From positions 186,001 through 250,000 of the forward strand of contig JANQEE010000006.1 of the NCBI GenBank assembly GCA_028278525.1: a stretch of 64,000 nucleotides of DNA, in the 5' to 3' direction. Positions 1 to 64,000 of the stretch are shown here, in pieces; position 1 is the first letter of the stretch; each line of letters opens with the position of its first letter. The DNA comes from Minwuiaceae bacterium (GTDB lineage: Bacteria > Pseudomonadota > Alphaproteobacteria > Minwuiales > Minwuiaceae). The notes under the pieces were generated by a model. It was given only the letters and a program-made list of their open reading frames with translations. It was not told the origin of the DNA and did no database searches. The position numbers and the translations under genes are program-made.

Positions 1-124
1 GATATGTTGGATGGTTTGGCGGAGTCTATGCGTGCCGGGCGGTCGAGGGAAGACGGGCTGGCGGTGGCTTCGGAAACCCGTAAGATGACGCCCAATTTGG
101 CGGTTCAAGGCGAGAGAACGTGGC

Positions 125-1048
125 GTGATGGATGAGATGATCGAGGTTTATGCCGGCTCGGTGCAGTCGTGGGAATGCGACCCGATGGGGCATATGAACG
201 TGCAGTTCTATGTCGCACGGGCGACCGACGGTCTGGCGTCGCTGGCGCTCGCGCTCGGCCTCGGCCCGTCCTATAGCCGACGGGAAGGTGCCGGGCTGGT
301 CGCGGTGGATCACCATATCCGTTTCCTGAAGGAATTCCGGCCGGGCGCGCCGTTTCGCGTTCGCGCCGGCGTTCTGGCGGTCGGCGACGACCGGCTTCAG
401 GTCTTCGAGCAGTTCGAGAATTCGGCAACGGGGGTGCCGGCGGCCACGTTTATCGCCGATGTCCGGCTGGTCGACTTTGCGACCCGCGACGCGCGGCCGT
501 TGCCCGATACCGTGCGCGTCCGGGCGCGGGACCTTACCGTTGCGCTGCCGGACCACGGCGCGCCGCGCGGCCTGGCCCTCGACCCGCCGGGGCCGGCGCC
601 GACGCAGGATGACGCCGAGAGCAGCGGCATGCTGGCCGTCTATCAGGGCGTGGTCGCGCCGGCGGATTGCGACGCGCACGGCTATCTCGCGACGCCCAAC
701 TACATCGCGCGGATATCGGCCGCTGTTCCCAACGTGATCGCGATGACCCGCGGCATCGACCGCTCCGCCGACGACAGCAGCGGCGGGGCGGCGCTGGAAT
801 ACCGGCTGATCTATCGCGCCGTGCCGCAGGTCGGCGATATCCTGGTGCTGTACAGCGCCATCAAGTCGATCGGCGGCAAGACCTTCATCTGGGGCCACCG
901 GCTGTTCGACAAGGAGACGGGCAAGGCGGTCGCGACGTCGGAAATCGTCGCGGTCAATCTCGATCTGGTAAACCGGCGCGCCAAAGAGATCCCCGACGAC
1001 ATGCGCACCGGTCTCGCTCGACATCTGGTGCCGGAACTCGCCGTCTGA
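125..1048 (+). CDS. Tandem hot-dog acyl-CoA thioesterase-like protein
   Basis: The 307-residue protein contains two copies of a 4HBT/hot-dog-like half. The first starts near residue 8 (W-E-C-D-P-M-G-H-M-N-V-Q-F-Y, the usual D-x-x-G-H-x-N active-site region). The second starts near residue 178 (D-C-D-A-H-G-Y-L-A-T-P-N-Y). Hot-dog proteins of this kind hydrolyse acyl-CoA thioesters in the cytoplasm; the substrate is not readable here. Translation can start at GTG 125 or ATG 128, with a purine-rich AAGGCGAGAG stretch upstream. It is the first gene of a co-directional run ending at 5853 that also encodes a 2-hydroxyacid oxidase and an acyl-CoA synthetase, so a role in releasing or editing a CoA intermediate is inferred. 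Confidence 0.82.
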   Translation: MMDEMIEVYAGSVQSWECDPMGHMNVQFYVARATDGLASLALALGLGPSYSRREGAGLVAVDHHIRFLKEFRPGAPFRVRAGVLAVGDDRLQVFEQFENSATGVPAATFIADVRLVDFATRDARPLPDTVRVRARDLTVALPDHGAPRGLALDPPGPAPTQDDAESSGMLAVYQGVVAPADCDAHGYLATPNYIARISAAVPNVIAMTRGIDRSADDSSGGAALEYRLIYRAVPQVGDILVLYSAIKSIGGKTFIWGHRLFDKETGKAVATSEIVAVNLDLVNRRAKEIPDDMRTGLARHLVPELAV

Positions 1049-1065
1049 AATAGGATTGACCATCG

Positions 1066-2154
1066 ATGGATCAGGCTCAAAACGACTTCCAGGTGTTGCA
1101 CGAGCTGTTCAAGGCGGCGCGCGCCAGGCTGGACGACAACATCTGGGACTACCTGATCGGCGGCACCGAGACGGAGACGACGGTCAAGCGCAACCGGCTT
1201 GCCCTCGATTCCGTCGGGTTCCGCCCGCGCGTGCTGCGCGACGTTTCGGCGGTCGACTGCTCGGTGACGTTCCTCGGCCACAAGCTCTCACTGCCGGTGG
1301 CGTTGGCGCCGATCGGCTCGCTGGAGTCGTTCGATCCGGATGCCGGTGCCGCCGCCGCCCGCGGCGCGGCTCGGGCCGGGGTCGTCAGCTTCCATTCCTC
1401 GGTCAGCCAGCCGTCGATGGAGGAGATCGGCACCGCCGCCGACAACCCGAAGATCTTTCAGCTCTACGTGCGCGGCGACGACGATTGGATCGGCGACTAT
1501 GCGAAACGCGCCATCGATGCCGGCTACGCGGCGTTCTGCATCACCGTTGACACCGCGCTCTACAGCCGGCGGGAGCGGGACATCGCCAAGCGGTTCGTCA
1601 AACCGTGGCGGCGCGAAATGACGGGGCTCGACTATCAGGCCGCGCTCAACTGGGACAACATGAAGCGGTTCAAGGACCGCCACGACATACCCCTGATCGT
1701 CAAGGGCATCGCTACCGCCGAGGATGCCGCCACCGCCTGCGAAGTAGGGGTCGACGGCGTCTACGTCTCCAACCACGGCGGGCGGCAGCTCGACCATGGC
1801 CGCGGCGCACTAGACGTGCTGCCGGAAGTGGTCGATGCCGTCGCCGGGCGCGCATTCGTCGTCGTCGATGGCGGCTTCATGCGCGGCAGCGACGTGGTCA
1901 AGGGCATCGCGCTCGGCGCCGACCTCGTCGGCCTCGGCCGGCTGCCGATCGCCGGCTTTGCGGCTGCGGGCGAGGCCGGTCTGACGCGCGCGTTCGAACT
2001 GCTGGCGGCGGAAGTGCACGCGGCGCTCGGCCTGCTTGGGCTCACCTCCTTCGCCGAACTCGATAAGACCTACATTCATCCGGCGCCGCCGGCCGACCGG
2101 CCGCACGTGCTCAGTGCCTTTCCCCTGCTCAATATCCCGGACTGCGACTATTGA
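1066..2154 (+). CDS. FMN-dependent alpha-hydroxy-acid oxidase/dehydrogenase
   Basis: A 362-residue TIM-barrel flavoprotein of the lactate/glycolate oxidase family, which oxidises an L-2-hydroxy acid to the 2-oxo acid with FMN. Visible family features are W-D-Y-L-I-G-G near residue 27, A-P-I-G-S at 81-85, Q-L-Y-V with Tyr134, S-R-R-E-R-D at 167-172, Lys213 in V-K-G-I, and the catalytic motif S-N-H-G-G-R-Q-L-D with His237 and Arg240. The length is normal. The substrate loop (residues 176-205) is short and unlike textbook lactate dehydrogenase, so the substrate is left open. The gene lies 17 bp after the thioesterase, and its stop codon overlaps the next start (TTGA). Confidence 0.9.
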   Translation: MDQAQNDFQVLHELFKAARARLDDNIWDYLIGGTETETTVKRNRLALDSVGFRPRVLRDVSAVDCSVTFLGHKLSLPVALAPIGSLESFDPDAGAAAARGAARAGVVSFHSSVSQPSMEEIGTAADNPKIFQLYVRGDDDWIGDYAKRAIDAGYAAFCITVDTALYSRRERDIAKRFVKPWRREMTGLDYQAALNWDNMKRFKDRHDIPLIVKGIATAEDAATACEVGVDGVYVSNHGGRQLDHGRGALDVLPEVVDAVAGRAFVVVDGGFMRGSDVVKGIALGADLVGLGRLPIAGFAAAGEAGLTRAFELLAAEVHAALGLLGLTSFAELDKTYIHPAPPADRPHVLSAFPLLNIPDCDY

Positions 2155-2999
2155 CCGATCCTGCGGAGATCGTCGGCGCGCTCGATGCCAAGGCGACGCG
2201 GTCGATCACGCCCTGCGGCGAGCGCGGCATGGTCTGGCGGCAATGGGGCGACGGCCCGCCGCTGGTGCTGCTGCACGGCGGCTTCGGCTCCTGGATGCAC
2301 TGGGTCCGTAACATCGAGGCGCTGGCAGCGCACCACACGGTATTCGCGCCGGACCTGCCGGGCCTGGGCGAGTCGGACCTGCCGGAATTGAACTACACAC
2401 CGGAGAACCTGAGTTCGGCGCTGGCCGACGGACTGGACCGCACGATACTTAAGCCGTTCGACATGGCCGGCTTTTCCACCGGCGGCCTGCTCGGCGGCCA
2501 CGCCGCCGCCCGTCTGGGCGACAAAGTCCACAGCCTGACCCTGATCGGCGCCTCCGGCTTCGGCCCGATCCGCCGGCAAACGCAGCAATTGACGCGTGCA
2601 TCGCACGACGGCGATGCGGCGGACGCGGAGGCGACCGCGCGCCGCAATCTCGGCATCCTGATGTTCGCCGACGAAAGCAACATCGACGACCTTGCCGTCC
2701 ACATCCATATGCGGAATATCCCCCGCGCCCGCGTCAAAAGCCGCCGCATGGCGCTTTCCGACACGCTGCTGCGCGTCCTGCCGGACGTCGCCGCGCCGCT
2801 CAGCGGCATCTGGGGCGAACACGACACGACCCTGCCGCCGGATGTCGTCGAACGCGAGAACCAACTGCGCACCATTCAGCCCGGCCTCGACTTCCGTGTG
2901 ATCGAAGGCGCCGGCCATTGGGTGATGTACGAGGCGGCGGACGCGTTCAACGCGACGCTGCTGGATGTATTATCGGGGCGACGGGAGGCCTCCGCATGA
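2151..2999 (+). CDS. Alpha/beta-hydrolase fold protein
   Basis: A 282-residue alpha/beta hydrolase. The oxyanion region is L-H-G-G-F-G (41-46), the nucleophile elbow is G-F-S-T-G with Ser109, and Asp225 (G-E-H-D) and His256 (G-A-G-H-W) complete the triad. The start is a TTG whose last two bases belong to the previous stop codon, and its own stop overlaps the methyltransferase ATG. The five-gene run is therefore translationally coupled at two junctions. The family includes C-C bond hydrolases of ring-cleavage pathways and esterases; the cluster suggests hydrolysis of a catabolic intermediate but the sequence does not say which. Confidence 0.87.
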   Translation: MTDPAEIVGALDAKATRSITPCGERGMVWRQWGDGPPLVLLHGGFGSWMHWVRNIEALAAHHTVFAPDLPGLGESDLPELNYTPENLSSALADGLDRTILKPFDMAGFSTGGLLGGHAAARLGDKVHSLTLIGASGFGPIRRQTQQLTRASHDGDAADAEATARRNLGILMFADESNIDDLAVHIHMRNIPRARVKSRRMALSDTLLRVLPDVAAPLSGIWGEHDTTLPPDVVERENQLRTIQPGLDFRVIEGAGHWVMYEAADAFNATLLDVLSGRREASA

Positions 3000-3835
3000 T
3001 AGACGACCTGACCGAACGGCAAAAACGCGAGACCTACGATAACTGGGTGTCGCGCGGCGCGGCGTGGGACGCCAATGCGGACCGGATGCAGAAGCTGGCG
3101 CGGGGGTTGAACCAGCCGTTGATCGAGGCGGCGAATATCCGGGCCGGCCAGCATGTGCTGGATCTTGCGTCCGGGGCCGGAGAACCCGCCATGTCGATTG
3201 CCGAACTGGTCGGGCGGGAGGGCTCGGTGACGGCGACGGATCTGGTGCCGCAGATGCTGGCCGGCGCCAGGCGACGGGTTGCGGAAGCCGGCATTGGTAA
3301 TGTCGCATTCGAGGTTGCCGATATGGAATCTCTGCCGTTCGTCGATGACCGGTTCGGCGCGGTGACCTGCCGGCTCGGCCTGATGTACGTGCCGTCGCCG
3401 GAGCGGGCGGCGGCGGAAGCGCGACGGGTGCTGAAGGACGGCGGCCGCGCGGCGTTCCTGGTCTGGGGGCCGCACGAGGACAACACCCAGTTCATGGTGC
3501 TGGACCGGGTGCTGAAACAGGTCATGGACATCGACCCGCATGAGGGTGCGTTCACGCCGACCCGGTTCGGCGCGGCGGGCGCTATTTCGGCGGTGCTCTC
3601 GGCCGGCGGCTTTGCCGAGGTCGAGGAGCGGGAGCTTCGCTTCTCGCCGCGCGTCGATCCGGCGGTTGGGTTCTGGCGGCCGCAACTGGCGTTGCGTCTC
3701 GGCGAACGGCTCCAGGCGATGAGCGAGGCGGACCGCGAGCGGCTCGACAAGGCGATGGCGGAGGCTTTCGAGGCCCACCGCGACGGCGACCGCATTCAGC
3801 TTCAGGCGCACGCCCGCGTCGGGGTCGGCTGGTGA
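2996..3835 (+). CDS. SAM-dependent methyltransferase (UbiE-like class I)
   Basis: A 279-residue class I methyltransferase. SAM-binding motif I is V-L-D-L-A-S-G-A-G-E-P near residues 51-61; an acidic residue ends strand 2 (V-T-A-T-D-L), A-D-M-E-S-L-P-F marks motif II, and V-L-K-D-G-G-R follows. The start is the ATG at 2996, overlapping the previous stop by four bases (ATGA) and preceded by GGGAGG. An in-frame extension to 2918 would overlap the hydrolase heavily and is rejected. The neighbours suggest a small organic metabolite as methyl acceptor rather than DNA or protein; this is inference. Confidence 0.85.
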   Translation: MIDDLTERQKRETYDNWVSRGAAWDANADRMQKLARGLNQPLIEAANIRAGQHVLDLASGAGEPAMSIAELVGREGSVTATDLVPQMLAGARRRVAEAGIGNVAFEVADMESLPFVDDRFGAVTCRLGLMYVPSPERAAAEARRVLKDGGRAAFLVWGPHEDNTQFMVLDRVLKQVMDIDPHEGAFTPTRFGAAGAISAVLSAGGFAEVEERELRFSPRVDPAVGFWRPQLALRLGERLQAMSEADRERLDKAMAEAFEAHRDGDRIQLQAHARVGVGW

Positions 3836-3897
3836 TCGCCCGGCGGCTATAATCTCGCCGGAAAAAACAGAAACGTAGCATCGGGGAGAGTGTTGGC

Positions 3898-5853
3898 ATG
3901 ACCGGCGAGATCGTGTGGCGGCCAAATGCGGCGATGGTCGCGGATAGCACGCTGACCGCGTTTATGAACAAACTGGGCGTCGCCGACTATGACGCGCTGG
4001 TCGCGCGCGCCGACGACGACCCGGACTGGTTCTGGGACTCGCTGATCGAGCATCTGGAGATTCCGTTCGAGCGGCCGTACGACCGGGTGCGCGATGTTTC
4101 CGACGGTGCGCCCTGGGCGACATGGTGCGTCGGCGGCACGACCAACATCGCGGCGGCCTGCCTGGACAAGCATCGCGGCACGGCGGTGGAAGACCGGGTC
4201 GCCATCGTCTGGGAGGCGGAGGACGGCGCGCGCCGGCAATGGACTTACGGCGAGTTGGATCGAGAGAGCTGCCGGTTGGCCGGCGCGCTGCGCGATCTGG
4301 GTATCAAACCCGGCGATGCGGTCGGCCTCTATATGCCGATGCAGCCGGAAGTGGCGGCGGCGTTCTTCGCGGTGGCACGCATCGGCGCCGTCGCGGTGCC
4401 GCTGTTTTCCGGCTTCGCGGCGGATGCGATCGTCACCCGGCTGACCGATGCGGGCGCGGTTGCCGCGATCACCGTGGACGGCACGCGCCGGCGCGGCAAC
4501 GCGGTCGCGATGAAGTCGGTGCTGGACGAGGCACTGGCGCGGGTGCCGACGGTCAGACGCGTCATTGTGTTGGACACGGGGACGGCGCCGATTGCTCTCG
4601 ATGAAAACCGGGACCTCGACTGGCGAGCGGTCACCACTGAGCAGCCTGATCGCGTCGATACCACCTTCGTACCGGCCGAGCAGCCATTGCTGCTGGTCTA
4701 CACCTCCGGCACCACCGGCAAACCGAAGGGCTCGGTGCTCACCCATGTCGGCGTGGTCGTGCGCATGGCGCTCGACTTCCACCTCTGCTTCGACCTACGC
4801 GAAGGCGACCGGATGCTATGGATGACCGATTTCGGCTGGGTGGTCGGGCCGATGACGGTGGTCGGCGCCTGCTTCGTCGGCGGCAGCGTCCTGCTCGCCG
4901 AAGGCGTGCCGGATTATCCTGATGCCGGGCGCATGTGGCGATTGATCCAGGACCATCGGATTTCGTTCCTCGGCGTCTCGCCGACCTCGGTGCGCACCCT
5001 GATGCGCGGCGGCGCCGATGTCGCCGATTACGACCTGAGCTCGATCCGGGTGACGACCTCGACCGGCGAGCCCTGGACCGAGGAGGCCTGGCTCTGGTTC
5101 TTCGAGCATGTCTGCAAGCGGCAGGCACCGCTGTTGAACTGGTCCGGCGGGACCGAGGTCGGCGGCGGCATCATCGCCGGCACGGTGCTGCATCCGTTGA
5201 AGCCCTGCGCCTTCGCCGGGGCGATCCCCGGCACCGGCGCCGATATCGTCGACGAGACCGGGGAGCCGGTCGGGCCCGGCCAGGTCGGCGAGCTGGTAAT
5301 GCGGCAGCCATCCATCGGTCTGACCAAGGGCCTGTGGAACGATCCGGAGCGCTACATCGAGACCTATTGGTCGACGTTCGAGGGCCTATGGCGGCACGGC
5401 GATTGGGCGTCGCGCGACGAAGACGGCATGTGGTACGTGCACGGCCGCTCCGACGACACGCTGAAGATCGCCGGCAAGCGCACCGGCCCGGCGGAGATCG
5501 AGGGCCTGGTGATGGCCACCGGCAAGGTGTCGGAAGCGGCCGCCATCGGCGTGCCCGATCCGATCTCCGGTCAGGCGGTGATGTGCGTTTGCGTGCCGGC
5601 GCCGGGCGTCGCGGCGGACGACGGGTTGGCCAGGGCTGTGTCGGACGCGGTCGGGCGGGGACTCGGTAAGCCGTTCCGGCCGAAGCGCCTTTTGTTCGTG
5701 GACGACCTGCCGAAGACCCGCAGCCTGAAGATCATGCGCCGCGTGGTGCGCGCCATCGTTCTGAACGAACCGCCGGGCGACCTCAGCGCCATGGTCAATC
5801 CGGATGCGCTGGACGGCCTCGCCGCCGCGGCGCGGGCGGGCGAGATGGGCTAA
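3898..5853 (+). CDS. Acyl-CoA synthetase (acetyl/propionyl-CoA synthetase-like)
   Basis: A 651-residue ANL-superfamily adenylate-forming enzyme that activates a carboxylic acid as the acyl-AMP and transfers it to CoA. The N-terminal region matches the ACAS_N type. The P-loop is Y-T-S-G-T-T-G-K-P-K-G at 268-278, and H-G-D-W-A and K-R-T-G-P-A-E-I-E follow. The C-terminal catalytic Lys611 lies in K-T-R-S-L-K-I-M-R-R, where acetyl-CoA synthetases usually have S-G-K, so the Gly is replaced by Leu. Length matches AcsA-type enzymes. The start has a GGGGAGAG ribosome-binding site. As last gene of the operon it probably feeds the acid product into beta-oxidation-like chemistry. Confidence 0.9.
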   Translation: MTGEIVWRPNAAMVADSTLTAFMNKLGVADYDALVARADDDPDWFWDSLIEHLEIPFERPYDRVRDVSDGAPWATWCVGGTTNIAAACLDKHRGTAVEDRVAIVWEAEDGARRQWTYGELDRESCRLAGALRDLGIKPGDAVGLYMPMQPEVAAAFFAVARIGAVAVPLFSGFAADAIVTRLTDAGAVAAITVDGTRRRGNAVAMKSVLDEALARVPTVRRVIVLDTGTAPIALDENRDLDWRAVTTEQPDRVDTTFVPAEQPLLLVYTSGTTGKPKGSVLTHVGVVVRMALDFHLCFDLREGDRMLWMTDFGWVVGPMTVVGACFVGGSVLLAEGVPDYPDAGRMWRLIQDHRISFLGVSPTSVRTLMRGGADVADYDLSSIRVTTSTGEPWTEEAWLWFFEHVCKRQAPLLNWSGGTEVGGGIIAGTVLHPLKPCAFAGAIPGTGADIVDETGEPVGPGQVGELVMRQPSIGLTKGLWNDPERYIETYWSTFEGLWRHGDWASRDEDGMWYVHGRSDDTLKIAGKRTGPAEIEGLVMATGKVSEAAAIGVPDPISGQAVMCVCVPAPGVAADDGLARAVSDAVGRGLGKPFRPKRLLFVDDLPKTRSLKIMRRVVRAIVLNEPPGDLSAMVNPDALDGLAAAARAGEMG

Positions 5854-6281
5854 GCGTCAGCGCGGCCGCCGCCGGGGATGGCATAGGTCGCCGTGACGTG
5901 CGCGACCGGTTCCGTCACGCCGTCGCTGAAGATATCCACTTCGCCGAACGCCAGCCGGCGGCCGAGCTTGATGATCCGGGCTTCGGCGACGATGTCCTTC
6001 GGCTCCGGCCGGCTTAGGAAATTCGCGTTCAGGTTGGTCGTCACAGCCTGGGCCACGCCGCCGAGCGTGGCCAGGATGGCGAGGTATACGGAGCAGTCTG
6101 CCACCGTCATCATCGCTGGCCCGGAGACGGTGCCGCCGGGCCTGAGATGTCGGTCGTCGAACGGCATACGGACGCGGACGTAACGGTCCCGCGCCTCCTC
6201 GATCCTGAGGTTGAGTTCGCTTACCTGGGGAAATTCCCGCGCCAGGAAGTCCTGTAAGTCCGCTGCCGTCATCACCGTCAT
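5850..6281 (-). CDS. PaaI-type hot-dog thioesterase
   Basis: A 143-residue single hot-dog domain. The PaaI-like core L-R-P-G-G-T-V-S-G-P-A-M-M-T-V-A-D lies in the first half, followed by T-T-N-L-N-A-N-F-L and a C-terminal strand A-H-V-T-A-T-Y-A-I-P. Members hydrolyse acyl- or aryl-CoA esters. The gene is convergent with the acyl-CoA synthetase and the two stops overlap by 4 bp. ATG 6281 gives the family length; ATG 6272 is possible, and the in-frame extension to 6413 crosses a transcription terminator and is unlikely. Confidence 0.82.
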   Translation of the reverse strand: MTVMTAADLQDFLAREFPQVSELNLRIEEARDRYVRVRMPFDDRHLRPGGTVSGPAMMTVADCSVYLAILATLGGVAQAVTTNLNANFLSRPEPKDIVAEARIIKLGRRLAFGEVDIFSDGVTEPVAHVTATYAIPGGGRADA

Positions 6282-6352
6282 CTGAACCGCACACTTTCGT
6301 TTGAGGGAACTTGGCCCCGCTTGCGCCGGGCGCGATTGAATCAGAAATGACG

Positions 6353-6520
6353 GCATAAAAAAACCCGCCGAAGAGGGGGGCGTTTCGGCGGGGCCGGGCA
6401 ACGTGGCCCGCATGGCGATTGTCGATGTCCGGTTTCAGCCGCCCGGCGCCGTCCCATGCCCTTACCGGTCGGGGCAAGCGCGATACGGGCAGTCTCCGCC
6501 GGCCCGTTCGAGCGTCCCGT
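6353..6520 (-). ncRNA. Candidate FNR/FixK-controlled small RNA (about 165 nt)
   Basis: No convincing gene lies on the minus strand here, yet the stretch is bounded by a promoter-like unit (6524-6563) and a strong intrinsic terminator (6357-6392). A transcript starting about 6520 would be about 165 nt. Its 5' part can pair UACGGG with CCCGUA about 30 nt later, an internal UGCCC...GGGCA hairpin follows, and a CGGGC...GCCCGG hairpin precedes the terminator. The terminator loop carries CCCCCCUC, complementary to purine-rich ribosome-binding sites, as in some trans-acting small RNAs. Alternatives are 6S RNA or a leader attenuating the thioesterase gene. No family match was recognised; the call rests on architecture. 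Confidence 0.5.
6357..6392 (-). terminator. Rho-independent terminator of the candidate small RNA
   Basis: Read on the minus strand, CCCGCCGAA pairs perfectly with TTCGGCGGG (9 bp, 11-nt loop) and is followed by seven T. The plus strand has no T-run after the hairpin, so it acts on minus-strand transcription only. It lies upstream of the thioesterase start at 6281, so what it terminates must start between it and about 6800. Confidence 0.85.
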
Positions 6521-6523
6521 ACA

Positions 6524-6563
6524 GCATATGCTTCGTTCCGATTTGCTCATTGACCCAAGTCAA
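6524..6563 (-). promoter_or_regulatory. FNR/FixK-type box with class-II-like -10 element
   Basis: TTGAC-CCAA-GTCAA at 6550-6563 is a perfect TTGAC-N4-GTCAA palindrome, the half-site spacing bound by CRP/FNR-superfamily regulators (FNR, FixK, FnrL, Anr). On the minus strand TATGCT (6524-6529) lies 30 bp from the box centre, close to the class II geometry with the box near -40. The predicted start is near 6517-6520, at the 5' end of the candidate small RNA. The plus-strand transporter ATG is over 260 bp away, so control of that gene is less likely. Confidence 0.6.
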
Positions 6564-6825
6564 CGCTTGTGACCGGTGCTCCAGGCCTGCGTCTTGACGG
6601 CGCGCGGCGGGCGGGGCATGGTCCGCGCATGTTCAGCCTGCCGACCGATATGCCGTTCGCGACGCGACTTATCACCCCGGCCTCGTAAGCCGGGGCCGGT
6701 TGTCCTTTGCGCCGCGCTGTCGATGCGGCGCCTGTCCTGAAAATTCTCGATTGTTGCACGCCGAGCAGCGCCAGCGGTGGAACCAAGGCGCCGGTCGCCG
6801 AATCCGCGAAGCGGAGGAGTACCCG

Positions 6826-7764
6826 ATGAGCCGCGAACCCACCGGCCAATCAACGACGACGGCCAAGCCGGGCCGCGGGCCGGGCGGCCGCTTAGGCCAG
6901 TTGCCCTATCTGCTGTTGACACTGACCGTGCTGTTCTGGTCCGGCAACTTCATCGTCGGCCGCGCCGTTCATGCGGACGTACCGCCCATCGGGCTGGCGT
7001 TCTGGCGCTGGACCGGCGGCTTGTCGCTGGTGTTCGCCTTCGCCTGGCCACATCTGAAACGCGACTGGCCGGTGCTGCTCCGGCAATGGCGGGTCATGCT
7101 GCTTTTCTCCTTCTTCGGCATCGCCACCTTCAACACTCTTGTCTATCTCGGGTTGCAATCGACCACGGCGATCAACGGCCTGCTGATGCAGTCGACCATG
7201 CCGGTGATGATCGTGGTGATCAGCTTCGCGGTCTTCCGCGAGACGATTTCCTGGCTGCAGGGGTTGGGCGTCGCCGTGTCGCTGGCCGGCGCTGTGACGA
7301 TCATCGCGCAAGGCGATATACAGACACTGGCGGCGTTGACGCTCAACCGTGGCGATCTGTGGATCGTGCTGGCCGTTGCCTGCTACGCGACCTATTCGGC
7401 CCTGCTGCGCAAACGGCCCGGCGTCCATCCGCTGAGCTTTCTGGCCGCGACCTTCGCGCTCGGCGCGCTGATGCTGCTGCCGTTCTACATTTGGGAAACC
7501 GCGTCCGGCGACCCGGTTCCGTTCGAGCGCGTCAGCCTGCTCGCCATCGGCTATGTCGCGCTGTTCCCATCGGTGCTGGCGTATCTCTGCTTCAACCGCG
7601 GGGTGGAACTGGTCGGGGCCAACCGGGCCGGCCTGTTCATCCATCTGATGCCGGTGTTCGGCAGCCTGATGGCGATCGGCCTGTTGGGCGAGGCCTTCCG
7701 CGCCTACCACGCGGTCGGCATGGTACTGGTGCTGGCGGGCATCGCCCTCGCCACCCGAAAGTGA
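6826..7764 (+). CDS. EamA/DMT-family transporter
   Basis: A 312-residue inner-membrane protein with about ten hydrophobic segments in two EamA halves, the drug/metabolite-transporter fold. It begins L-L-L-T-L-T-V-L-F-W-S-G-N-F, then G-R-A-V-H and the typical A-F-W-R-W. The second half has the L-F-P-S-V-L-A-Y signature. The start is ATG 6826, preceded by GGAGGAG (6812-6818); an extension to 6700 has no hydrophobic or conserved content. The transported molecule cannot be read from sequence. It stands alone between the small-RNA unit and a convergent PEP-CTERM gene. Confidence 0.88.
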   Translation: MSREPTGQSTTTAKPGRGPGGRLGQLPYLLLTLTVLFWSGNFIVGRAVHADVPPIGLAFWRWTGGLSLVFAFAWPHLKRDWPVLLRQWRVMLLFSFFGIATFNTLVYLGLQSTTAINGLLMQSTMPVMIVVISFAVFRETISWLQGLGVAVSLAGAVTIIAQGDIQTLAALTLNRGDLWIVLAVACYATYSALLRKRPGVHPLSFLAATFALGALMLLPFYIWETASGDPVPFERVSLLAIGYVALFPSVLAYLCFNRGVELVGANRAGLFIHLMPVFGSLMAIGLLGEAFRAYHAVGMVLVLAGIALATRK

Positions 7765-7810
7765 CGAGGGCATCGCTACACGCTACGGACCGTGTCGACG
7801 GCCGAATACG

Positions 7811-8698
7811 TCAGGCGCGGCGCCTGCGGGCGGCGACCGCAAGTCCCGCCAGTCCAAGCCCGAGCAGCGCCAGGCTGGCCGGCTCCGGCACGGCGGCGGC
7901 TTCGAAGTCGAATGTTTTGTCGATCTCGCCCGCTTTGACTCCGACGTTGTCGAAGTAGCCGATTTGGCCTTTGTTGAAGGTGCCGACGCCGACACCGACA
8001 CCCACCAGTTCGGCGTCGAGGAAGGCCGGATCGAAGATGTCGTCCCATTCGCCCAGCGTATGCAGCGGCGGGCCGCCGAATGAGTTCGCCTCGCCGAAGC
8101 CGCCGGTGTTCCAAAACAGGCCATCGTCGAGGTCGATTAGGACGTCGACCCAATCGTCGGCGACCGGCGCCTTGCTTTGTCCCTCGAATCCCGGCGTGTT
8201 CCAGTTCGGCTCGTAGACCAGGGTGACAAACCCGTCATCGGTCTGGTTGAAATCCGCGTTGAAGAAGCTCAGCTTCAGCGCCGGCGCGGCGAAGATGTTC
8301 GCCATCGGGTCGTTCACGGTCTGCTTGAAGAACGAGTAACTGAACTGCAGGTTGCCGTTGAAGATGTCCCGCACCTTGCCGAACGAGCCGAATACGCTGA
8401 CTTCGGCCTTGTCGTTGTTGTCCAGTCCGGTGGTGAGTTTGGCAGCGCCGGTCGGCAGCGGCGCGTTATTCTCGAGATTGCCGCCCAGCCCAGTCAGGCT
8501 GACGACCGAGGCCGTGCCGCCGCCCCGGATATCGTTTGCGACCCAGTTGCCGGGCGTACCTGGCGGGGCCTGAAACGAATTGACTGTCATCGTCGCGGCG
8601 CCGGCCTGGCCGGCGGTGAACATGCCGATAACCAGAATCCCGGCGAGGGATGCGCCCTTCGCCAGGGTCACGGCAGTTGATACATGATTACCCTTCAT
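7811..8698 (-). CDS. PEP-CTERM sorted secreted protein
   Basis: A 295-residue exported protein. An N-terminal signal segment (hydrophobic stretch near residues 16-32, cleavage probably after A-G-Q-A-G-A) leads to a beta-rich body with many Asn, Gly and Phe. The C-terminus is a classic PEP-CTERM tail: V-P-E-P-A-S, a hydrophobic helix L-A-L-L-G-L-G-L-A-G-L, then A-R-R-R-R-A. Such tails are cut by exosortase (EpsH/XrtA) and linked to exopolysaccharide export; no exosortase is in this window. ATG 8698 is chosen because it follows the sigma-54 promoter by about 43 nt; an upstream extension to 8827 would overlap that promoter. Confidence 0.85.
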   Translation of the reverse strand: MKGNHVSTAVTLAKGASLAGILVIGMFTAGQAGAATMTVNSFQAPPGTPGNWVANDIRGGGTASVVSLTGLGGNLENNAPLPTGAAKLTTGLDNNDKAEVSVFGSFGKVRDIFNGNLQFSYSFFKQTVNDPMANIFAAPALKLSFFNADFNQTDDGFVTLVYEPNWNTPGFEGQSKAPVADDWVDVLIDLDDGLFWNTGGFGEANSFGGPPLHTLGEWDDIFDPAFLDAELVGVGVGVGTFNKGQIGYFDNVGVKAGEIDKTFDFEAAAVPEPASLALLGLGLAGLAVAARRRRA

Positions 8699-8751
8699 TG
8701 TGTTATCCCATTCAATGGCGTTGGTTTTAGCTTTTTTAGTTAATTGGTTAA

Positions 8752-8767
8752 TGCAATGCTCGTGCCA
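8752..8767 (-). promoter_or_regulatory. Sigma-54 (-24/-12) promoter
   Basis: On the minus strand the sequence is TGGCACGAGCATTGCA, an exact fit to the RpoN consensus TGGCACG-N4-TTGCA. Transcription would start near 8741, giving a leader of about 43 nt to the PEP-CTERM gene. PEP-CTERM genes are known in several bacteria to depend on RpoN and the PrsK/PrsR two-component pair, which agrees with this site. Confidence 0.85.
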
Positions 8768-8845
8768 GAATAGGGCTATAAACAATAACAATAAGTTACA
8801 AGCTGAATGCCTTCCCAAATGCAGCAATATGTCGGATATGTTTAC

Positions 8846-8870
8846 ACTACATTTTAACTATAAATGTAGT
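8846..8870. promoter_or_regulatory. 25-bp palindrome, candidate enhancer-binding site
   Basis: ACTACATTT and AAATGTAGT form perfect 9-bp arms around a 7-bp centre in AT-rich DNA. The centre is about 118 bp upstream of the predicted sigma-54 start, the usual distance for a bacterial enhancer-binding protein. A PrsR-like activator is the natural candidate, but no binding consensus was available to compare. Confidence 0.5.
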
Positions 8871-8997
8871 TCGATATGATAATGCACGCAGAAATTGTCG
8901 TGACGATTCAAGGGGATGTGTCGGCACGGCGCGGATCTCGCGTCGTGTCGAGCGGTGTAAAATTTACTGACAGTGATTGGCCGGCGGTGAGGATCGA

Positions 8998-10323
8998 TTA
9001 CCAACCGGCGAAGCCGGCAACCGCCTCGTCCGATACGCGGCCGGCGGCCACGTCGCCAAGGGCCTGGTCCAGGATCGTCAGGGCTTCGTGCACCTGCTGG
9101 TGGCCCAGGATCAGCGGCGGCGTCATCTCCAGCACGTTGGAATTGAGCCCGACATAATAGAGCACCAGCCCAAGCTCCCAGGCGCGGTAGACCAGCTTGG
9201 CGGTTTCGGTCTTGGCCGGCTCTTTGGTCTCCCGGTCGCGGACCAGTTCGACGCCGACGGCGAGGCCGCGGCCACGCACATCGCCGATCAGGTCGTGTTT
9301 GTCCGCCAGGCGGCGCAGTCCGGCCATCAGGTATTCGCCGCCATGGGCGGCGTTTTCGACCAGGCCACTTTCCTGGATTACCCGCAGCACGGCCTGCCCG
9401 GCCGCGGCGCAGGCCGGGTTGCCATGCAGGGTCTGCATGGCGAAAGAGGTTGCGAAGTCGAGAATTCCGGCCGGCCCGACGGCGGCGGATATCGGCAGGC
9501 CGCCGCCCAGGCCTTTGCCGAAGGTGACGATGTCAGGGGTAATCCCGTCATGCTCGAAGCAATGCAGCCGGCCGCTTCGGCCGAGCCCGACTTTGACCTC
9601 GTCGGCGATCAGCAGGATGCCGTGCCTGCGGCACCGTTCGGCGATCGCGGCCATGAAGCCTGGCGGCGGCACGATCAGCCCGCCGTCGGACTGGATCGGT
9701 TCGATGAAGAACGCGGCCACCTCGTCGCCCGGGCAGTCGGTTTCGAGGTGCCGGTCCAACAGGTCGAGGATCCGGCCGCCGGTCGGATCGCCCTCGTAGG
9801 GGCGATAGGGGTCGGGGTAGGGGATCAGTGTCAGGCCCGGCGCCCGGGCCGCATGCTCCTGCACCGAATGGCCGGATACCGCCATCGATGCGGCGGTGCC
9901 GCCGTGGTAAGCGCCGACGAAGGAGAGGGTGCGGCGACGTCCCGTCGCCGCGGCCACCGCGCGGAACACGGCCTCGTTGGCGTCCGATCCCGAGTGGCCG
10001 ATCCAGACTTTGCGGTCGCCGGATCCGGGTGTCACGGCAAGCAGGCTCTCCGCCAGTTCGATTGCGGGCGCCGTCGCCGCCGACAGGATGCTCGCACCGG
10101 CTTGATCTTTCAGCGCCGCGTCGACGGCTTCCCGCAATATCGGGTGCCCGTGGCCGAGCGACGCCGCGCCCCACGATGCCGAGAAGTCCAGCAGCCGGCG
10201 GCCGTCGTCGGCGATCAGGTAGCAGCCTTCGCCGCCGGTCACGGCCAGGGGGAAGAACCTGAGTTTCTGCAGGCCGGCGATGGCCCGACCGTCGCGCTGG
10301 TAGAGGCCTTCGTTGCCGGCCAT
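8998..10323 (-). CDS. Class III PLP-dependent aminotransferase
   Basis: A 441-residue fold-type I aminotransferase of the ornithine/GABA/glutamate-semialdehyde group. Visible features are G-H-S-G-S-D-A-N-E-A (109-118, cofactor phosphate region), A-Y-H-G-G, I-A-D-E-V with Asp241, and the Schiff-base lysine K270 in T-F-G-K-G-L-G-G-G. It transfers an omega- or alpha-amino group to a keto acid; the substrate is unknown. The ATG at 10323 overlaps the stop of the glutamine-synthetase-like gene by one base (TGATG), so the two are co-translated. With that ligase and the adjacent importer it probably serves amine or amino-acid breakdown. Confidence 0.9.
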   Translation of the reverse strand: MAGNEGLYQRDGRAIAGLQKLRFFPLAVTGGEGCYLIADDGRRLLDFSASWGAASLGHGHPILREAVDAALKDQAGASILSAATAPAIELAESLLAVTPGSGDRKVWIGHSGSDANEAVFRAVAAATGRRRTLSFVGAYHGGTAASMAVSGHSVQEHAARAPGLTLIPYPDPYRPYEGDPTGGRILDLLDRHLETDCPGDEVAAFFIEPIQSDGGLIVPPPGFMAAIAERCRRHGILLIADEVKVGLGRSGRLHCFEHDGITPDIVTFGKGLGGGLPISAAVGPAGILDFATSFAMQTLHGNPACAAAGQAVLRVIQESGLVENAAHGGEYLMAGLRRLADKHDLIGDVRGRGLAVGVELVRDRETKEPAKTETAKLVYRAWELGLVLYYVGLNSNVLEMTPPLILGHQQVHEALTILDQALGDVAAGRVSDEAVAGFAGW

Positions 10324-11636
10324 CAATAGACCTCGGCGTACCGCTTACACTGTTCGTCGAGGGTAAGCTCCGCCATCAGGCCGATCTCGAAACGTTTGTG
10401 CGGCAGATAGCCTTTCAGCAGGTTTGCCGGCAGCCAGTTCTTCGCGACGTCGTCGGCTTCCAGGGCATCCAGCGCCTCAGCCAGCGACCGCGGCAGCACG
10501 GCGATGCCGGCGGCGGCGCGTTCGTCCTCCGACATCTCCTCCGGATCTCTGTCGGTAATCGGCGGCGCGGGCAGCTTCTCGCGAATACCCTGCAGGCCCG
10601 CATAAACCAGGATGCCGAGCTGCAGGTAGGGGCTCGCCGCCGCGTCGGCGGCCCGGAACTCCATATTGAACTGCTTGGCGATATCGGCGTCGCCGATCTC
10701 GACGACCGGGCAGATCCGCAAACAGGCCTCCCGGTCGCGGAAGCCGAGATTGGTGTAGGACGCGCTCCACCGGTGCGGCACCAGCCGCTGATAGGAAACC
10801 GTGCTCGGCGCGGTCAGCGCGCAGATGGCCGGCGCGTGGCGCAGGATGCCGGCGGCAAACTGGGCCGCAACCTCGCTCAATCCTCCAGGTCCGCTCTTGT
10901 CGTAGGTCACCGGCTTACGGTCGAGGTCGTGCAGGCTCATATGCAGGTGCACGCCGTTGCCAACCACCTCGTGCGTGACGAGCGGCGAGAAACTCACGTT
11001 GTGCCCCAGCCGGTGCGCCGTGGCCCTGGCCATCTCGCGCAGGATCACCGCCTCGTCCGCCGCTCTAAGGCCGTCGCGCGGCCCGACCGTCACTTCGTAT
11101 TGCTGCGGCCCATACTCGGCCATGAAGCTGTCGGGCTCCAGGCCCGCTTGGCGCAGCGCGTGGATGAACACCTCGCTGAACACGTCCTGCCGGCGGAAAG
11201 CATCCAGGTTGTAGGAACCGTTGGCCCGCTGTTCGACGCCGCTATAGTGGAATTCGTGTTCGAAGGCGGCGAGCAGGGTGAGCCCGGCCTCCTGCTGCAG
11301 GGCCGTCAGGGCGTCCTTAAGAAACGTCCTGGTGCAGCCGCCCCATGGTTCGCCGTGGGTATGGACGATATCGCCAAGCAGGAAATGCTCGGCCGGGCTG
11401 TCGTCGCCGAATTCCACACGGACCTTGGTCTCCGGATCGGGCACCAGCAGCAGGTCCCCGCGCGAGCCCCAGGGCGAGTCGCCGATGTCGCCGAACGCGG
11501 TGATCATCGCATTGGTCGGCACCCAGCCGACGCCGCGCTTCAACCGCGACGCCAACTCCGATGCCGGAAAGCCCTTGCCGCGCACCTGACCCGCCAGGTC
11601 GCAGCAGCACACCATGATCAATTCCTCGCGGTTCAT
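10323..11636 (-). CDS. Glutamine-synthetase-like ligase (glutamyl-amide ligase type)
   Basis: A 437-residue GS-fold ATP-dependent ligase. Metal and substrate positions are visible as F-E-H-E-F-H (near 131-136), A-E-Y-G-P-Q-Q-Y-E-V-T, N-G-V-H-L-H-M-S, R-W-S-A-S-Y-T-N and E-F-R-A-A-D-A-A-A-S-P-Y-L. The lack of standard GlnA landmarks, and the aminotransferase partner, point to a catabolic member such as the gamma-glutamyl-polyamine synthetases (PuuA, GlnA3/4), not nitrogen assimilation. ATG 11636 has a GGGAGG site 6-7 nt upstream. A divergent promoter region of about 120 bp separates it from the importer operon. Confidence 0.85.
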   Translation of the reverse strand: MNREELIMVCCCDLAGQVRGKGFPASELASRLKRGVGWVPTNAMITAFGDIGDSPWGSRGDLLLVPDPETKVRVEFGDDSPAEHFLLGDIVHTHGEPWGGCTRTFLKDALTALQQEAGLTLLAAFEHEFHYSGVEQRANGSYNLDAFRRQDVFSEVFIHALRQAGLEPDSFMAEYGPQQYEVTVGPRDGLRAADEAVILREMARATAHRLGHNVSFSPLVTHEVVGNGVHLHMSLHDLDRKPVTYDKSGPGGLSEVAAQFAAGILRHAPAICALTAPSTVSYQRLVPHRWSASYTNLGFRDREACLRICPVVEIGDADIAKQFNMEFRAADAAASPYLQLGILVYAGLQGIREKLPAPPITDRDPEEMSEDERAAAGIAVLPRSLAEALDALEADDVAKNWLPANLLKGYLPHKRFEIGLMAELTLDEQCKRYAEVY

Positions 11637-11755
11637 TATTCGCCTCCCACCCTGCAACGCCACGTAGACTAATCAGTATACTGATTTGTGCTGTTTCATG
11701 GGATCAGGTTAGCCGATATCCTCTCCCGGGGCGCCAATAGGGTTGCGTGAGGGGA

Positions 11756-13579
11756 ATGGTGAGCGTCGGCTTAGGGCTACAAAGCGGCATGCGGGAGGTG
11801 CGCGCCTTGATCGGCGCGGCCGGGCTCGCGATGCCTCTGCTGTTCGCTGCTTCAGCCGCCGCCTTGCTGTTCGGCGCGGCGGAAGAACGCATCCTGATCG
11901 TCTTCCTGATCAACCTGATCGCCGTGGTCGGGATCGGCGTCTATACCGGCAATTCCGGCATTCTGTCGTTCGGCCATGTCGCGTTCATGGGGCTCGGCGC
12001 CTATTTCTCGGCCTGGTTGACCATGCCGCCGTCCCTGAAGTCGGTCACGTTGCCCAACCTGCCGGGCTTCATTGCCGCCGCCCAGATGGACCTGTTTACG
12101 GCGACGATCATCGTCGCCGTTGTGGTGGCGCTGATTGCACTCGTCATCGGCCTGCCGATCGCCCGGCTCAACGGGTCGGCTGCGGCGATCGCGACACTTG
12201 GCCTGTTGGTCATCGTGCACGGCGTGATCATCGGCGCCAAGGATTTCACCCGCGGCAGCCAGTCGTTCTTCGGCGTGCCGCGCGACACCACGCTCTGGAT
12301 CGCGCTGGCCTGGGCCATGGTCGCCGTGCTGGCCGCCCGGCTGTTTCGCGATTCCGTGCCCGGTCTGCAGCTCCGCGCCGCCCGCGAGGACGAACTGGCC
12401 GCGAGGTCCATGGGCGTCGACGTGGTCAACCGGCGGCTTGCCGCCTGGGTGGTCAGCGCCGCGCTGATGGCCGTGGCCGGGGCGCTGCTCGGCCATTTCC
12501 TCGGCACCTTCTCGCCGAAGAAGTTCTACTTCGTCGACACCTTCGCGCTGCTGGCGATGCTGATCGTCGGCGGCATGACGACCGTGTCCGGGGCGGTCGG
12601 CGGAACGGTGCTGATCACCCTGGTCATCGAAGTGCTGCGCCGGATGGAGGGCGGCGGCACCGTGCTGGGCGTCGAGATGCCGACCGTGTTCGGCATGACC
12701 CAGGTCGGCCTGTCGCTCGCGATCCTGCTGGTCATGTACAAGCGCCGCGCCGGCCTGCTCGGCATGCTGGAATGGGACGAGGGACTGCTGCGCCGCCGCG
12801 CCGGTTCCGCCGCGTCGCCCGCGGGCGAGGAACCGCCGGCGGTGGAGCCGACCGGCAGCCTGGAGGCGCGCTCGGTCTCGAAGAACTTCGACGGCCTGAT
12901 CGCGTTGGACAAGGTCGACCTGGAACTTAAGCCCGGTGAAATCGTCGGCCTGATCGGCCCGAACGGCTCCGGCAAGACGACCCTTCTGAACACGATGTCC
13001 GGCGCACTGGCGGCGAGCGGCGGCACCGTCGCGATCGACGGCCGCGATATCACGCAGTGGCCGGCACACCGGATCGCGCGGCATGGCCTCGGCCGCACCT
13101 TCCAGAACATCCGCCTGTTCGGCGAATTGACGGTGCGCGAAAATGTCGAGGTCGGCGCCATGGCGCGCTGGCCTGGCGTCGGCCAGCGCCGCGGCGCCGC
13201 GGTGGCCCAGGGCATGCTGAACGCGATGGGTCTCGCCGCCGAGGCAGACCGCGTCGCCGGCACCTTGCCCTACGGCGCGCAGCGCAGGCTGGAAATCGCG
13301 CGGGCGATGGCATTGCAGCCCCGCTACCTGCTGCTGGACGAGCCGGCGGCGGGGATGAATCCGGCGGAATCGGACGCCTTGCTGGCGGATCTCGCCGATT
13401 TGCGGTCGCGGCGCGGCGTCGGGCTATTGGTCGTGGACCACGACTTGCGCTTGATCATGCGGCTTTGCGACCGCATCGTTGTGTTGAACAAAGGCCAAGT
13501 GATTGCAGAAGGCAGCCCGTCGGCGGTGCAAAGCCATCCGGCGGTAATAGAAGCGTATTTGGGACGTAAACGACAATAA
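11756..13579 (+). CDS. Fused branched-chain-type ABC permease-ATPase (LivM-LivG)
   Basis: About 607 residues joining two usually separate subunits. Residues 1 to about 330 are a LivM-like permease with 8-10 hydrophobic segments, including N-S-G-I-L-S-F-G-H. After a linker rich in Ala, Pro and Glu comes a LivG-like ATPase: Walker A G-P-N-G-S-G-K-T-T, the Liv signature L-P-Y-G-A-Q-R-R-L-E-I-A-R-A, Walker B L-L-L-D-E-P-A-A-G-M-N, and V-V-D-H-D. It imports amino acids or similar small molecules with the next three gene products. The start is uncertain: GTG 11747, ATG 11756 or GTG 11759 all lie at GAGGGG. Confidence 0.9.
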   Translation: MVSVGLGLQSGMREVRALIGAAGLAMPLLFAASAAALLFGAAEERILIVFLINLIAVVGIGVYTGNSGILSFGHVAFMGLGAYFSAWLTMPPSLKSVTLPNLPGFIAAAQMDLFTATIIVAVVVALIALVIGLPIARLNGSAAAIATLGLLVIVHGVIIGAKDFTRGSQSFFGVPRDTTLWIALAWAMVAVLAARLFRDSVPGLQLRAAREDELAARSMGVDVVNRRLAAWVVSAALMAVAGALLGHFLGTFSPKKFYFVDTFALLAMLIVGGMTTVSGAVGGTVLITLVIEVLRRMEGGGTVLGVEMPTVFGMTQVGLSLAILLVMYKRRAGLLGMLEWDEGLLRRRAGSAASPAGEEPPAVEPTGSLEARSVSKNFDGLIALDKVDLELKPGEIVGLIGPNGSGKTTLLNTMSGALAASGGTVAIDGRDITQWPAHRIARHGLGRTFQNIRLFGELTVRENVEVGAMARWPGVGQRRGAAVAQGMLNAMGLAAEADRVAGTLPYGAQRRLEIARAMALQPRYLLLDEPAAGMNPAESDALLADLADLRSRRGVGLLVVDHDLRLIMRLCDRIVVLNKGQVIAEGSPSAVQSHPAVIEAYLGRKRQ

Positions 13580-13607
13580 GCAGTTCGCGTACAACAAGGA
13601 GGATGAC

Positions 13608-14777
13608 ATGCAGAACAATATTTTAACCGGCGTCGCGCTCGCAGCGCTGTTGATCGGCGCGGCCGGGGCCGCTTCCGCCGCGGACAAGATCGTGATCGGC
13701 GCGGCCACCGCGCAGACCGGCGCGTTGGCGCCGTTCGACGGCCCGGTGGTCGAAGGCTTCGATCTGGCGGTGGAGGAAATCAACGCCGCGGGCGGCATCG
13801 ACGGCAAGATCAAGATCGAAGTGGTGGCCAAGGACGTTCGCTCCGACCCGGCGCAGACCTCGATAGCGACGCAGGAACTGATCGACGAGGGTGTCAGCGT
13901 GCTGGTGACGCCGTGCGACGCGGATCCGTCGTTCGCGGCGGCCGCGCTGGCGCAGGAAGCCAAGATTCCGGCGTTTTCCACTTGCGCGTCGTCGCCGACC
14001 CTGCCGCTGATGGGCGGCGATTACATGTTCGCCAACTTCCCCGGCGATAACGTGCAGGCCACGGTGTCGGCGACCTACGCGTCGGAGCAGGGTTACAAGA
14101 CGGCCTATATCCTGTATTCGCCGGACACGCAGTACACGACGCTGCCGCTTTATTTCGGCGACGTGTTCAAGGCGAAGGGCGGCACGGTCGTTGGCCAAAG
14201 CACCTATTCCCTCGGCCAGCAGGACTTCTCGGCGGAGGTGACAAAGATCAAGGCCATCAACCCGGCCCCGGACGTGATCATGACCTCGGCCTACGAGCCG
14301 GACTTCCCGGCTTTCCTTCGGCAGTTGCGTGCTGCCGGCGTGACCGCGCCGGTGATCGGCAGCGACGGCATCGATTCCGCGACCACTTTCTCGCTCGGCG
14401 AGATCGCGGAGGGCGTGGTGTTCACCACCGCCGGCCACCCGACGCCGGGCAGCCCGCTGGAAGCCTTCAACAAGAAGTACGAGAAGAAGTTCGGCAAGCC
14501 GTCGGAGACGGTGTTCAACGCGGTCGGCTACGATCTGGTCAAGGTGATCGAGGCGGCGGTGCAGAAGGCCGGCGGCAGCACGGACCCGGTTGAGCTGCAG
14601 AAGGCAATCATGAGCCTGGTCGACGTGCAGGGCGCCACCAGCAAGATCACCTACAAGGGCACCACCGGCATGCCGGTGCGTCAGGTGTCGTTGGTCAAGG
14701 TGGTCGGCGGCAAGCGCGAACTGGTCGGCCAGCCGAGTCCGGATCCCGCGCTGATCCCGAAACCGCGTATGCAGTAG
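13608..14777 (+). CDS. Liv-type periplasmic substrate-binding protein
   Basis: A 389-residue Peripla_BP_6 protein with a clear Sec signal (hydrophobic core L-T-G-V-A-L-A-A-L-L-I-G, cleavage after A-S-A). Mature sequence begins D-K-I-V-I-G-A-A-T-A-Q-T-G-A, typical of LivJ/LivK proteins, and includes the hinge region P-V-I-G-S-D-G-I-D. It captures the substrate for the fused permease-ATPase. AAGGAGGATGAC just before the ATG is the strongest ribosome-binding site of the operon, fitting the usual excess of binding protein. Ligand identity is open; the flanking ligase, aminotransferase and amidohydrolase suggest an amino compound other than leucine. Confidence 0.92.
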   Translation: MQNNILTGVALAALLIGAAGAASAADKIVIGAATAQTGALAPFDGPVVEGFDLAVEEINAAGGIDGKIKIEVVAKDVRSDPAQTSIATQELIDEGVSVLVTPCDADPSFAAAALAQEAKIPAFSTCASSPTLPLMGGDYMFANFPGDNVQATVSATYASEQGYKTAYILYSPDTQYTTLPLYFGDVFKAKGGTVVGQSTYSLGQQDFSAEVTKIKAINPAPDVIMTSAYEPDFPAFLRQLRAAGVTAPVIGSDGIDSATTFSLGEIAEGVVFTTAGHPTPGSPLEAFNKKYEKKFGKPSETVFNAVGYDLVKVIEAAVQKAGGSTDPVELQKAIMSLVDVQGATSKITYKGTTGMPVRQVSLVKVVGGKRELVGQPSPDPALIPKPRMQ

Positions 14778-14781
14778 CGTC

Positions 14782-15504
14782 TTGGCGCTGCTTTCCGTTG
14801 CCGGCCTGGGCGTCCGATACGGGGCGATCCTGGCCGTCAGGGATGTCGGCCTGACGGTCGACGCGGGAGAGATCGTGGCCTTGCTCGGCGCCAACGGCGC
14901 CGGCAAGACCACGACGCTCAGCGCCATCGTCGGCCTGGTCCCGGCCAACGCGGGCACGGTCACGTTCGATGGCCGGGCGATGGGCGGGCTGGGGACGGAA
15001 CTGATCGTCCGCGCCGGCATGACGCTGGTGCCGGAAGGCCGCCGCGTGTTCCCGTCGCTTTCCGTCGACGAGAACCTGACGCTCGGCGCCGCGTCGCGCG
15101 GCGACCGGGCGGCGACCGCGTCGGCCCGGCAGGAGATGTTCGAGCTGTTCCCGATTCTCGCGGAACGGCGCGGGCAGTTGGCCGGCACCTTGTCGGGCGG
15201 CCAGCAGCAGCAGCTTGCGATTGCCCGGGCGCTGATGTCCGGGCCCAGGCTGCTGTTGCTCGACGAGCCGTCGCTCGGCCTGGCGCCGCAGGTGGTGGAC
15301 GACATTTTCGATCTGATCGCGCGGCTGAGAGAAAGCGGGCTGACCATTCTGCTGGTCGAACAGAACGTCGCCATGGCGCTGGATGTTGCCGACCGGGCCT
15401 ACGTTCTGGCGTCCGGGGAAATCGTCATGGAGGGCACGGCGGCGGAACTCAAGGCGTCCGAAGAGATCGAGCGCGCCTATCTCGGCATCGCGGAGGCCGT
15501 CTGA
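14782..15504 (+). CDS. LivF-type ABC ATPase
   Basis: A 240-residue ATP-binding subunit. Walker A is G-A-N-G-A-G-K-T-T, the signature is L-S-G-G-Q-Q-Q-Q-L-A-I-A-R-A, and Walker B is L-L-L-D-E-P-S-L-G-L-A-P. The C-terminus follows the LivF pattern (E-I-V-M-E-G-T-A-A-E-L). It starts with TTG 4 bp after the binding-protein stop and without a strong ribosome-binding site, so it is probably translated by coupling. It would form a heterodimer with the LivG half of the fusion protein. Confidence 0.92.
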   Translation: MALLSVAGLGVRYGAILAVRDVGLTVDAGEIVALLGANGAGKTTTLSAIVGLVPANAGTVTFDGRAMGGLGTELIVRAGMTLVPEGRRVFPSLSVDENLTLGAASRGDRAATASARQEMFELFPILAERRGQLAGTLSGGQQQQLAIARALMSGPRLLLLDEPSLGLAPQVVDDIFDLIARLRESGLTILLVEQNVAMALDVADRAYVLASGEIVMEGTAAELKASEEIERAYLGIAEAV

Positions 15505-15513
15505 GCAGCCGCC

Positions 15514-16401
15514 GTGGATCTGATTGTTCAGCAAACCGTAAACGCCGTCGCGCTCGGCGGCACCTACGCGCTTCTGGCGCTCGGGCTCGCCGTGATCTTT
15601 GCCATTCTCGGCATGATCAACTTCGCCCATGGCGAACTGATGACGATTACCGGCTACGCGCTGTTCTTTGCCGCGTCCGCCGGGCTGCCGTTCGCCCTCG
15701 GCGCGCCGCTCGCCATGCTTGTCGCGATGGCCGCCGCGGTGCTGATGGAGCGGGTCGCTTTCCGGCCGGTGCGCGGGGCCGGCGGCGCAACACTGTTGCT
15801 GACTTCGTTCGCGGTCAGCGTGGTGCTGCAGGTGATGTTCCAGAACTTCATCTCGACCCGGCCGCAGGTGGTGCCGATCCCGTCCGTGCTGACCGGCGCG
15901 GTATCGTTCGGCGGCATCACCGTCGGCGTGATCCAGATTCTCTCCATCGTCGTCACCGTGGTCATGCTGGGCTTGCTGACAGTGTTTCTTCGCCACACCA
16001 CCATCGGTCTCGCCATGCGCGCGGCCGCGGAGGACTTTCCGGTCACCCGCCTGATGGGGGTGCGCGCCAACGCGGTGATCTCGACCGCCTTCGCGATTTC
16101 CGGCCTGCTCGCCGCCGTCGCCGGCATTCTGTGGATCGCGCAGCGCGCCTCCGTCGACCCGATGATGGGGTTCGTGCCGGTCCTGAAGGCGTTCATCGCC
16201 GCCATCCTCGGCGGCCTCGGCAGTTTGAGCGGTGCGGTCGCCGGCGGCTTTCTGCTCGGGTTTTTCGAGATCTATCTCGCCGCTTTCTTGCCGGAGAACC
16301 TGCTGCCGTTCCGCGACGCCATCGCGCTGGCGCTGGTCATTGTCGTATTATTGCTGCGCCCGGACGGCCTGATCGCCCGGCGCCAGGAAACCGCCAGATA
16401 G
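15514..16401 (+). CDS. LivH-type ABC permease
   Basis: A 295-residue inner-membrane permease with about eight hydrophobic segments. It has the LivH features G-G-T-Y-A-L-L-A-L-G-L-A, M-I-N-F-A-H-G-E-L near residues 35-43, and the coupling-helix region A-M-R-A-A-A-E-D near 167-174. The start is GTG 15514, 9 bp after the LivF gene. It completes an importer of SBP, LivH, a LivM-LivG fusion and LivF. Confidence 0.92.
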   Translation: MDLIVQQTVNAVALGGTYALLALGLAVIFAILGMINFAHGELMTITGYALFFAASAGLPFALGAPLAMLVAMAAAVLMERVAFRPVRGAGGATLLLTSFAVSVVLQVMFQNFISTRPQVVPIPSVLTGAVSFGGITVGVIQILSIVVTVVMLGLLTVFLRHTTIGLAMRAAAEDFPVTRLMGVRANAVISTAFAISGLLAAVAGILWIAQRASVDPMMGFVPVLKAFIAAILGGLGSLSGAVAGGFLLGFFEIYLAAFLPENLLPFRDAIALALVIVVLLLRPDGLIARRQETAR

Positions 16402-16408
16402 GCTGCCG

Positions 16409-17188
16409 ATGGACGAGTGGACGGAAACCCTGCTGCAGCCGGACGAGCCGCCGGCGGTTACCGTCATGCGCGCCGACGGTAAATCCGATTTCTTCTTTAC
16501 CTGCGAGCATGCGGGCAACCGCATTCCGCGCCGTCTCGGCACCCTCGGCCTCGGGCCGAAAGACCTCGGGCGGCACATCGCCTGGGATATCGGCGCCAAA
16601 GCCGTCTCGGAAGGTTTGTCCGACCGGCTGGACGCCACGCTGGTTTGCCAGACCTATTCGCGGTTGGTGATCGACTGCAACCGCAGCCCGGACGTGCCGG
16701 CCGCGATCCTGGCGGTCAGCGAGGCGACGGAAGTGCCCGGTAACCAAAAGGTCTCGCCGACGGAAGCAGCGGCCCGGACGCGCGAGGTGTTCCACCCCTA
16801 TCACGACCGCATCGAAGCGCTGCTGGACCAACGCGCCGCGTCAGGCCGGATGTCGATCCTGGTCACCCTGCATTCGTTTACGCCGAGCTATCACGGCGTG
16901 GCGCGGCCGTGGCATATCGGCCTGCTCTATAACCGGGACGCACGGTTGGCGACGGCGATGTTCGAGGTGCTCGCCGACGAGCCCGGCCTCTGCGTCGGCG
17001 ACAACGAGCCCTACGCGGTGGAAGACGAGAGCGACTACACGGTGCCGGTGCATGGCGAGCGGCGCGGCATTCCCCATATCGAGATCGAAATCCGGCAGGA
17101 CCTGATCGAGCACGCGGAGGGGCAACGGGAATGGGCCGACCGCCTGGCGCGCGTGTTCCTGGCCTGCCGGGACGGCCTGACACCATGA
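16409..17188 (+). CDS. N-formylglutamate amidohydrolase-like enzyme
   Basis: A 259-residue protein of the HutG/FGase family (metal-dependent hydrolases of N-acyl amino acids). F-F-T-C-E-H-A-G-N-R-I-P near residues 29-40 supplies the family C/S-x-H-x-G-x-x-x-P motif. The other landmarks are H-I-A-W-D-I-G-A, V-I-D-C-N-R, and V-T-L-H-S-F-T-P with the conserved His. No histidine-utilisation genes are near. Directly behind the Liv importer and in a locus with a GS-like ligase, it could remove a glutamyl or acyl group from the pathway intermediate; that is inference. It starts 7 bp after LivH. Confidence 0.83.
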   Translation: MDEWTETLLQPDEPPAVTVMRADGKSDFFFTCEHAGNRIPRRLGTLGLGPKDLGRHIAWDIGAKAVSEGLSDRLDATLVCQTYSRLVIDCNRSPDVPAAILAVSEATEVPGNQKVSPTEAAARTREVFHPYHDRIEALLDQRAASGRMSILVTLHSFTPSYHGVARPWHIGLLYNRDARLATAMFEVLADEPGLCVGDNEPYAVEDESDYTVPVHGERRGIPHIEIEIRQDLIEHAEGQREWADRLARVFLACRDGLTP

Positions 17189-17201
17189 CTGCGGAGACGG
17201 G

Positions 17202-17855
17202 ATGATGACCGACCAATTAAGCCGTGACGTGCCGCTCAGGCCGACCGAGGCCGCGCTGCTGTTCATCGACGTGCAGAACTTCTCGGCGACACCGGAGGGC
17301 GGCGAATGGAAAGGCATGGACCCGGCGGCACTGGAATCAGAATGCGGGTATTACTTCGACCGGCTGCGCACCGTGGCCGTGCCGAATATGCAGAAGCTTG
17401 CCGCCGCCTGCCGCCATGCCGGTATCGAGGTGCTGTACACGGTGATCGAGAGCCTCACCCTCGACGGACGCGACCGCAGCCTGGATTACAAGATCACCGG
17501 ATTCAACGTGCCGAAAGGATCCTGGGACGCCCGGGTGATCGACGAGATCGCGCCGCAGGGCGACGAGATCGTGCTGCCGAAAACCTCGTCCAGCGTGTTC
17601 ATCTCAACCAACATCGACTATCTGCTGCGCAACCTCGGCGTCCGCTATCTGGTGCTGTGCGGCATGCTGACGGACCAATGCGTGGAATCGGCGGTGCGCG
17701 ACGCCTGCGACCTCGGCTATCTGGTGACGCTGGTGCCCGACGCCTGCGCCACCATGGACCAGGCGCGCCACGACAACACGTTGAAGGCGATCAAAGGTTA
17801 CTGCCGGCAGCGCAATACCGATGAACTGATTGCGGAGATAAAAGGCCTGCGCTAG
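17202..17855 (+). CDS. Isochorismatase-family cysteine hydrolase
   Basis: A 217-residue hydrolase. The catalytic triad can be read as Asp in L-F-I-D-V-Q-N-F (near 23), Lys in L-P-K-T-S-S-S, and the nucleophile Cys in G-M-L-T-D-Q-C-V-E-S-A-V-R-D-A. The family cleaves ureido or amide bonds (N-carbamoylsarcosine, ureidoacrylate, nicotinamide) or isochorismate. It is the last gene of the importer operon, 13 bp after the amidohydrolase. Together they suggest uptake and stepwise hydrolysis of a nitrogenous compound. ATG 17202 or ATG 17205 can start it. Confidence 0.85.
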   Translation: MMTDQLSRDVPLRPTEAALLFIDVQNFSATPEGGEWKGMDPAALESECGYYFDRLRTVAVPNMQKLAAACRHAGIEVLYTVIESLTLDGRDRSLDYKITGFNVPKGSWDARVIDEIAPQGDEIVLPKTSSSVFISTNIDYLLRNLGVRYLVLCGMLTDQCVESAVRDACDLGYLVTLVPDACATMDQARHDNTLKAIKGYCRQRNTDELIAEIKGLR

Positions 17856-17865
17856 GGAAGCGCCG

Positions 17866-18504
17866 TTACCGCCGCACGGTCGCGCGCTCGATCTTCGCCA
17901 GCGCCTGTTGCAGCAGCACGTCGCGCCGGCGGATCTCGTCGGCGTGGCGGTCTTCCTTGTGTTTGAGTTCGGCTCTGGCTTCCTGGCGCTCGCGGGCGAA
18001 GCGCTGGCGTTCGGCGTGATGCCGCTCCGACTGGGCCGATAGTTGCGAAGCCTGTTCCTGCACCGTCTGGCGTAGGCTTTTCACTTCCGCTTCCAGCCTG
18101 TGGATCTGCCTTTTCAGATCCTGCGCCCATAGGGCGTAAACGGCGTCGGCCCCGTCATCCCGTTGGGCCGGCACTGCCGCCGTGGGAGCGGTCGGCGCCG
18201 GTAGTAACGCGTGCTCGCGGTCGCCGACGATCAGGCCGAGATTGGAGAGCGGCACTTCCCAGTGGCCCTTAACGGCTTCGACCGCCTGGAGCGGACTGCC
18301 GGTGTCTACCTCGTAAAGCCGCGCGACCATCAGATAGGCGGATGGCTGCTCGTTGCTGTTGACCTGGCGGCCGTCCACCATGGCGCCGTCGACCTGATTG
18401 AAATACCGTTCCGCATCGCCACGGGCGGCGAACGCCCTGCAGGCGGTCTCTTCGATGTTTCCGTCGGCCGACGTGATATCGGCCGCCACCACATAGGTCT
18501 TCAC
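17866..18504 (-). CDS. Coiled-coil protein of unknown function
   Basis: A 212-residue protein not recognised as a known family. Residues 1 to about 95 look folded (M-K-T-Y-V-V-A-A-D-I-T start, E-R-Y-F-N-Q-V-D-G-A motif). A Pro/Ala linker follows, and residues 120-210 form a long charged coiled coil rich in Glu, Arg and Gln. There is no signal peptide or membrane segment, so a cytoplasmic location is likely. GTG 18504 is preceded by AAGGGA. It lies 59 bp downstream of the giant AAA/repeat gene on the same strand, so it is probably the third gene of that operon and could be an adaptor to its cytoplasmic ATPase. Confidence 0.75.
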   Translation of the reverse strand: MKTYVVAADITSADGNIEETACRAFAARGDAERYFNQVDGAMVDGRQVNSNEQPSAYLMVARLYEVDTGSPLQAVEAVKGHWEVPLSNLGLIVGDREHALLPAPTAPTAAVPAQRDDGADAVYALWAQDLKRQIHRLEAEVKSLRQTVQEQASQLSAQSERHHAERQRFARERQEARAELKHKEDRHADEIRRRDVLLQQALAKIERATVRR

Positions 18505-18562
18505 GCACGCCGTCCCTTGGTGGTCCGTCGGGTTCCGTTGCCCGACTGGAACCTGATCATTT

Positions 18563-21500
18563 CTAATTGGTATTCGCGGGGGTTGTCGATACGGAGTTTC
18601 CGCTATCGGCCGCGCCTACCTTTTCTGCGGCGGTTCTGAGGTCGGTGGAGGCATTCAACCATGCGGTCAGGGCCTCTATGTGCGATTCGGCTTCCGAATC
18701 GCCGTTGGCGATGGCCTTCTCGTACCAAGCCATCGCCTTAATCGGATCGGCCGACGCGCCGATCACGCCCAGGGTTGCGTGAACGACCGGATCGTAGGTT
18801 TTGCCGACCGCCGTGGCGGCGCGCGCGCTGCCGCTGTCGGCGGCCAGTTCGAACAACAGCCTGGCGGAAGACACATCGCGAAGATCCAGCAGGGTATCGC
18901 CACGTTTTATCAGGGCGACGATCTTCGGCGATTCGACGTCCGGTTTCGGTGTCGGTGCAATCGATTTGGTCTGCTGCGGGACCGGCACCGGGGCGGCGGC
19001 GACGGCCACGGGTTTTGCCGGCGCCGTCAGCGTGACCTGCAAGGTCGTTTCGGTTGACGCCTCGTCACCGCCGTCCCGCGACCGGGCGATGACGGTGAGG
19101 ACGGTGCTTCCCGCGTGGCCTTCCGCGGTCGTCAGCGCAAGGTCACCCAGGCTGAACTGGTCGACCTCCCAAGCGCCGCCGCCGGCTTTTTCGCCGGCCG
19201 ACAGCGTCATGCCGTCGGCTAGCCCTTCGATCCGTAGGGTCAGGACTTCCGAACCGTCGTTGTCGCCGGGCGCGGCGTCGATCGGCAGGGATACCGTCTC
19301 GCCCGCGACGCCTTCGGCGTCCTTGACCGCAAGCATTGGCGGATCGGCCACCGGCGAAACGGCGATGCGAAGGTCCGTGGATTCGTCGACGGCTTCGTCG
19401 CTACCGCGCTCGCGGCTCAGCGCCGTGACGGAGAGGGTGATGTCGCCGCTGAAATCCTCGGGTGGCGTCAGCGCCAGACCGGTCAGGTCTTCCGGGTCTA
19501 GCGCCCAAATGCCCTCGGACCCGCTGCTGCCTTTGGACAGCGTGCTGCCGTCCGGCAGGCCGGCAATCGCCAGCGACAAGGTCTCGGAACCGTCCGGGTC
19601 GCCGCTTGCCGCAGCGATGTCGAGCGCAATCGCGGTGTCTTCGTCGCCGGTCGCGTCGGCCACTGTCAACGACGGCAGGTCCGTTACCGGCGCCACTTCG
19701 ACGGAGAGCATTTCGGACACCTCCGCGCTGGCCCTGTTGGCCTGCTCCCGGCTCGTCGCTGTAACGGCAAGCTCGAATTGGCCGCTGAAACCCTCGGGCG
19801 GCGTCATCGTCAGGCCTTCCAGGTCGGTTTTCGCCAAACGCCAGACGCCGGTGCTGACTGCCTCGCCGCCGTTGAGGCTGGCGCCTTCCGGAAGGCCGGC
19901 TATGACGATCTCAAGGCTTTCCGACCCGTCCTCGTCGCTCACGTCGGCTGAAATCGTCAGCGCGATCCCGGTGTCCTCTCGTCCGGATGCGGGTTCCACG
20001 GTCAATTGCGGCGGGTCCGCAACGGCGGCCAACTCGATGTTGATCGTTCGGCTTGCCTCGGCGCTGTCTTCGTTGGCCGGTTCGGTGCTGGTGGCAACGA
20101 TATTCAGCGCGATGTCCGTGTCGCTGTCGGCCGGCAGCGTCAGCGTCAGGCCCGGCAGATCCTCCGGGCGCAATATCCAACGGCCGCCGTCCTGCTGCCG
20201 CCCGGCGGACAGGCGCGCGCCAGCAGGCACGCCGTCAACTGCGATCGTAAGCTCTTCGCGGCCGTTCGGTGCGCCGGTTTTCGCGTCGATCCGCAACGAG
20301 ACTGGCTCGTCCTCACGCCCCGCCGCGTCCTCGGCGTTAAGGATCGGCGGATCGGCAACCGGCTCGATAGCGATGCTCATGACGCCGCGGGCGCTATTGG
20401 TCTCGCCCTGATCCGTCGAACTGGCGGTGACCGAAAGATCGATGCGCCCGTTGAAATCGGGCGGCGGGGTGAGCGTTAGATCGACAAGGTCCGCTTCGGT
20501 CAGGGTGCGGCTTTCGCCTTTGCCGGTGCCGGCCGACAATTCGGCGCCCGGCGGCAGGCCTTCGACCGTCACCGACAAAGTCTCGCCCAGGCCGGTCGTC
20601 GCGGCGGCGACCTTCAACGGGATAACCGCGTCTTCTTTACCGGCGACGTCGTCCAGCGACAGCCGCGGCATATCCGCGACCGGTTCGATGGTCAGTGTCA
20701 TGTCGTCGCTGACCACCGTCCAGTCGGAGCCGTCAGTCGAGGTGGCCTCCACCGTCAGCGTCATGGTGCCGCTGTAGTTCTCCGGCGGCAGGGCGCGCAG
20801 GTCGGGCAGGTCCTCCGGAGACAGGCGCCACAGGCCCGCGGCCTGTTCGGTGCCGGCGGAGAGAACCGTACCTTCCGCGAAGCCGGCGATGGTAATCGCG
20901 ACGTCTTCACTATCGTTCGCCGCTTTGGCGGACAATGTCAGGCTGACCGGCTCGTCCTCCACGCCTCTAAGGTCGCTGACCGTGAGAGACGGCGTGTCCG
21001 CGACCGGCGAAACCATAATTGTCGCGGCCCGGTCGGTCAGGGCGATGTCATCGCCTTCCGCCGCCTTCGCGACGATGCTCAGGCGCACGGCGCCGTTGAA
21101 ATCCGGTGGCGGCAGAAACGTCAGGCGCTCCAGGTCCGCGGACGGCAGTATCCAGCCGCCTTCGCCGTCGGGCTCGCCGGCGGAGAACCGGGCGCCGGCA
21201 GGCAGACCGTGAACGGTGAGCGTCAGGGATTCCGATCCGTCGCCGTCCGATATCGATGCGCCGATCGGGAAGATGATCGGTTCGTCTTCCCTTCCCATGG
21301 CGTCGATCACGGTGAGCGACGGTACATCCGCCGTCGGGTCGATACGGACGTTGATCTTCGCGCTGGTGTCGATCGCGTCGCCGTTTCTCGCCTCGGCGGC
21401 CTGGGCTGTTACCGTCAGCGTGAAGTCGTCGCTGCTGTTTGCCGGCGGGGTGATCGTCAGGCCGGTATGATCGCCCGGCATCAGCGACCAGCGGCCGCCG

Positions 21501-23479
21501 CCGAGATGGGTCCCGGCCGACAGGGTGGCGCCGTCGGGCACGCCCGCAATCAGCAGGGTCAGGGTTTCCGAGCCGTCGTTGTCGGCCAGCGCGACCGCTA
21601 TATCCAGCGGGATTGCGCTGTCTTCGCGCCCGGCGACATCCGTTACCGTGAGAATCGGAATGTCTGCCGCCGGTACAACGTCGACCGTCATTTTGCTCGA
21701 CGTGACCGCGCCCTTGATGGCGGATCCTGCGGTCACCGTCAGGTCGAAGCTGCCGTCCCCGTTTTCCGGCGGCGTCAGCATCAATCCTTCCAGTTGTCCG
21801 GCCGTGAGTTTCCATCCGGCTTCGCCGTCCGCCGATCCGGCGGAAAGCGTCGCGCCCTGCGGCAATCCGGAAACGGTGACCGGTAGGTCCGGCTGGCCGT
21901 CTCCGGCCGCCAACGTAATATCCAGGGCAATCGGATTGTCTTCCAGCGTCTGGATGTCGCTGACGGCCAACTGCGGCACCTGGACATCCGCTGCCGGCAC
22001 GCCGGCCGGGCCGGCGGCGGGTGCGATATCCGTCGCGCCGTCGGAGTCGGCGAGCGCGGAGGTTACCGGCGCGTCGGCCGCCGCCGCGCTGTCGGGGCCG
22101 GCCGGCGGCACGACTTCCACGGTCACGGACCGGTCTGCCGGGCTCAGGTAGTAGGCCGCGCCGGCCGTCGCCAACAGGGCGGCGGCAATCGCCGTGGCAC
22201 CGGCCAGCGCGGGCCGCCTCGGCATTTTGGCAATCAACGCGGGCAACGTCTGTGCAGGTGCGGCTGTTTCGCCGTCGGTCTGATCGGCCTCGTTTGCCGC
22301 TTGAACGGCGCGTTCGACGAACGTCGGGGGGGTGGGCGTTTCGCCCTTGGCGGGCTTCTCTGGAATTAGCGGGTTTATTAGCGTCTCGTCGATGTCGATC
22401 GGCTTCGACTGTGCGCCCAGGTCCGATTTCGGAGGCGGGTCCGACGCTGGCCGCTGATCGGTCACCGCTGGCGCGCCGCGCCCGCTTTCCAGGGCGGGCG
22501 CATCGGTCAATGTGCTTTGCAGAACCTGGCGGTCGAATGTTGCCCATTGGATCTGCAGCGACTGGCCGTCGACGGTCAGGCCCAACGCCGAATCCCCGGC
22601 CGACAGGTCGGCGGCGACGATCCGCACCGCCAACAGCTTGGGTACCGGTGCCGCAACCGCCCCGTCGCCCACCATTTCCGCTGTTGTCGCCGGCGCGATC
22701 TTATCGTCGGCTTGCCGAACCGCGTCGGCCGTTACGATCTTGTAGGAATTCCGCACCGCCAAGTCCAGGGAACGCCGGCACAGACGGTTGATCTCGGGCG
22801 GTACGCCGCCCGACCGTGCCGCGATCAGGGCGACTGCTTCGTCGTCGAATAAAGGTTTGCCGCCATAGCCCGCGGTTCGTAGCCGGTGCACGATGTAGTC
22901 GCCGACATCCGTCGCCGCGACCGGGTCCAGCCTGTGATGCGCCGATATGGCCCGTTTCAGCGTCAGTAGCGGACCGTCGTTAAGCCGTTTCTGCAATGCC
23001 GGCGTCGCCGTCATGATTACCCTGACCAGCCGCCGCTTGCCGGATTTCAGGTCGGCCAGATTGCGGATACCGATCAGCGTCTCATCGGCCAATTCGCTGA
23101 CGTCGTCCAAAAGCAGGACGGCGGTTTCGCCACTTTTGGCAAGGGCGGGACGCAGTATCCTGCGCCATTCTTCCAGGTTGCGCGCCGCTTCCGGTTGCTT
23201 CGCAATCCCCTTGCCGACCGCAAGGGCTGCGAACAGGTCCGTGGCTGTATCCTCCGGCGCGCAACAATGCAGCACCGCGTCCGGATGCCCGGCGGCCAGC
23301 TTCCGCAACAATATTGACTTGCCCGCGCCTTCCGCACCCGTAATCAGCACGATGCCCCGGATGCGCCCGGTCGTCAGGTAACCGCTAATCGCCTCGAATT
23401 TCGGACCGGCGACATAGAACCGGGGTTCCGCCCGGTCACCGAACGGATCTTCGCGCAATCCAAATAAAGGGTCCGGCAT
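18563..23479 (-). CDS. Giant AAA ATPase with nine periplasmic Ig/cadherin-like repeats
   Basis: 1,638 residues. Residues 1 to about 265 are an ExeA/GspA-type AAA ATPase: start P-L-F-G-L-R-E-D-P-F, Walker A G-A-E-G-A-G-K-S (48-55), Walker B V-L-L-L-D-D (121-126), and G-G-V-P-P-E-I-N-R-L-C near 229. A disordered linker leads to one membrane helix near 422-445, which would place the rest in the periplasm. Nine repeats of 105-112 residues fill about 500-1485, and the last about 110 residues resemble a Sel1/TPR-like helical module (A-D-P-I-K-A-M-A-W-Y-E-K-A). GspA proteins share the ATPase-TM plan but carry a peptidoglycan-binding domain where this has adhesin-like repeats. It is co-directional with the TAXI receptor gene upstream. 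Function unknown. Confidence 0.88.
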   Translation of the reverse strand: MPDPLFGLREDPFGDRAEPRFYVAGPKFEAISGYLTTGRIRGIVLITGAEGAGKSILLRKLAAGHPDAVLHCCAPEDTATDLFAALAVGKGIAKQPEAARNLEEWRRILRPALAKSGETAVLLLDDVSELADETLIGIRNLADLKSGKRRLVRVIMTATPALQKRLNDGPLLTLKRAISAHHRLDPVAATDVGDYIVHRLRTAGYGGKPLFDDEAVALIAARSGGVPPEINRLCRRSLDLAVRNSYKIVTADAVRQADDKIAPATTAEMVGDGAVAAPVPKLLAVRIVAADLSAGDSALGLTVDGQSLQIQWATFDRQVLQSTLTDAPALESGRGAPAVTDQRPASDPPPKSDLGAQSKPIDIDETLINPLIPEKPAKGETPTPPTFVERAVQAANEADQTDGETAAPAQTLPALIAKMPRRPALAGATAIAAALLATAGAAYYLSPADRSVTVEVVPPAGPDSAAAADAPVTSALADSDGATDIAPAAGPAGVPAADVQVPQLAVSDIQTLEDNPIALDITLAAGDGQPDLPVTVSGLPQGATLSAGSADGEAGWKLTAGQLEGLMLTPPENGDGSFDLTVTAGSAIKGAVTSSKMTVDVVPAADIPILTVTDVAGREDSAIPLDIAVALADNDGSETLTLLIAGVPDGATLSAGTHLGGGRWSLMPGDHTGLTITPPANSSDDFTLTVTAQAAEARNGDAIDTSAKINVRIDPTADVPSLTVIDAMGREDEPIIFPIGASISDGDGSESLTLTVHGLPAGARFSAGEPDGEGGWILPSADLERLTFLPPPDFNGAVRLSIVAKAAEGDDIALTDRAATIMVSPVADTPSLTVSDLRGVEDEPVSLTLSAKAANDSEDVAITIAGFAEGTVLSAGTEQAAGLWRLSPEDLPDLRALPPENYSGTMTLTVEATSTDGSDWTVVSDDMTLTIEPVADMPRLSLDDVAGKEDAVIPLKVAAATTGLGETLSVTVEGLPPGAELSAGTGKGESRTLTEADLVDLTLTPPPDFNGRIDLSVTASSTDQGETNSARGVMSIAIEPVADPPILNAEDAAGREDEPVSLRIDAKTGAPNGREELTIAVDGVPAGARLSAGRQQDGGRWILRPEDLPGLTLTLPADSDTDIALNIVATSTEPANEDSAEASRTINIELAAVADPPQLTVEPASGREDTGIALTISADVSDEDGSESLEIVIAGLPEGASLNGGEAVSTGVWRLAKTDLEGLTMTPPEGFSGQFELAVTATSREQANRASAEVSEMLSVEVAPVTDLPSLTVADATGDEDTAIALDIAAASGDPDGSETLSLAIAGLPDGSTLSKGSSGSEGIWALDPEDLTGLALTPPEDFSGDITLSVTALSRERGSDEAVDESTDLRIAVSPVADPPMLAVKDAEGVAGETVSLPIDAAPGDNDGSEVLTLRIEGLADGMTLSAGEKAGGGAWEVDQFSLGDLALTTAEGHAGSTVLTVIARSRDGGDEASTETTLQVTLTAPAKPVAVAAAPVPVPQQTKSIAPTPKPDVESPKIVALIKRGDTLLDLRDVSSARLLFELAADSGSARAATAVGKTYDPVVHATLGVIGASADPIKAMAWYEKAIANGDSEAESHIEALTAWLNASTDLRTAAEKVGAADSGNSVSTTPANTN
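19020..21982 (-). repeat. Nine tandem about-108-residue Ig/cadherin-like repeats
   Basis: Each unit begins with P-x-L-x-V-x-D, then G-x-E-D and a hydrophobic strand. D-x-D-G-S-E-x-L-x-L, G-L-P-x-G-A-x-L-S-A-G, a W-x-L strand and L-x-x-L-x-x-T-P-P follow, and units end near V-x-P-V-A-D. Units are clearly homologous but diverged, so this is old duplication rather than recent expansion. The acidic D-G-S-E and E-D positions resemble calcium-binding sites of bacterial adhesin domains. The ninth unit has lost the E-D pair (V-A-G-E) and the TPP motif. Confidence 0.85.
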
Positions 23480-23584
23480 TTCAGATATCGTTCAACTGCG
23501 GAAAGTTATCGGTGTCGGCCGGCACACGCCGACCCGCTACATTGGGTCGAGGTATGCCGGATTACGCTCATACTGTCCGGCCGG

Positions 23585-24679
23585 CTATTGGGTCTGTTGC
23601 TTTTGCCATTTGATGAATTGTCGGAATAGTTCGTCGCTGTCTGTGGTGCCGGTGCCGCCCTCGGCCTGTTTCTCGTCCAGAAAAGTCTTGAACGCCGATT
23701 TCAGGTCTTTGTTGGACGACTGGCTTTTCGCCAGCCATTGCTTGGCCGGGGCAAACCGGGTCCAGCCGGGCAGTTCGGCGCTGATGTTGACTTCCTTCCA
23801 TTTCGGGTGGCGCGGCGCCAGCTCCAGGTCGGTGAAGCTGGTGAAGAACGCATCGATGAAGCGCGACACCTTGCGGTAGCGCCACTGCTCCGAATTCCAG
23901 TTATAGACAGCCATGACCGCGCCGACCGCCAGGGTATCCACCGGCGCGTCCGCCGGCACCAGGCCGGGATAGTCGTCGCCGGTCAGGCGCGCCGGCAGGT
24001 AGGTTTCCAGCAGCTTGGGGCTGTAGTCGATCGGCAGGAAATGCACGCCGGAATCCTGACCTAGTTGCCGAAACAGGCTGGTCGGCTTGCCGGCCACATA
24101 GACCAGCGCGGCGATCTCGCCGGACTTCACCTTTTCCATGGCCAGGCCCTGGTCGAAGCTGGTGGCGTCCACGTTCAGCCCCAGGGCGTCGAACACGATC
24201 GTCGCCGTCATGAACGTGCCGCTGCCGCGTACACCGAAATTGACCTGCTTGCCGGCCAGATCCTTGGTCGAGGTAATGTCCTTGCCGGCAATCAGGTGGA
24301 TCTCTTCGTTGTAGAGCTTGGTAACGTATTGAATTTTCTGGTCGATCTGCGGGTAGATGTTCTCTCGTTTGATGAAGGTCAGAACGTCCGATTGCACGAT
24401 GCCGATATCGATGCCCTTGAGGTAGAGGATGTCGGCGATGTTCTGGACCGAGCCTTTGCCGATCATCGGCAGGACCCGCAGTTCGTTGCCGTTGTCCAGC
24501 ACGGAAGCCAGGTCGGCGGCGATGCGGACGTAGGTGCCGTTTATCCCGCCGGAAATAATTCCGACAGTGCCCTGATTTACCTGTTCGACGAGACTTCTGT
24601 CCTGTTGCGCCGCCGCGGCCGAAGCAAGCCACGCGCAGGCTGCAAATCCGATCAATATATTGGCGATACCCCTAAGCAT
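23585..24679 (-). CDS. TAXI-family TRAP-type solute receptor (orphan)
   Basis: A 364-residue exported protein. The signal peptide (L-I-G-F-A-A-C-A-W-L-A-S-A core, cleavage near A-A-A-A) is followed by the TAXI hallmark G-I-I-S-G-G-I-N-G-T-Y, then M-I-G-K-G-S-V-Q-N-I, V-Q-S-D-V and N-F-G-V-R-G-S-G-T-F-M. TAXI receptors normally feed a fused DctMQ permease, but none is nearby. ATG 24679 with GGAGGA upstream is preferred; ATG 24700 is possible. The gap to the AAA/repeat gene is about 105 bp on the same strand, so the receptor may sense or deliver a ligand to that machinery. This last point is inference. Confidence 0.87.
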   Translation of the reverse strand: MLRGIANILIGFAACAWLASAAAAQQDRSLVEQVNQGTVGIISGGINGTYVRIAADLASVLDNGNELRVLPMIGKGSVQNIADILYLKGIDIGIVQSDVLTFIKRENIYPQIDQKIQYVTKLYNEEIHLIAGKDITSTKDLAGKQVNFGVRGSGTFMTATIVFDALGLNVDATSFDQGLAMEKVKSGEIAALVYVAGKPTSLFRQLGQDSGVHFLPIDYSPKLLETYLPARLTGDDYPGLVPADAPVDTLAVGAVMAVYNWNSEQWRYRKVSRFIDAFFTSFTDLELAPRHPKWKEVNISAELPGWTRFAPAKQWLAKSQSSNKDLKSAFKTFLDEKQAEGGTGTTDSDELFRQFIKWQKQQTQ

Positions 24680-25066
24680 GGTCACAGAATCCTCCACCAT
24701 AGACTTTTCATAGTGCTGCCCGGCAATGCGCATATACAGTGTCATTTTCGTGGCCGTCGCTCTCTCGCCGGTTGAAATTGCCGGCTTACGCCACGGAATG
24801 GATAAAGGTCGGCCAGGGTACGGGGAATAGATCCCGTCGGAGACCGGTTTCGCGCCAGTTTATACCGCTGTTACGGCTGGATTGTGAGTCGATTCTTGCG
24901 CGCGAAAGCCTCTTCGGTGGGTGGAATGCGACAAGACTATGAAACATCGGTGATGCCGAACAGCGACAAGATTTGATAGGCTCCTTCTAACGAGAGGTTG
25001 AGTTGGTCATTTTTTGAAAAATAAACGGTGGCAGCGCCTTTTTGCTGCGGGAACGGAGACCGGACA
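24680..25066. other. Divergent intergenic region without a gene
   Basis: This 387-bp region separates the TAXI operon (minus) from a small secreted-protein gene (plus) and must hold both promoters. No confident -35/-10 pair, riboswitch or RNA gene was recognised. The only visible element is an AT palindrome, ATTTTT-TG-AAAAAT, at 25009-25022, about 45 bp before the plus-strand gene. Short open frames here have neither ribosome-binding sites nor family features. Confidence 0.6.
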
Positions 25067-25549
25067 ATGTGGCGCCTCGTTCTTGTTGTTTTGAGTGGGT
25101 TTGGGTTGACGACATTGGTGATGGCGGAGGCCGCGGCGCAGCAGGCGGGCCGGCAGGACGCCTATTGCAACGCATCGCCGCAGGACGTGGATGAAGTGCG
25201 CGGATTGCTGGTCACGCTGGGCTATGAGACGGAAACGGTTGAAGCCGGCTGCGGGCCGCTGATGCAAAAGGCGATCCGCGCGTTTTGGAGCGGCGTGGGC
25301 CGCGCGCCCAGCGCCACGATTTCGACGGACCTTATCGCCGAGCTTCGGGTTGCCGCCGCCGCCAAGGCAAACCCTGGCGGTGACCTCCTCTGCGAGACTC
25401 GTATCGTGGCCATCACCGGCGATGTCCTGCGCCAGACCGGCGGTTGCCCCGACGGCGCGCCGGCGGCGTTAAGCCAGCGCCATCAGCGGCAGGTCGACGA
25501 GGTCATGCGCCGCAATCCGGTGTTCGAGATCGTCCGAACCCGGCCCTAG
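25067..25549 (+). CDS. Small secreted protein, possibly peptidoglycan-binding-like
   Basis: A 160-residue protein with a signal peptide (hydrophobic L-V-L-V-V-L-S-G-F-G-L, cleavage near A-E-A-A-A). The mature part has five Cys and a stretch V-R-G-L-L-V-T-L-G-Y-E-T followed by A-I-R-A-F-W, which resembles the PG_binding_1 pattern of a short helical wall-binding domain; this is a weak resemblance. The start is ATG 25067, with a GGAG site about 10 nt upstream. It is divergent from the TAXI operon and convergent with the second Liv importer. Confidence 0.7.
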   Translation: MWRLVLVVLSGFGLTTLVMAEAAAQQAGRQDAYCNASPQDVDEVRGLLVTLGYETETVEAGCGPLMQKAIRAFWSGVGRAPSATISTDLIAELRVAAAAKANPGGDLLCETRIVAITGDVLRQTGGCPDGAPAALSQRHQRQVDEVMRRNPVFEIVRTRP

Positions 25550-25555
25550 CCCGGC

Positions 25556-26308
25556 TCAATCGATCTGGTAGTCCAGCCACTCGGCGATCATGTCGCGCAG
25601 GCGTTCGTCGTCGGAAAACGCCGCGCGGTCGCCTTCGGCCCGGGTCTTGCCCAGGTCCAGCACGTAGATGTGGTCGGAGACGGCGGCGCATTGGCGGACG
25701 TTCTGGTCGACCAATACCACCGTGATGCCGGCCTCGGGCAGGGTGGTGATGAAATCGTAGATCTCGCGCGACAGCTTCGGCGCGATCATCGCCGTCGGCT
25801 CGTCCAGCAGGATGATGTCCGGCTCCAGGGTCAGCGATCGGCCGAGCTCCAGGAACCGTTGCTGGCCGCCACTCATGCTGCCCGCCATGTCGGTGCGTTT
25901 GTCCTTCAGGATCGGGAATTGCGCATAAACCCGCTCCAGCGCGTCGGCGATCCGCGCCTTGTCGCGGCGGAACGGCCAGCAGCCGAGCCTCAGGTTGTCC
26001 TCCACCGACAGCTCGTTGAACAGGCTGCGGTTCTGCGGCACGTAGGCGACGCCGCGGTTGACCATCTCGTAGGGCGGCAGGCCGTTGATCCGTTCGCCGC
26101 GCAGCATTACGTCGCCGGAGATCGGCTTCAGGAAGCCGTAGAGCGTCTTCAGCGCCGTCGACTTGCCGGCGCCGTTCGGCCCGATTATGCCGGTGATCCG
26201 GTTGCGGCGCATGCCGAGCGACAGACCGTTCAGGATGCGGATGTCGCCATGATAGGCGACCTGCACGTCGTTCAGTTCCATCACCGTATCTGCGGCAGCG
26301 TCGGTCAT
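25556..26308 (-). CDS. LivF-type ABC ATPase (second importer)
   Basis: A 250-residue ATPase with Walker A G-P-N-G-A-G-K-S-T, signature M-S-G-G-Q-Q-R-F-L-E-L-G-R and Walker B I-I-L-L-D-E-P-T-A. The signature is S-G-G-Q-Q-R, unlike the first importer's S-G-G-Q-Q-Q, so the two systems are not recent copies. ATG 26308 has GGGGAA upstream; a TTG at 26314 would overlap the LivG stop by 4 bp. It is the last gene of the minus-strand operon livM-livH-livG-livF. Confidence 0.92.
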   Translation of the reverse strand: MTDAAADTVMELNDVQVAYHGDIRILNGLSLGMRRNRITGIIGPNGAGKSTALKTLYGFLKPISGDVMLRGERINGLPPYEMVNRGVAYVPQNRSLFNELSVEDNLRLGCWPFRRDKARIADALERVYAQFPILKDKRTDMAGSMSGGQQRFLELGRSLTLEPDIILLDEPTAMIAPKLSREIYDFITTLPEAGITVVLVDQNVRQCAAVSDHIYVLDLGKTRAEGDRAAFSDDERLRDMIAEWLDYQID

Positions 26309-26310
26309 CG

Positions 26311-27015
26311 TCAATTCCCCAGATAGGCCTCGATCACCGCCGGGTCGTTCTTGATCTCGTCCACCGTGCCCTCGGCGATCTTCTGGCCCTGGTTGAGGAC
26401 GGCGATCGTCGTCGACAGCCGGTAGATCGATGTCAGGTCGTGGCTGACCAGCAGGAACGTCTTGCCCTGGCCGAGCAGGCGTTCGATCTGCTCGATGAAC
26501 AGGCGGCAGAGCGCCGGATTGACCCCGGCGAACGGCTCGTCCAGCAGGATCAGCTTCGGGTCGAACATCATCACCCGCGCCAGTTCCAGCAGCTTCTGCT
26601 GACCGCCGGACAGCTCTTCCGCGTGGTTGTGGCGAAGCGCGGCCAGGTTGACCTTGGCCAGCGTCGCCTCCGCCCGGTCGGTCAACGCGGCGTCGGTTTC
26701 GTGCCGGTCCAGCACCGGCACCAGCAGGTTCTCGATCAGGGTCATGCGGTGGAAGACGCGCGGCACCTGGAAGGTTCGGCCGACGCCCTCATGCGCGATC
26801 TCGTGCGGCGTCTTCCCGGTCACGTCGCGGCCGTCGATCCGGACATGGCCTTCGTCCAGGCGGTAGATGCCGTTGATCAGGTTCATCGCCGTGGTCTTGC
26901 CGGCGCCGTTGATCCCGATCAGGCCCATGATGGTCCGTTCCGGCACCTCGAACGACACGTGGTCGACCGCGACCAGACCGCCGAACCGTTTCACCAGGCC
27001 TTCTACTTGCAGCAT
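26311..27015 (-). CDS. LivG-type ABC ATPase (second importer)
   Basis: A 234-residue ATPase with Walker A G-I-N-G-A-G-K-T-T, signature L-S-G-G-Q-Q-K-L-L-E-L-A-R and Walker B L-I-L-L-D-E-P-F-A-G-V-N-P. The LivG-specific helical insert G-R-T-F-Q-V-P-R-V-F is present. It is 10 bp downstream of the LivH gene. It powers the second Liv importer with LivF. Confidence 0.92.
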   Translation of the reverse strand: MLQVEGLVKRFGGLVAVDHVSFEVPERTIMGLIGINGAGKTTAMNLINGIYRLDEGHVRIDGRDVTGKTPHEIAHEGVGRTFQVPRVFHRMTLIENLLVPVLDRHETDAALTDRAEATLAKVNLAALRHNHAEELSGGQQKLLELARVMMFDPKLILLDEPFAGVNPALCRLFIEQIERLLGQGKTFLLVSHDLTSIYRLSTTIAVLNQGQKIAEGTVDEIKNDPAVIEAYLGN

Positions 27016-27025
27016 GGTCGCACCG

Positions 27026-27910
27026 CTACCGGGCCTGGACGCGGCCGAACAGGCCGGTGGGTCTTAGGAAAATCACCAGGATCAGGATGCTGAAACCGAC
27101 GATCGGCGCCATCGCCTGCGGCAGGAACACGGTCGCCATCTGCTCGGTGATGCCGAACAGCACCCCGGCGACGATGGCGCCGACCGGGTGGCCCAGGCCG
27201 CCCAGCACGATCACGATAAAGCCGATCAGCGTGAAGTCCGGTCCGACGAAAGGGCTGATGGTCGGGAACACGAGGGCGATCAGCACGCCGGTCGCGCCGG
27301 CCAGCGCGGCTGCAAGCCCGAAGGCGATGGCCGACAGCCGGTGAATGTTGACGCCGACGATCTGGATCGCGTCGCGGTTCATGATCGCCGCGCGCAGCGC
27401 CTTGCCGTAATACGTGAAGTAGAGGTACCAGGTCAGTGCCAGCACGATCACGATATTGACCGCCAGCGCCACCAGCCGCGCGGTCGGCACATAGACCATG
27501 CCGATCTGGATCGAGATCGGATCGAAGCTGTAGTCCAGCGCCCTTGTGTCTGCCTCGAACAGCATCAGCATGCCGGCGGCAAGCATCAGCGCCACCCCGT
27601 ACATCATCAGGAACGAAGAGGTCTCCGGGTCGTCCGATTTGGCGAGCCTGGGCACCAGCAGGTAATACAGCAGATAGCCGGCGCCGAAGAACGCAAGCGC
27701 CGATATCGGCACAGACAGCAGCGGGTCGACGCCGAGGCCGGTGAACAGGAAATAGGCGAAGAACGAGCCGACGATGATGAACTCGCCGTGGGCGAAATTC
27801 ACCACCCGCAGCACGCCGTACAGCACGTTCAGGCTGCAGCCGATCAGGCTGTACAGCATGCCGACGATGACGCCGTTGATCAGCCCGCTCAGGATCAGGA
27901 AATCGTACAT
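27026..27910 (-). CDS. LivH-type ABC permease (second importer)
   Basis: A 294-residue inner-membrane permease with about eight hydrophobic segments and the LivH landmarks G-V-L-R-V-V-N-F-A-H-G-E and A-L-R-A-A-I-M-N-R-D. The region between segments carries F-D-P-I-S-I-Q-I, often seen in LivH members of alphaproteobacteria. ATG 27910 is preceded by GGAAAG. It is 12 bp from the LivM gene. Confidence 0.92.
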   Translation of the reverse strand: MYDFLILSGLINGVIVGMLYSLIGCSLNVLYGVLRVVNFAHGEFIIVGSFFAYFLFTGLGVDPLLSVPISALAFFGAGYLLYYLLVPRLAKSDDPETSSFLMMYGVALMLAAGMLMLFEADTRALDYSFDPISIQIGMVYVPTARLVALAVNIVIVLALTWYLYFTYYGKALRAAIMNRDAIQIVGVNIHRLSAIAFGLAAALAGATGVLIALVFPTISPFVGPDFTLIGFIVIVLGGLGHPVGAIVAGVLFGITEQMATVFLPQAMAPIVGFSILILVIFLRPTGLFGRVQAR

Positions 27911-27922
27911 CTTTCCGCAGCC

Positions 27923-28885
27923 CTAAAGGATGTAGCGTCGAAGTTCGGGATACCGGCGCATCAGCGACCCGACGATGCCGCGCGGCATGAACTGGATCAG
28001 CAACACGATGGCAAGCCCCAACAGGAACAGGTTCAGCAGCGGAAACTGCTGCCAGATCAGGTCGTCGACCCAGACCATGATCACCGCGCCGACCACCGGC
28101 CCGGTGATGGTGCCGAGCCCACCGGCCATGGCGTAGATGATGGTCTTCGCCGTGATCAGCACGTCGAACGCAGTTTCGGTGTCGACCACGTTGGTGTACC
28201 ACGCCTCCAGCCCGCCGCAGAGCGAGGGGAACAGGGCCGCCAGCATCCAGGCGTAGAGCCGGGCGCGCGGCACGTTGACGCCCATGGCGTCGGCCGCTTC
28301 CGCATCGTCGCGGATTGCCTTCAGTGCCATGCCAAGGCGGGAGCGGGCGAGCCAGGTCACCGTGACCAGGGCGGCGGTCGTGACCAGCAGCATGGCGTAG
28401 AAGCTCTGGATCGGCTGGGCTTCTGAGCCGAGCGCGATGCCGAAGCTGCCGCCGGTGATCTCCTCCGGCATGTTGGTGATCACCAGCCGACAGATAATGG
28501 AAAGCGCCAAGCTGACGATGGCGAAGTAGATCCCGCTCAGCTTCAGGGTCTTGGCGAACAGCAGGCTCAACGCCACGCCGGCGATGCCCGCCACAGGAAG
28601 GGCCAGATAGACCGGCCAGCCGACCTTCTTGGTCAGGATCGCGGTGGCGAAGGCGCCGACCCCGTAGAACGCGACATAGCCGAACGGCATATAGCCGGTG
28701 AAGCCGGAGATGATGTTGAACGCCGACGCCATGGTGATCCACAGCATCAGGTAAAAGAAGAACGAGATGTTGCCGTCCAGCGCCGGCACCAGCGCGAACC
28801 AGATCAGCAACACGGCCAGCAGACCGTACCAGAGCAGGTCGCGCAGATTTGCAATCCGCTGATCGGCCGCCGCCGCTACCGCCAT
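27923..28885 (-). CDS. LivM-type ABC permease (second importer)
   Basis: A 320-residue permease with about ten hydrophobic segments, including S-G-F-T-G-Y-M-P-F-G-Y-V-A-F-Y-G, a typical LivM region, and the coupling region A-L-K-A-I-R-D-D-A-E-A-A-D-A-M-G. In this importer LivM is a separate subunit, in contrast to the LivM-LivG fusion at 11756. ATG 28885 with AGGGGG upstream is preferred over GTG 28894. It is the first gene of the minus-strand operon, divergent from its binding protein across 154 bp. Confidence 0.92.
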   Translation of the reverse strand: MAVAAAADQRIANLRDLLWYGLLAVLLIWFALVPALDGNISFFFYLMLWITMASAFNIISGFTGYMPFGYVAFYGVGAFATAILTKKVGWPVYLALPVAGIAGVALSLLFAKTLKLSGIYFAIVSLALSIICRLVITNMPEEITGGSFGIALGSEAQPIQSFYAMLLVTTAALVTVTWLARSRLGMALKAIRDDAEAADAMGVNVPRARLYAWMLAALFPSLCGGLEAWYTNVVDTETAFDVLITAKTIIYAMAGGLGTITGPVVGAVIMVWVDDLIWQQFPLLNLFLLGLAIVLLIQFMPRGIVGSLMRRYPELRRYIL

Positions 28886-29039
28886 GCCCCACACCCCCTG
28901 TTGATTCTTAACGACCGTACCCCGGTTTGCCCCGCGGCGACGGGCGGGTCTAGTATTCGCGTTATGACAACATCGTCTAGCGGTTTGCCGTGTTTTTTTG
29001 CGGCCCGCGCATGACGTGTATCAACAGGGGATAATTCAA

Positions 29040-30269
29040 ATGGCAAAAATAACACTACGCAGTTTAACCATGGCGTTCGTCGCGGCCGGGGCGGGCGCGA
29101 TGCTGCTGGGCGAGGTCGCCCGGGCCGCCGAACCGATCCGCCTTGGCATGACCGTATCGTCGACCGGCCGCTTCGCGCTGGCCGCGCAATCGGGCGAGCG
29201 CGGGGTGCAGATCTGGCTCGACGACGTGAAGCGCCGCGGCGGCATCGACGTCGGCGGCACCAAGCGTATGGTCGAACTGGTCAAGCTCGACGACCGCTCC
29301 GACAAGCAGATGGTCGCCCGCGTCTACGAGACCCTGATCAAGGAAAACGACGTCGACTTGCTGATGGGGCCGTTCGGCTCGACGCTGACCAGCGCCGCCG
29401 CGCACGTCACCGAAAAGAACGGCAAGTTCCTGGTGATCTGGTCCGCTTCGTCGGATGCGATTTATGCCCAGGGCTACAAGAACATCGTCTCGGCGACGCA
29501 GCAGGCGGCGTCGCTGCTCGGCCATCCCAGCATCAAGGCGATGAACATGGTCGGCGTTAAGAAGGTCGCGTTCATCTATCTGGACGAGCCGTTCCCGGCC
29601 GGCATCGCCAAAGGCGCCGCGGACCTCGCCAAGGAACTCGGCATGGAAGTGACCATGATGGAGAAGTTCGCCAAGGGCACCAAGGACTTCGGTCTGATGA
29701 TCCAGAAGGCCAGGGCGTCCGGGGCGGAAGCGTTCTATCCCGCCGGCTACGAAGGCGATCAGATGGCGATCGCCCGGCAGTTGCGCGAGATGAACATGGA
29801 TTTCCCGATGGTCTACATGGTCTACGCCAGCCAGCCGCAGTTCCTGGAGATCGGCCAGGACGCCGATTACCTGTTCAGCCAGACCCTGCTGCACGAAAAG
29901 ATCAACTGGCCGGTCTCCACGGGCCTCACCCGCGCCCAGATGGTCGAGCGCTATGCGGAACTGTTCCCGGATGCGGCCTATCCAGCCGATTTTCAGACCG
30001 CGCTCGCCTACGGTGCCGGCGCCGTGCTGGAGGAGATCCTGAAAAAGGCCGGGTCGCTTGAGGCGGCCAAGCTGAAGCAGGCGGCGATGGACTTGAGCGA
30101 GAAGATCACCGTCATGACCGGGCCGTACAAGATCGACGAGACCGGCAAGCAGACCAACATGGAATTCGTGGTCATGCAAAACCAGCAGGACGGGCCGGAA
30201 GTGGTCTATCCGACGGCGATCAAGACCGCCGAACCGATCTTCCCGGTACCGACATACAAGGACCGTTAG
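29040..30269 (+). CDS. Liv-type periplasmic substrate-binding protein (second importer)
   Basis: A 409-residue Peripla_BP_6 protein. The signal peptide (hydrophobic M-A-F-V-A-A-G-A-G-A-M-L-L-G, cleavage near A-R-A) leads into E-P-I-R-L-G-M-T-V-S-S-T-G-R-F. Other features are D-D-R-S-D near residue 86 and a periplasmic-binding hinge. It is divergent from its permease/ATPase operon, an arrangement that allows higher expression. ATG 29040 has AGGGG upstream, and an intrinsic terminator follows the stop. Ligand unknown. Confidence 0.92.
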   Translation: MAKITLRSLTMAFVAAGAGAMLLGEVARAAEPIRLGMTVSSTGRFALAAQSGERGVQIWLDDVKRRGGIDVGGTKRMVELVKLDDRSDKQMVARVYETLIKENDVDLLMGPFGSTLTSAAAHVTEKNGKFLVIWSASSDAIYAQGYKNIVSATQQAASLLGHPSIKAMNMVGVKKVAFIYLDEPFPAGIAKGAADLAKELGMEVTMMEKFAKGTKDFGLMIQKARASGAEAFYPAGYEGDQMAIARQLREMNMDFPMVYMVYASQPQFLEIGQDADYLFSQTLLHEKINWPVSTGLTRAQMVERYAELFPDAAYPADFQTALAYGAGAVLEEILKKAGSLEAAKLKQAAMDLSEKITVMTGPYKIDETGKQTNMEFVVMQNQQDGPEVVYPTAIKTAEPIFPVPTYKDR

Positions 30270-30294
30270 TCGGGCCCGGAACCTGTTCGTATCA

Positions 30295-30326
30295 GGGCCG
30301 CTCCGGAGACGGAGCGGCCCTTTTTT
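30295..30326 (+). terminator. Rho-independent terminator after the binding-protein gene
   Basis: GGGCCGCTCC and GGAGCGGCCC form a perfect 10-bp stem with a 6-nt loop (GGAGAC), followed by six T. It lies 25 bp after the binding-protein stop. Confidence 0.93.
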
Positions 30327-30389
30327 CGTCCCGGAAGTCCTGGTAATCGGGTTATTGGCTTCGTGCGGCGCGGGCCCCATATCATCTGG

Positions 30390-30800
30390 ATGGCGAGATT
30401 CTTACCCGTTCTTGTTCTCGGTGTCGCGACCAGCTTTACCGCACAGGCGCAGGACTCGAACCAGCGGTTTACCGACCAGCTTCGGGGCCAGCAGGAGGAG
30501 TTGCGCCAGGGAAGGGTGCGGGAGGCGCTGCCGAACGTAACCGGACCGGACAACAGCCTGATCAACAGCTTGCGCGAAGGCAGGACCGAACAGCCCGACC
30601 GGCCGGGTCGGGAAGGGCCGCCGGCCGCGTTGGAGCCGGCCTACCGCAATTACCTGCAGCGCGACCCGGAAGCCCGCGCCAAGAACCCGGACCGCCAGAG
30701 GGACTTCGGTCGGGAAGGCCACCGCTTCCTGATCGACCGCCACCAGGGCCGGGTCGACCGCCTGCGCCGCGCCGAGCAGGAGCGCGCGCTGCGTCGCTGA
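30390..30800 (+). CDS. Small exported charged protein of unknown function
   Basis: A 136-residue protein with a short signal peptide (F-L-P-V-L-V-L-G-V-A-T-S-F-T, cleavage after A-Q-A). The mature part is very rich in Arg, Gln, Glu and Pro with few hydrophobic residues, so it is probably extended or disordered in the periplasm. No family was recognised. ATG 30390 starts the signal peptide cleanly but has no obvious ribosome-binding site; GTG 30363 is an alternative. The gene is convergent with the ogt gene. Confidence 0.6.
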   Translation: MARFLPVLVLGVATSFTAQAQDSNQRFTDQLRGQQEELRQGRVREALPNVTGPDNSLINSLREGRTEQPDRPGREGPPAALEPAYRNYLQRDPEARAKNPDRQRDFGREGHRFLIDRHQGRVDRLRRAEQERALRR

Positions 30801-30821
30801 GGCCTGTTTCTTCCCCTACTG

Positions 30822-31340
30822 CTAGCCTGCTTCCGCGAACGGCAAGTCCTGCTGCCGCGCATCGTCCGGGGCCAGCACGCCTTCCAGCGTCAGCAGCGCC
30901 GCCTTCACCTCGATCCCGCCGCCGAACCCGGTCAGCTTGCCGGTGCTGCCGATCACCCGATGGCACGGGATGATGACCGGTATCGGGTTGTTGCCGTTGG
31001 CGGCGCCGACCGCCCGAGACGCCGTGGGCCGGCCGATCTTTTCGGCCAACTGGCCGTAGGAAATAGTTTGGCCGTAAGGGATCGTCAGCAGCGCCCGCCA
31101 GACTGAAAGCTGAAACGGCGTTCCCTTTGGCTCGAGCGGCAGGTCGAAGTCGGCCAACTCGCCGGCGAAGTAGGCCGCAAGCTGTCGTTTCGTCTCGCCG
31201 AACGGCGCCGCGTATTCACGCCAGCCCGGCTGCACCTGCTTTCGTTTGTGCCCGGTCGGGAAACTGATCAGCGTCAGGTTCTCGCCGTTGCCGGCCAGCA
31301 GCAAGCGCCCGACCGGGCTATCCATGTGGCTGTAATACAT
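30822..31340 (-). CDS. ogt: Methylated-DNA-[protein]-cysteine S-methyltransferase
   Basis: A 172-residue O6-alkylguanine-DNA alkyltransferase that moves the alkyl group to its own cysteine. The active-site motif I-P-C-H-R-V has Cys126, preceded by the asparagine-hinge region S-R-A-V-G-A-A-N-G-N-N-P. The helix-turn-helix G-Q-T-I-S-Y-G-Q-L-A provides DNA binding. The start at ATG 31340 (AGGAAGA upstream) overlaps the end of the Ada/AlkA hybrid gene by 23 bp, so the two are co-expressed repair functions. ATG 31325 is an alternative. Confidence 0.9.
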   Translation of the reverse strand: MYYSHMDSPVGRLLLAGNGENLTLISFPTGHKRKQVQPGWREYAAPFGETKRQLAAYFAGELADFDLPLEPKGTPFQLSVWRALLTIPYGQTISYGQLAEKIGRPTASRAVGAANGNNPIPVIIPCHRVIGSTGKLTGFGGGIEVKAALLTLEGVLAPDDARQQDLPFAEAG

Positions 31341-32850
31341 GTCCCATATCTTCCTGTTTGCGCCGGCGCGGCGAATCCTGGCGGGACCGTTCGTGCGCCG
31401 CCGTCTCGCTTCGCCAAAGGTGGATCGCGGCGTAGGCCCGCCACGGTCGCCAGACCTCCGCATGGTCGGCCAGCATCTTCGGCGTGGTCGCCATGCCGTG
31501 CCGCGCCGCGGCCTTCAGCAGGCCGAGATCGCTGGCTGGAAACGCGTCCGGCTCGTTCAGCGCCCGCATCGCCACATACTGCGCGGTCCAGACGCCGATG
31601 CCTTTCACCGCGGTCAGTTGCCGCTCCAGTTCCGCCGCGCCGCCGGCCGGGTCGAACGTGACGCGTTTTTCGCACACTGCCTGGGCCAGCGCCCGGGTCG
31701 CATCGGCGCGCGTTCTCGGCAGGCCGATCTCGGCCGGATCCCCCGCCGCCACCGCTTCCGGCGTCGGGAACGCCGTGCCGAGGCCGCCGTCGGCATCGGG
31801 CAACCGCGCGCCGAACCGTGCCGCCAGGCGTCCGGCCAATGTCGAGGCGCCTTTGACGGTTACCTGCTGACCCAGAATGGCGCGCACCGCCAGTTCGAAA
31901 CCGTCCCATGCGCCCGGCAGACGCAGGCCGGGATACGCGGCAACGATGGTCGCCATCTTGGGGTCGTGGTTCAGCCGTGCCGCAATGTCGTCCGGGTCGG
32001 CGGCGACGTCGAACATGCGCCGCACCCGCTCGACAATGCGGAAAAGGCCATTGGGGTCGGGAAACGCGACGCGAAGCTCCAGGTGTGGCGAACCCGCCGC
32101 CGGCCTGACGTCGATCCATCCGTGTTTGCCGTCCAGCGCGACCGTTCGCCGATAGCGCCCCGGCTCGGCGCTCTCGACATCCGGTGTCGCACGGAGCGCC
32201 AGGTATCCGATCAATGAGTCCCAGTCGAACGGCCGCCGATACGGCAGCTTCAACAGAAAATCGCCGGGCGACATCGATTGGCGCCGGTGCCGCGCCGCGT
32301 GACGCAACGCGCTCGGCGTGCGTTGATAGGTGTCCTGAAAGACCGTGTTGAAGCGGCGGATGCTGCCGAAGCCCGAGGACAGTGCCACCTGCGCCAACGG
32401 CAGGTCGGTCTCATCGATCAGCTTCTTGGCGAACAGCAGGCGCCGCGTGTGGGCGACCGCCTGCGGCGATGCACCGAGATGTTGATTGAACAGGCGGCCG
32501 AGGTGGCGGGCGCCCATGCCGAGCCGCTCCGCCAGGTCGGCAACGCTGCCGTCGTCCAGCGCGCCGTCGGCGATCAGCCGTAATGCTCTTGAGACCGTCG
32601 CGGCCGTGCCGATCCAGGCCGGCGTGCCCGGTGCTGCCTCCGGCCGGCAGCGCAGGCAGGGCCGGAAGCCGGCTTCGGCCGCGGCGGCCGCCGTCGGGAA
32701 GTAGCGGACGTTCTCCGCTTTTGCCGGGCGAACCGGACAGATCGGCCGGCAGTAGATACCGGTGGTCCGGACACCGATGAAGAACCGTCCGTCGAACCGT
32801 GCATCCCGGGTCAGCCGCGCCCGCTCGCAGATGTCGTGGTCAAGTTGCAC
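31318..32850 (-). CDS. Ada-type methyl-sensor/AraC regulator fused to AlkA glycosylase
   Basis: About 510 residues. The N-terminus is the Ada zinc/methylphosphotriester domain with Cys34, Cys38, Cys65 and Cys68; Cys34 corresponds to Ada Cys38, the methyl acceptor. Residues about 85-180 are an AraC-type double HTH ending Y-Q-R-T-P-S-A-L-R. The rest is AlkA: an N-terminal beta domain, then HhH-GPD with I-L-G-Q-Q-V-T-V, hairpin V-K-G-I-G-V-W-T-A and catalytic Asp in F-P-A-S-D-L-G-L. The Ada methyltransferase C-domain is replaced by the glycosylase, and a separate Ogt overlaps downstream. Start GTG 32850 is chosen because it avoids overlapping the LysR gene. Confidence 0.88.
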   Translation of the reverse strand: MQLDHDICERARLTRDARFDGRFFIGVRTTGIYCRPICPVRPAKAENVRYFPTAAAAAEAGFRPCLRCRPEAAPGTPAWIGTAATVSRALRLIADGALDDGSVADLAERLGMGARHLGRLFNQHLGASPQAVAHTRRLLFAKKLIDETDLPLAQVALSSGFGSIRRFNTVFQDTYQRTPSALRHAARHRRQSMSPGDFLLKLPYRRPFDWDSLIGYLALRATPDVESAEPGRYRRTVALDGKHGWIDVRPAAGSPHLELRVAFPDPNGLFRIVERVRRMFDVAADPDDIAARLNHDPKMATIVAAYPGLRLPGAWDGFELAVRAILGQQVTVKGASTLAGRLAARFGARLPDADGGLGTAFPTPEAVAAGDPAEIGLPRTRADATRALAQAVCEKRVTFDPAGGAAELERQLTAVKGIGVWTAQYVAMRALNEPDAFPASDLGLLKAAARHGMATTPKMLADHAEVWRPWRAYAAIHLWRSETAAHERSRQDSPRRRKQEDMGHVLQPHG

Positions 32851-32932
32851 CGTGACGCCGATCCCTGATCCTTGAGTGGCGCCCAGAATACCCCGGTTTG
32901 CGCACCGGCACTGGCCGTTTTCGGACCATGTC

Positions 32933-33820
32933 CTAGCCGGCAATGGCGGCGTGGTGTTCGCCCAGGGTTTCCGCCACGAAATCGCAGACCGCCTTGACGC
33001 GAGGGGTGCGGCGGACGCGTTCGCCGACCAGCAGGGAAAGCTCCAGGCGGCCCAGTTCGTCCGGCCCGAATAGCCGTATCAGGCCGGGCTCGGCGTCGCC
33101 GTTCAGGGCCGGCAGCATCGCGATGCCGTGCCCGGCCTTCGTCGCGGTCATCCGCGCGTCTGCGCTGTTCGACCTGAATACGGTGCGCGCGCCGCGCCCG
33201 CCGGACTTCAGCCAACGGGCCGGGGCGACATGGCCGGCGGAATCGTCGAAGTCGATTAGTAGATGACCTAAGAAATCGTCGACTGCGGCGGGCCGGCCAT
33301 GTTTTTCGACGTAGGCATGACTCGCGTAGACGCCGAAACCGACGGCGGTACGTCTTTCGACCGCGAAGTCGCCGCGTAAAGGCAGATCGAACAGCAGCGC
33401 GATGTCCGTTTCCCGCCGCGACAGCATCGCCGCCGGGCTGCCGGTGATCAATTCCGTGCGCAGGGCCGGGTGTTCGGCGCAAAAGCCGGCCAGCGCCTTG
33501 GTCATCAGGCCGGTCGCCAGGAATTCCGGCCCGGTAAGCCGCACTTCGCCGGAAAGCGGCCCGGCCGATCCGGTCACCGCCTCTTGCAGGGCCGCCATGT
33601 CGGCCTCAATCTGCCGGGCTTTTTCCAGCAGGGTCTCACCGGCGGGCGACGGGCGGTAGCCGGTGCGGCGATGGTCGAACAGGCGGGCGCCGAGCGCGGA
33701 TTCAAGCGAATCCACGTGCCGCCAGACGGTCGCCTGCGACACGCCCATCTGGCGCGCCGCTGCCGACAGGCTGCCACCGCTCGCCACCGCCAGGAAATAG
33801 CGCAGGTCGTCCCAGTTCAC
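32933..33820 (-). CDS. LysR-family transcriptional regulator
   Basis: A 295-residue LTTR. The N-terminal winged HTH has D-D-L-R-Y-F-L-A-V-A-S-G-G-S-L-S-A-A-A and Q-A-T-V-W-R-H-V-D-S-L-E near residues 4-42; a periplasmic-binding-like effector domain follows. The start is GTG 33820 at N-W-D-D-L. It is divergent from the cupin gene, the standard arrangement of an LTTR and its target, with an inverted repeat between them. Effector unknown. Confidence 0.88.
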   Translation of the reverse strand: MNWDDLRYFLAVASGGSLSAAARQMGVSQATVWRHVDSLESALGARLFDHRRTGYRPSPAGETLLEKARQIEADMAALQEAVTGSAGPLSGEVRLTGPEFLATGLMTKALAGFCAEHPALRTELITGSPAAMLSRRETDIALLFDLPLRGDFAVERRTAVGFGVYASHAYVEKHGRPAAVDDFLGHLLIDFDDSAGHVAPARWLKSGGRGARTVFRSNSADARMTATKAGHGIAMLPALNGDAEPGLIRLFGPDELGRLELSLLVGERVRRTPRVKAVCDFVAETLGEHHAAIAG

Positions 33821-33868
33821 GATTGCTCTATTTTCGAAATTAGACTGCCCGATTTTATCATATTGATT

Positions 33869-33894
33869 CCGAAATATGGGTAATTAGATTTCGG
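33869..33894. promoter_or_regulatory. Inverted repeat in LysR-cupin intergenic region
   Basis: CCGAAAT-N12-ATTTCGG gives perfect 7-bp arms over 26 bp in AT-rich DNA between the divergent LysR (33820) and cupin (33923) genes. A related TTTCGAAAT lies at 33832-33840. Position and symmetry fit LTTR operators, but the T-N11-A core is not exact. Confidence 0.4.
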
Positions 33895-33922
33895 CAAACC
33901 CAGACGATGAAAGGACATCGCG

Positions 33923-34237
33923 ATGAGCCGCGACCATTTCCCCGACCGCATCCGGTCCCTGCCGGCGTTCGACGGCCCGTTCGACGCTTTCAAGCTGGCC
34001 GCGCCGGGCTGCGACGTGCTGTTCGCCTCCTATCCCGCTGGCACCAGGATCGAGCCGCATACACATCCGACCGAGAATTACGGCATCATCACGGAAGGCG
34101 CGCTGTTCCTCACCACCGACGGCGTCGAAAAACGCTACGGTCCCGGCGACTGGTACCATCTGGCGCCGGATCAGGAACACGCCGCCCGTTTCGAGGCCGA
34201 TACGTCGGAGATCGAGTTCTGGTTCAGTCCGGCGTAG
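33923..34237 (+). CDS. Small cupin-domain protein
   Basis: A 104-residue single cupin barrel. Cupin motif 1 is visible as G-T-R-I-E-P-H-T-H-P-T-E-N-Y-G (metal ligands His, His, Glu near 46-52), and motif 2 as P-G-D-W-Y-H-L-A-P-D-Q-E-H. The function could be sensing, isomerisation or dioxygenation of a small molecule. ATG 33923 is preceded by AAAGGA. It is probably the target of the divergent LysR regulator. Its 3' end overlaps the convergent GST gene by 14 bp. Confidence 0.85.
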   Translation: MSRDHFPDRIRSLPAFDGPFDAFKLAAPGCDVLFASYPAGTRIEPHTHPTENYGIITEGALFLTTDGVEKRYGPGDWYHLAPDQEHAARFEADTSEIEFWFSPA

Positions 34238-34838
34238 GGGCGGGTTGACGTGGCATCGGCACCGCGTTCGGCAGGCTTTCGATCTGGTCGATCCAGGCTC
34301 GGACATTGGGGTAGGGCGTCAGGTCGACGCTGCCTTCCGGTACGACCGCGAGGTACGGGTAGCAGGCGATATCGGCAATCGTCGGGTGATCCGCCGCCAG
34401 CCAATCCCGATCCCGCAAATGCGCATCCATGACCGTCAGCAAACGATGCGATGCCTTCTGCGCGGCGGCGAGGTCGAATTTGCGGCCGAACACCACCGCA
34501 CGGCGGGCCGGGTTTGGGCCGTTCTGGATCTCGTTGCCGGCGACCGATAGCCATTGCATAACCCGCGCCATTGCTTCCGGCTGCAGCGGCAGCCAGCTTT
34601 CGTCGCCGTAGCGTCGCGCCAGATAGACCAGGATCGATTGTGAATCGCGCAGCGTGATGGCGCCGTCGACCAGTACGGGTATTTCGCCGAACGGGTTGAT
34701 CTTCCGAAACGCCGGCGTTCGGTGCTCGCCGCCGTGGAAATCGACGGGGACAAGCTCGTGGTCGAGTCCCAGCAAAGACAGCAATAGTCTGACTTTGTGG
34801 CAACTGCCCGACGGTTCGGTGTCGTAGAGACGGATCAT
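34224..34838 (-). CDS. Glutathione S-transferase
   Basis: A 204-residue GST with the thioredoxin-like N-domain I-R-L-Y-D-T-E-P-S-G-S-C-H-K-V-R. A Ser/Cys pair stands at residues 12-13, where beta/zeta-type enzymes have the catalytic residue. I-N-P-F-G-E-I-P-V-L carries the cis-proline, and D-S-Q-S-I-L-V-Y-L contacts glutathione. The helical C-domain ends with W-L-A-A-D-H-P-T-I-A-D-I-A-C-Y-P. A role in conjugation or in glutathione-dependent metabolism is likely; the substrate is unknown. Confidence 0.88.
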   Translation of the reverse strand: MIRLYDTEPSGSCHKVRLLLSLLGLDHELVPVDFHGGEHRTPAFRKINPFGEIPVLVDGAITLRDSQSILVYLARRYGDESWLPLQPEAMARVMQWLSVAGNEIQNGPNPARRAVVFGRKFDLAAAQKASHRLLTVMDAHLRDRDWLAADHPTIADIACYPYLAVVPEGSVDLTPYPNVRAWIDQIESLPNAVPMPRQPAPTPD

Positions 34839-34947
34839 GGCCTGCTCTCCCGTTGGCTTTCCGATTATGTCGAAAGCCTCGGGGCGGGCGCCGGGCAGCG
34901 CAAACGAGCTTATGGAAACCGCTGTTGCGCTCCACGCAATGGCGCGC

Positions 34948-35859
34948 TCACGCCGCGTCGGCCTGTGCGGTCTCCGTCAGCCATTGGCGGAACGCTCGCG
35001 CGGCGGGACGGCCTCGTTCTCCGGGCAGTCCTACCAGGTGAAACCGTTTCGGAAGTCCAAGGCGAAATTCGAAGGGGGCGACAAGCTGCCCGCTTTCGAT
35101 ATAAGGCCGCACGATCGGCTCCCAGCCCATGCCAACGCCCAAGTCGTTGGTGGCCGCCTGATACATCATGTTGAAATCGTCCAGGTAAATTTGGCGGTCA
35201 GGGGTGACGTCACCGTAGCCTGCTTCGTTCAGCCAATCCTGCCAGACTTGGATCGAATGTTTGCAATGGAGCAAGACCTGCCTTGAAAGACAGGCAGGAT
35301 CGGCGATCCCGCCAACCGTACGAGTCAACGCCTGGGAGCAGACCGGAAAGACCTCGATATCCAGCAGAGGGTCCACGTCCAAACCGGGCCAATCGCCGGT
35401 GCAGAGGCGAACGGCGAAATCGAATCCGTCGCGGTCCAGATCGACATACCGGGTGCCGGTCTCCAGTTGCAGCTCGATCTCGGGATGCCGTCGGTAGAAA
35501 TCGCCGAGCCGGGGGACCAGCCAATTGGACGCAAACGACGGCAGCAGACTTATCCGAACCGGGCGCCGCTTTCCGCGCTGTCGAAGGTCGCCGGTGGCCG
35601 CGCGCAAATCGCGGAATGCACAGGCGACTGTGTTGTAGTAGCGCTGTCCGGCGGCGGTAAGCCTAAGCGCATTGCCGGTTCGGTCGAACAGTTTGAGGCC
35701 GAGTTCTTCCTCCAGCGCGCGAATACGGCGGCTTACGGCGGAGGTGGTCAGGTGAAGCTCGTCAGCCGCTGCGGTGAAACTGAGCGTGCGGCCGGCAACC
35801 GCGAAGGCTTCCAGCGATCTGAGTGGGGGTAACCGTCGACCGGCCTTACCGTCGTCCAA
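34948..35859 (-). CDS. LysR-family regulator (GcvA-like subgroup)
   Basis: A 303-residue LTTR. The N-terminal P-P-L-R-S-L-E-A-F-A-V-A-G-R-T-L-S-F-T and L-H-L-T-T-S-A-V-S-R-R-I form matches the GcvA/AmpR subgroup, as does R-L-G-D-F-Y-R-R-H-P-E-I. The start is TTG 35859 with GGGAGG 8 nt upstream. It lies immediately downstream of the amidase pair on the same strand (21 bp), so it may regulate that operon, although a GcvA-type regulator often faces its target. Confidence 0.87.
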   Translation of the reverse strand: MDDGKAGRRLPPLRSLEAFAVAGRTLSFTAAADELHLTTSAVSRRIRALEEELGLKLFDRTGNALRLTAAGQRYYNTVACAFRDLRAATGDLRQRGKRRPVRISLLPSFASNWLVPRLGDFYRRHPEIELQLETGTRYVDLDRDGFDFAVRLCTGDWPGLDVDPLLDIEVFPVCSQALTRTVGGIADPACLSRQVLLHCKHSIQVWQDWLNEAGYGDVTPDRQIYLDDFNMMYQAATNDLGVGMGWEPIVRPYIESGQLVAPFEFRLGLPKRFHLVGLPGERGRPAARAFRQWLTETAQADAA

Positions 35860-35880
35860 CGCTATTGCCTCCCGTTTTGC

Positions 35881-37266
35881 CTAAACCTCCGGCCGCCGGT
35901 CGCGCCAGGGCGTTGCTTTCTCGTAAGCCGCGCCGACCCGCAGCACCGTTTCCTCGTCGAATCGCCGGCCGATGATCTGCATGGAAAGCGGCAGGCCGTC
36001 TTCCGAGAAGCCGTTGCAGAGGCTCAAAGCCGGCAGGCCGGTGACGTTGGCCGGCGTCGACAGCAGCGGCTTTTCGATCAGGTAGAACTTCGGGAAACCC
36101 TCGATCGGTGGGGCTGGTCCGAAGATCGACGCCGTGACCAGCACGTCGTATTTTTCCAGCGCGCGATCCATCTCCAGCGTCAATTGCCGCCGGCGCCGGG
36201 TTGCCTGCACGTAGTCGGGCGCCCCGACCAGCGCACCCAGCATCACGCGGTGGCGGAACATCTCGCCGAAGTCGTGCGGCCGGCTCTGCAGGCCGTCCTG
36301 GTAGAGCGCGAAGGCCTCGGCGACGATCGTGACGATGGCGCTGGCGTGGTAGGCATCCAGCGACGACAGCCGCGCGTCCTCAACGCGGGCGCCGAGCGCC
36401 TCCAACTCGGCGGCTGCCGCGTTCATGGTCGCCGTCACGGCTGGGCTGGTCGCGTCGTCGTCTTCGTAGAAGTGGCGCACCACGCCGACCCTCAGGCCTT
36501 CGATCCCCCGGTCGAGCGACGCCGTGTAGTCCGGGACCGGCAGCTTGGCGGTGGTCTCGTCGCGCGGGTCGTGGCCGGCGATGGCGGCCAGCATGATGGC
36601 GCAGTCCTCGACGGTCCAGGCCATCGGCCCGCAATGGTCCATGGAATAGACCAGCGGAAACACACCGGCGCGGCTCACCCGGCCGTAGGTCGGCTTGATT
36701 CCGGCGATGCCGCAGAACGCCGCCGGCACCCGGATCGAACCGCCGGTGTCGGAGCCGAGCGCGCCGAGGCAAAGCCCGGCGGCGACCGCCGCGGCCGAAC
36801 CGCTGCTGGAGCCGCCGGTAAACCGGCTTACATCCCACGGGTTGCGCGCCGGCGGTTGCGGCAGGTCGAACGACGGCCCGCCGAACGCGAATTCGTGCGT
36901 CGTCAGTTTGCCGGTCAAGACCATGCCGGCCTGTTTCAGGCGCGCGGTGGTCGTCGCGTCAGTCTCCGGCACATGGTCCTGGCGCAGTTTCGACTGTCCC
37001 GTCGTCCGCACCCCGGCGGTCTCGTAAATGTCCTTCAGGGCGATCGGGATGCCGTGCAGTGGTCCGCGATGCTCGCCGCGCATGATGGCGGCTTCCGCCT
37101 CGCGCGCTGTCGCCAACGCTTCGTCCGCCAGCACCAGCACATAGGAATGCAACTGTTCGTCGACCGCGGCGATCCGATCCAGGCAGGCTTGCGTCAGCTC
37201 GACCGGCGACAGCTCCTTGGCCGCGATCCGCCGCGCCGCATCCGCGATGCTCGGGATATCGCTCAT
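35881..37266 (-). CDS. Amidase-signature hydrolase
   Basis: A 461-residue amidase-signature enzyme that hydrolyses a C-N amide bond. The Ser-cisSer-Lys triad is visible: Lys78 in I-A-L-K-D-I, cis-Ser153 in G-G-S-S-S-G-S, and nucleophile Ser177 in G-S-D-T-G-G-S-I-R, with the 24-residue serine spacing seen in malonamidase. Features resemble AtzE/GatA-like amidases rather than true GatA, because no GatB gene is present. The start overlaps the small upstream gene by 4 bp (ATGA), indicating a stoichiometric partner. Confidence 0.9.
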   Translation of the reverse strand: MSDIPSIADAARRIAAKELSPVELTQACLDRIAAVDEQLHSYVLVLADEALATAREAEAAIMRGEHRGPLHGIPIALKDIYETAGVRTTGQSKLRQDHVPETDATTTARLKQAGMVLTGKLTTHEFAFGGPSFDLPQPPARNPWDVSRFTGGSSSGSAAAVAAGLCLGALGSDTGGSIRVPAAFCGIAGIKPTYGRVSRAGVFPLVYSMDHCGPMAWTVEDCAIMLAAIAGHDPRDETTAKLPVPDYTASLDRGIEGLRVGVVRHFYEDDDATSPAVTATMNAAAAELEALGARVEDARLSSLDAYHASAIVTIVAEAFALYQDGLQSRPHDFGEMFRHRVMLGALVGAPDYVQATRRRRQLTLEMDRALEKYDVLVTASIFGPAPPIEGFPKFYLIEKPLLSTPANVTGLPALSLCNGFSEDGLPLSMQIIGRRFDEETVLRVGAAYEKATPWRDRRPEV

Positions 37267-37466
37267 GGCGCATCCTCCGGCGGCACGAACCGATGCGCCG
37301 ATTCGTCAGCAAAGCTCCAGCCGCCGCGCAGCGCGTTGATCCATTTCAGCAGGTGGTCGTAGCCGTAGCGCAGCTCGTCCAGTTCGCCGTCCGGCAGGTC
37401 GATCCCCGCATGCCGCGCCGCCGCCCTGAATTCGTCTACCGTCATCGGCTCGCTTTTCCGGGTCAT
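37263..37466 (-). CDS. Small amidase partner (GatC/AtzG-like)
   Basis: A 67-residue acidic helical protein. The pattern T-V-D-E-F-R-A-A-A-R-H-A-G-I-D-L-P-D-G-E followed by L-R-Y-G-Y-D-H-L-L-K-W-I resembles the two-helix start of GatC and of AtzG-type proteins, which stabilise their amidase partner. ATG 37466 is preceded by GGAGG. Its stop codon overlaps the amidase start, strongly suggesting a complex. The family assignment is by pattern only. Confidence 0.65.
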   Translation of the reverse strand: MTRKSEPMTVDEFRAAARHAGIDLPDGELDELRYGYDHLLKWINALRGGWSFADESAHRFVPPEDAP

Positions 37467-37529
37467 TCCGCAGTCCTCCCTCGTACCTGTCGGCCTATGG
37501 TGGTCCGGCGGCGCGCGGCGCACAAGGCC

Positions 37530-37555
37530 GGCCCGGCGTCACCTGACGCCGGGCC
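37530..37555 (-). terminator. GC-rich hairpin after ribH
   Basis: GGCCCGGCGTC and GACGCCGGGCC form a perfect 11-bp stem with a 4-nt loop, about 8 bp after the ribH stop on the minus strand. No T-run follows, so it is either a weak terminator or a 3' end stabiliser. Confidence 0.5.
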
Positions 37556-37562
37556 TTGCCCG

Positions 37563-38066
<504 letters not shown>

Positions 38067-38128
38067 CTAGAATCAGGGCGTACGAAACAGCGGCGCGGCC
38101 GCGCGCAGGCAGCCGGAATCGCTACTCC

Positions 38129-38276
38129 GTTCTCTTCCATCCGGACTGTAACCGTCGGCTTCGGAGTTGCACCGAATCTGCTGACCCCTTCGGACCGGGA
38201 GCCCGAAGGGCGCTCGCGGGCTCAAGCGATTTCTCGCTTTCACCGCCGGTGGGGACTTCCACCCCGCCCCGAGAAC
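38129..38276 (-). promoter_or_regulatory. FMN riboswitch (RFN element)
   Basis: The minus strand carries the RFN consensus: TCGGGGCGGGGTGGAAGTCC, then CACCGGCGGT, an AGCCCGCGAGCG arm, GGTCAGCAGATTCGGTGCAA, GCCGACGGTTACAGTCCGGA and TGGAAGAGAA. All core strands of the six-helix junction are recognisable. It lies 87-234 nt upstream of the ribH start and should repress ribH when FMN is plentiful. The rest of the 38043-38402 gap holds only the ribH leader and the start region of the divergent lactonase gene. Confidence 0.97.
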
Positions 38277-38402
38277 GTGCCCGCCAACCGGCGGACGGAC
38301 CTATTTTACGGCCGTAGATAATGCTTGTCGACGGCACTCGATTTGGGCGGCTCGTCGCCGTAGCATGCGGGTCGGGCGTCGGAGGCGAAAAGGAGATTTG
38401 CC

Positions 38403-39320
<918 letters not shown>

Positions 39321-39455
39321 TGCCGCGACGATCCGTCTCGGGCCCAGGGCCGAAAGCAAGCTCGGCATGCCGCTGGAGGAACTGCGGCTCATGCGCGCGG
39401 AACGATAAGGAGTCCGTATTGTCGACTGCTCGTCCAGCCGATGCCATGCCGCCCG

Positions 39456-39501
39456 AAAACCAAGACGGCGGCTCCGATTTCTCGAAACCGCCGTTGGTTT
39501 T
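39456..39501. terminator. Bidirectional terminator between convergent genes
   Basis: AAAACCAAGACGGCGG pairs with CCGCCGTTGGTTTT around a 16-nt loop, with A-rich and T-rich ends giving a T-run on both strands. It lies between the stops of the lactonase (39320) and the second PEP-CTERM gene (39537). Confidence 0.8.
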
Positions 39502-39536
39502 CGGCAGTCTGCCGTATTCGCGTGAAAGTGGGGCGC

Positions 39537-40160
39537 TTAAGCCGTCTTGAAACGGCGGCGATAGCAGCCGAGCGCCACGAGGCTGAGACCCAGCAGGCCG
39601 AGCGCGCCGGGTGCCGGAACATCCCCCCGATCGATCGGTTCGACCGTCAGCTTGATCACCATGTCGTCGTGGTTGTCGTCGGGGCCGTTTTTTCCGCCGC
39701 CGTCGTCCAGCGCGATATAGACCTGGTTCGCAGCCAGACCGCCGCCGCTGGTGACGACGCCGAAGTTCGGCGGCGTGTCGAACGGGTTGTTCGCGCCGTT
39801 GGCCACGCTGGTCGCCAGGTCGATCACCATGAAGCTGAAATCCAGCAGTCCTGCCAGGACGTTACCCATGAGGCTGTCGCCGGCGGAGACGGCCGTGGTA
39901 TCGAAGCTGCCGAACGGCGTGTCGAAAATATTCTGGAATTTTGCGTCTTTGCCCACGTACTCGTAGGTGACTTTGCTTGCTTGGTCGACCGAGAGGTTGA
40001 CGCCGAAAAGCATCGTCAGGCCGGCTGGCAATACATCGTTATAGGCAGGTATCGCCTGAGACGATGTCTCAGGACTGATAATCAGTCCCGCGTTGGCCGA
40101 ACCGACCGGCATCGCCACCGCGCCGGCAAATACGGTCGCGATCGCTAGGAACTTACGCAT
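39537..40160 (-). CDS. PEP-CTERM-like secreted protein
   Basis: A 207-residue exported protein. The signal peptide (K-F-L-A-I-A-T-V-F-A-G-A-V-A, cleavage after S-A-N-A) leads to a beta-rich body. The tail reads V-P-A-P-G-A, hydrophobic L-G-L-L-G-L-S-L-V-A-L-G, then Y-R-R-R-F-K. The first motif is V-P-A-P where the canonical PEP-CTERM has V-P-E-P, a frequent variant. GGAGG stands 8 nt before ATG 40160. No sigma-54 site was found upstream; a sigma-70-like TTGACG lies about 70 bp before the start, so it seems regulated differently from the copy at 7811. Confidence 0.78.
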   Translation of the reverse strand: MRKFLAIATVFAGAVAMPVGSANAGLIISPETSSQAIPAYNDVLPAGLTMLFGVNLSVDQASKVTYEYVGKDAKFQNIFDTPFGSFDTTAVSAGDSLMGNVLAGLLDFSFMVIDLATSVANGANNPFDTPPNFGVVTSGGGLAANQVYIALDDGGGKNGPDDNHDDMVIKLTVEPIDRGDVPAPGALGLLGLSLVALGCYRRRFKTA

Positions 40161-40457
40161 GTCTCTTACCTCCAAGCTACTCAATACGTGAGCGCAGTCA
40201 GACCCTCGCTACCTACCTATTCAACCGAAAATGGTTAACGTCAAGTTACAAAATGAAGATACCGCGATCTCTGCGACTCTGTGTCGCAAATTTGTCGCAA
40301 ATGGTCCGGAAATCCAGCTTTTTGAGTGGTTCGTTTTGATCTACGTACTGCCGACAGATGGTGGACAACCGAATCAATTGGCCAGATGGGGTGCACCGGT
40401 TGACCGCGCCGCCTGCCGCTCGCACTATCTGGGCATGACGATAAATTGGTGTTTCCC

Positions 40458-41675
40458 ATGACTCGCGCCTTCGACGGTATCCGAGTAATTGATTTCTCGC
40501 AGGTTCTGGCCGGGCCATACGCGACCGCACAGTTGGCACTGCTCGGCGCGGAGGTGATCAAGATAGAGCAGCCGGGCAAGGGCGATCAGACCCGCCAGCT
40601 CATGACGGAACCGCGCTTCGCCGATATCGGCATGGCGCCGACCTACCTGGCGGCCAATGCCGGTAAGCGGTCGATCACCCTTGACCTGAAGAAGCCGGCG
40701 GCGGCGGAGGTCGTGCATCGCCTGGTGCGTGGCGGTGACGTGGTGGTGCAGAACTTCAAGGCCGGCGTGATCGATCGGCTCGGTTTCGGCTATGAAGCAC
40801 TGAAGTCGATCAACCCGTCGTTGATATACTGCTCCATTTCCGGCTACGGGCAGCAGGGGCCGAAGGCTGGCGCGGCCGCCTATGACGGTGCGGTGCAGGC
40901 GGCGTCCGGCATGATGTCGATCACCGGTCATCCGGAAACCGGCCCGGCCCGCGCCGGCTTCACGGCGGTTGATTTCGCCACCGGCACCACGGCCGCCTTC
41001 GCCATTACCGCCGCTTTGCTGCGCCGGGAGAAGACTGGAGAAGGCCAGTTCCTGGATGTCGCCATGTTCGACACGGCGCTCAACTTCATCTCATCGCAGG
41101 CGGTCAGTTATATGATCGAGGGCAGCGTGCCGCCGCTTCGCGGCAACCGCTCGCCGACCGGCCAGCCGACCGGTGACGTGTTTCCCACCGCCGACGGCTA
41201 CCTGCAGATCACGGCGCTGACCGACGATCAGGTGCGAAAGCTGTGCGAGGCGGTCGGCCGGCCGGACCTGCCCGACGATCCGCGTTTCGCCAATGCGGAT
41301 GCGCGGCGCGAAAACGGCGATGCCATGCGGGCCGCGCTGGTCGAATCCCTTGCCAACGCCGGTACTGCGGACTGGGAAGCGCGCTTCGCCGCCGTCGCCC
41401 TGCCGTTCGCCCGCGTCGCCACCATCCCGGAGGCGCTGAAGGAACCGCAGCTTAATCATCGCAATACTTTGATGTCAGTGCCGACACCGGCGATCATGGG
41501 CCCGGATTTCGGCGACCGTCTTACCCTCATCAATGCCGGTTTCAGTGCCGGCGAGGACGGCCCCGGCGTCGACAAGGCCCCGCCGGCGCTTGGCGAGCAT
41601 ACGGACGAAGTGCTTGCCGAAATCGGCTACGATTTGACGGACATCACAGCCTTGCGCGAGGCGGGCGTGGTTTAA
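40458..41675 (+). CDS. Family III CoA-transferase (CaiB/BaiF)
   Basis: A 405-residue class III CoA-transferase, which moves CoA between carboxylic acids. The N-terminus G-I-R-V-I-D-F-S-Q-V-L-A-G-P-Y-A-T and L-G-A-E-V-I-K-I-E is diagnostic. Other family landmarks are N-A-G-K-R-S-I-T-L-D-L-K, S-G-Y-G-Q-Q-G-P and V-A-M-F-D-T-A-L. ATG 40458 is the family-typical start, though no clear ribosome-binding site is present. The 297-bp gap before it carries a direct repeat GTCGCAAAT-N2-GTCGCAAAT-like element near 40282-40301 and no gene. Substrate unknown. Confidence 0.92.
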   Translation: MTRAFDGIRVIDFSQVLAGPYATAQLALLGAEVIKIEQPGKGDQTRQLMTEPRFADIGMAPTYLAANAGKRSITLDLKKPAAAEVVHRLVRGGDVVVQNFKAGVIDRLGFGYEALKSINPSLIYCSISGYGQQGPKAGAAAYDGAVQAASGMMSITGHPETGPARAGFTAVDFATGTTAAFAITAALLRREKTGEGQFLDVAMFDTALNFISSQAVSYMIEGSVPPLRGNRSPTGQPTGDVFPTADGYLQITALTDDQVRKLCEAVGRPDLPDDPRFANADARRENGDAMRAALVESLANAGTADWEARFAAVALPFARVATIPEALKEPQLNHRNTLMSVPTPAIMGPDFGDRLTLINAGFSAGEDGPGVDKAPPALGEHTDEVLAEIGYDLTDITALREAGVV

Positions 41676-41721
41676 CGGCGTTCAAGGGTTCTTATCTCAT
41701 CTGAACCGGAGCGCATTCGAC

Positions 41722-42471
41722 ATGATGAAACGGATTTCGGTTACCGGCGGTTTGGTGCTGACAGCGGCGTTGCTGGCCGGCTGCGCAACGTCAACCTCGA
41801 CCTATGACGAGCAGCATGCCTCTTTCCTCGCGCCGGACGCAGGCTACCTCTCTCTCACCGCGCAGGAATTCCGCAGCGAGCCGAGACGCCGCGTCGTGTT
41901 CGACGAGGCCTGGCAGCGCGAGGAATATGCTTTGTACCGCGGTTTCGGAGCCCAGGCCGAGCTGTTCTATTCGGAGGCCGCCGCCGGCACCATCGCGCTT
42001 GAATACGGCGATCCCCTGACGCGCTCGATCGACCGTTGGAACATCAATCGGGGCCAGGACAAACAATGGGGCGCCGAGGGCCGCGTCTACAGCGCGCTTG
42101 GCGACGTGTTCTATCGCACCTACCGCCTGCCCGCGCTTGACCGGGCCTGCGCCGGTTTTTCAGCCGAATGGGACTACCGTGCCGACGATCCGTTCACCCG
42201 CCCCAGCAGGGTGATGTTCGGCTACTACTGCGCGGCGCCCGGCGCGCCTTTGGCGGAGGAGGAAATCGAGCGGTTGATCGCCAGCATTCGCGTCGACCAG
42301 CCGCGCCGGCCAGACTCCGGTAAGATCGCGAACGGGGATACGAACGGCCACGCCGCCGCGTTGCGCGTCGCGCGCGGCCCGTCGCCGAAAGCCGAAACCG
42401 GCCTGCCGGATTTCCCGTTCTATCTGGCCCGCTACTACAACGACTACGGCGGCAACAACCGGCAGAACTGA
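41722..42471 (+). CDS. Lipoprotein of unknown function
   Basis: A 249-residue protein with a type II signal peptide ending in lipobox L-L-A-G-C, so the mature protein begins at a lipidated Cys near residue 21. The body contains W-N-I-N-R-G-Q-D-K-Q-W-G and two further Cys (R-A-C-A-G-F, Y-Y-C-A) that could form a disulfide. No family recognised. It lies 46 bp after the CoA-transferase gene and is convergent with the flavoprotein gene. Confidence 0.8.
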   Translation: MMKRISVTGGLVLTAALLAGCATSTSTYDEQHASFLAPDAGYLSLTAQEFRSEPRRRVVFDEAWQREEYALYRGFGAQAELFYSEAAAGTIALEYGDPLTRSIDRWNINRGQDKQWGAEGRVYSALGDVFYRTYRLPALDRACAGFSAEWDYRADDPFTRPSRVMFGYYCAAPGAPLAEEEIERLIASIRVDQPRRPDSGKIANGDTNGHAAALRVARGPSPKAETGLPDFPFYLARYYNDYGGNNRQN

Positions 42472-42482
42472 CCGCCGGGGCG

Positions 42483-44036
42483 TCAGGTTGCCAGCCCGAT
42501 CCGCTTGATAAAGCCGTTGGCGAAAACGTTTCGCACCGCCGGGCTTTCCAGTAGCGTCTCGCGGCTGTCGATCCAAGTGTCGACGTTCGCGCCGTACATG
42601 GTTCTCACTCGAGCCTTGGTCATGAACGAATTGATCTTGCCCCAATGCATCGTGAATGGGATGCCGGCCTGCTCCAGCCGGCCCCAGACCTCGTTCACAT
42701 ATTTCTGAGATTGCGGCGTGAACAGGCCGTCGATCTCCAGCACGCAGGTCGGCTCGTACTTCGTGAAGCCGAGCAGCGCCTTGGTTCCTTTGACGAACCT
42801 GAGCGTGATCAGCATCGGCAGGATCCTGCCGAAGTTGGCGTAGGTCTCCAGGGCGATGTTCAACACATCCAGGGCGTTGGATAACGGCACGCCGACGCCC
42901 GACGCGAAGACCTTGCCCGTTGTCTTCTCGCCGCGGAACAGGTCTCGGATGGCGCCGGTCACCTCGTAGGGCGCCAGTTGATCTTCGACCTGCATGTTGA
43001 TCAGCGGCTTGACCGCCGGGCCGAGCTCGCTCGGCAGAATGTCCAGCAGGCCGCCCATCACCTCAAGGCCGGACGCGCCAGGCCCCGCCGCGCCATCGTC
43101 CCAGTCCGGCGGCTGGTAGCTTTGAGTCCAGGGCCGCTCGAACATCAGCAGGACCGAGGCTTTTTTCGCGGGAATGGCGTCGTTCGGATTGATCGTTGCC
43201 TGGAAGTGGTAGAGCTTCGACGCCGGTTTGGGCAACGTCAGCCCGGAGAAGTCCAGCGTCGTGATCGCCTTGCGTAAGCCGGGGTTGAATTTGCGGTCCG
43301 ACCGGTAGGCATCCAGCAGGAACAGATCGCGCGCCTCGATCATCAGGCCGTGGATGATTCCGAACGACCCGAAACTCACCAGGGCCGCATCGAACAGCGT
43401 GTCGTCGCGGATCAGCTCCGCGCCCAGCGCCTTGGCGAAGCTCGGCCTGGTGACCGGGTGCGACGCGCGTTCCAGATAAACGTGTTTCTTCGGCCCGGTA
43501 ACCAGGTGGATGCCGACGACGAAGTCCTGGGTCGCGCCGAACTTGAACGCCGATCCATGGGTGCCGGTGGAGATGACGCCCGGCAGCGTCTGGCCATTGT
43601 TGGAGCCCGAGGCCTTGAGCGACAGGCCGTCCTGAAACAGCACGCGATTGATCTCCGCGATCGCATAACCGCATTCCAGGAAGCGCAGCTTCGTCCGATC
43701 GCTCGCATAGTTCGGCGAGATCTGGCTGGCCGGCAGCGTGAAGCGGATCCTGAGCGCCTTGGTGCTGACCAGCCGGTGCTCCGACACCGCCACCTTGCTC
43801 AACGACCAGGAACTGCCGAAGGCGCGGAGCGTCTTCTTCTCCTTGACCGCCTGGGCGATCAGGCCCTGCAGCTCCTGCGTCGCCGCGTTGTAGGCCTTCA
43901 GCAGCGCGGCCGAGTTGTTCGGCGGGTGATGCACCTGGAACGAATGCAGGCCCTCGATCTTCTGTTTGTAGGTCTGGTGCCGGCCGGTCCAGGACTCCCG
44001 CGGCGTGAACAACGACCGTTTCGGTGGGTTCGGCAT
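42483..44036 (-). CDS. FAD-linked aldonolactone-oxidase-like protein
   Basis: A 517-residue VAO/PCMH-type flavoprotein. The FAD domain shows R-A-F-G-S-S-W-S near residues 71-78, L-K-A-S-G-S-N-N-G-Q-T-L-P-G and T-G-T-H-G-S near 155-160, typical of aldonolactone and cholesterol-oxidase-like enzymes. The C-terminal part has H-W-G-K, matching the H-W-(G/A)-K motif of L-gulono/D-arabinono-lactone oxidases near the substrate site. ATG 44036 has GAAGGA upstream. It lies 4 bp after the stop of the Bor-like lipoprotein gene, so they form an operon. Confidence 0.82.
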   Translation of the reverse strand: MPNPPKRSLFTPRESWTGRHQTYKQKIEGLHSFQVHHPPNNSAALLKAYNAATQELQGLIAQAVKEKKTLRAFGSSWSLSKVAVSEHRLVSTKALRIRFTLPASQISPNYASDRTKLRFLECGYAIAEINRVLFQDGLSLKASGSNNGQTLPGVISTGTHGSAFKFGATQDFVVGIHLVTGPKKHVYLERASHPVTRPSFAKALGAELIRDDTLFDAALVSFGSFGIIHGLMIEARDLFLLDAYRSDRKFNPGLRKAITTLDFSGLTLPKPASKLYHFQATINPNDAIPAKKASVLLMFERPWTQSYQPPDWDDGAAGPGASGLEVMGGLLDILPSELGPAVKPLINMQVEDQLAPYEVTGAIRDLFRGEKTTGKVFASGVGVPLSNALDVLNIALETYANFGRILPMLITLRFVKGTKALLGFTKYEPTCVLEIDGLFTPQSQKYVNEVWGRLEQAGIPFTMHWGKINSFMTKARVRTMYGANVDTWIDSRETLLESPAVRNVFANGFIKRIGLAT

Positions 44037-44040
44037 GGGA

Positions 44041-44376
44041 TCAGTCCTTCGCTTCGGGGAAGCTGCCGCCGTCGCCCTGCGGCGCCCGGCATCGGTACTC
44101 GACTGCCGCCGGCATCCAAATGCCAAGGGTCAGCACACTGGCCAGGTCATGCAGATAGGTGCGTTTGACGACCACATCGTTCAGCCCGCCGTCGCAATCG
44201 GCGCTGATTACCTGCGGGTCCTGCACCAGCCCCCAGAAAAACGCCTGCGGCGCTTCGGTTTCGTAGGTCTGTTCCAACGGGTCTGAATCCGGCGTTCGAA
44301 CCTGATAGGTCGCGCAGCCTTGCGCGACAGTCAGACTCGCCAGCAGGGCGACAACGCAACCGATCCGGTTTTTCAT
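44041..44376 (-). CDS. Bor-family lipoprotein-like protein
   Basis: A 111-residue protein with an N-terminal signal ending A-Q-G-C, an imperfect lipobox. The mature part follows the lambda Bor/Iss pattern: Q-A-F-F-W-G-L-V, a Cys-containing strand S-A-D-C-D-G-G-L-N-D-V-V-V, then L-T-L-G-I-W-M-P-A-A-V-E-Y-R-C. Bor matches position by position (H-H-F-F, C-G-G-A-E-N-V-V, I-T-L-G-I-Y-T-P). Bor is an outer-membrane lipoprotein of phage origin linked to serum resistance; here there is no phage context. It precedes the flavoprotein gene by 4 bp. Confidence 0.78.
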   Translation of the reverse strand: MKNRIGCVVALLASLTVAQGCATYQVRTPDSDPLEQTYETEAPQAFFWGLVQDPQVISADCDGGLNDVVVKRTYLHDLASVLTLGIWMPAAVEYRCRAPQGDGGSFPEAKD

Positions 44377-44491
44377 TATCCGTACCCCTCGATAGTGACG
44401 GTGCCACGTTAGCCTGCATTCGATTCGGCCAGGAGAAGTATGGGTATTGTCACACAAAGCCCACAGTCGGCCGGCGCCGGCCCGTCGTGGT

Positions 44492-45049
44492 CTATAGCCT
44501 GAAGGCTTGTTTTATCCGTTCGGCGCAGGCCATGGGGTCGGCGTTGCCGCTGTCGACCTCAAGGTCGTATTCGATGCCCCGGTGAATGCGATCGTATTGC
44601 CACCGCGCCAGCCCGATCAGCCGGTCGCCTCGCTCACGCTCGCGGGTTTCCAGCACCTCCAGCGGCGCGAACACGCCCACCATATGGACCTCGAACGGTG
44701 CCAGGAGCGCCGCGTATTCGGCCGCCTCGCTTTGCGTGACGACGTCGTCGACGATCAGGTTATTGCCCTTGTCGGCCATGGCGGCGATGGCATGTCGCAT
44801 CCCGCGGAGCGTCTTCTCGCCAACCGGCCCGACCCGGATAACGACCAGCGTTTTGCCGTTTTCGTGGACGGTTTCGTAACCGACCCCGTCCGGATGATCC
44901 TGGTAGGCGTCGGGCAGCATCTCCAGGAAGCTGTCCATCTGGACGTGCAGGAACGGCTCGCTCGTTATCGTCTGCAGCGCTTTGGCTATGGAACTTTTGC
45001 CCGCGCTGCCGACGCCGTTGAGAAGGATAACTTTGGCGGCCGATTCCAA
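44492..45049 (-). CDS. Chloramphenicol-phosphotransferase-like P-loop kinase
   Basis: A 185-residue P-loop protein. V-I-L-L-N-G-V-G-S-A-G-K-S-S (Walker A at 12-19) followed by I-A-K-A-L-Q and F-L-H-V-Q-M-D-S-F-L is typical of the chloramphenicol 3-O-phosphotransferase family. N-L-I-V-D-D-V-V and R-E-R-E-R-G-D-R complete it. Most members are uncharacterised small-molecule kinases, so antibiotic resistance should not be assumed. The start is TTG 45049; no upstream ATG fits. Confidence 0.8.
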   Translation of the reverse strand: MESAAKVILLNGVGSAGKSSIAKALQTITSEPFLHVQMDSFLEMLPDAYQDHPDGVGYETVHENGKTLVVIRVGPVGEKTLRGMRHAIAAMADKGNNLIVDDVVTQSEAAEYAALLAPFEVHMVGVFAPLEVLETRERERGDRLIGLARWQYDRIHRGIEYDLEVDSGNADPMACAERIKQAFRL

Positions 45050-45072
45050 GCTGCACCGTCCAGACTTGCGCT

Positions 45073-45540
45073 TTAAGCGTTCTGGTCCCAGTTCGGGTCG
45101 TCGCTCAGGGTCAGCGGCTTTTCGGCGGTCAGCACCCCCTTGCCGGGGACGTAGTTGACCTCGAGCCGGATCCCGTCCGGGTCTTCGAACACGATGTAAT
45201 AGTAGCCGGGCGCCCAGTCGCCTTCCTTCGGGCCGCGGTCGATGAAGGCGCCCATCTCGCGCAGTTTGTCGGCCACCTTGTCGACGTCTTCCCGGGCGCG
45301 TAGCCGGAAGCAGATGTGGTGTAGGCCGACGCGGTTCTGCACGAACCGTTCGGTTTGGTAGTCCTCGGCGCAGCGCTGGATCCCCAGCGCCGTGCGGCCG
45401 CCCACGTGATAGACGAAATTGTTGCCGTCGTAGACTTTCTTCAGGCCCAGGAACGGCAGCAGGTCGCAGTAGAATTCACGCGCCGCCTCGAACTGGCTGA
45501 CGGTCAGGATGACGTGGGCCATACCGTTCGCTTCGATCAT
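45073..45540 (-). CDS. VOC/glyoxalase-family protein
   Basis: A 155-residue protein with two beta-alpha-beta-beta-beta modules. A-H-V-I-L-T-V-S-Q near residues 8-16 begins the first; V-G-L-H-H-I-C-F-R-L near 71-80 begins the second; F-E-D-P-D-G-I-R-L-E-V closes it. His and Glu at these places form the usual metal site. The members include glyoxalase I, dioxygenases and fosfomycin-resistance enzymes; the role here is open. It lies 30 bp downstream of a GST gene on the same strand. Confidence 0.85.
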   Translation of the reverse strand: MIEANGMAHVILTVSQFEAAREFYCDLLPFLGLKKVYDGNNFVYHVGGRTALGIQRCAEDYQTERFVQNRVGLHHICFRLRAREDVDKVADKLREMGAFIDRGPKEGDWAPGYYYIVFEDPDGIRLEVNYVPGKGVLTAEKPLTLSDDPNWDQNA

Positions 45541-45570
45541 CGAAAATCTCCCCCTTGTTTCGCTCGCTTT

Positions 45571-46269
45571 CTATTGCTTGCCCGGATTGGCCTGGGCCAT
45601 CAGGTTCTTGCGCGCCTCCTCGTCCCAATCGCCGGTGGGTTTGCCGAACTCCTTGCCGACTTCGTAACCGCGCCTGAGCGCCGGCCGCTGTTGCAGCGCC
45701 TTGTACCAGCGTTTGACATTTGGAAAGTCGTCAAGGTTCACCTGCTGGCGCTTGTAGGTGATGATCCAGGGCCAGCAGGCCATGTCGGCGATGGAATAGT
45801 CGCCGGCGATGAATTCGCGCCCCTCCAGCCGCCGGTCGAGAACGCCATAGAGCCGGAGCATCTCGTTGTTGTAGCGCTCCTGCGCATAGGGGATCTGTTC
45901 GGGCGCGTAGAATCGGAAATGCCCCGCCTGGCCCAGCATGGGCCCAAGCCCGCCCATCTGCCACATCAGCCATTCCAACACTTCCATCCGTCCGCGCAGG
46001 TCGGTCGGCAGGAAACGGCCGGACTTTTCCGCCAGATAGATCAGGATCGCGCCGGTCTCGAACACGGAAACTGGGTCGCCGCCGCCGGGCGGGTCGTGAT
46101 CGACGATGGCCGGCATGCGGTTGTTCGGGCTGATCGCCAGGAACTCGGGCTCGAACTGGGCGCCGCGCGAGATGTTTACGGGTACGACACGGTACGGGAG
46201 TTCCATTTCTTCCAGGGCGATGGAGATCTTCCAGCCGTTCGGCGTTGGCCAATAGTAAGCATCGATCAT
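45571..46269 (-). CDS. Glutathione S-transferase (YfcG/Ure2p-like)
   Basis: A 232-residue GST. The N-terminus I-D-A-Y-Y-W-P-T-P-N-G-W-K-I-S-I-A-L-E-E is typical of the Nu/YfcG-YghU group, which uses Thr/Asn near residues 9-11 to bind glutathione and often has disulfide reductase activity. I-S-P-N-N-R-M-P-A-I-V and F-E-T-G-A-I-L-I-Y-L confirm the fold. ATG 46269 begins the conserved part; ATG 46311 is also possible. It probably forms a pair with the VOC gene. Confidence 0.87.
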   Translation of the reverse strand: MIDAYYWPTPNGWKISIALEEMELPYRVVPVNISRGAQFEPEFLAISPNNRMPAIVDHDPPGGGDPVSVFETGAILIYLAEKSGRFLPTDLRGRMEVLEWLMWQMGGLGPMLGQAGHFRFYAPEQIPYAQERYNNEMLRLYGVLDRRLEGREFIAGDYSIADMACWPWIITYKRQQVNLDDFPNVKRWYKALQQRPALRRGYEVGKEFGKPTGDWDEEARKNLMAQANPGKQ

Positions 46270-46402
46270 TCTTCCAGGTTCTCCATAAGGATTTGACGCA
46301 TCGTAAGTCATCGCCCGCGTTTGCCCAACCGCGCCGGTGTGCTTGGCTTCACCCTGCAGCCGGGGCGTGCCACACTACCGCCTCGCTTGAAACGGAGGCG
46401 GC

Positions 46403-46705
46403 ATGTTTAAGATCGATCCGGCCCGTGTCGACCTGGCGCGCGAGTTCAAGGCCAAGCCCTACGGCGAGCATTCGCCCGATTTGCAGGCCGTACTGACGGT
46501 GATGCGCGGCCTGCCGATCGAAGGCAAGCATGTATTGGTGATGACCGAGCCGCACCGGCAATGGACCCTGGCCCGCATGACCGGCCGGCCGCCGAAGCCG
46601 GAACTGCTGTCGAACCATGTCTTCCACAGCCTGGAAGAGGCGGAATGGTTCGTCTTTAAGCTGCGCTGGGAGCAGATCACAGGGCAGCCGTTGCCGCTCG
46701 ACTGA
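46403..46705 (+). CDS. N,N-dimethylformamidase small-subunit-like protein
   Basis: A 100-residue protein. The pattern K-P-Y-G-E-H-S-P-D-L-Q-A-V-L, G-K-H-V-L-V and F-H-S-L-E-E-A-E-W-F-V-F follows, in order, the small (alpha) subunit of bacterial dimethylformamidase (N-P-F-G...H-S/P-x-L-Q, G-K-Y-Y-I-Y, F-x-T-E-E-E-A). It is shorter than the known subunit at its N-terminus. GGAGGCGGC precedes the ATG, and the large-subunit gene follows after 24 bp. The assignment rests on remembered family sequence plus context. Confidence 0.78.
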   Translation: MFKIDPARVDLAREFKAKPYGEHSPDLQAVLTVMRGLPIEGKHVLVMTEPHRQWTLARMTGRPPKPELLSNHVFHSLEEAEWFVFKLRWEQITGQPLPLD

Positions 46706-46729
46706 GCAGATCCGACTGGAGAAGTTTTC

Positions 46730-48982
46730 ATGACCGTTCTGATGGGATACGCCGACCAGGTCAGCGTCGCGCCGGGCGAAACCGCGCATTTCATGGTCAG
46801 TTGCGACGGCCCGTCCCGCTATCGGGCGGACATCGTTCGGTTGATCCATCCGGACGGCGGCCCCGACGCGCCGCCGTTTCAGGAAGAAGTGATCGCGACT
46901 GCCGTCAACGGCGACTACGAAGCGCGCGTCCAGGAAATCCTGATCGGCTCCTACGGCGAAATCCCGACCTCGCCGCTGTTCGACGCGCTCGAGAGCTTCA
47001 CTCTGCAGGCGATGGTCTGGCCGACGCGGCCGGGCCGCGGGCGTCAGGCATTGCTCGGCACCTGGTCGGAAGCCGAGCATACCGGCTTCGGCATCGGCCT
47101 GGACGAGGCCGGCGCGCTTGAGCTCCGTCTCGGCGGTGGCGCCGGCAACGTGGCGACACTGTCCACCGGCGTGCCGCTGATGGTCCGCAAATGGTACTTC
47201 GTCGCCGCCGCGTTCGACGCGGCCAGCGGGACGATGCGGCTGGTGCAGGAGCCGCTCGGCGGCAGCATGTTCCACAACGCTTCGCCGGTTGTGATTGAAG
47301 GGCACACCGATCTCCAGCCAACTGCCGGATCGGGGCCGTTCCTGTTCGCTGCCTGGCACGGTGGCGATGCCGATGGCCGGCTCCGCACATCCGCGCATTA
47401 CAACGGCAAGATCGACCGGCCGCGCCTAGCCAGCCGCGCGCTGGACCGAGCGGAGATGGCGGCGCTGGCCCAGGCTGCGCCGACGGCGGGCATGGCGTCG
47501 TCGACCGTCGCCGCATGGGATTTTTCCCGCGACATCTCGTCGGAGCATATTCACGACACGTCGCCGAATTGCCTGCACGGCCAAACCGTCAATCTGCCGA
47601 CCCGCGCGGTGACCGGGCACAACTGGACGGGCGAGGTGATGAACTGGCAGGCGGCGCCGGCGCAGTACGGCGCCATCCACTTCCATGAAGACGACATCTA
47701 CGATGCCGGCTGGCAGCCGGACTTCACCCTGACGATGCCCGACGACATGAAAAGCGGCGCGTACGCGGCGCGCCTGACGGCGGGCGAGGGGACGGACGCC
47801 GCCGAATATTACATCCCGTTTTTCGTCCGTCCGCCGCGCGGCAAGGCCACGGCAAAGGTCGCCTATCTCGCCGCGACCGCTACCCACAACGCCTACTATA
47901 ACAATGTCGGCCGCTTCACCGCGCCGCTGACCGAGCTGTACCAGGGCCGGATAACGGTGATGGACGGGACGGACATGCTGCCGCTCGACCATCCCGAACT
48001 CGGCCTTTCCACTTACGACCGGCATAGGGACGGCTCCGGCGTCTGCTATTCGTCCAGGCTTCGGCCGGCCTCCAACATTCGCCCGAAGGGCCGGCTGTGG
48101 AACTACTGCCCGGACCTGTTCGTGGTCGGCTGGCTGGAGCATTGCGGCGTCGATTACGACGTCATCACGGATGAGGATCTGCATCGCGAGGGGTTGGACC
48201 TGCTCAGGCCCTACAGCGTCGTTGCGACCGGCAGCCACCCGGAATATTACTCGAAAGAAATGCTGGACGGCATGGACGCCTGGACCCGGCGCGGCGGCCG
48301 GCTGATGTATCTCGGCGGCAACGGCTTCTATTGGCGCATCGCCTATCACCCGACCCTGCCCGGCGTGATGGAGGTCCGCCGTACGGAAGACGGCACCCGC
48401 GCCTGGATCGCCGAGGTCGGCGAATACTATATGTCTTTCACCGGCGAATACGGCGGCATGTGGCGTCGCCAGAAACGGCCGCCGAACCACATCGCCGGCG
48501 TCGGTTTCATCTCGCAGGGCTTCGACGCCTCCGCACCCTACCGGCGCACCGCGGCCGCGGCGGATTCCCGCGTCTCGTTCATCTTCGATGGCGTGGAGGA
48601 CGATGTGCTCGGCGACTTCGGCGCCATGCTCGGCGGCGCGGCCGGCCTGGAACTGGACTGCTACGACGCCAAGCTCGGCTCGCCGCCCCATGCCCTGGTG
48701 GTTGCGTCGTCGGAAAATCATTCGAACGTTTACGAACTGGTCGCCGAAGAGGTCGCGGTCTCCCACAACGCCACCGACGCCACGCAAAACCCCGACATCC
48801 GAGCCGACATGGTGTTCTTCGAAACGCCGGGCGGCGGCGCCGTGTTCTCGACCGGATCGATCGCCTATGTCGGCAGCCTCGGTTACAACGGTTTCGACAA
48901 CAACATCGCCCGGCTGACGACCAATGTACTCAACCGGTTCCTCGACCCCGAACCGTTCGAGATGCCGCCGCAGGCGGTATGA
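46730..48982 (+). CDS. N,N-dimethylformamidase large-subunit-like iron amidohydrolase
   Basis: A 750-residue protein matching the large (beta) subunit of N,N-dimethylformamidase in length and plan: a lectin/jelly-roll-like region (about 60-300) followed by a catalytic domain. The known Paracoccus enzyme holds iron by two Tyr and one Glu. Candidate ligands here are Tyr389 or Tyr390 (A-Y-Y-N-N), Tyr429 (L-S-T-Y-D-R) and Glu505 in G-S-H-P-E-Y-Y, with the catalytic-type His503. The enzyme splits N-substituted formamides into amine and formate, but many homologues have unknown substrates. It is flanked by the small-subunit gene and an iminopeptidase-like gene (3-bp gap). Confidence 0.87.
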   Translation: MTVLMGYADQVSVAPGETAHFMVSCDGPSRYRADIVRLIHPDGGPDAPPFQEEVIATAVNGDYEARVQEILIGSYGEIPTSPLFDALESFTLQAMVWPTRPGRGRQALLGTWSEAEHTGFGIGLDEAGALELRLGGGAGNVATLSTGVPLMVRKWYFVAAAFDAASGTMRLVQEPLGGSMFHNASPVVIEGHTDLQPTAGSGPFLFAAWHGGDADGRLRTSAHYNGKIDRPRLASRALDRAEMAALAQAAPTAGMASSTVAAWDFSRDISSEHIHDTSPNCLHGQTVNLPTRAVTGHNWTGEVMNWQAAPAQYGAIHFHEDDIYDAGWQPDFTLTMPDDMKSGAYAARLTAGEGTDAAEYYIPFFVRPPRGKATAKVAYLAATATHNAYYNNVGRFTAPLTELYQGRITVMDGTDMLPLDHPELGLSTYDRHRDGSGVCYSSRLRPASNIRPKGRLWNYCPDLFVVGWLEHCGVDYDVITDEDLHREGLDLLRPYSVVATGSHPEYYSKEMLDGMDAWTRRGGRLMYLGGNGFYWRIAYHPTLPGVMEVRRTEDGTRAWIAEVGEYYMSFTGEYGGMWRRQKRPPNHIAGVGFISQGFDASAPYRRTAAAADSRVSFIFDGVEDDVLGDFGAMLGGAAGLELDCYDAKLGSPPHALVVASSENHSNVYELVAEEVAVSHNATDATQNPDIRADMVFFETPGGGAVFSTGSIAYVGSLGYNGFDNNIARLTTNVLNRFLDPEPFEMPPQAV

Positions 48983-48985
48983 GAG

Positions 48986-49867
48986 ATGGCCGTCGCGGAA
49001 GGCTACGTTCCCGTCGACGGCCACCGCGTCTGGTATCGCCGCGTGGGCGACGGGCCGGGCACGCCGCTACTGACGTTGCACGGCGGGCCGGGCGCCAGCC
49101 ATGATTACCTGGAACCCCTCGCGGCGCTTGGCGACGACCGTCCTGTCATATTTTTCGACCAACTCGGCGGCGGCCGCTCGGACCGGCCGGGCGACCCGTC
49201 GCTCTGGCGGATCGACCGGTTCTGCGACGAAGTCGATCAGGTGCGCGACGCACTCGGCCTGCATCGCGTTCACCTGCTCGGTCAGTCCTGGGGCGGCTGG
49301 CTTGCCGTCGAATATATGCTGACCCGGCCACATGGCATTGCCGGTCTCGTGCTAGCCTCCACCTCGGCCAGCATTCCGCAATTCGTTGCCGAGGCAGAGC
49401 GTCTCAAGGCGGCGCTGCCGCCCGAGACCTATGCCACCATGCGCCGCCACGAAACCGCCGGCGACCTGAATCATCCCGACTATCTGGCGGCGGTCGATCT
49501 GTTCTACCGGCGCCACCTATGCCGCCTGGATCCCTGGCCTGACAGCCTTAAGCGGGGCGGTGAGGAACTGGCGGTCAGCCAGGTCTACGCTGTCATGAAC
49601 GGTCCGAACGAATTCACCGTTACCGGCAACCTGAAGGATTGGGACCGCATCGACCGGCTCGGCGAGATCGACGCGCCGACCTTGATCACCGTCGGCCGTT
49701 ACGACGAGGTGACGCCGGCTTGCGCGCAGACCCTGCACGACGGCATCGCCGGCTCCCGCCTGGTGGTGTTCGAGAAAAGCGCCCACTGCGCCCATCTGGA
49801 GGAAGAGGAGGAATACTTGCGGGTCCTGCGCGGTTTCCTCGCCGAACTGGACCGGCGTTCCTCCTAG
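48986..49867 (+). CDS. Proline iminopeptidase-like alpha/beta hydrolase
   Basis: A 293-residue S33-family hydrolase. It has H-G-G-P-G near residues 32-36 (oxyanion, typical of proline iminopeptidases), F-F-D-Q-L-G-G-G-R-S, nucleophile Ser101 in G-Q-S-W-G-G, Asp in G-R-Y-D-E-V-T-P and His in A-H-C-A-H-L-E. It lies 3 bp after the dimethylformamidase-like gene, so it may act on the same amide-containing compound. Its end overlaps the convergent GltS gene by 4 bp. Confidence 0.9.
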   Translation: MAVAEGYVPVDGHRVWYRRVGDGPGTPLLTLHGGPGASHDYLEPLAALGDDRPVIFFDQLGGGRSDRPGDPSLWRIDRFCDEVDQVRDALGLHRVHLLGQSWGGWLAVEYMLTRPHGIAGLVLASTSASIPQFVAEAERLKAALPPETYATMRRHETAGDLNHPDYLAAVDLFYRRHLCRLDPWPDSLKRGGEELAVSQVYAVMNGPNEFTVTGNLKDWDRIDRLGEIDAPTLITVGRYDEVTPACAQTLHDGIAGSRLVVFEKSAHCAHLEEEEEYLRVLRGFLAELDRRSS

Positions 49868-51072
49868 AATCTCAGGAAGAACTGAATGACGAAGGCGTTG
49901 GTGATGTCGACGAAGAACGCGCCCACCAGCGGCAGGATGATGAAGGCCGTCGGCGCGGGTCCGTGCGTCTTGGTCACCGCGGTCATGTTGGCGATTGCCG
50001 TGGGCGTCGCGCCGAGCGAGAACCCGGCGAAGCCCGCGCTCAAAACCGTGGCCAGATAGTTTCGGCCCATCAGCGGGAACAGCACGAACAGGATAAACAA
50101 CACCGTGGCGACCGCCTGCAACGCCAGCAGGATCAACAACGGACCGGCCAGGTCGGCGATCGACCAGAGCTGCATGCTCATCAGCGACAGGGCGATGAAG
50201 AGGCCGAGGGAGAAGTCCGACAAGATCGCCAGCGCCCTGGTGCGGGCCGGCCAATGCATGTTGGGCAGAATATGGGGCACGGTGTTCGACAGCATGATCG
50301 CCACCAGCAGGCAGGGCACGAACAGCGGCAGCCTGAACCCTGCCTCCGTCAGCGCTTGGTTTGCGAAATAGCCGATGATGATCGCGATGTGCAGTGTCAG
50401 GATCACCGCCATGATGCTCACGTGGTTGATCCGCTCGGTCTCTTCCTTTTCGTGCGGAATGCCGACCAGCAGGCCGTCGTGCTCGCTGTCGGCGACGTTG
50501 TGCCGGGCTATCAGGTATTTGGCGATCGGGCCGCCAAGCAGGCAGGCGAGCACCAGGCCGAGCGTCGCCGAAGCGACGCCGATTTCCAGGGCGTTCGGGA
50601 CCCCGTGGTTGGCCGCGATCTCCGGCGCCCAGGCGATGGCGGTGCCGTGTCCGCCGATCAGCGATGCCGATCCCGCCAGCAGGCCGACCGCGCTCGGCTG
50701 GCCGATGGCCTGCGCCGCGACGACGCCGATCACGTCCTGCAGCACGATGTAGCCGAGCGTCAGACCGAGCAGGATCAACAGCGGCCGCCCGCCGGCGCGA
50801 AGGTCGGCGATGCGTGCGTTAAGGCCGATCGCCGTGAAGAAATAGACCAGAAGCCGGTCTCTCGTTTCGAGTTCGTACTCCAGTTCGGCGCCGGTGAGCA
50901 TGAACAGCGCGAGCGCCACCAGTGCGGCGATAATGCCGCCCGTTACCGGTTCCGGGATATTGAAGGTGCGCAGGAACTGGACGCGTTCGTTCAGTTTCAT
51001 GCCGACGAAATACACGACGATGCCGATCGTGTAGGCGAGGAAGTCTTCGACCAGGATTGTGTTTTCGGTCAC
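49864..51072 (-). CDS. gltS: Sodium/glutamate symporter
   Basis: A 402-residue inner-membrane protein with 10-12 hydrophobic segments, including L-L-A-G-S-A-S-L-I-G-G-H-G-T-A near residue 135 and, in the second half, F-A-G-F-S-L-G-A-T-P-T-A-I-A-N-M. These paired re-entrant-loop motifs identify GltS, which takes up glutamate with sodium. The start is GTG 51072. There is no operon partner; the gene faces the Kai island across about 200 bp. Confidence 0.9.
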   Translation of the reverse strand: MTENTILVEDFLAYTIGIVVYFVGMKLNERVQFLRTFNIPEPVTGGIIAALVALALFMLTGAELEYELETRDRLLVYFFTAIGLNARIADLRAGGRPLLILLGLTLGYIVLQDVIGVVAAQAIGQPSAVGLLAGSASLIGGHGTAIAWAPEIAANHGVPNALEIGVASATLGLVLACLLGGPIAKYLIARHNVADSEHDGLLVGIPHEKEETERINHVSIMAVILTLHIAIIIGYFANQALTEAGFRLPLFVPCLLVAIMLSNTVPHILPNMHWPARTRALAILSDFSLGLFIALSLMSMQLWSIADLAGPLLILLALQAVATVLFILFVLFPLMGRNYLATVLSAGFAGFSLGATPTAIANMTAVTKTHGPAPTAFIILPLVGAFFVDITNAFVIQFFLRF

Positions 51073-51274
51073 GCTGTCACCGTCTGCGCAGTTGGTTCAC
51101 CCCGTTCGTATCGCCCGGGCGGTGTGCCGTGTTTCGAAACCCGACCATAACCTCCTTTTTTGTCATCCTTGTAATTCTATCCCGGTGACGGCCTCTGTCG
51201 TGGATTTTGCTAGGCTGGAGCGCGCACTGCAAATAGAGTTTTGTGCTCGATCTTTTGTGTAGTATCTAACTGCT

Positions 51275-52123
51275 ATGGTAACGGATCTCCAAGCCAACGT
51301 GTCTGTGTTGTTGGTCGAGGATAACGAAGCCGATTCCACGTTGTTTGCGGACAAGCTCCGCCGCAGCGAGCGCGCGCAATATACGGTGGTGACGACGCCG
51401 ACTTTGGCGGAGGCGAGCGAAACCCTTCGCGAGCACGACATCGACGTGGTGGTTGCCGATTTGGGCCTGCCGGATTCCGACGGCATCGATACGTTGCGCC
51501 GTCTGTGCGCCAAGGCCCCGGCAACGCCGATCATCGTCATCACGGGCCAGTCGGCCACCAGCCTTGGGGTCAAGGCTATTCAGGAAGGCGCGCAGGATTT
51601 CCTGATCAAGGACGAGATCACAACCGATACCGTCGCGCGCGCGATTCACTACGCCGTCGAACGGAGTCGGATTCAAGGCGAGTTGGAAGCGGCCCGGTTT
51701 CGCGAAGAGCAGGAACGCGAACTCGGCTCCCTGGAAAGACTGTCCGGGACGTCGAATACCGATGTGGCGGCAAAGGTCTTCAATGTCGTGCCGTTGCGCG
51801 AAGGCGCGCCCACCCAGTTCGCGGATTTTGTTCGTCAATACGAAGACCTGCTGGAAGACGCCGTCGAGCGGCAGGTGATGCGGTCCGACCGTCAGGTGGA
51901 GACCCGACTGAAAGAGATGGCGCGGCGGATGAGCCGTTTACGGGTCGCCCCGCGCGACCTCGTCGACGTTCACGTCGCCGCGCTTAGAGGCAAATCCAAA
52001 GCTGGCGCGCCACAGCGGTCGAAAGCCATATCGGATGAAGGCAGGATCGTTCTGCTGGAACTGATGGGCTATCTCGCCAGCGAGTACCGAGTCTTTGCAA
52101 TTGGCCGCGCACAGCCTGGCTGA
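51275..52123 (+). CDS. Receiver-domain protein of the Kai cluster
   Basis: A 282-residue protein. Residues 9-130 are a CheY-like receiver: V-L-L-V-E-D-N-E-A-D, phosphoacceptor Asp62 in V-V-A-D-L-G-L-P, Lys112 in F-L-I-K-D-E. The remaining about 150 residues are helical and charged, with V-E-R-Q-V-M-R-S-D-R-Q-V-E and D-E-G-R-I-V-L-L-E-L-M-G; this part was not recognised and is not a DNA-binding output domain. It starts the receiver-kaiB-kaiC operon, 25 bp before kaiB. Inference: it links phosphorelay and Kai complex, in a cluster lacking KaiA. Confidence 0.87.
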   Translation: MVTDLQANVSVLLVEDNEADSTLFADKLRRSERAQYTVVTTPTLAEASETLREHDIDVVVADLGLPDSDGIDTLRRLCAKAPATPIIVITGQSATSLGVKAIQEGAQDFLIKDEITTDTVARAIHYAVERSRIQGELEAARFREEQERELGSLERLSGTSNTDVAAKVFNVVPLREGAPTQFADFVRQYEDLLEDAVERQVMRSDRQVETRLKEMARRMSRLRVAPRDLVDVHVAALRGKSKAGAPQRSKAISDEGRIVLLELMGYLASEYRVFAIGRAQPG

Positions 52124-52148
52124 CTGCGGGCATCCAGGAGAGATCAAT

Positions 52149-52439
52149 ATGGCCACCGAAGCAGTGAAATTTACGCTGAAACTCTACGTAACCGGCCGCA
52201 CGTCGCGGTCGGAACAGGCGATTGGAACGTTGCGCCGTATCTGCCGGGAGGAACTGGAGGGACGATACGACTTGGCCGTCATCGACATTCTCGAGCATCC
52301 GAAGCTCGCCGAGGAAGACAAGATCCTCGCGACACCAACCGTCATTCGCGAGCTTCCTTTGCCGATCCGCACGATCATCGGCGATTTGTCGGACGAGGAG
52401 CAGGTGTTGCTCGGCCTTGATGTCAAGGCCGACAGATAA
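52149..52439 (+). CDS. kaiB: Circadian clock protein KaiB homologue
   Basis: A 96-residue thioredoxin-like KaiB. The sequence aligns almost without gaps to the cyanobacterial protein: L-K-L-Y-V-T-G-R-T, V-I-D-I-L-E-H-P-K-L-A-E-E-D-K-I-L-A-T-P-T and I-I-G-D-L-S-D-E. In cyanobacteria KaiB switches fold to bind the phosphorylated KaiC ring. The acidic C-terminal tail of cyanobacterial KaiB is missing. GGAGAGATCAAT precedes the ATG; kaiC follows after 32 bp. Confidence 0.97.
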   Translation: MATEAVKFTLKLYVTGRTSRSEQAIGTLRRICREELEGRYDLAVIDILEHPKLAEEDKILATPTVIRELPLPIRTIIGDLSDEEQVLLGLDVKADR

Positions 52440-52471
52440 ACCGTAGCCGGAACAGAGGAGGCCGAGTCGGA

Positions 52472-53989
52472 ATGGTCGCAAGCGCCTACAACGAAATCGA
52501 AAAACTGCCGACCGGTGTCCCCGGCCTGGATCACATAACCGAGGGCGGCTTGCCGGCCAGGCGTACCACCTTGGTCGCCGGCACGTCCGGGAGCGCCAAG
52601 ACGGTTCTCGGATCTCACTATCTTGCCGCCGGAATCCAGGAATACGACCAGTCGGGAATCTTCATCACCTTCGAGGAGCCGGCGGAGGAGATCAGGCGCA
52701 ACCTGCTCGGTTTCGGATGGGACGTGGCGGCGTGGGAGCGCGAGGATAAATGGCGCTTCGTCGACGTCTCGCCGATCATCGGCGGCGAGCCGATCGTGAC
52801 CGGCGACTTCGATTTCGGCGGCCTGATGGTTCGGGTCGAGCAGGCGGTCAAGACGGTCGGTGCCGAACGCGTCGTTTTGGATTCGCTCGGCGCCGTCTTC
52901 ACCCAGTTCACCGATTCCGCGATTGTCCGCCGGGAACTGTTGCGCGTCGCCGCCGGGCTGCGCGACCTTGGCGTTACAGCCATGTTGACGGCCGAGCGGA
53001 CCAGCGAATTCGGCGACGTCACACGCCACGACGTCGAGGAATTCGTTGCCGACAACGTCATTATCCTCCGTAACGTGTTGGAGCAGGAAAAGCGCCGGCG
53101 CACGGTAGAGGTGCTGAAATTCCGGGGTACGCGGCACAACAAGGGCGAATACCCGTTCTCCATCATTCCGGAGCGCGGCATCGAGATCATTCCGCTGGCC
53201 GCGATCGGGCTGACCCAGGGGTCGTCCAACATTCGGGTCACGTCCGGCAACGATAAACTCGATGCGATGTGCGGCGGCGGCTTCTTCCGCGATTCCGTTG
53301 TGCTGGTTTCCGGCGCGACCGGCACCGGGAAGACGTTGATGGTGACCCAGTTCACCGGCGTCGGCGCCACCGGCGGCGAGAAATGCCTGCTTGTGGCTTT
53401 CGAGGAGAGCCGGGCGCAGCTCTTCCGCAACGCTCAGAGCTGGGGATTCGATTTCGAGAAGCTGGAGGCGGCCGGCAAACTGCGCGTCGTCTGCGCCTAT
53501 CCGGAGACCAAGAGCCTGGAGGATCATCTGATCGCCATTCGCGATGAGATCGAAACCTTCAAACCCGATCGCGTTGCGCTCGATAGCCTGTCGGCTCTGG
53601 AACGGGTGTCCTCCGTGAAGGGCTTCCGGGAGTTCTGCATCGGCCTTACCTCCTTCGTAAAGGACGAAGAGGTCGCGACCCTGGTGACCTCGACCACGCC
53701 GACCCTGCTCGGCGGGACCTCGGTGACCGAGGCCCATATCTCGACCATCACCGATTCGATCATCCTGCTCCGCTACGTGGAGATGCTGGGCGAAATGCGC
53801 CGTGGACTGACGGTGCTCAAGATGCGCGGCTCATTTCATGAGAAGCACATCCGCGAATACCGGATCGACGAAAACGGGCTCACGCTCGGCGACCCCTTCC
53901 GCAACGTCGTCGGAATCCTGGCCGGCCATCCTCAGAACGTGACCGCGGAGGAGGTTGAGCGGCTGACCGGCTTATTCTCCGAGGAATAA
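52472..53989 (+). CDS. kaiC: Circadian clock ATPase/autokinase KaiC homologue
   Basis: A 505-residue double RecA-like protein. CI has Walker A G-T-S-G-S-A-K-T (37-44) and catalytic F-E-E. CII has G-A-T-G-T-G-K-T (281-288) and A-F-E-E-S. The autophosphorylation pair equivalent to cyanobacterial Ser431/Thr432 is Ser424/Thr425 in H-I-S-T-I-T-D, with Thr419 matching Thr426, so the phosphorylation cycle residues are all retained. The C-terminus keeps the A-loop region but is shorter than in cyanobacteria, in line with the absence of kaiA. AGAGGAGG precedes the ATG. Confidence 0.97.
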   Translation: MVASAYNEIEKLPTGVPGLDHITEGGLPARRTTLVAGTSGSAKTVLGSHYLAAGIQEYDQSGIFITFEEPAEEIRRNLLGFGWDVAAWEREDKWRFVDVSPIIGGEPIVTGDFDFGGLMVRVEQAVKTVGAERVVLDSLGAVFTQFTDSAIVRRELLRVAAGLRDLGVTAMLTAERTSEFGDVTRHDVEEFVADNVIILRNVLEQEKRRRTVEVLKFRGTRHNKGEYPFSIIPERGIEIIPLAAIGLTQGSSNIRVTSGNDKLDAMCGGGFFRDSVVLVSGATGTGKTLMVTQFTGVGATGGEKCLLVAFEESRAQLFRNAQSWGFDFEKLEAAGKLRVVCAYPETKSLEDHLIAIRDEIETFKPDRVALDSLSALERVSSVKGFREFCIGLTSFVKDEEVATLVTSTTPTLLGGTSVTEAHISTITDSIILLRYVEMLGEMRRGLTVLKMRGSFHEKHIREYRIDENGLTLGDPFRNVVGILAGHPQNVTAEEVERLTGLFSEE

Positions 53990-54151
53990 GCCGGGTTTAC
54001 CTCGCGCTGCCGGCTGTTTCTGTTTGTTCCTAATTTGTTCTTATCATTCTTCCGGCTATTGCGAAGACGGAAGCAGCCCGATTTACCGAACATTAACCGT
54101 GCCGACTTACATGTTGGTAATAAGAAAATTGTTGTAGAGGATGTAGTGCGT

Positions 54152-55699
54152 ATGTCTCTTTCGTCGATTACGGTGGCGTTGATCGAGGCCGACGAAACCG
54201 CTGCCAACCATATTCGGCAAACGTTTTCAGATTACGGGCGCAGTTCGCACGAATTATTCCAATTTGCACATATAACGTCGGCGATAGACTTCCTTTCGCG
54301 CGAGTTGGTCGACATCATCGTGCTCGACCCTTTCGTCAACGATTCCACCGATCTGGATATCGATATCTCCGCGCTGAGCAAGATCAGCCGCGCGCCGATC
54401 ATCGTGCTCACCGAAAACGACGACGAAGTCACGGCGGAGCGGGCAATCCGGGCCGGCGCCGCCGACTACCTGGTCAAAGGGACCTTGGACCGCCGTGCCC
54501 TGATGCGAACCTTCCGCCAGGCGACCGAGCGCCAGGCCCTAATCGACCAGTTGGAGGACAAATACAACGATGCCGAGGCGGCAAAGACCCGCTTCTACAA
54601 TCTGATCGCCAGCAACGCCGACGCGATGCTGGTGGTGGATCTGGAGGGCATCATCCGGTTCGCCAATCCCAGCGCCGAGCGCCTGATGGGCCGCAGCGCC
54701 GCCGATCTCATCGACAAGACCTTCGGCGTGCCGATCGAAGGCGCGGCCAACTCGGAAATCAACCTGGTGCAGCGGAACGGCCAGTCCGTGACCGCTCATA
54801 TGGGCGTGATGGAGACTGTCTGGGACGACAACCCCGCCTACATCGCCACCCTGCACGATATCAGCGAGCGCAAGCGCGCCGAACGCGCGCTGCACGTCGC
54901 CAAGCAGCAGGCGGAGCAGGCCAATGCGATGAAGTCGCAGTTCCTGGCCAATATGAGCCACGAACTCCGCACGCCGCTCAATTCGATCATCGGTTTCTCG
55001 GAAATGCTGCTGTCCGGCCTGCATGGCGATCTGGACCGGCCGCAGCACACCAAGTTCGTTGAGGCCGTTCGCCGCAGCGGCGTGCATCTGCTCGGCCTGA
55101 TCGACGATCTGCTCGATCTTTCCAAGGTCGAAGTCGGCAGAATGGACCTGAACGAGAGCGAGTTCGCCCTGATCGAGGCGATCCGGGAAACCGCCAGGTC
55201 CCTTCAGCCGCGCATGGATCCGGCGGACATCCGGCTCACCTGCGATCTCGATCGGGTTGATGGAATACGCTTTCAGGGCGACGAGCGCCGGCTCAATCAG
55301 GTCGTCCTCAATCTGCTGTCGAACGCGGTGAAGTTCACCGGCGAGGGCGGGCGGATCGTCGTGTCGGCCGACCTTCAGGACAACGGCGATCTGGTGCTGC
55401 AGGTGGTCGATACCGGGGTCGGCATCCATCCCGACGACCTCGCCAAGATTTTCACGCCCTACATCCGGGGTCAGAATGCGCTGACCCGGACCGAGCACCA
55501 GGGTGCCGGTTTAGGGCTCGCGTTGGCAAAGAGCTTCGTCGACATGCATGGCGGCGACATTCATCTCGACAGCGAGGTTGGCGTCGGTACCACGGCTACT
55601 GTGAGATTGCCGGCTGGCCGGGTGCTACGCGGCGGCGAAGAGGTGCCGGTCCGAACCGACAACGTGACCCGGATCGGCCTCGCCGCCGACGGGTACTAA
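54152..55699 (+). CDS. REC-PAS histidine kinase next to kaiC
   Basis: A 515-residue soluble kinase. Residues 1-125 form a receiver-like domain with Asp59 (I-V-L-D-P-F) and Lys109 (L-V-K-G-T); residues about 145-240 are a PAS domain ending H-D-I-S-E-R-K-R. HisKA follows with phosphoacceptor His270 in F-L-A-N-M-S-H-E-L-R-T-P, then HATPase_c (N-L-L-S-N-A-V-K-F, D-T-G-V-G-I, G-A-G-L-G-L-A). It has no membrane segment. Located 162 bp after kaiC in the same direction, it is a candidate clock output or input kinase (compare SasA/CikA in cyanobacteria), though it lacks SasA's KaiB-like domain. A start at 54035 is possible. Confidence 0.9.
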   Translation: MSLSSITVALIEADETAANHIRQTFSDYGRSSHELFQFAHITSAIDFLSRELVDIIVLDPFVNDSTDLDIDISALSKISRAPIIVLTENDDEVTAERAIRAGAADYLVKGTLDRRALMRTFRQATERQALIDQLEDKYNDAEAAKTRFYNLIASNADAMLVVDLEGIIRFANPSAERLMGRSAADLIDKTFGVPIEGAANSEINLVQRNGQSVTAHMGVMETVWDDNPAYIATLHDISERKRAERALHVAKQQAEQANAMKSQFLANMSHELRTPLNSIIGFSEMLLSGLHGDLDRPQHTKFVEAVRRSGVHLLGLIDDLLDLSKVEVGRMDLNESEFALIEAIRETARSLQPRMDPADIRLTCDLDRVDGIRFQGDERRLNQVVLNLLSNAVKFTGEGGRIVVSADLQDNGDLVLQVVDTGVGIHPDDLAKIFTPYIRGQNALTRTEHQGAGLGLALAKSFVDMHGGDIHLDSEVGVGTTATVRLPAGRVLRGGEEVPVRTDNVTRIGLAADGY

Positions 55700-55742
55700 A
55701 AGAATCCCAAAGAGTTAGAGCGTTTCCGTCGGGCGCGTCGAA

Positions 55743-55768
55743 GCCGGCGGTCCGGTCGGACTGCCGGC
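55743..55768. terminator. Hairpin between convergent kinase and divK genes
   Basis: GCCGGC-G-GTCC-GGTC-GGAC-T-GCCGGC forms a 10-bp stem with one mismatch bulge and a GGTC loop. GCGGTTGGTTTGG follows on the plus strand. It sits between the stops at 55699 and 55782 and probably ends transcription from the plus strand; the T-run is poor. Confidence 0.5.
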
Positions 55769-55781
55769 GCGGTTGGTTTGG

Positions 55782-56210
55782 CTACTGGTTGGCGACGCTG
55801 ACCGCGAAGGGATGCCGTTTCGGCTGCTCGAGCGGCGCGGGAGTGCCGTCCAGCAGCGCATCGATCGTCTGGCGGAACGGTTCGATCGAAATCGGTTTCG
55901 ACATGTAGGCGTCGCAGCCGGCCTCCAGAATGCGCTGGGCGTCGCCGCGCATGGCGAATGCCGTCACCGCGATGATCGGGGTGCTTTTCAGGTCGCGGTC
56001 GGCGCGGACTTGTGCAACCACATCCAGCCCTGAAATATGCGGCAATTGGATATCGATCAGGATCAGGCTCGGCTTGTGCGACCGGCTCAGGGCAACCACG
56101 TCGCGACCGTCGTCGGTTGTGACGTAGTCGTAGCCGAAAGCTTCCATCAAAGTCTCGAATAAAAACTGGTTCTGCGGTTCATCTTCGACGATTAACACTT
56201 TACGCGTCAT
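55782..56210 (-). CDS. divK: DivK-like single-domain response regulator
   Basis: A 142-residue stand-alone receiver. It resembles Caulobacter DivK closely: K-V-L-I-V-E-D-E-P-Q-N, Asp53 in L-I-L-I-D-I-Q-L-P-H-I-S-G, A-V-T-A-F-A-M-R-G-D and Lys105 in Y-M-S-K-P-I-S. DivK controls cell polarity and division through DivJ/PleC/CckA. Here it carries a C-terminal tail of about 20 residues and sits between two kinases, not next to pleD, so it may be a paralogue serving this island. The start is ATG 56210 or GTG 56213. Confidence 0.85.
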   Translation of the reverse strand: MTRKVLIVEDEPQNQFLFETLMEAFGYDYVTTDDGRDVVALSRSHKPSLILIDIQLPHISGLDVVAQVRADRDLKSTPIIAVTAFAMRGDAQRILEAGCDAYMSKPISIEPFRQTIDALLDGTPAPLEQPKRHPFAVSVANQ

Positions 56211-56281
56211 CACTTAACCCCACTGGAACCTATTGCTCTGGACTTTACGGCGGCTGACCCCCAACAGATGCCGATCAACTT

Positions 56282-56298
56282 ATTTACTAGAAGTAAAT
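56282..56298. promoter_or_regulatory. 17-bp palindrome upstream of the divK-like gene
   Basis: ATTTACT-AGA-AGTAAAT has perfect 7-bp arms. It lies about 72-88 bp upstream of the divK-like start in AT-rich DNA and before the end of the upstream kinase gene (56406), where an operator would be expected. No known regulator consensus was recognised. Confidence 0.4.
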
Positions 56299-56405
56299 TA
56301 CTACTATATTCTTGGTTAATGATCGGTAAACAATAGTGTTAACACCGTCACGAATATTAACGGAGACTTGCGCCCGTATCGGGTTGCCGCGACGTTCCGC
56401 GGATT

Positions 56406-57857
56406 TCACAGGTTTGCGCGGTCTTCACTCGGCCTCGTTGGCAGCGCCACATAGAACGTCGCGCCTTGGCCCGGCGCCGACTCAACCCAGATTCTTCCGT
56501 GATGCCGGTCGACGATTTTCTTGCAGATTGCCAGCCCGATGCCGGAGCCGGGAAAGGCCTGCCGGGTATGAAGCCGTTTGAACGGTTCGAATATCCGGTC
56601 CGCGTGCCGCGGGTCGATGCCGATACCGTTGTCCTTGACCGAGAGCGTCCAGCCTTCCGGCCGATTCTCGGCGGCGACGCGGACCCGCGGCCTGCCGCCT
56701 TCCTGGTATTTGATCGCGTTGCCGATCAGGTTGCTGAGCAACAGGCGGATACCGGCGTGATCGGCCCAGACCGGCGACATCGGTCCCGCCTCGATCTCTG
56801 CTCCGGACTGCCGAATCTCCGACTCCAGGTGGCGGATCACTTCTTCCAAGGTTTCGCGGCAATCGATCCGGCCGATCTTCCGGTCTTCGGAATCGACCCG
56901 GGCGTAGGACAGTAGATCCTGCACCAGCGTCGTCAGACGGTTGGCGCCGTCGGTGACGAAATCGAAATACCGGTTCGACTCCGCATCCAGATCGCCGCCG
57001 TGTTTCTCGCGCAGCAGCTCGCAGAAGCCGGTGATCGACCGCAGCGGCTCCTTAAGGTCGTGCAAGGCCAGATAGGCGAACTGCTCCAGTTCCTGGTTGG
57101 TCTTCTCCAATGCCGCCTGGGCCTGCTTCAGGTCGGAGATGTCGGTATGGACAAGGATCGTCCCGCCGCCCAGCACCCTTCGTCCGCTGCATCGGATCGT
57201 GCGTTCGCCGGCCGTGCCGAATTCAATGGGCGATCCGGCGCCCAGAATGTCGGCCGCGTCGTCCAGGTCGCCGATCCGTTCTTTGAGATGATCGGTAAGG
57301 TGCAGGCTGCCGTCGTTCGATAGGGCGTGACCGGGGAACATCGCCTCGAACGCGCTGTTCCAAATCGCCGCCAGCCCTCCGGCATCGAAAATAACGATCC
57401 CGGCATCGGTGTTGTCGATCGCGCCCCGCAGCAGACGGTCGTTGCGGCGTGCCTGTTCCTCCGCGTCGCGCTGTCCGGTTTTGTCGATACCCGTGCCGAT
57501 CACGTATTGGACGGCGCCGCTGTCGCTGACGATGGCGTTGTTGGTCCAGGCGATCAGACGGCGCGAGCCGTCCTTTGCCTGCCAGTGGGTTTCGACCGAG
57601 TAGGGGACGTTGCCGGCCAGCAGGAAGTCGACGATCAGTTCGAAGGCCCGCCGTTCCTCTTTGGGAACCAGCATCCACGGCTCTTCGCCCAGCATTTCTT
57701 CCGCCGAATAGCCGCTCGCCCGCTCGCAGGCGCGGTTGAACCGGACGATACGCCTGTCCCGGTCGAGCGCTATGACCAGCGCGTCGACCGTGTCCAGCAC
57801 GGTCGACAGGAAACTCAATTCGTCGTCGCGGTCGAAGCTTTCGGCCACAAGCGGCAT
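56406..57857 (-). CDS. PAS-containing sensor histidine kinase
   Basis: A 483-residue soluble kinase. Two PAS domains lie near residues 15-130 (A-L-D-R-D-R-R-I-V-R-F-N-R-A-C-E-R-A) and 140-245. The HisKA domain has His266 in A-L-H-D-L-K-E-P-L-R-S-I, the H-D-L-x-E-P-L form seen in phytochrome-type kinases. HATPase_c follows with N-L-I-G-N-A-I-K-Y, D-N-G-I-G-I and G-S-G-I-G-L-A-I. No membrane segment is seen, so it senses an internal signal. It lies upstream of the divK-like receiver on the same strand and is a candidate kinase for it. ATG 57857 or GTG 57878. Confidence 0.9.
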   Translation of the reverse strand: MPLVAESFDRDDELSFLSTVLDTVDALVIALDRDRRIVRFNRACERASGYSAEEMLGEEPWMLVPKEERRAFELIVDFLLAGNVPYSVETHWQAKDGSRRLIAWTNNAIVSDSGAVQYVIGTGIDKTGQRDAEEQARRNDRLLRGAIDNTDAGIVIFDAGGLAAIWNSAFEAMFPGHALSNDGSLHLTDHLKERIGDLDDAADILGAGSPIEFGTAGERTIRCSGRRVLGGGTILVHTDISDLKQAQAALEKTNQELEQFAYLALHDLKEPLRSITGFCELLREKHGGDLDAESNRYFDFVTDGANRLTTLVQDLLSYARVDSEDRKIGRIDCRETLEEVIRHLESEIRQSGAEIEAGPMSPVWADHAGIRLLLSNLIGNAIKYQEGGRPRVRVAAENRPEGWTLSVKDNGIGIDPRHADRIFEPFKRLHTRQAFPGSGIGLAICKKIVDRHHGRIWVESAPGQGATFYVALPTRPSEDRANL

Positions 57858-57967
57858 CGACGCTCTCTTCAGCGGCACTCGTTCAGGACGACGGAAAGAA
57901 TAGATTATTGGATTAGTCGGGGATAGCGTTGTCGCGGTCGGCCATGACTAATGAAACAATCCTTCGC

Positions 57968-58375
57968 CTAATCGAACCGTAACGTCATTCGCCCAACGAT
58001 GCTGCCGACAACCGCGCCCACACCCGCCATCGCCCATTCCCAAAGGATCAGCGCCAGCGCATCCAGCGCGGTGCCGGTCTGCGGATCGATCAGCAGGCCG
58101 AGCGGCAGGCCCAGTATCGGGCCGGCGGCCGCGCCCATCAGGGTGGACAGCCGGACCGCGCCGACCGCGTAATAGAACCGGCAGATCAGCGCGCAGCCAA
58201 GTGCCGCGGCCGGCCCTGCCGTCAGCAGGATCAGCCACATGCCCACCGACGCGGCCGCCTGGTCGAAATGGGCCGGCCCGTTGAGTGCGGCGCTGGTAAT
58301 CGTCGCGATGGTGTGGGCGCTTAAGAATCCGATCACGCTGCCGGCGCCCATCGCCCAGGTCGTTCTATGCAGCAT
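57968..58375 (-). CDS. Small integral membrane protein of unknown function
   Basis: A 135-residue protein with about four hydrophobic segments rich in Gly and Ala (G-A-G-S-V-I-G-F-L, W-L-I-L-L-T-A-G-P-A-A-A-L-G, G-A-A-A-G-P-I-L-G-L-P-L-G, G-V-G-A-V-V-G-S-I-V-G). The Gly-x-x-x-Gly patterns indicate tight helix packing. No family was recognised. It is flanked by a kinase gene on the same strand and is divergent from the selenoprotein gene. Confidence 0.65.
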   Translation of the reverse strand: MLHRTTWAMGAGSVIGFLSAHTIATITSAALNGPAHFDQAAASVGMWLILLTAGPAAALGCALICRFYYAVGAVRLSTLMGAAAGPILGLPLGLLIDPQTGTALDALALILWEWAMAGVGAVVGSIVGRMTLRFD

Positions 58376-58629
58376 TCGATTGTCCGACGCGCGGTGGCGG
58401 TCTTGGCCGCCTCGATCATTGGGTTCAGCCTAGTCCTGCGTGCATCGCCCGGCGGTGGCAAACCCCACAATTGCGCTGCCGGCAACGACTTCGTGTTCGC
58501 GTTGGTGCTGCCGCGCGAAGGTGTGATGTCGTCGGCCTTGACGTGGATGCGGCTGGCGTTAGGTTGGCGCTATCGCCGGTGCGCCGGAATAGCAGCGCAG
58601 CGGTGTTTTATACCGATCAGGAGACCTGT

Positions 58630-59277
58630 ATGTCGCTTGCCGAAAAACTGGATGCGCTCCGCGAAGCCGGGGCCAAACGCATCCCACCTGATAAGCGCGC
58701 GATAATGTCCCGCGCGACCCAGGATCTTCGCGAGTCGGGGATTTTGGACAACGTCGCCAAAGTCGGCGACCCGTTCCCGGCCTTCGCGCTGAACAACGCG
58801 CGCGGTGCCGAGGTCCGGTCGTCGGATCTGCTGGCCAAAGGACCGCTGGTTCTCAGCGTCTTCCGCGGCAGCTGGTGACCCTACTGCAACGCAGAGCTGT
58901 ATGCTTTGCAGGATGCAGTAGAGACCCTGAAGCAGCATAACGCGACGGTCGTCGCGCTGACGCCGCAACTGCCCGAACACAGCCTCAAGATGGTCGAACG
59001 GCACAAGCTCGGTTTCGATCTGCTGACCGATCCCGGCAACGCCTATGCCGCAGAACTCGGTTTGCGGTTCGAATTTCCCGCCGATCTGCGCGAGGTTTAT
59101 TTGAGCTTTCCGATCGACCTGCCGAAACATAACGGCGAAACGAGTTGGACCCTGCCGGTCCCGGCTCGCTATGTCGTCGACCAAAGCGGCATCATTCGCA
59201 TCGCCGATGTTGACGTCGACTACACGCGCCGTCCGGAGGTGGACAAGACCGTCGCCGACGTCGCGGCGCTCGGCTGA
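58630..59277 (+). CDS. Peroxiredoxin-like selenoprotein (in-frame TGA as Sec83)
   Basis: A 215-residue AhpC/TSA-type thioredoxin-fold protein when TGA 58876-58878 is read as selenocysteine. The upstream part ends V-L-S-V-F-R-G-S-W and the same frame resumes with P-Y-C-N-A-E-L, giving W-U-P-Y-C where Cys homologues have W-C-P-Y-C. Both sides are full-length family sequence: an N-terminal S-L-A-E-K-L-D-A-L-R, V-G-D-P-F-P-A-F-A-L-N-N, then S-W-T-L-P-V-P-A-R-Y-V-V-D. AGGAG stands 6 nt before ATG 58630. A SECIS-like hairpin starts right after the TGA. It should reduce peroxides or disulfides with the U-x-x-C pair. A nonsense mutation is the only real alternative. Confidence 0.9.
58876..58921 (+). 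promoter_or_regulatory. Bacterial SECIS element after the Sec codon
   Basis: After UGA and two bases, CUACUGCA (58881-58888) pairs perfectly with UGCAGUAG (58914-58921). Across a small internal loop, GCAGAGC (58891-58897) pairs with GCUUUGC (58903-58909), closing a UGUAU apical loop. The loop starts 19 nt after the UGA and has G as its second base, as required for SelB binding in bacterial SECIS elements. The hairpin lies inside coding sequence, as usual in bacteria. Confidence 0.88.
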
Positions 59278-59289
59278 GGTCGTTCAAGA

Positions 59290-59344
59290 AAAAAGGGGAC
59301 ATTCATCTTTTCGCAGTTTGCAAAAAGATGAATGTCCCCTTTTT
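59290..59344. repeat. Perfect 22-bp inverted repeat (terminator and/or REP-like palindrome)
   Basis: Arms of 22 bp (59290-59311 and 59323-59344) match perfectly around an 11-nt centre. Each arm contains GGGGACATTCATC flanked by A/T runs, so on either strand the hairpin ends in a T-run. It lies 13 bp after the selenoprotein stop and 8 bp before the convergent gene's stop, so it can terminate both. The AAAGGGGACA...TGTCCCCTTT form also resembles dispersed REP/RAYT-associated palindromes; one copy in the window cannot show that. Confidence 0.85.
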
Positions 59345-59351
59345 CGATCCG

Positions 59352-59819
59352 TTACGACAGGGGCGTCTGGGTCAGTTCTACGTCTTTGATCCAGACGCTG
59401 CCTGCGCCTTCCATGGCCAGGTTGAGCTTCAGCAGATCCGGGCTCTGCCCTTTCTGTAAGAAGAACGTGACTTCATAGGACGCCCAGTCGTTGGTCCCGA
59501 TGATGGCGTGGTCGAAGCCTTTCGAGAAAAATTCGCCGCGCCCGTCGAACCGGCACCACATCTCCAGGTAGGCCTTGTCGGCCAGTCCCTCCGTCTTCAT
59601 CTTCAGGCGCCAGGTGATCAGGCAATGGTCCAGCGGCGGCGGCGCGATTTCGAACAGCGGAATCGTCTGGCCGTCGGAAATCTCAGCCGACCAACCGTCG
59701 CCGTCGACCTTCAGCGGATCCTGGGAGATGGTCGGGTCGGAGGTGGTGAAACGCCTGACCGCGACCGGCGGGCCGGCCGGGACCGGCGCGCTTGTCTGGG
59801 AACGAAACCATTGCAGCAT
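59352..59819 (-). CDS. Uncharacterised beta-sandwich-like protein
   Basis: A 155-residue protein without signal peptide or membrane segment. The second half (I-T-W-R-L-K-M-K-T-E-G, A-Y-L-E-M-W-C-R-F, W-A-S-Y-E-V-T-F-F-L-Q-K-G, A-G-S-V-W-I-K-D-V-E-L) has the alternating strand pattern of carbohydrate-binding-module-like jelly-rolls, where the last strand W-I-K-D-V-E-L is typical. This is fold-level resemblance only. It shares a terminator with the selenoprotein gene. Confidence 0.7.
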   Translation of the reverse strand: MLQWFRSQTSAPVPAGPPVAVRRFTTSDPTISQDPLKVDGDGWSAEISDGQTIPLFEIAPPPLDHCLITWRLKMKTEGLADKAYLEMWCRFDGRGEFFSKGFDHAIIGTNDWASYEVTFFLQKGQSPDLLKLNLAMEGAGSVWIKDVELTQTPLS

Positions 59820-59989
59820 GGGCCTGGACCACGTGTGGTTTATCCGCCGTACATCGTACGGCCGGTTCCATTAATGGCTGATTAGCCGGTTTGGTAAAGA
59901 CGATAGCGTTAAAGAAGAGCGGCGTGATTTAGCCCTTTCCTGCGGGATATACTGCCGATGCAACGACGAGAAACACGAGGGAGTTAACC

Positions 59990-61039
59990 ATGCGCGGCGT
60001 TCTGTTCACCGGCAACCGGCAGGTCGAGATTGGGGAGTTTCCCGACCCGACGCCCGGCCCGGGCGAGGTGGTCGTGGAGATCAAGGCGTCCGGCATGTGC
60101 GGCAGCGATCTCAAATTCTACCGCGCCGCGCCGGGCGACGCGCAGGCCGCCCTCGGTCTCGGCGATTTGAGCGAGCCGATCATCGCCGGTCACGAGCCTT
60201 GCGGTGTGGTCGCCGCGGTCGGCGCCGGCGTCACGGAAAGGGAGGCGCGCATCGGCCAGCGCGTCATGGACCATCACTATTGTGGTTGCGGCGTCTGCCA
60301 CCATTGCCGGATCGGCTGGTCGCAGCTCTGCGGCGAACGCTTTGTCGTCTACGGCGTTACCGCGCACGGTGCCCATGCCGACTATATCAAAGTGCCGGCG
60401 CGCACCCTGGTCGAGCTGCCGGACTCTTTGTCGTTCGAAACCGGTGCGGCGATCTCCTGCGGCACCGGCACGGCCTACGGCGCGCTCCGCCGCATGAACC
60501 TTTCGGGCCGCGACACACTGGCGGTGTTCGGCCAGGGCCCGGTCGGTCTGGCGGCGAATCAACTCGGGGCGGCGATGGGCGCGCGGGTCATCGCGCTCGA
60601 CACCGCCCCGGAACGCCGCGCACTGGCTACCGAATTCGGCGCCGAAACGGTGATCGATCCGGCGGCCGACGATCCGGTAGAGGCGTTGAAGGAACTGACC
60701 GGTGGCGCCGGCGTCGACCTGGCGCTCGACTGCTCGGGCGCGGAGGCCGCGCGTAGCGCCGCGGTCAAAGCGACGCGGACCTGGGGCACCGTCTGTTTCG
60801 TCGGCGAAGGCGGCAGCGTCACGCTCGACGTCAGCCCGGACATGATCCGCAAGCAGCTTACCGTCATCGGATCGTGGACCTTCTCCAGCGTGATCCAGGA
60901 GGAATGCGCCCGCTTCGTCGCCGACCGCAAGGTCGACGTCGACAAACTGTTCACCCAGCGCTACACGCTCGACCAAGCCGAAGAGACCTACAAACTGTTC
61001 GACACCCAGACGACCGGCAAGGGCGTGTTCCTGAGCTGA
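59990..61039 (+). CDS. Zinc-dependent medium-chain alcohol dehydrogenase
   Basis: A 349-residue MDR enzyme. Catalytic zinc ligands are Cys37 (G-M-C-G-S-D) and His68/Glu69 (G-H-E-P-C-G). Structural zinc is bound by C100-x2-C103-x2-C106-x7-C114. The Rossmann motif is A-V-F-G-Q-G-P-V-G-L, and D-T-A-P-E-R-R provides the acidic residue expected for NAD rather than NADP. The group includes threonine and sorbitol dehydrogenases; the substrate is not readable. GAGGGAG precedes the ATG. Confidence 0.92.
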   Translation: MRGVLFTGNRQVEIGEFPDPTPGPGEVVVEIKASGMCGSDLKFYRAAPGDAQAALGLGDLSEPIIAGHEPCGVVAAVGAGVTEREARIGQRVMDHHYCGCGVCHHCRIGWSQLCGERFVVYGVTAHGAHADYIKVPARTLVELPDSLSFETGAAISCGTGTAYGALRRMNLSGRDTLAVFGQGPVGLAANQLGAAMGARVIALDTAPERRALATEFGAETVIDPAADDPVEALKELTGGAGVDLALDCSGAEAARSAAVKATRTWGTVCFVGEGGSVTLDVSPDMIRKQLTVIGSWTFSSVIQEECARFVADRKVDVDKLFTQRYTLDQAEETYKLFDTQTTGKGVFLS

Positions 61040-61043
61040 CTTC

Positions 61044-61703
61044 GTGGCGGAGGACGGTTTGAAGATTTTCCTCGATGTGGACGGCGTCCTGGTCGACGGT
61101 TGGCACGCCGATCCCGCCCGAAGAAAACCCTGGGACGCCACCATCGAACAAGACCTCGGCGTGCGGCGGGACGTGTTTCAGGCCTTGTTTTTCGGCCGGC
61201 GCGACGGCGGCCGGCCTTCTCTGATGCATGAATGCGTCAGGGGCGCCATGGATTTGAAGGTTGCACTCGCCGGCGTTCTACCTGAGGCCGGGTACTTCGG
61301 ATCAGTGGACAGTTTCATCGACTATTGGTTCACCAAGGATTCCAACCTCAACACCGATGTGCTGGAAACCGTGGAGCGTTTGTCAGCACACAAGCATGTC
61401 GCACTTTATCTGGCGACGGGCCAGGAGCACTATCGTGCCGACTATCTTTGGCACAAGCTGGCGTTCAAGGACTACTTCGCGGCCATCTTCTACAGCGCGC
61501 GCCTCGGCCACTTGAAGAACGCGGCTGCGTTTTACGAGGCCGTCAATGTCAGCCTCGACATCGGCAAGACCGAACGGCCGCTGTTTTTCGACGACCAGAC
61601 GGACGTTGTCGAAGCAGCGAACCGGGCGGGATGGGACGCCTGCGTCTTCAAGTCGGTTGCCGATATACGGGACCATCCGCGCCTTAGGGATCTCCTGACC
61701 TGA
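61044..61703 (+). CDS. HAD-superfamily hydrolase-like protein
   Basis: A 219-residue protein with HAD motif I F-L-D-V-D-G-V-L (Asp11 and Asp13), motif II in L-Y-L-A-T-G-Q, a Lys in R-L-G-H-L-K-N, and motif IV F-F-D-D-Q-T-D. All four motifs are present, so phosphatase activity is plausible. The start is GTG 61044 (4 bp after the dehydrogenase stop) or an internal TTG. The tight spacing suggests co-transcription with the dehydrogenase. Confidence 0.82.
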   Translation: MAEDGLKIFLDVDGVLVDGWHADPARRKPWDATIEQDLGVRRDVFQALFFGRRDGGRPSLMHECVRGAMDLKVALAGVLPEAGYFGSVDSFIDYWFTKDSNLNTDVLETVERLSAHKHVALYLATGQEHYRADYLWHKLAFKDYFAAIFYSARLGHLKNAAAFYEAVNVSLDIGKTERPLFFDDQTDVVEAANRAGWDACVFKSVADIRDHPRLRDLLT

Positions 61704-62171
61704 CTACAGCTTCCGCCCTAGCCGTTTCTCGACCTGCCGCTTCTCCCATTCAGGCCCCAGGAAGGTGAATGGCTCGAACACCGAAAGTGCGTGCATCAGG
61801 ACGCCAATGCCCCAGCCGAACGCCGTCCAGAAGGTCCAGCGGAAATCGAGGTAGCCGAACAGGTTTGCGATCAGGAAGGCGGAGATCACCGTGACGTAGG
61901 GGATCAGATGCGCGTAGAAGCCCTTCAGGTCCCGCACATAGGCCAGGGCCTCTTCCTCTTCTTCGGTGATGGATGCCGGTTCGTTCATCGTCGCCTCCGT
62001 CCGCAGGGTTTCGACATCGACGTCGAAGGCGGCGGCCAGCGCTTTCAGCGATTCCAGGCCCGCGTTGTGGCCGCGCTCGATGCGCTGGATGGTCCTGACG
62101 TTCAGACCGCTCAACTCGGCCAGATGCTCTTGCGACCAGGCGCGCTGCAATCTCAACTTCCGAACGATCAT
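61704..62171 (-). CDS. XRE-type HTH regulator with 2TM domain
   Basis: A 155-residue protein. Residues 5-58 form an XRE/Cro helix-turn-helix (W-S-Q-E-H-L-A-E-L-S-G-L-N-V-R-T-I-Q-R-I-E-R-G). The C-terminal half is a 2TM-type membrane domain with two helices (Y-V-T-V-I-S-A-F-L-I-A-N-L-F and W-T-A-F-G-W-G-I-G-V-L-M-H-A). A membrane-tethered DNA-binding protein is implied. It is convergent with the HAD gene; their stops are adjacent. Confidence 0.85.
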   Translation of the reverse strand: MIVRKLRLQRAWSQEHLAELSGLNVRTIQRIERGHNAGLESLKALAAAFDVDVETLRTEATMNEPASITEEEEEALAYVRDLKGFYAHLIPYVTVISAFLIANLFGYLDFRWTFWTAFGWGIGVLMHALSVFEPFTFLGPEWEKRQVEKRLGRKL

Positions 62172-62371
62172 CCGCCATTCCTCGACTGTCGTCGGACCGG
62201 ACTATGCGAACCAACCGCGGACCGGGCCACGGCAGATTGCCGACAGTTACCCGACAGTGCTTATGAAACAAAAGCTTACGCCGATCATTGCACGCCCACC
62301 AGCGCTGCTTCCTTGGTTGTTCATCGGACGCTGCCGGTGTGATAGACCCATCGTGCATCAAGGGGGAAGCC

Positions 62372-63013
62372 ATGGCCGCCTATCTGCCCGGTATCGTTCT
62401 CGCCTATTCGGCGTTTTTGTTCACGATTCTGACGCCCGGCCCGAACAACCTGGCCGTGATCGGCGCGTCGATGAGCGGGGGCCGGGCGGCCGGCCTCGCC
62501 CTGGCGTTCGGTGTCGCGACCGGCTCGTTCTGCTGGGCCTTGTCCACGGCGCTCGGGCTCTCGGCGTTGCTCGCCTCCTATGCCGGCGCGCTCACCGCGA
62601 TCAAGATCGCCGGCGGCCTTTACCTGCTTTGGCTGGCCTACCGGTCGTTCCGTTCGGCCGCGGCCGACCGGGATGTCGACGTCCCGGCGGCGAATAATGC
62701 GCACCGTTCGCCGGTCGGCTACTACCTGCGTGGGCTGATCATCCAACTGACCAATCCGAAGGCGGCGCTGACCTGGATCGCGATCATCTCGCTCGGCGTC
62801 CAGGCAAGCGCGACACTCGGCCCCGCGCTCGCCATCGTGGCCGGCACCACGCTGATTGCCGTCGTGGTTCACGCCGCCTACGCCGTGGCGTTCTCGACGG
62901 CGCCGGCTGTTCGAGCCTACGCCAAGGTCCGCCGCTGGGTGCAGGGCGCGCTCGGCGTCTTCTTTGCCGCGGCCGGCTTGAGGCTGATCACGCTGCCCGA
63001 CGCAGCAGATTGA
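62372..63013 (+). CDS. LysE/RhtB-family exporter
   Basis: A 213-residue inner-membrane protein with about six hydrophobic segments. F-T-I-L-T-P-G-P-N-N-L-A-V near residues 18-30 is the RhtB signature, followed by G-S-F-C-W-A-L-S-T-A-L-G and Q-L-T-N-P-K-A-A-L-T-W. Members export amino acids such as threonine, homoserine or lysine. AGGGGGAAGCC precedes ATG 62372. Its 3' end overlaps the convergent aconitase gene by 26 bp. Confidence 0.9.
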   Translation: MAAYLPGIVLAYSAFLFTILTPGPNNLAVIGASMSGGRAAGLALAFGVATGSFCWALSTALGLSALLASYAGALTAIKIAGGLYLLWLAYRSFRSAAADRDVDVPAANNAHRSPVGYYLRGLIIQLTNPKAALTWIAIISLGVQASATLGPALAIVAGTTLIAVVVHAAYAVAFSTAPAVRAYAKVRRWVQGALGVFFAAAGLRLITLPDAAD

Positions 63014-64000
63014 GTGCGGAGCCGGCGCGGAACCATTCGAGCTGCGTTGCCGTGTAGGAATGCGTGAGCGATAGCCCTTCGCTCGTCCCGTCGGCATGGG
63101 TCAGCCGACAGATCACCGGCCGGCCCGGCGCCATCTCGTTCAGGCCGGTCAGGCTCAGCCGGTCTTCGGCGCGGATCCGGTCGTAGTCGGCGGGGTCGGC
63201 GAAGGTCAGCGCCAGCAATCCCTGTTTCTTCAGGTTGGTTTCGTGAATGCGCGCGAAGCTCCGGGCGATCACCGCGACCCCACCCAGCAGGCGTGGCGAC
63301 AAGGCGGCGTGTTCGCGGCTGCTGCCCTCGCCGTAATTGGCGTCGCCGATTACCACCCACGGCACGCCTTCACGTCGGTAGTGGCGGGCGATATCGGAAA
63401 ACGTCACGCCGGTTTTGCCGGTCAGCAGGTTGGCCCCTCTGCCGCGTTCGTGGGTGAAGGCGTTGGTCGCGCCCGACAGCATGTTGTCGCTGAACCGGTC
63501 CAGATGGCCGCGAAAGGCGAGCCACGGGCCGGCCGGCGAGATATGGTCGGTCGTCGTCTTGCCGAGCGTCTTGACCAGCGCGGGCATGTCGGTGAAGTCG
63601 TTACCGTTCCAGGCCGGCCACGGCTGCATGACCTGCAGCCGTTCGCTGTTCGGGTCGATGGCGACGCCGACCTTGCGGCCGTTCCCCGGCGGCGCGACGT
63701 AATTGGCGCAGCCCGTGTCAAACCCCTGTGCCGGTACCTCGGGCGCGGGCTTTGGCGGTTGCAGCCGGAACGGCGCGCCGTCCGCTCCTTCCAGCGTATC
63801 TCTACGTGGGTCGAAGGACAGGCGGCCCGCCAGGGCCAGGGCGGTGACGATCTCCGGACTGGCGATAAAGTTCATCGTCGTCGGCTGGCCGTCGTTCCGC
63901 GCCGGGAAGTTGCGGTTGTACGAGGTCACGATGGTATTCGGCTTCTCCGCCGCCTCGCCGGCGCGGCGCCATTGCCCGATACAGGGCCCGCAGGCATTGG
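62988..64000 (-). CDS. acn: Aconitate hydratase, C-terminal part (gene continues beyond window)
   Basis: The last about 337 codons of an aconitase, which converts citrate to isocitrate in the TCA cycle; the 5' part lies beyond position 64000. The first residues in the window read N-A-C-G-P-C-I-G-Q-W, which holds two of the three iron-sulfur cysteines. They are followed by Y-N-R-N-F-P-A-R-N-D-G. The swivel domain has G-D-A-N-Y-G-E-G-S-S-R-E-H-A-A and S-F-A-R-I-H-E-T-N-L-K-K-Q-G. These are features of the mitochondrial-type aconitase rather than AcnA or AcnB of enterics. Confidence 0.93.
   Translation of the reverse strand, partial: NACGPCIGQWRRAGEAAEKPNTIVTSYNRNFPARNDGQPTTMNFIASPEIVTALALAGRLSFDPRRDTLEGADGAPFRLQPPKPAPEVPAQGFDTGCANYVAPPGNGRKVGVAIDPNSERLQVMQPWPAWNGNDFTDMPALVKTLGKTTTDHISPAGPWLAFRGHLDRFSDNMLSGATNAFTHERGRGANLLTGKTGVTFSDIARHYRREGVPWVVIGDANYGEGSSREHAALSPRLLGGVAVIARSFARIHETNLKKQGLLALTFADPADYDRIRAEDRLSLTGLNEMAPGRPVICRLTHADGTSEGLSLTHSYTATQLEWFRAGSALNLLRRAA

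Follow-up and report, generated by a model that had tools for sequence, protein, structure and literature searches.

Does the TGA at 58876-58878 of the stretch analysed here (64,000 nucleotides of a Minwuiaceae bacterium genome, henceforth the window) end one gene, or is it read as selenocysteine (Sec) within a single peroxiredoxin-like (Prx-like) protein? The frame in question runs from an ATG at 58630, with a ribosome-binding-site-like AGGAG immediately 5' of it, to a TGA at 59275-59277, and is uninterrupted but for this one codon, which stands between TGG (W82) and CCC TAC TGC (P Y C). When read through, it yields a product of 215 residues with a computed mass of 23.7 kDa and the motif F-R-G-S-W-U-P-Y-C-N-A-E-L. 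On the comparative evidence given below, we consider it nearly certain that the UGA is read as Sec and that the product is a 215-residue Prx-like selenoprotein. The gene and its codon are as follows:

58630-59277, forward strand: putative Prx-like selenoprotein gene, complete (215 aa, Sec as residue 83; homologues are collinear over residues 1-214)
58876-58878, forward strand: in-frame UGA, almost certainly Sec (U83 of W-U-P-Y-C; 18 loci from 16 genomes share this TGA)

The reading frame and the genome that carries it

Translation with table 11 gives two pieces, 58630-58878 (within a longer TTG-started ORF) and 58906-59277, as the sequence-only reading had foreseen for standard annotation; moreover, automatic annotation is likely to truncate the gene because none of the NCBIfam models scored above its cut-off. 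The Pfam domain AhpC-TSA (PF00578), in contrast to these pieces, spans the TGA site, matching residues 45-190 (E 1.5e-25) with 90 bits against a Pfam gathering score of 26, which places the protein in that superfamily and bears out the earlier view that both flanks are intact family sequence in one frame. That reading ended the feature at 58921, which is the end of a hairpin only; the gene itself runs to 59277. The long ORFs that flank it, 57968-58375 and 59352-59819, are both encoded on the other strand, and the gene therefore appears to stand alone; a sigma-70 promoter scan 5' of it gave no match. Directly 3' of the gene, at 59290-59344, lies a long inverted repeat (AAAAAAGGGGACATTCATCTTTT...AAAAAGATGAATGTCCCCTTTTT, -35.7 kcal/mol), the arm of which is present in 11 copies genome-wide, arranged for the most part as inverted pairs; this is a dispersed palindromic repeat that could act as a terminator.

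If the codon is indeed read as Sec, one would expect SelA, SelB, SelD and tRNA-Sec to be encoded elsewhere in the genome, as had been predicted from the window. A search of the host genome (5.95 Mb in 71 contigs, 98.5% complete) found all four, each above its cut-off and all on one contig, C34: selA at C34:26094-27446 (582.7 bits), selB at C34:27492-29378 (424 bits), tRNA-Sec at C34:31805-31896 (79.7 bits; called SeC with anticodon TCA by ARAGORN) and selD at C34:35016-35933 (300.7 bits). A tRNA-Sec gene nested in selB is known from other Alphaproteobacteria (PMC8124441), but such an arrangement was rejected here, tRNA-Sec being located 2.4 kb downstream of selB. The selD domain is the C-terminal part of a 752-codon open frame (C34:33777-36035) that resembles the reported Ndh-SelD fusions (PMC2398784). 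Contig C34 also carries two genes of described selenoprotein kinds that are interrupted by TGA: a UGSC selenoprotein gene (L012) between tRNA-Sec and selD, with its TGA at C34:33498 (...AIGD-U-GSC...), and a PrdB/GrdB-like gene (L101) just downstream of selD, with its TGA at C34:36519 (V-U-P-F-C-T), a hairpin 3' of that TGA and a PrdB profile score of 87 bits, below the PrdB cut-off. No close Cys paralogue of the W-U-P-Y-C protein was found in the same genome.

Selenocysteine and cysteine forms among homologues

A homologue (threshold E 1e-20) was present in 51 of the 385 genomes of the class that were searched. The TGA form accounted for 18 genes in 16 genomes, with one TGA per gene, and all 18 TGAs could be located, each replacing the first Cys of W-C-P-Y-C, just as the sequence-only reading had placed it. 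Cys homologues have TGC or TGT at this codon, and selA scored above its cut-off in all 16 TGA genomes vs eight of the 35 Cys-only genomes (Fisher p 1.0e-7); the distance between the TGA gene and selA is about 2 kb in G098 and about 8 kb in G130. When 398 genomes sampled across the phylum were examined, the TGA form appeared only in the host genome and in G074, itself among the 16, and within the host's own family and order (nine genomes) the gene was found in the host genome alone.

Since the frame is open whatever residue the TGA encodes, one may also consider that the codon specifies tryptophan or another standard residue, via a reassigned code or natural suppression. Against this, the gene itself terminates in TGA, homologues have Cys and never Trp at the site, and the genome has the complete Sec machinery, which leaves such a reading with almost no probability. 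An error of sequencing or assembly is another obvious suspicion, given that TGA is one base away from TGC and TGT and that stray single in-frame TAGs exist in three Cys homologues (L056, L069 and L093). These TAGs, however, fall at three different places, namely the Tyr of F-Y-R-G (L056), the Trp of S-W-x-L-P (L069) and near residue 11 (L093), whereas TGA occupies the same codon in all 18 loci of the 16 genomes and occurs nowhere else within them. As a general explanation error is thereby ruled out; a hairpin and a codon constraint that are specific to the TGA genes (see below) also speak against it, and we give hardly any credence to the idea that the codon in the present gene is truly TGC or TGT. 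Recoding of the TAGs in L056, L069 and L093 was rejected, their positions being unrelated, and they look like mutations or sequence errors.

A further alternative is that the gene is a nonsense-mutated pseudogene that is decaying 3' of the TGA, in agreement with the table 11 reading, which ends at residue 82. Across 17 Sec genes, however, the median dN/dS was 0.26 upstream of the TGA and 0.27 downstream, so that both parts are under equal purifying selection, and the downstream frame contained no further stop, whereas shifted frames contained 1-9 stops each. We therefore regard a decaying pseudogene as exceedingly improbable, and Sec insertion as by far the best account of the codon.

The tree groups 17 Sec genes in a single supported clade (95/91), which also includes one Cys row on a long branch, while L067, the second TGA copy of genome G202, falls outside this main Sec clade. 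The minimum number of Sec/Cys changes on the tree is three, and gain of Sec is indistinguishable from its loss because the root of the tree is not known. The outlying copy (L067:795-1421; G202:C1, about 10795-11421) belongs to another branch of the family, with 38% identity and a UGUAU hairpin of its own and, judging from these sequences, is a separate Sec/Cys switch. In G303, TGA-containing copies of the gene stand as a tandem pair (L043:1501-3055).

The hairpin behind the UGA

Bacterial Sec insertion calls for a structure in the message (bSECIS), and the RNA that follows the UGA is predicted to fold into these elements:

58890-58911, forward strand: apical bSECIS hairpin GCAGAGC-UGUAU-GCUUUGC (core 58891-58909; kept in TGA homologues)
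58881-58921, forward strand: lower stem enclosing the apical hairpin (predicted fold; not kept in most TGA homologues)

Counting from the UGA, five unpaired bases (UGA + CC) are followed by the lower stem (58881-58888/58914-58921) and the upper stem (58890-58897/58903-58911), which closes on the loop UGUAU (58898-58902) with G at position 2; this is the small apical loop downstream of the UGA, with G within its first two positions, by which a bSECIS is recognised. The fold has an energy of -22.8 kcal/mol (z -4.97), and none of 200 shuffles was as good. Among 20,000 synonymous recodings that followed local codon usage, the 7-bp hairpin was kept in 0.31%, and in 0.03% when an equally low energy was also required. 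It is written in the codons GCA-GAG-CTG-TAT-GCT, of which GCA and GCT are rare locally (0.10 and 0.02 of Ala codons).

The comparison between Sec and Cys genes points in the same direction. Synonymous codon identity at codons +5 to +9 was 0.78-1.0 in Sec genes, where the GAG and CTG codons of the hairpin are invariant, vs 0.34-0.49 in Cys genes, the gene-wide means being 0.45 and 0.43, respectively. Likewise, 88% of the cells of the 7-bp stem were paired in Sec genes vs 51% in Cys genes, and the Sec set fell to 30-49% when the pairing partner was slid as a control. Of 17 Sec genes, 14 have UGUAU or UGGAU as the loop, and all 17 have G at its position 2; Cys homologues lack the consensus GAGC-UGnAn-GCU(U/C) of the TGA genes. 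In L067 (38% identity) the hairpin reads AGAGC-UGUAU-GCUCU. A covariation test on the hairpin of the Sec genes revealed no double compensatory changes, and the support thus consists of conservation and of the contrast with Cys genes, covariation not being claimed. By this codon-level evidence the hairpin of the TGA genes is maintained through synonymous constraint; TGA homologues have retained it and Cys homologues have lost it.

The sequence-only reading had described the hairpin as two-tiered. It does fold so here, and both the loop G at position 2 and the conservation of the upper tier stand, but the lower tier is not conserved, and the two-tier structure was dropped as a common feature, as the lower stem forms only here and in a few relatives. 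Outer stem pairs are broken in more distant Sec genes (e.g. L049, L050 and L058). The UGSC gene of the same genome has GUGC-UGUAU-GCAU, one base closer to its TGA than in the Prx-like gene. When both strands of the genome (6 Mb) were searched for TGA-N15-17-GCTGTATGC, the pattern was found in the Prx-like and UGSC genes only, and the reversed control pattern was found once. In the mechanism that we propose, SelB carrying Sec-tRNA-Sec would bind the hairpin 3' of the UGA, and selenocysteine would be delivered at residue 83.

Active site and relation to known families

The product of 58630-59277 would be a cytoplasmic-type selenoprotein of the Prx fold. Its AlphaFold2 model (pLDDT 92) shows that fold from residue 40 onward, preceded by N-terminal helices (3-17 and 20-35) that lie outside the aligned range, and among solved chains AhpE and BCP-type peroxiredoxins come closest (AhpE with Z 23.5 and 1.4 A over 151 residues). 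Residue 83 stands at the start of helix 84-102 of the model, and when aligned to solved Prx, C86 coincides with the peroxidatic Cys and U83 with the Thr of TxxC. The description "peroxiredoxin-like" is thus apt for fold and family and needs qualifying at the active site, where Sec occupies the Thr position of the Prx motif TxxC. The Sec set shows no variation at R79, W82, U/C83, P84, Y85 and C86, and has no third invariant Cys; from this and from the alignment positions our working model is a U83-C86 redox pair.

It may be asked whether the selenoprotein is instead a true peroxiredoxin-type peroxidase, with C86 peroxidatic and Sec resolving, an alternative that bears on the activity and leaves the Sec reading as it is. 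The Prx fold nearest to AhpE and BCP and the position of C86 favour it, but the classical PxxxTxxC signature is lost (R79-x-x-x-U83-x-x-C86, with R79 for Pro and U83 for Thr) and the UxxC pair resembles thioredoxin. We consider it unlikely, albeit to a much lesser degree than the alternatives to Sec. A Prx fold with a thioredoxin-like UxxC site makes a thiol-disulfide oxidoreductase or a thiol peroxidase likely, and from sequence comparison we favour such an activity, via U83-C86, over that of a classical peroxiredoxin, with far less certainty than the Sec reading. Under this preferred model U83 and C86, in U-P-Y-C at the start of the active-site helix, would act as a thioredoxin-like redox pair; the U83 selenolate would probably make the nucleophilic attack, on either a disulfide or a peroxide, after which C86 would resolve the reaction by forming an intramolecular selenenylsulfide, presumably reduced afterwards by a cellular thiol system.

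Prx-like UxxC selenoproteins, in which an AhpC/TSA domain (PF00578) has Sec first in a thioredoxin-like UxxC (PMC1088965, PMC2398784, PMC13188914), have been known since 2004-2005 under names such as "Prx-like thiol:disulfide oxidoreductase" or, in the GOS survey, "Prx-like 1". The present gene, which is assigned to this kind by its domain and motif (PF00578 and Sec in UxxC), is a well-supported alphaproteobacterial addition. It differs in that the genome-named ones are mostly delta-proteobacterial (Geobacter, e.g. WP_010940744), together with marine metagenomic ones, and in the helical N-terminal part of about 40 residues. Cys Prx-like proteins of the PRX_like2 type (W-C-P-Y-C) share the motif and up to 47-49% identity over the full length, but have Cys for Sec and no SECIS hairpin. 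PRX-like2 proteins have a thioredoxin-like CXXC where Prx have their catalytic motif (PMC3514251), and, judged by this described motif, all homologues qualify as PRX_like2 (cd02970), with U/C-x-x-C throughout. Other families are further removed. The TxxU peroxiredoxin selenoproteins share superfamily and fold, but there Sec replaces the peroxidatic Cys, whereas here it stands where Prx have Thr, with the peroxidatic Cys retained. AhpE and BCP peroxiredoxins share the predicted core fold but have 22% identity, and the aligned motif of BcpB lacks CxxC. The match to SelL and SelL-related redox proteins (NF040769) is weak, at 30.8 bits against a cut-off of 120 bits.

The less familiar part is the spread within Alphaproteobacteria, since an early survey found formate dehydrogenase to be the only selenoprotein of Sec-decoding members of that class (PMC1794560). 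A literature search of limited reach found no paper describing this W-U-P-Y-C Sec clade. We tentatively propose, giving it slightly less than an even chance, that a PRX_like2-type W-U-P-Y-C Sec clade extends across many alphaproteobacterial families, that this one protein family underwent at least two separate Sec/Cys switches (the main clade and the second TGA copy of G202), and that GC-UGUAU-GC is an apical SECIS motif which unrelated selenoprotein genes in a single genome have in common. If true, this motif would reveal the recognition target of these SelB proteins. The finding itself corrects a gene that automatic annotation likely cuts in two and adds a set of redox selenoproteins to Alphaproteobacteria, and with Sec and Cys versions within one well-sampled family it offers a good test set for weighing the cost of the hairpin against the gain from Sec.
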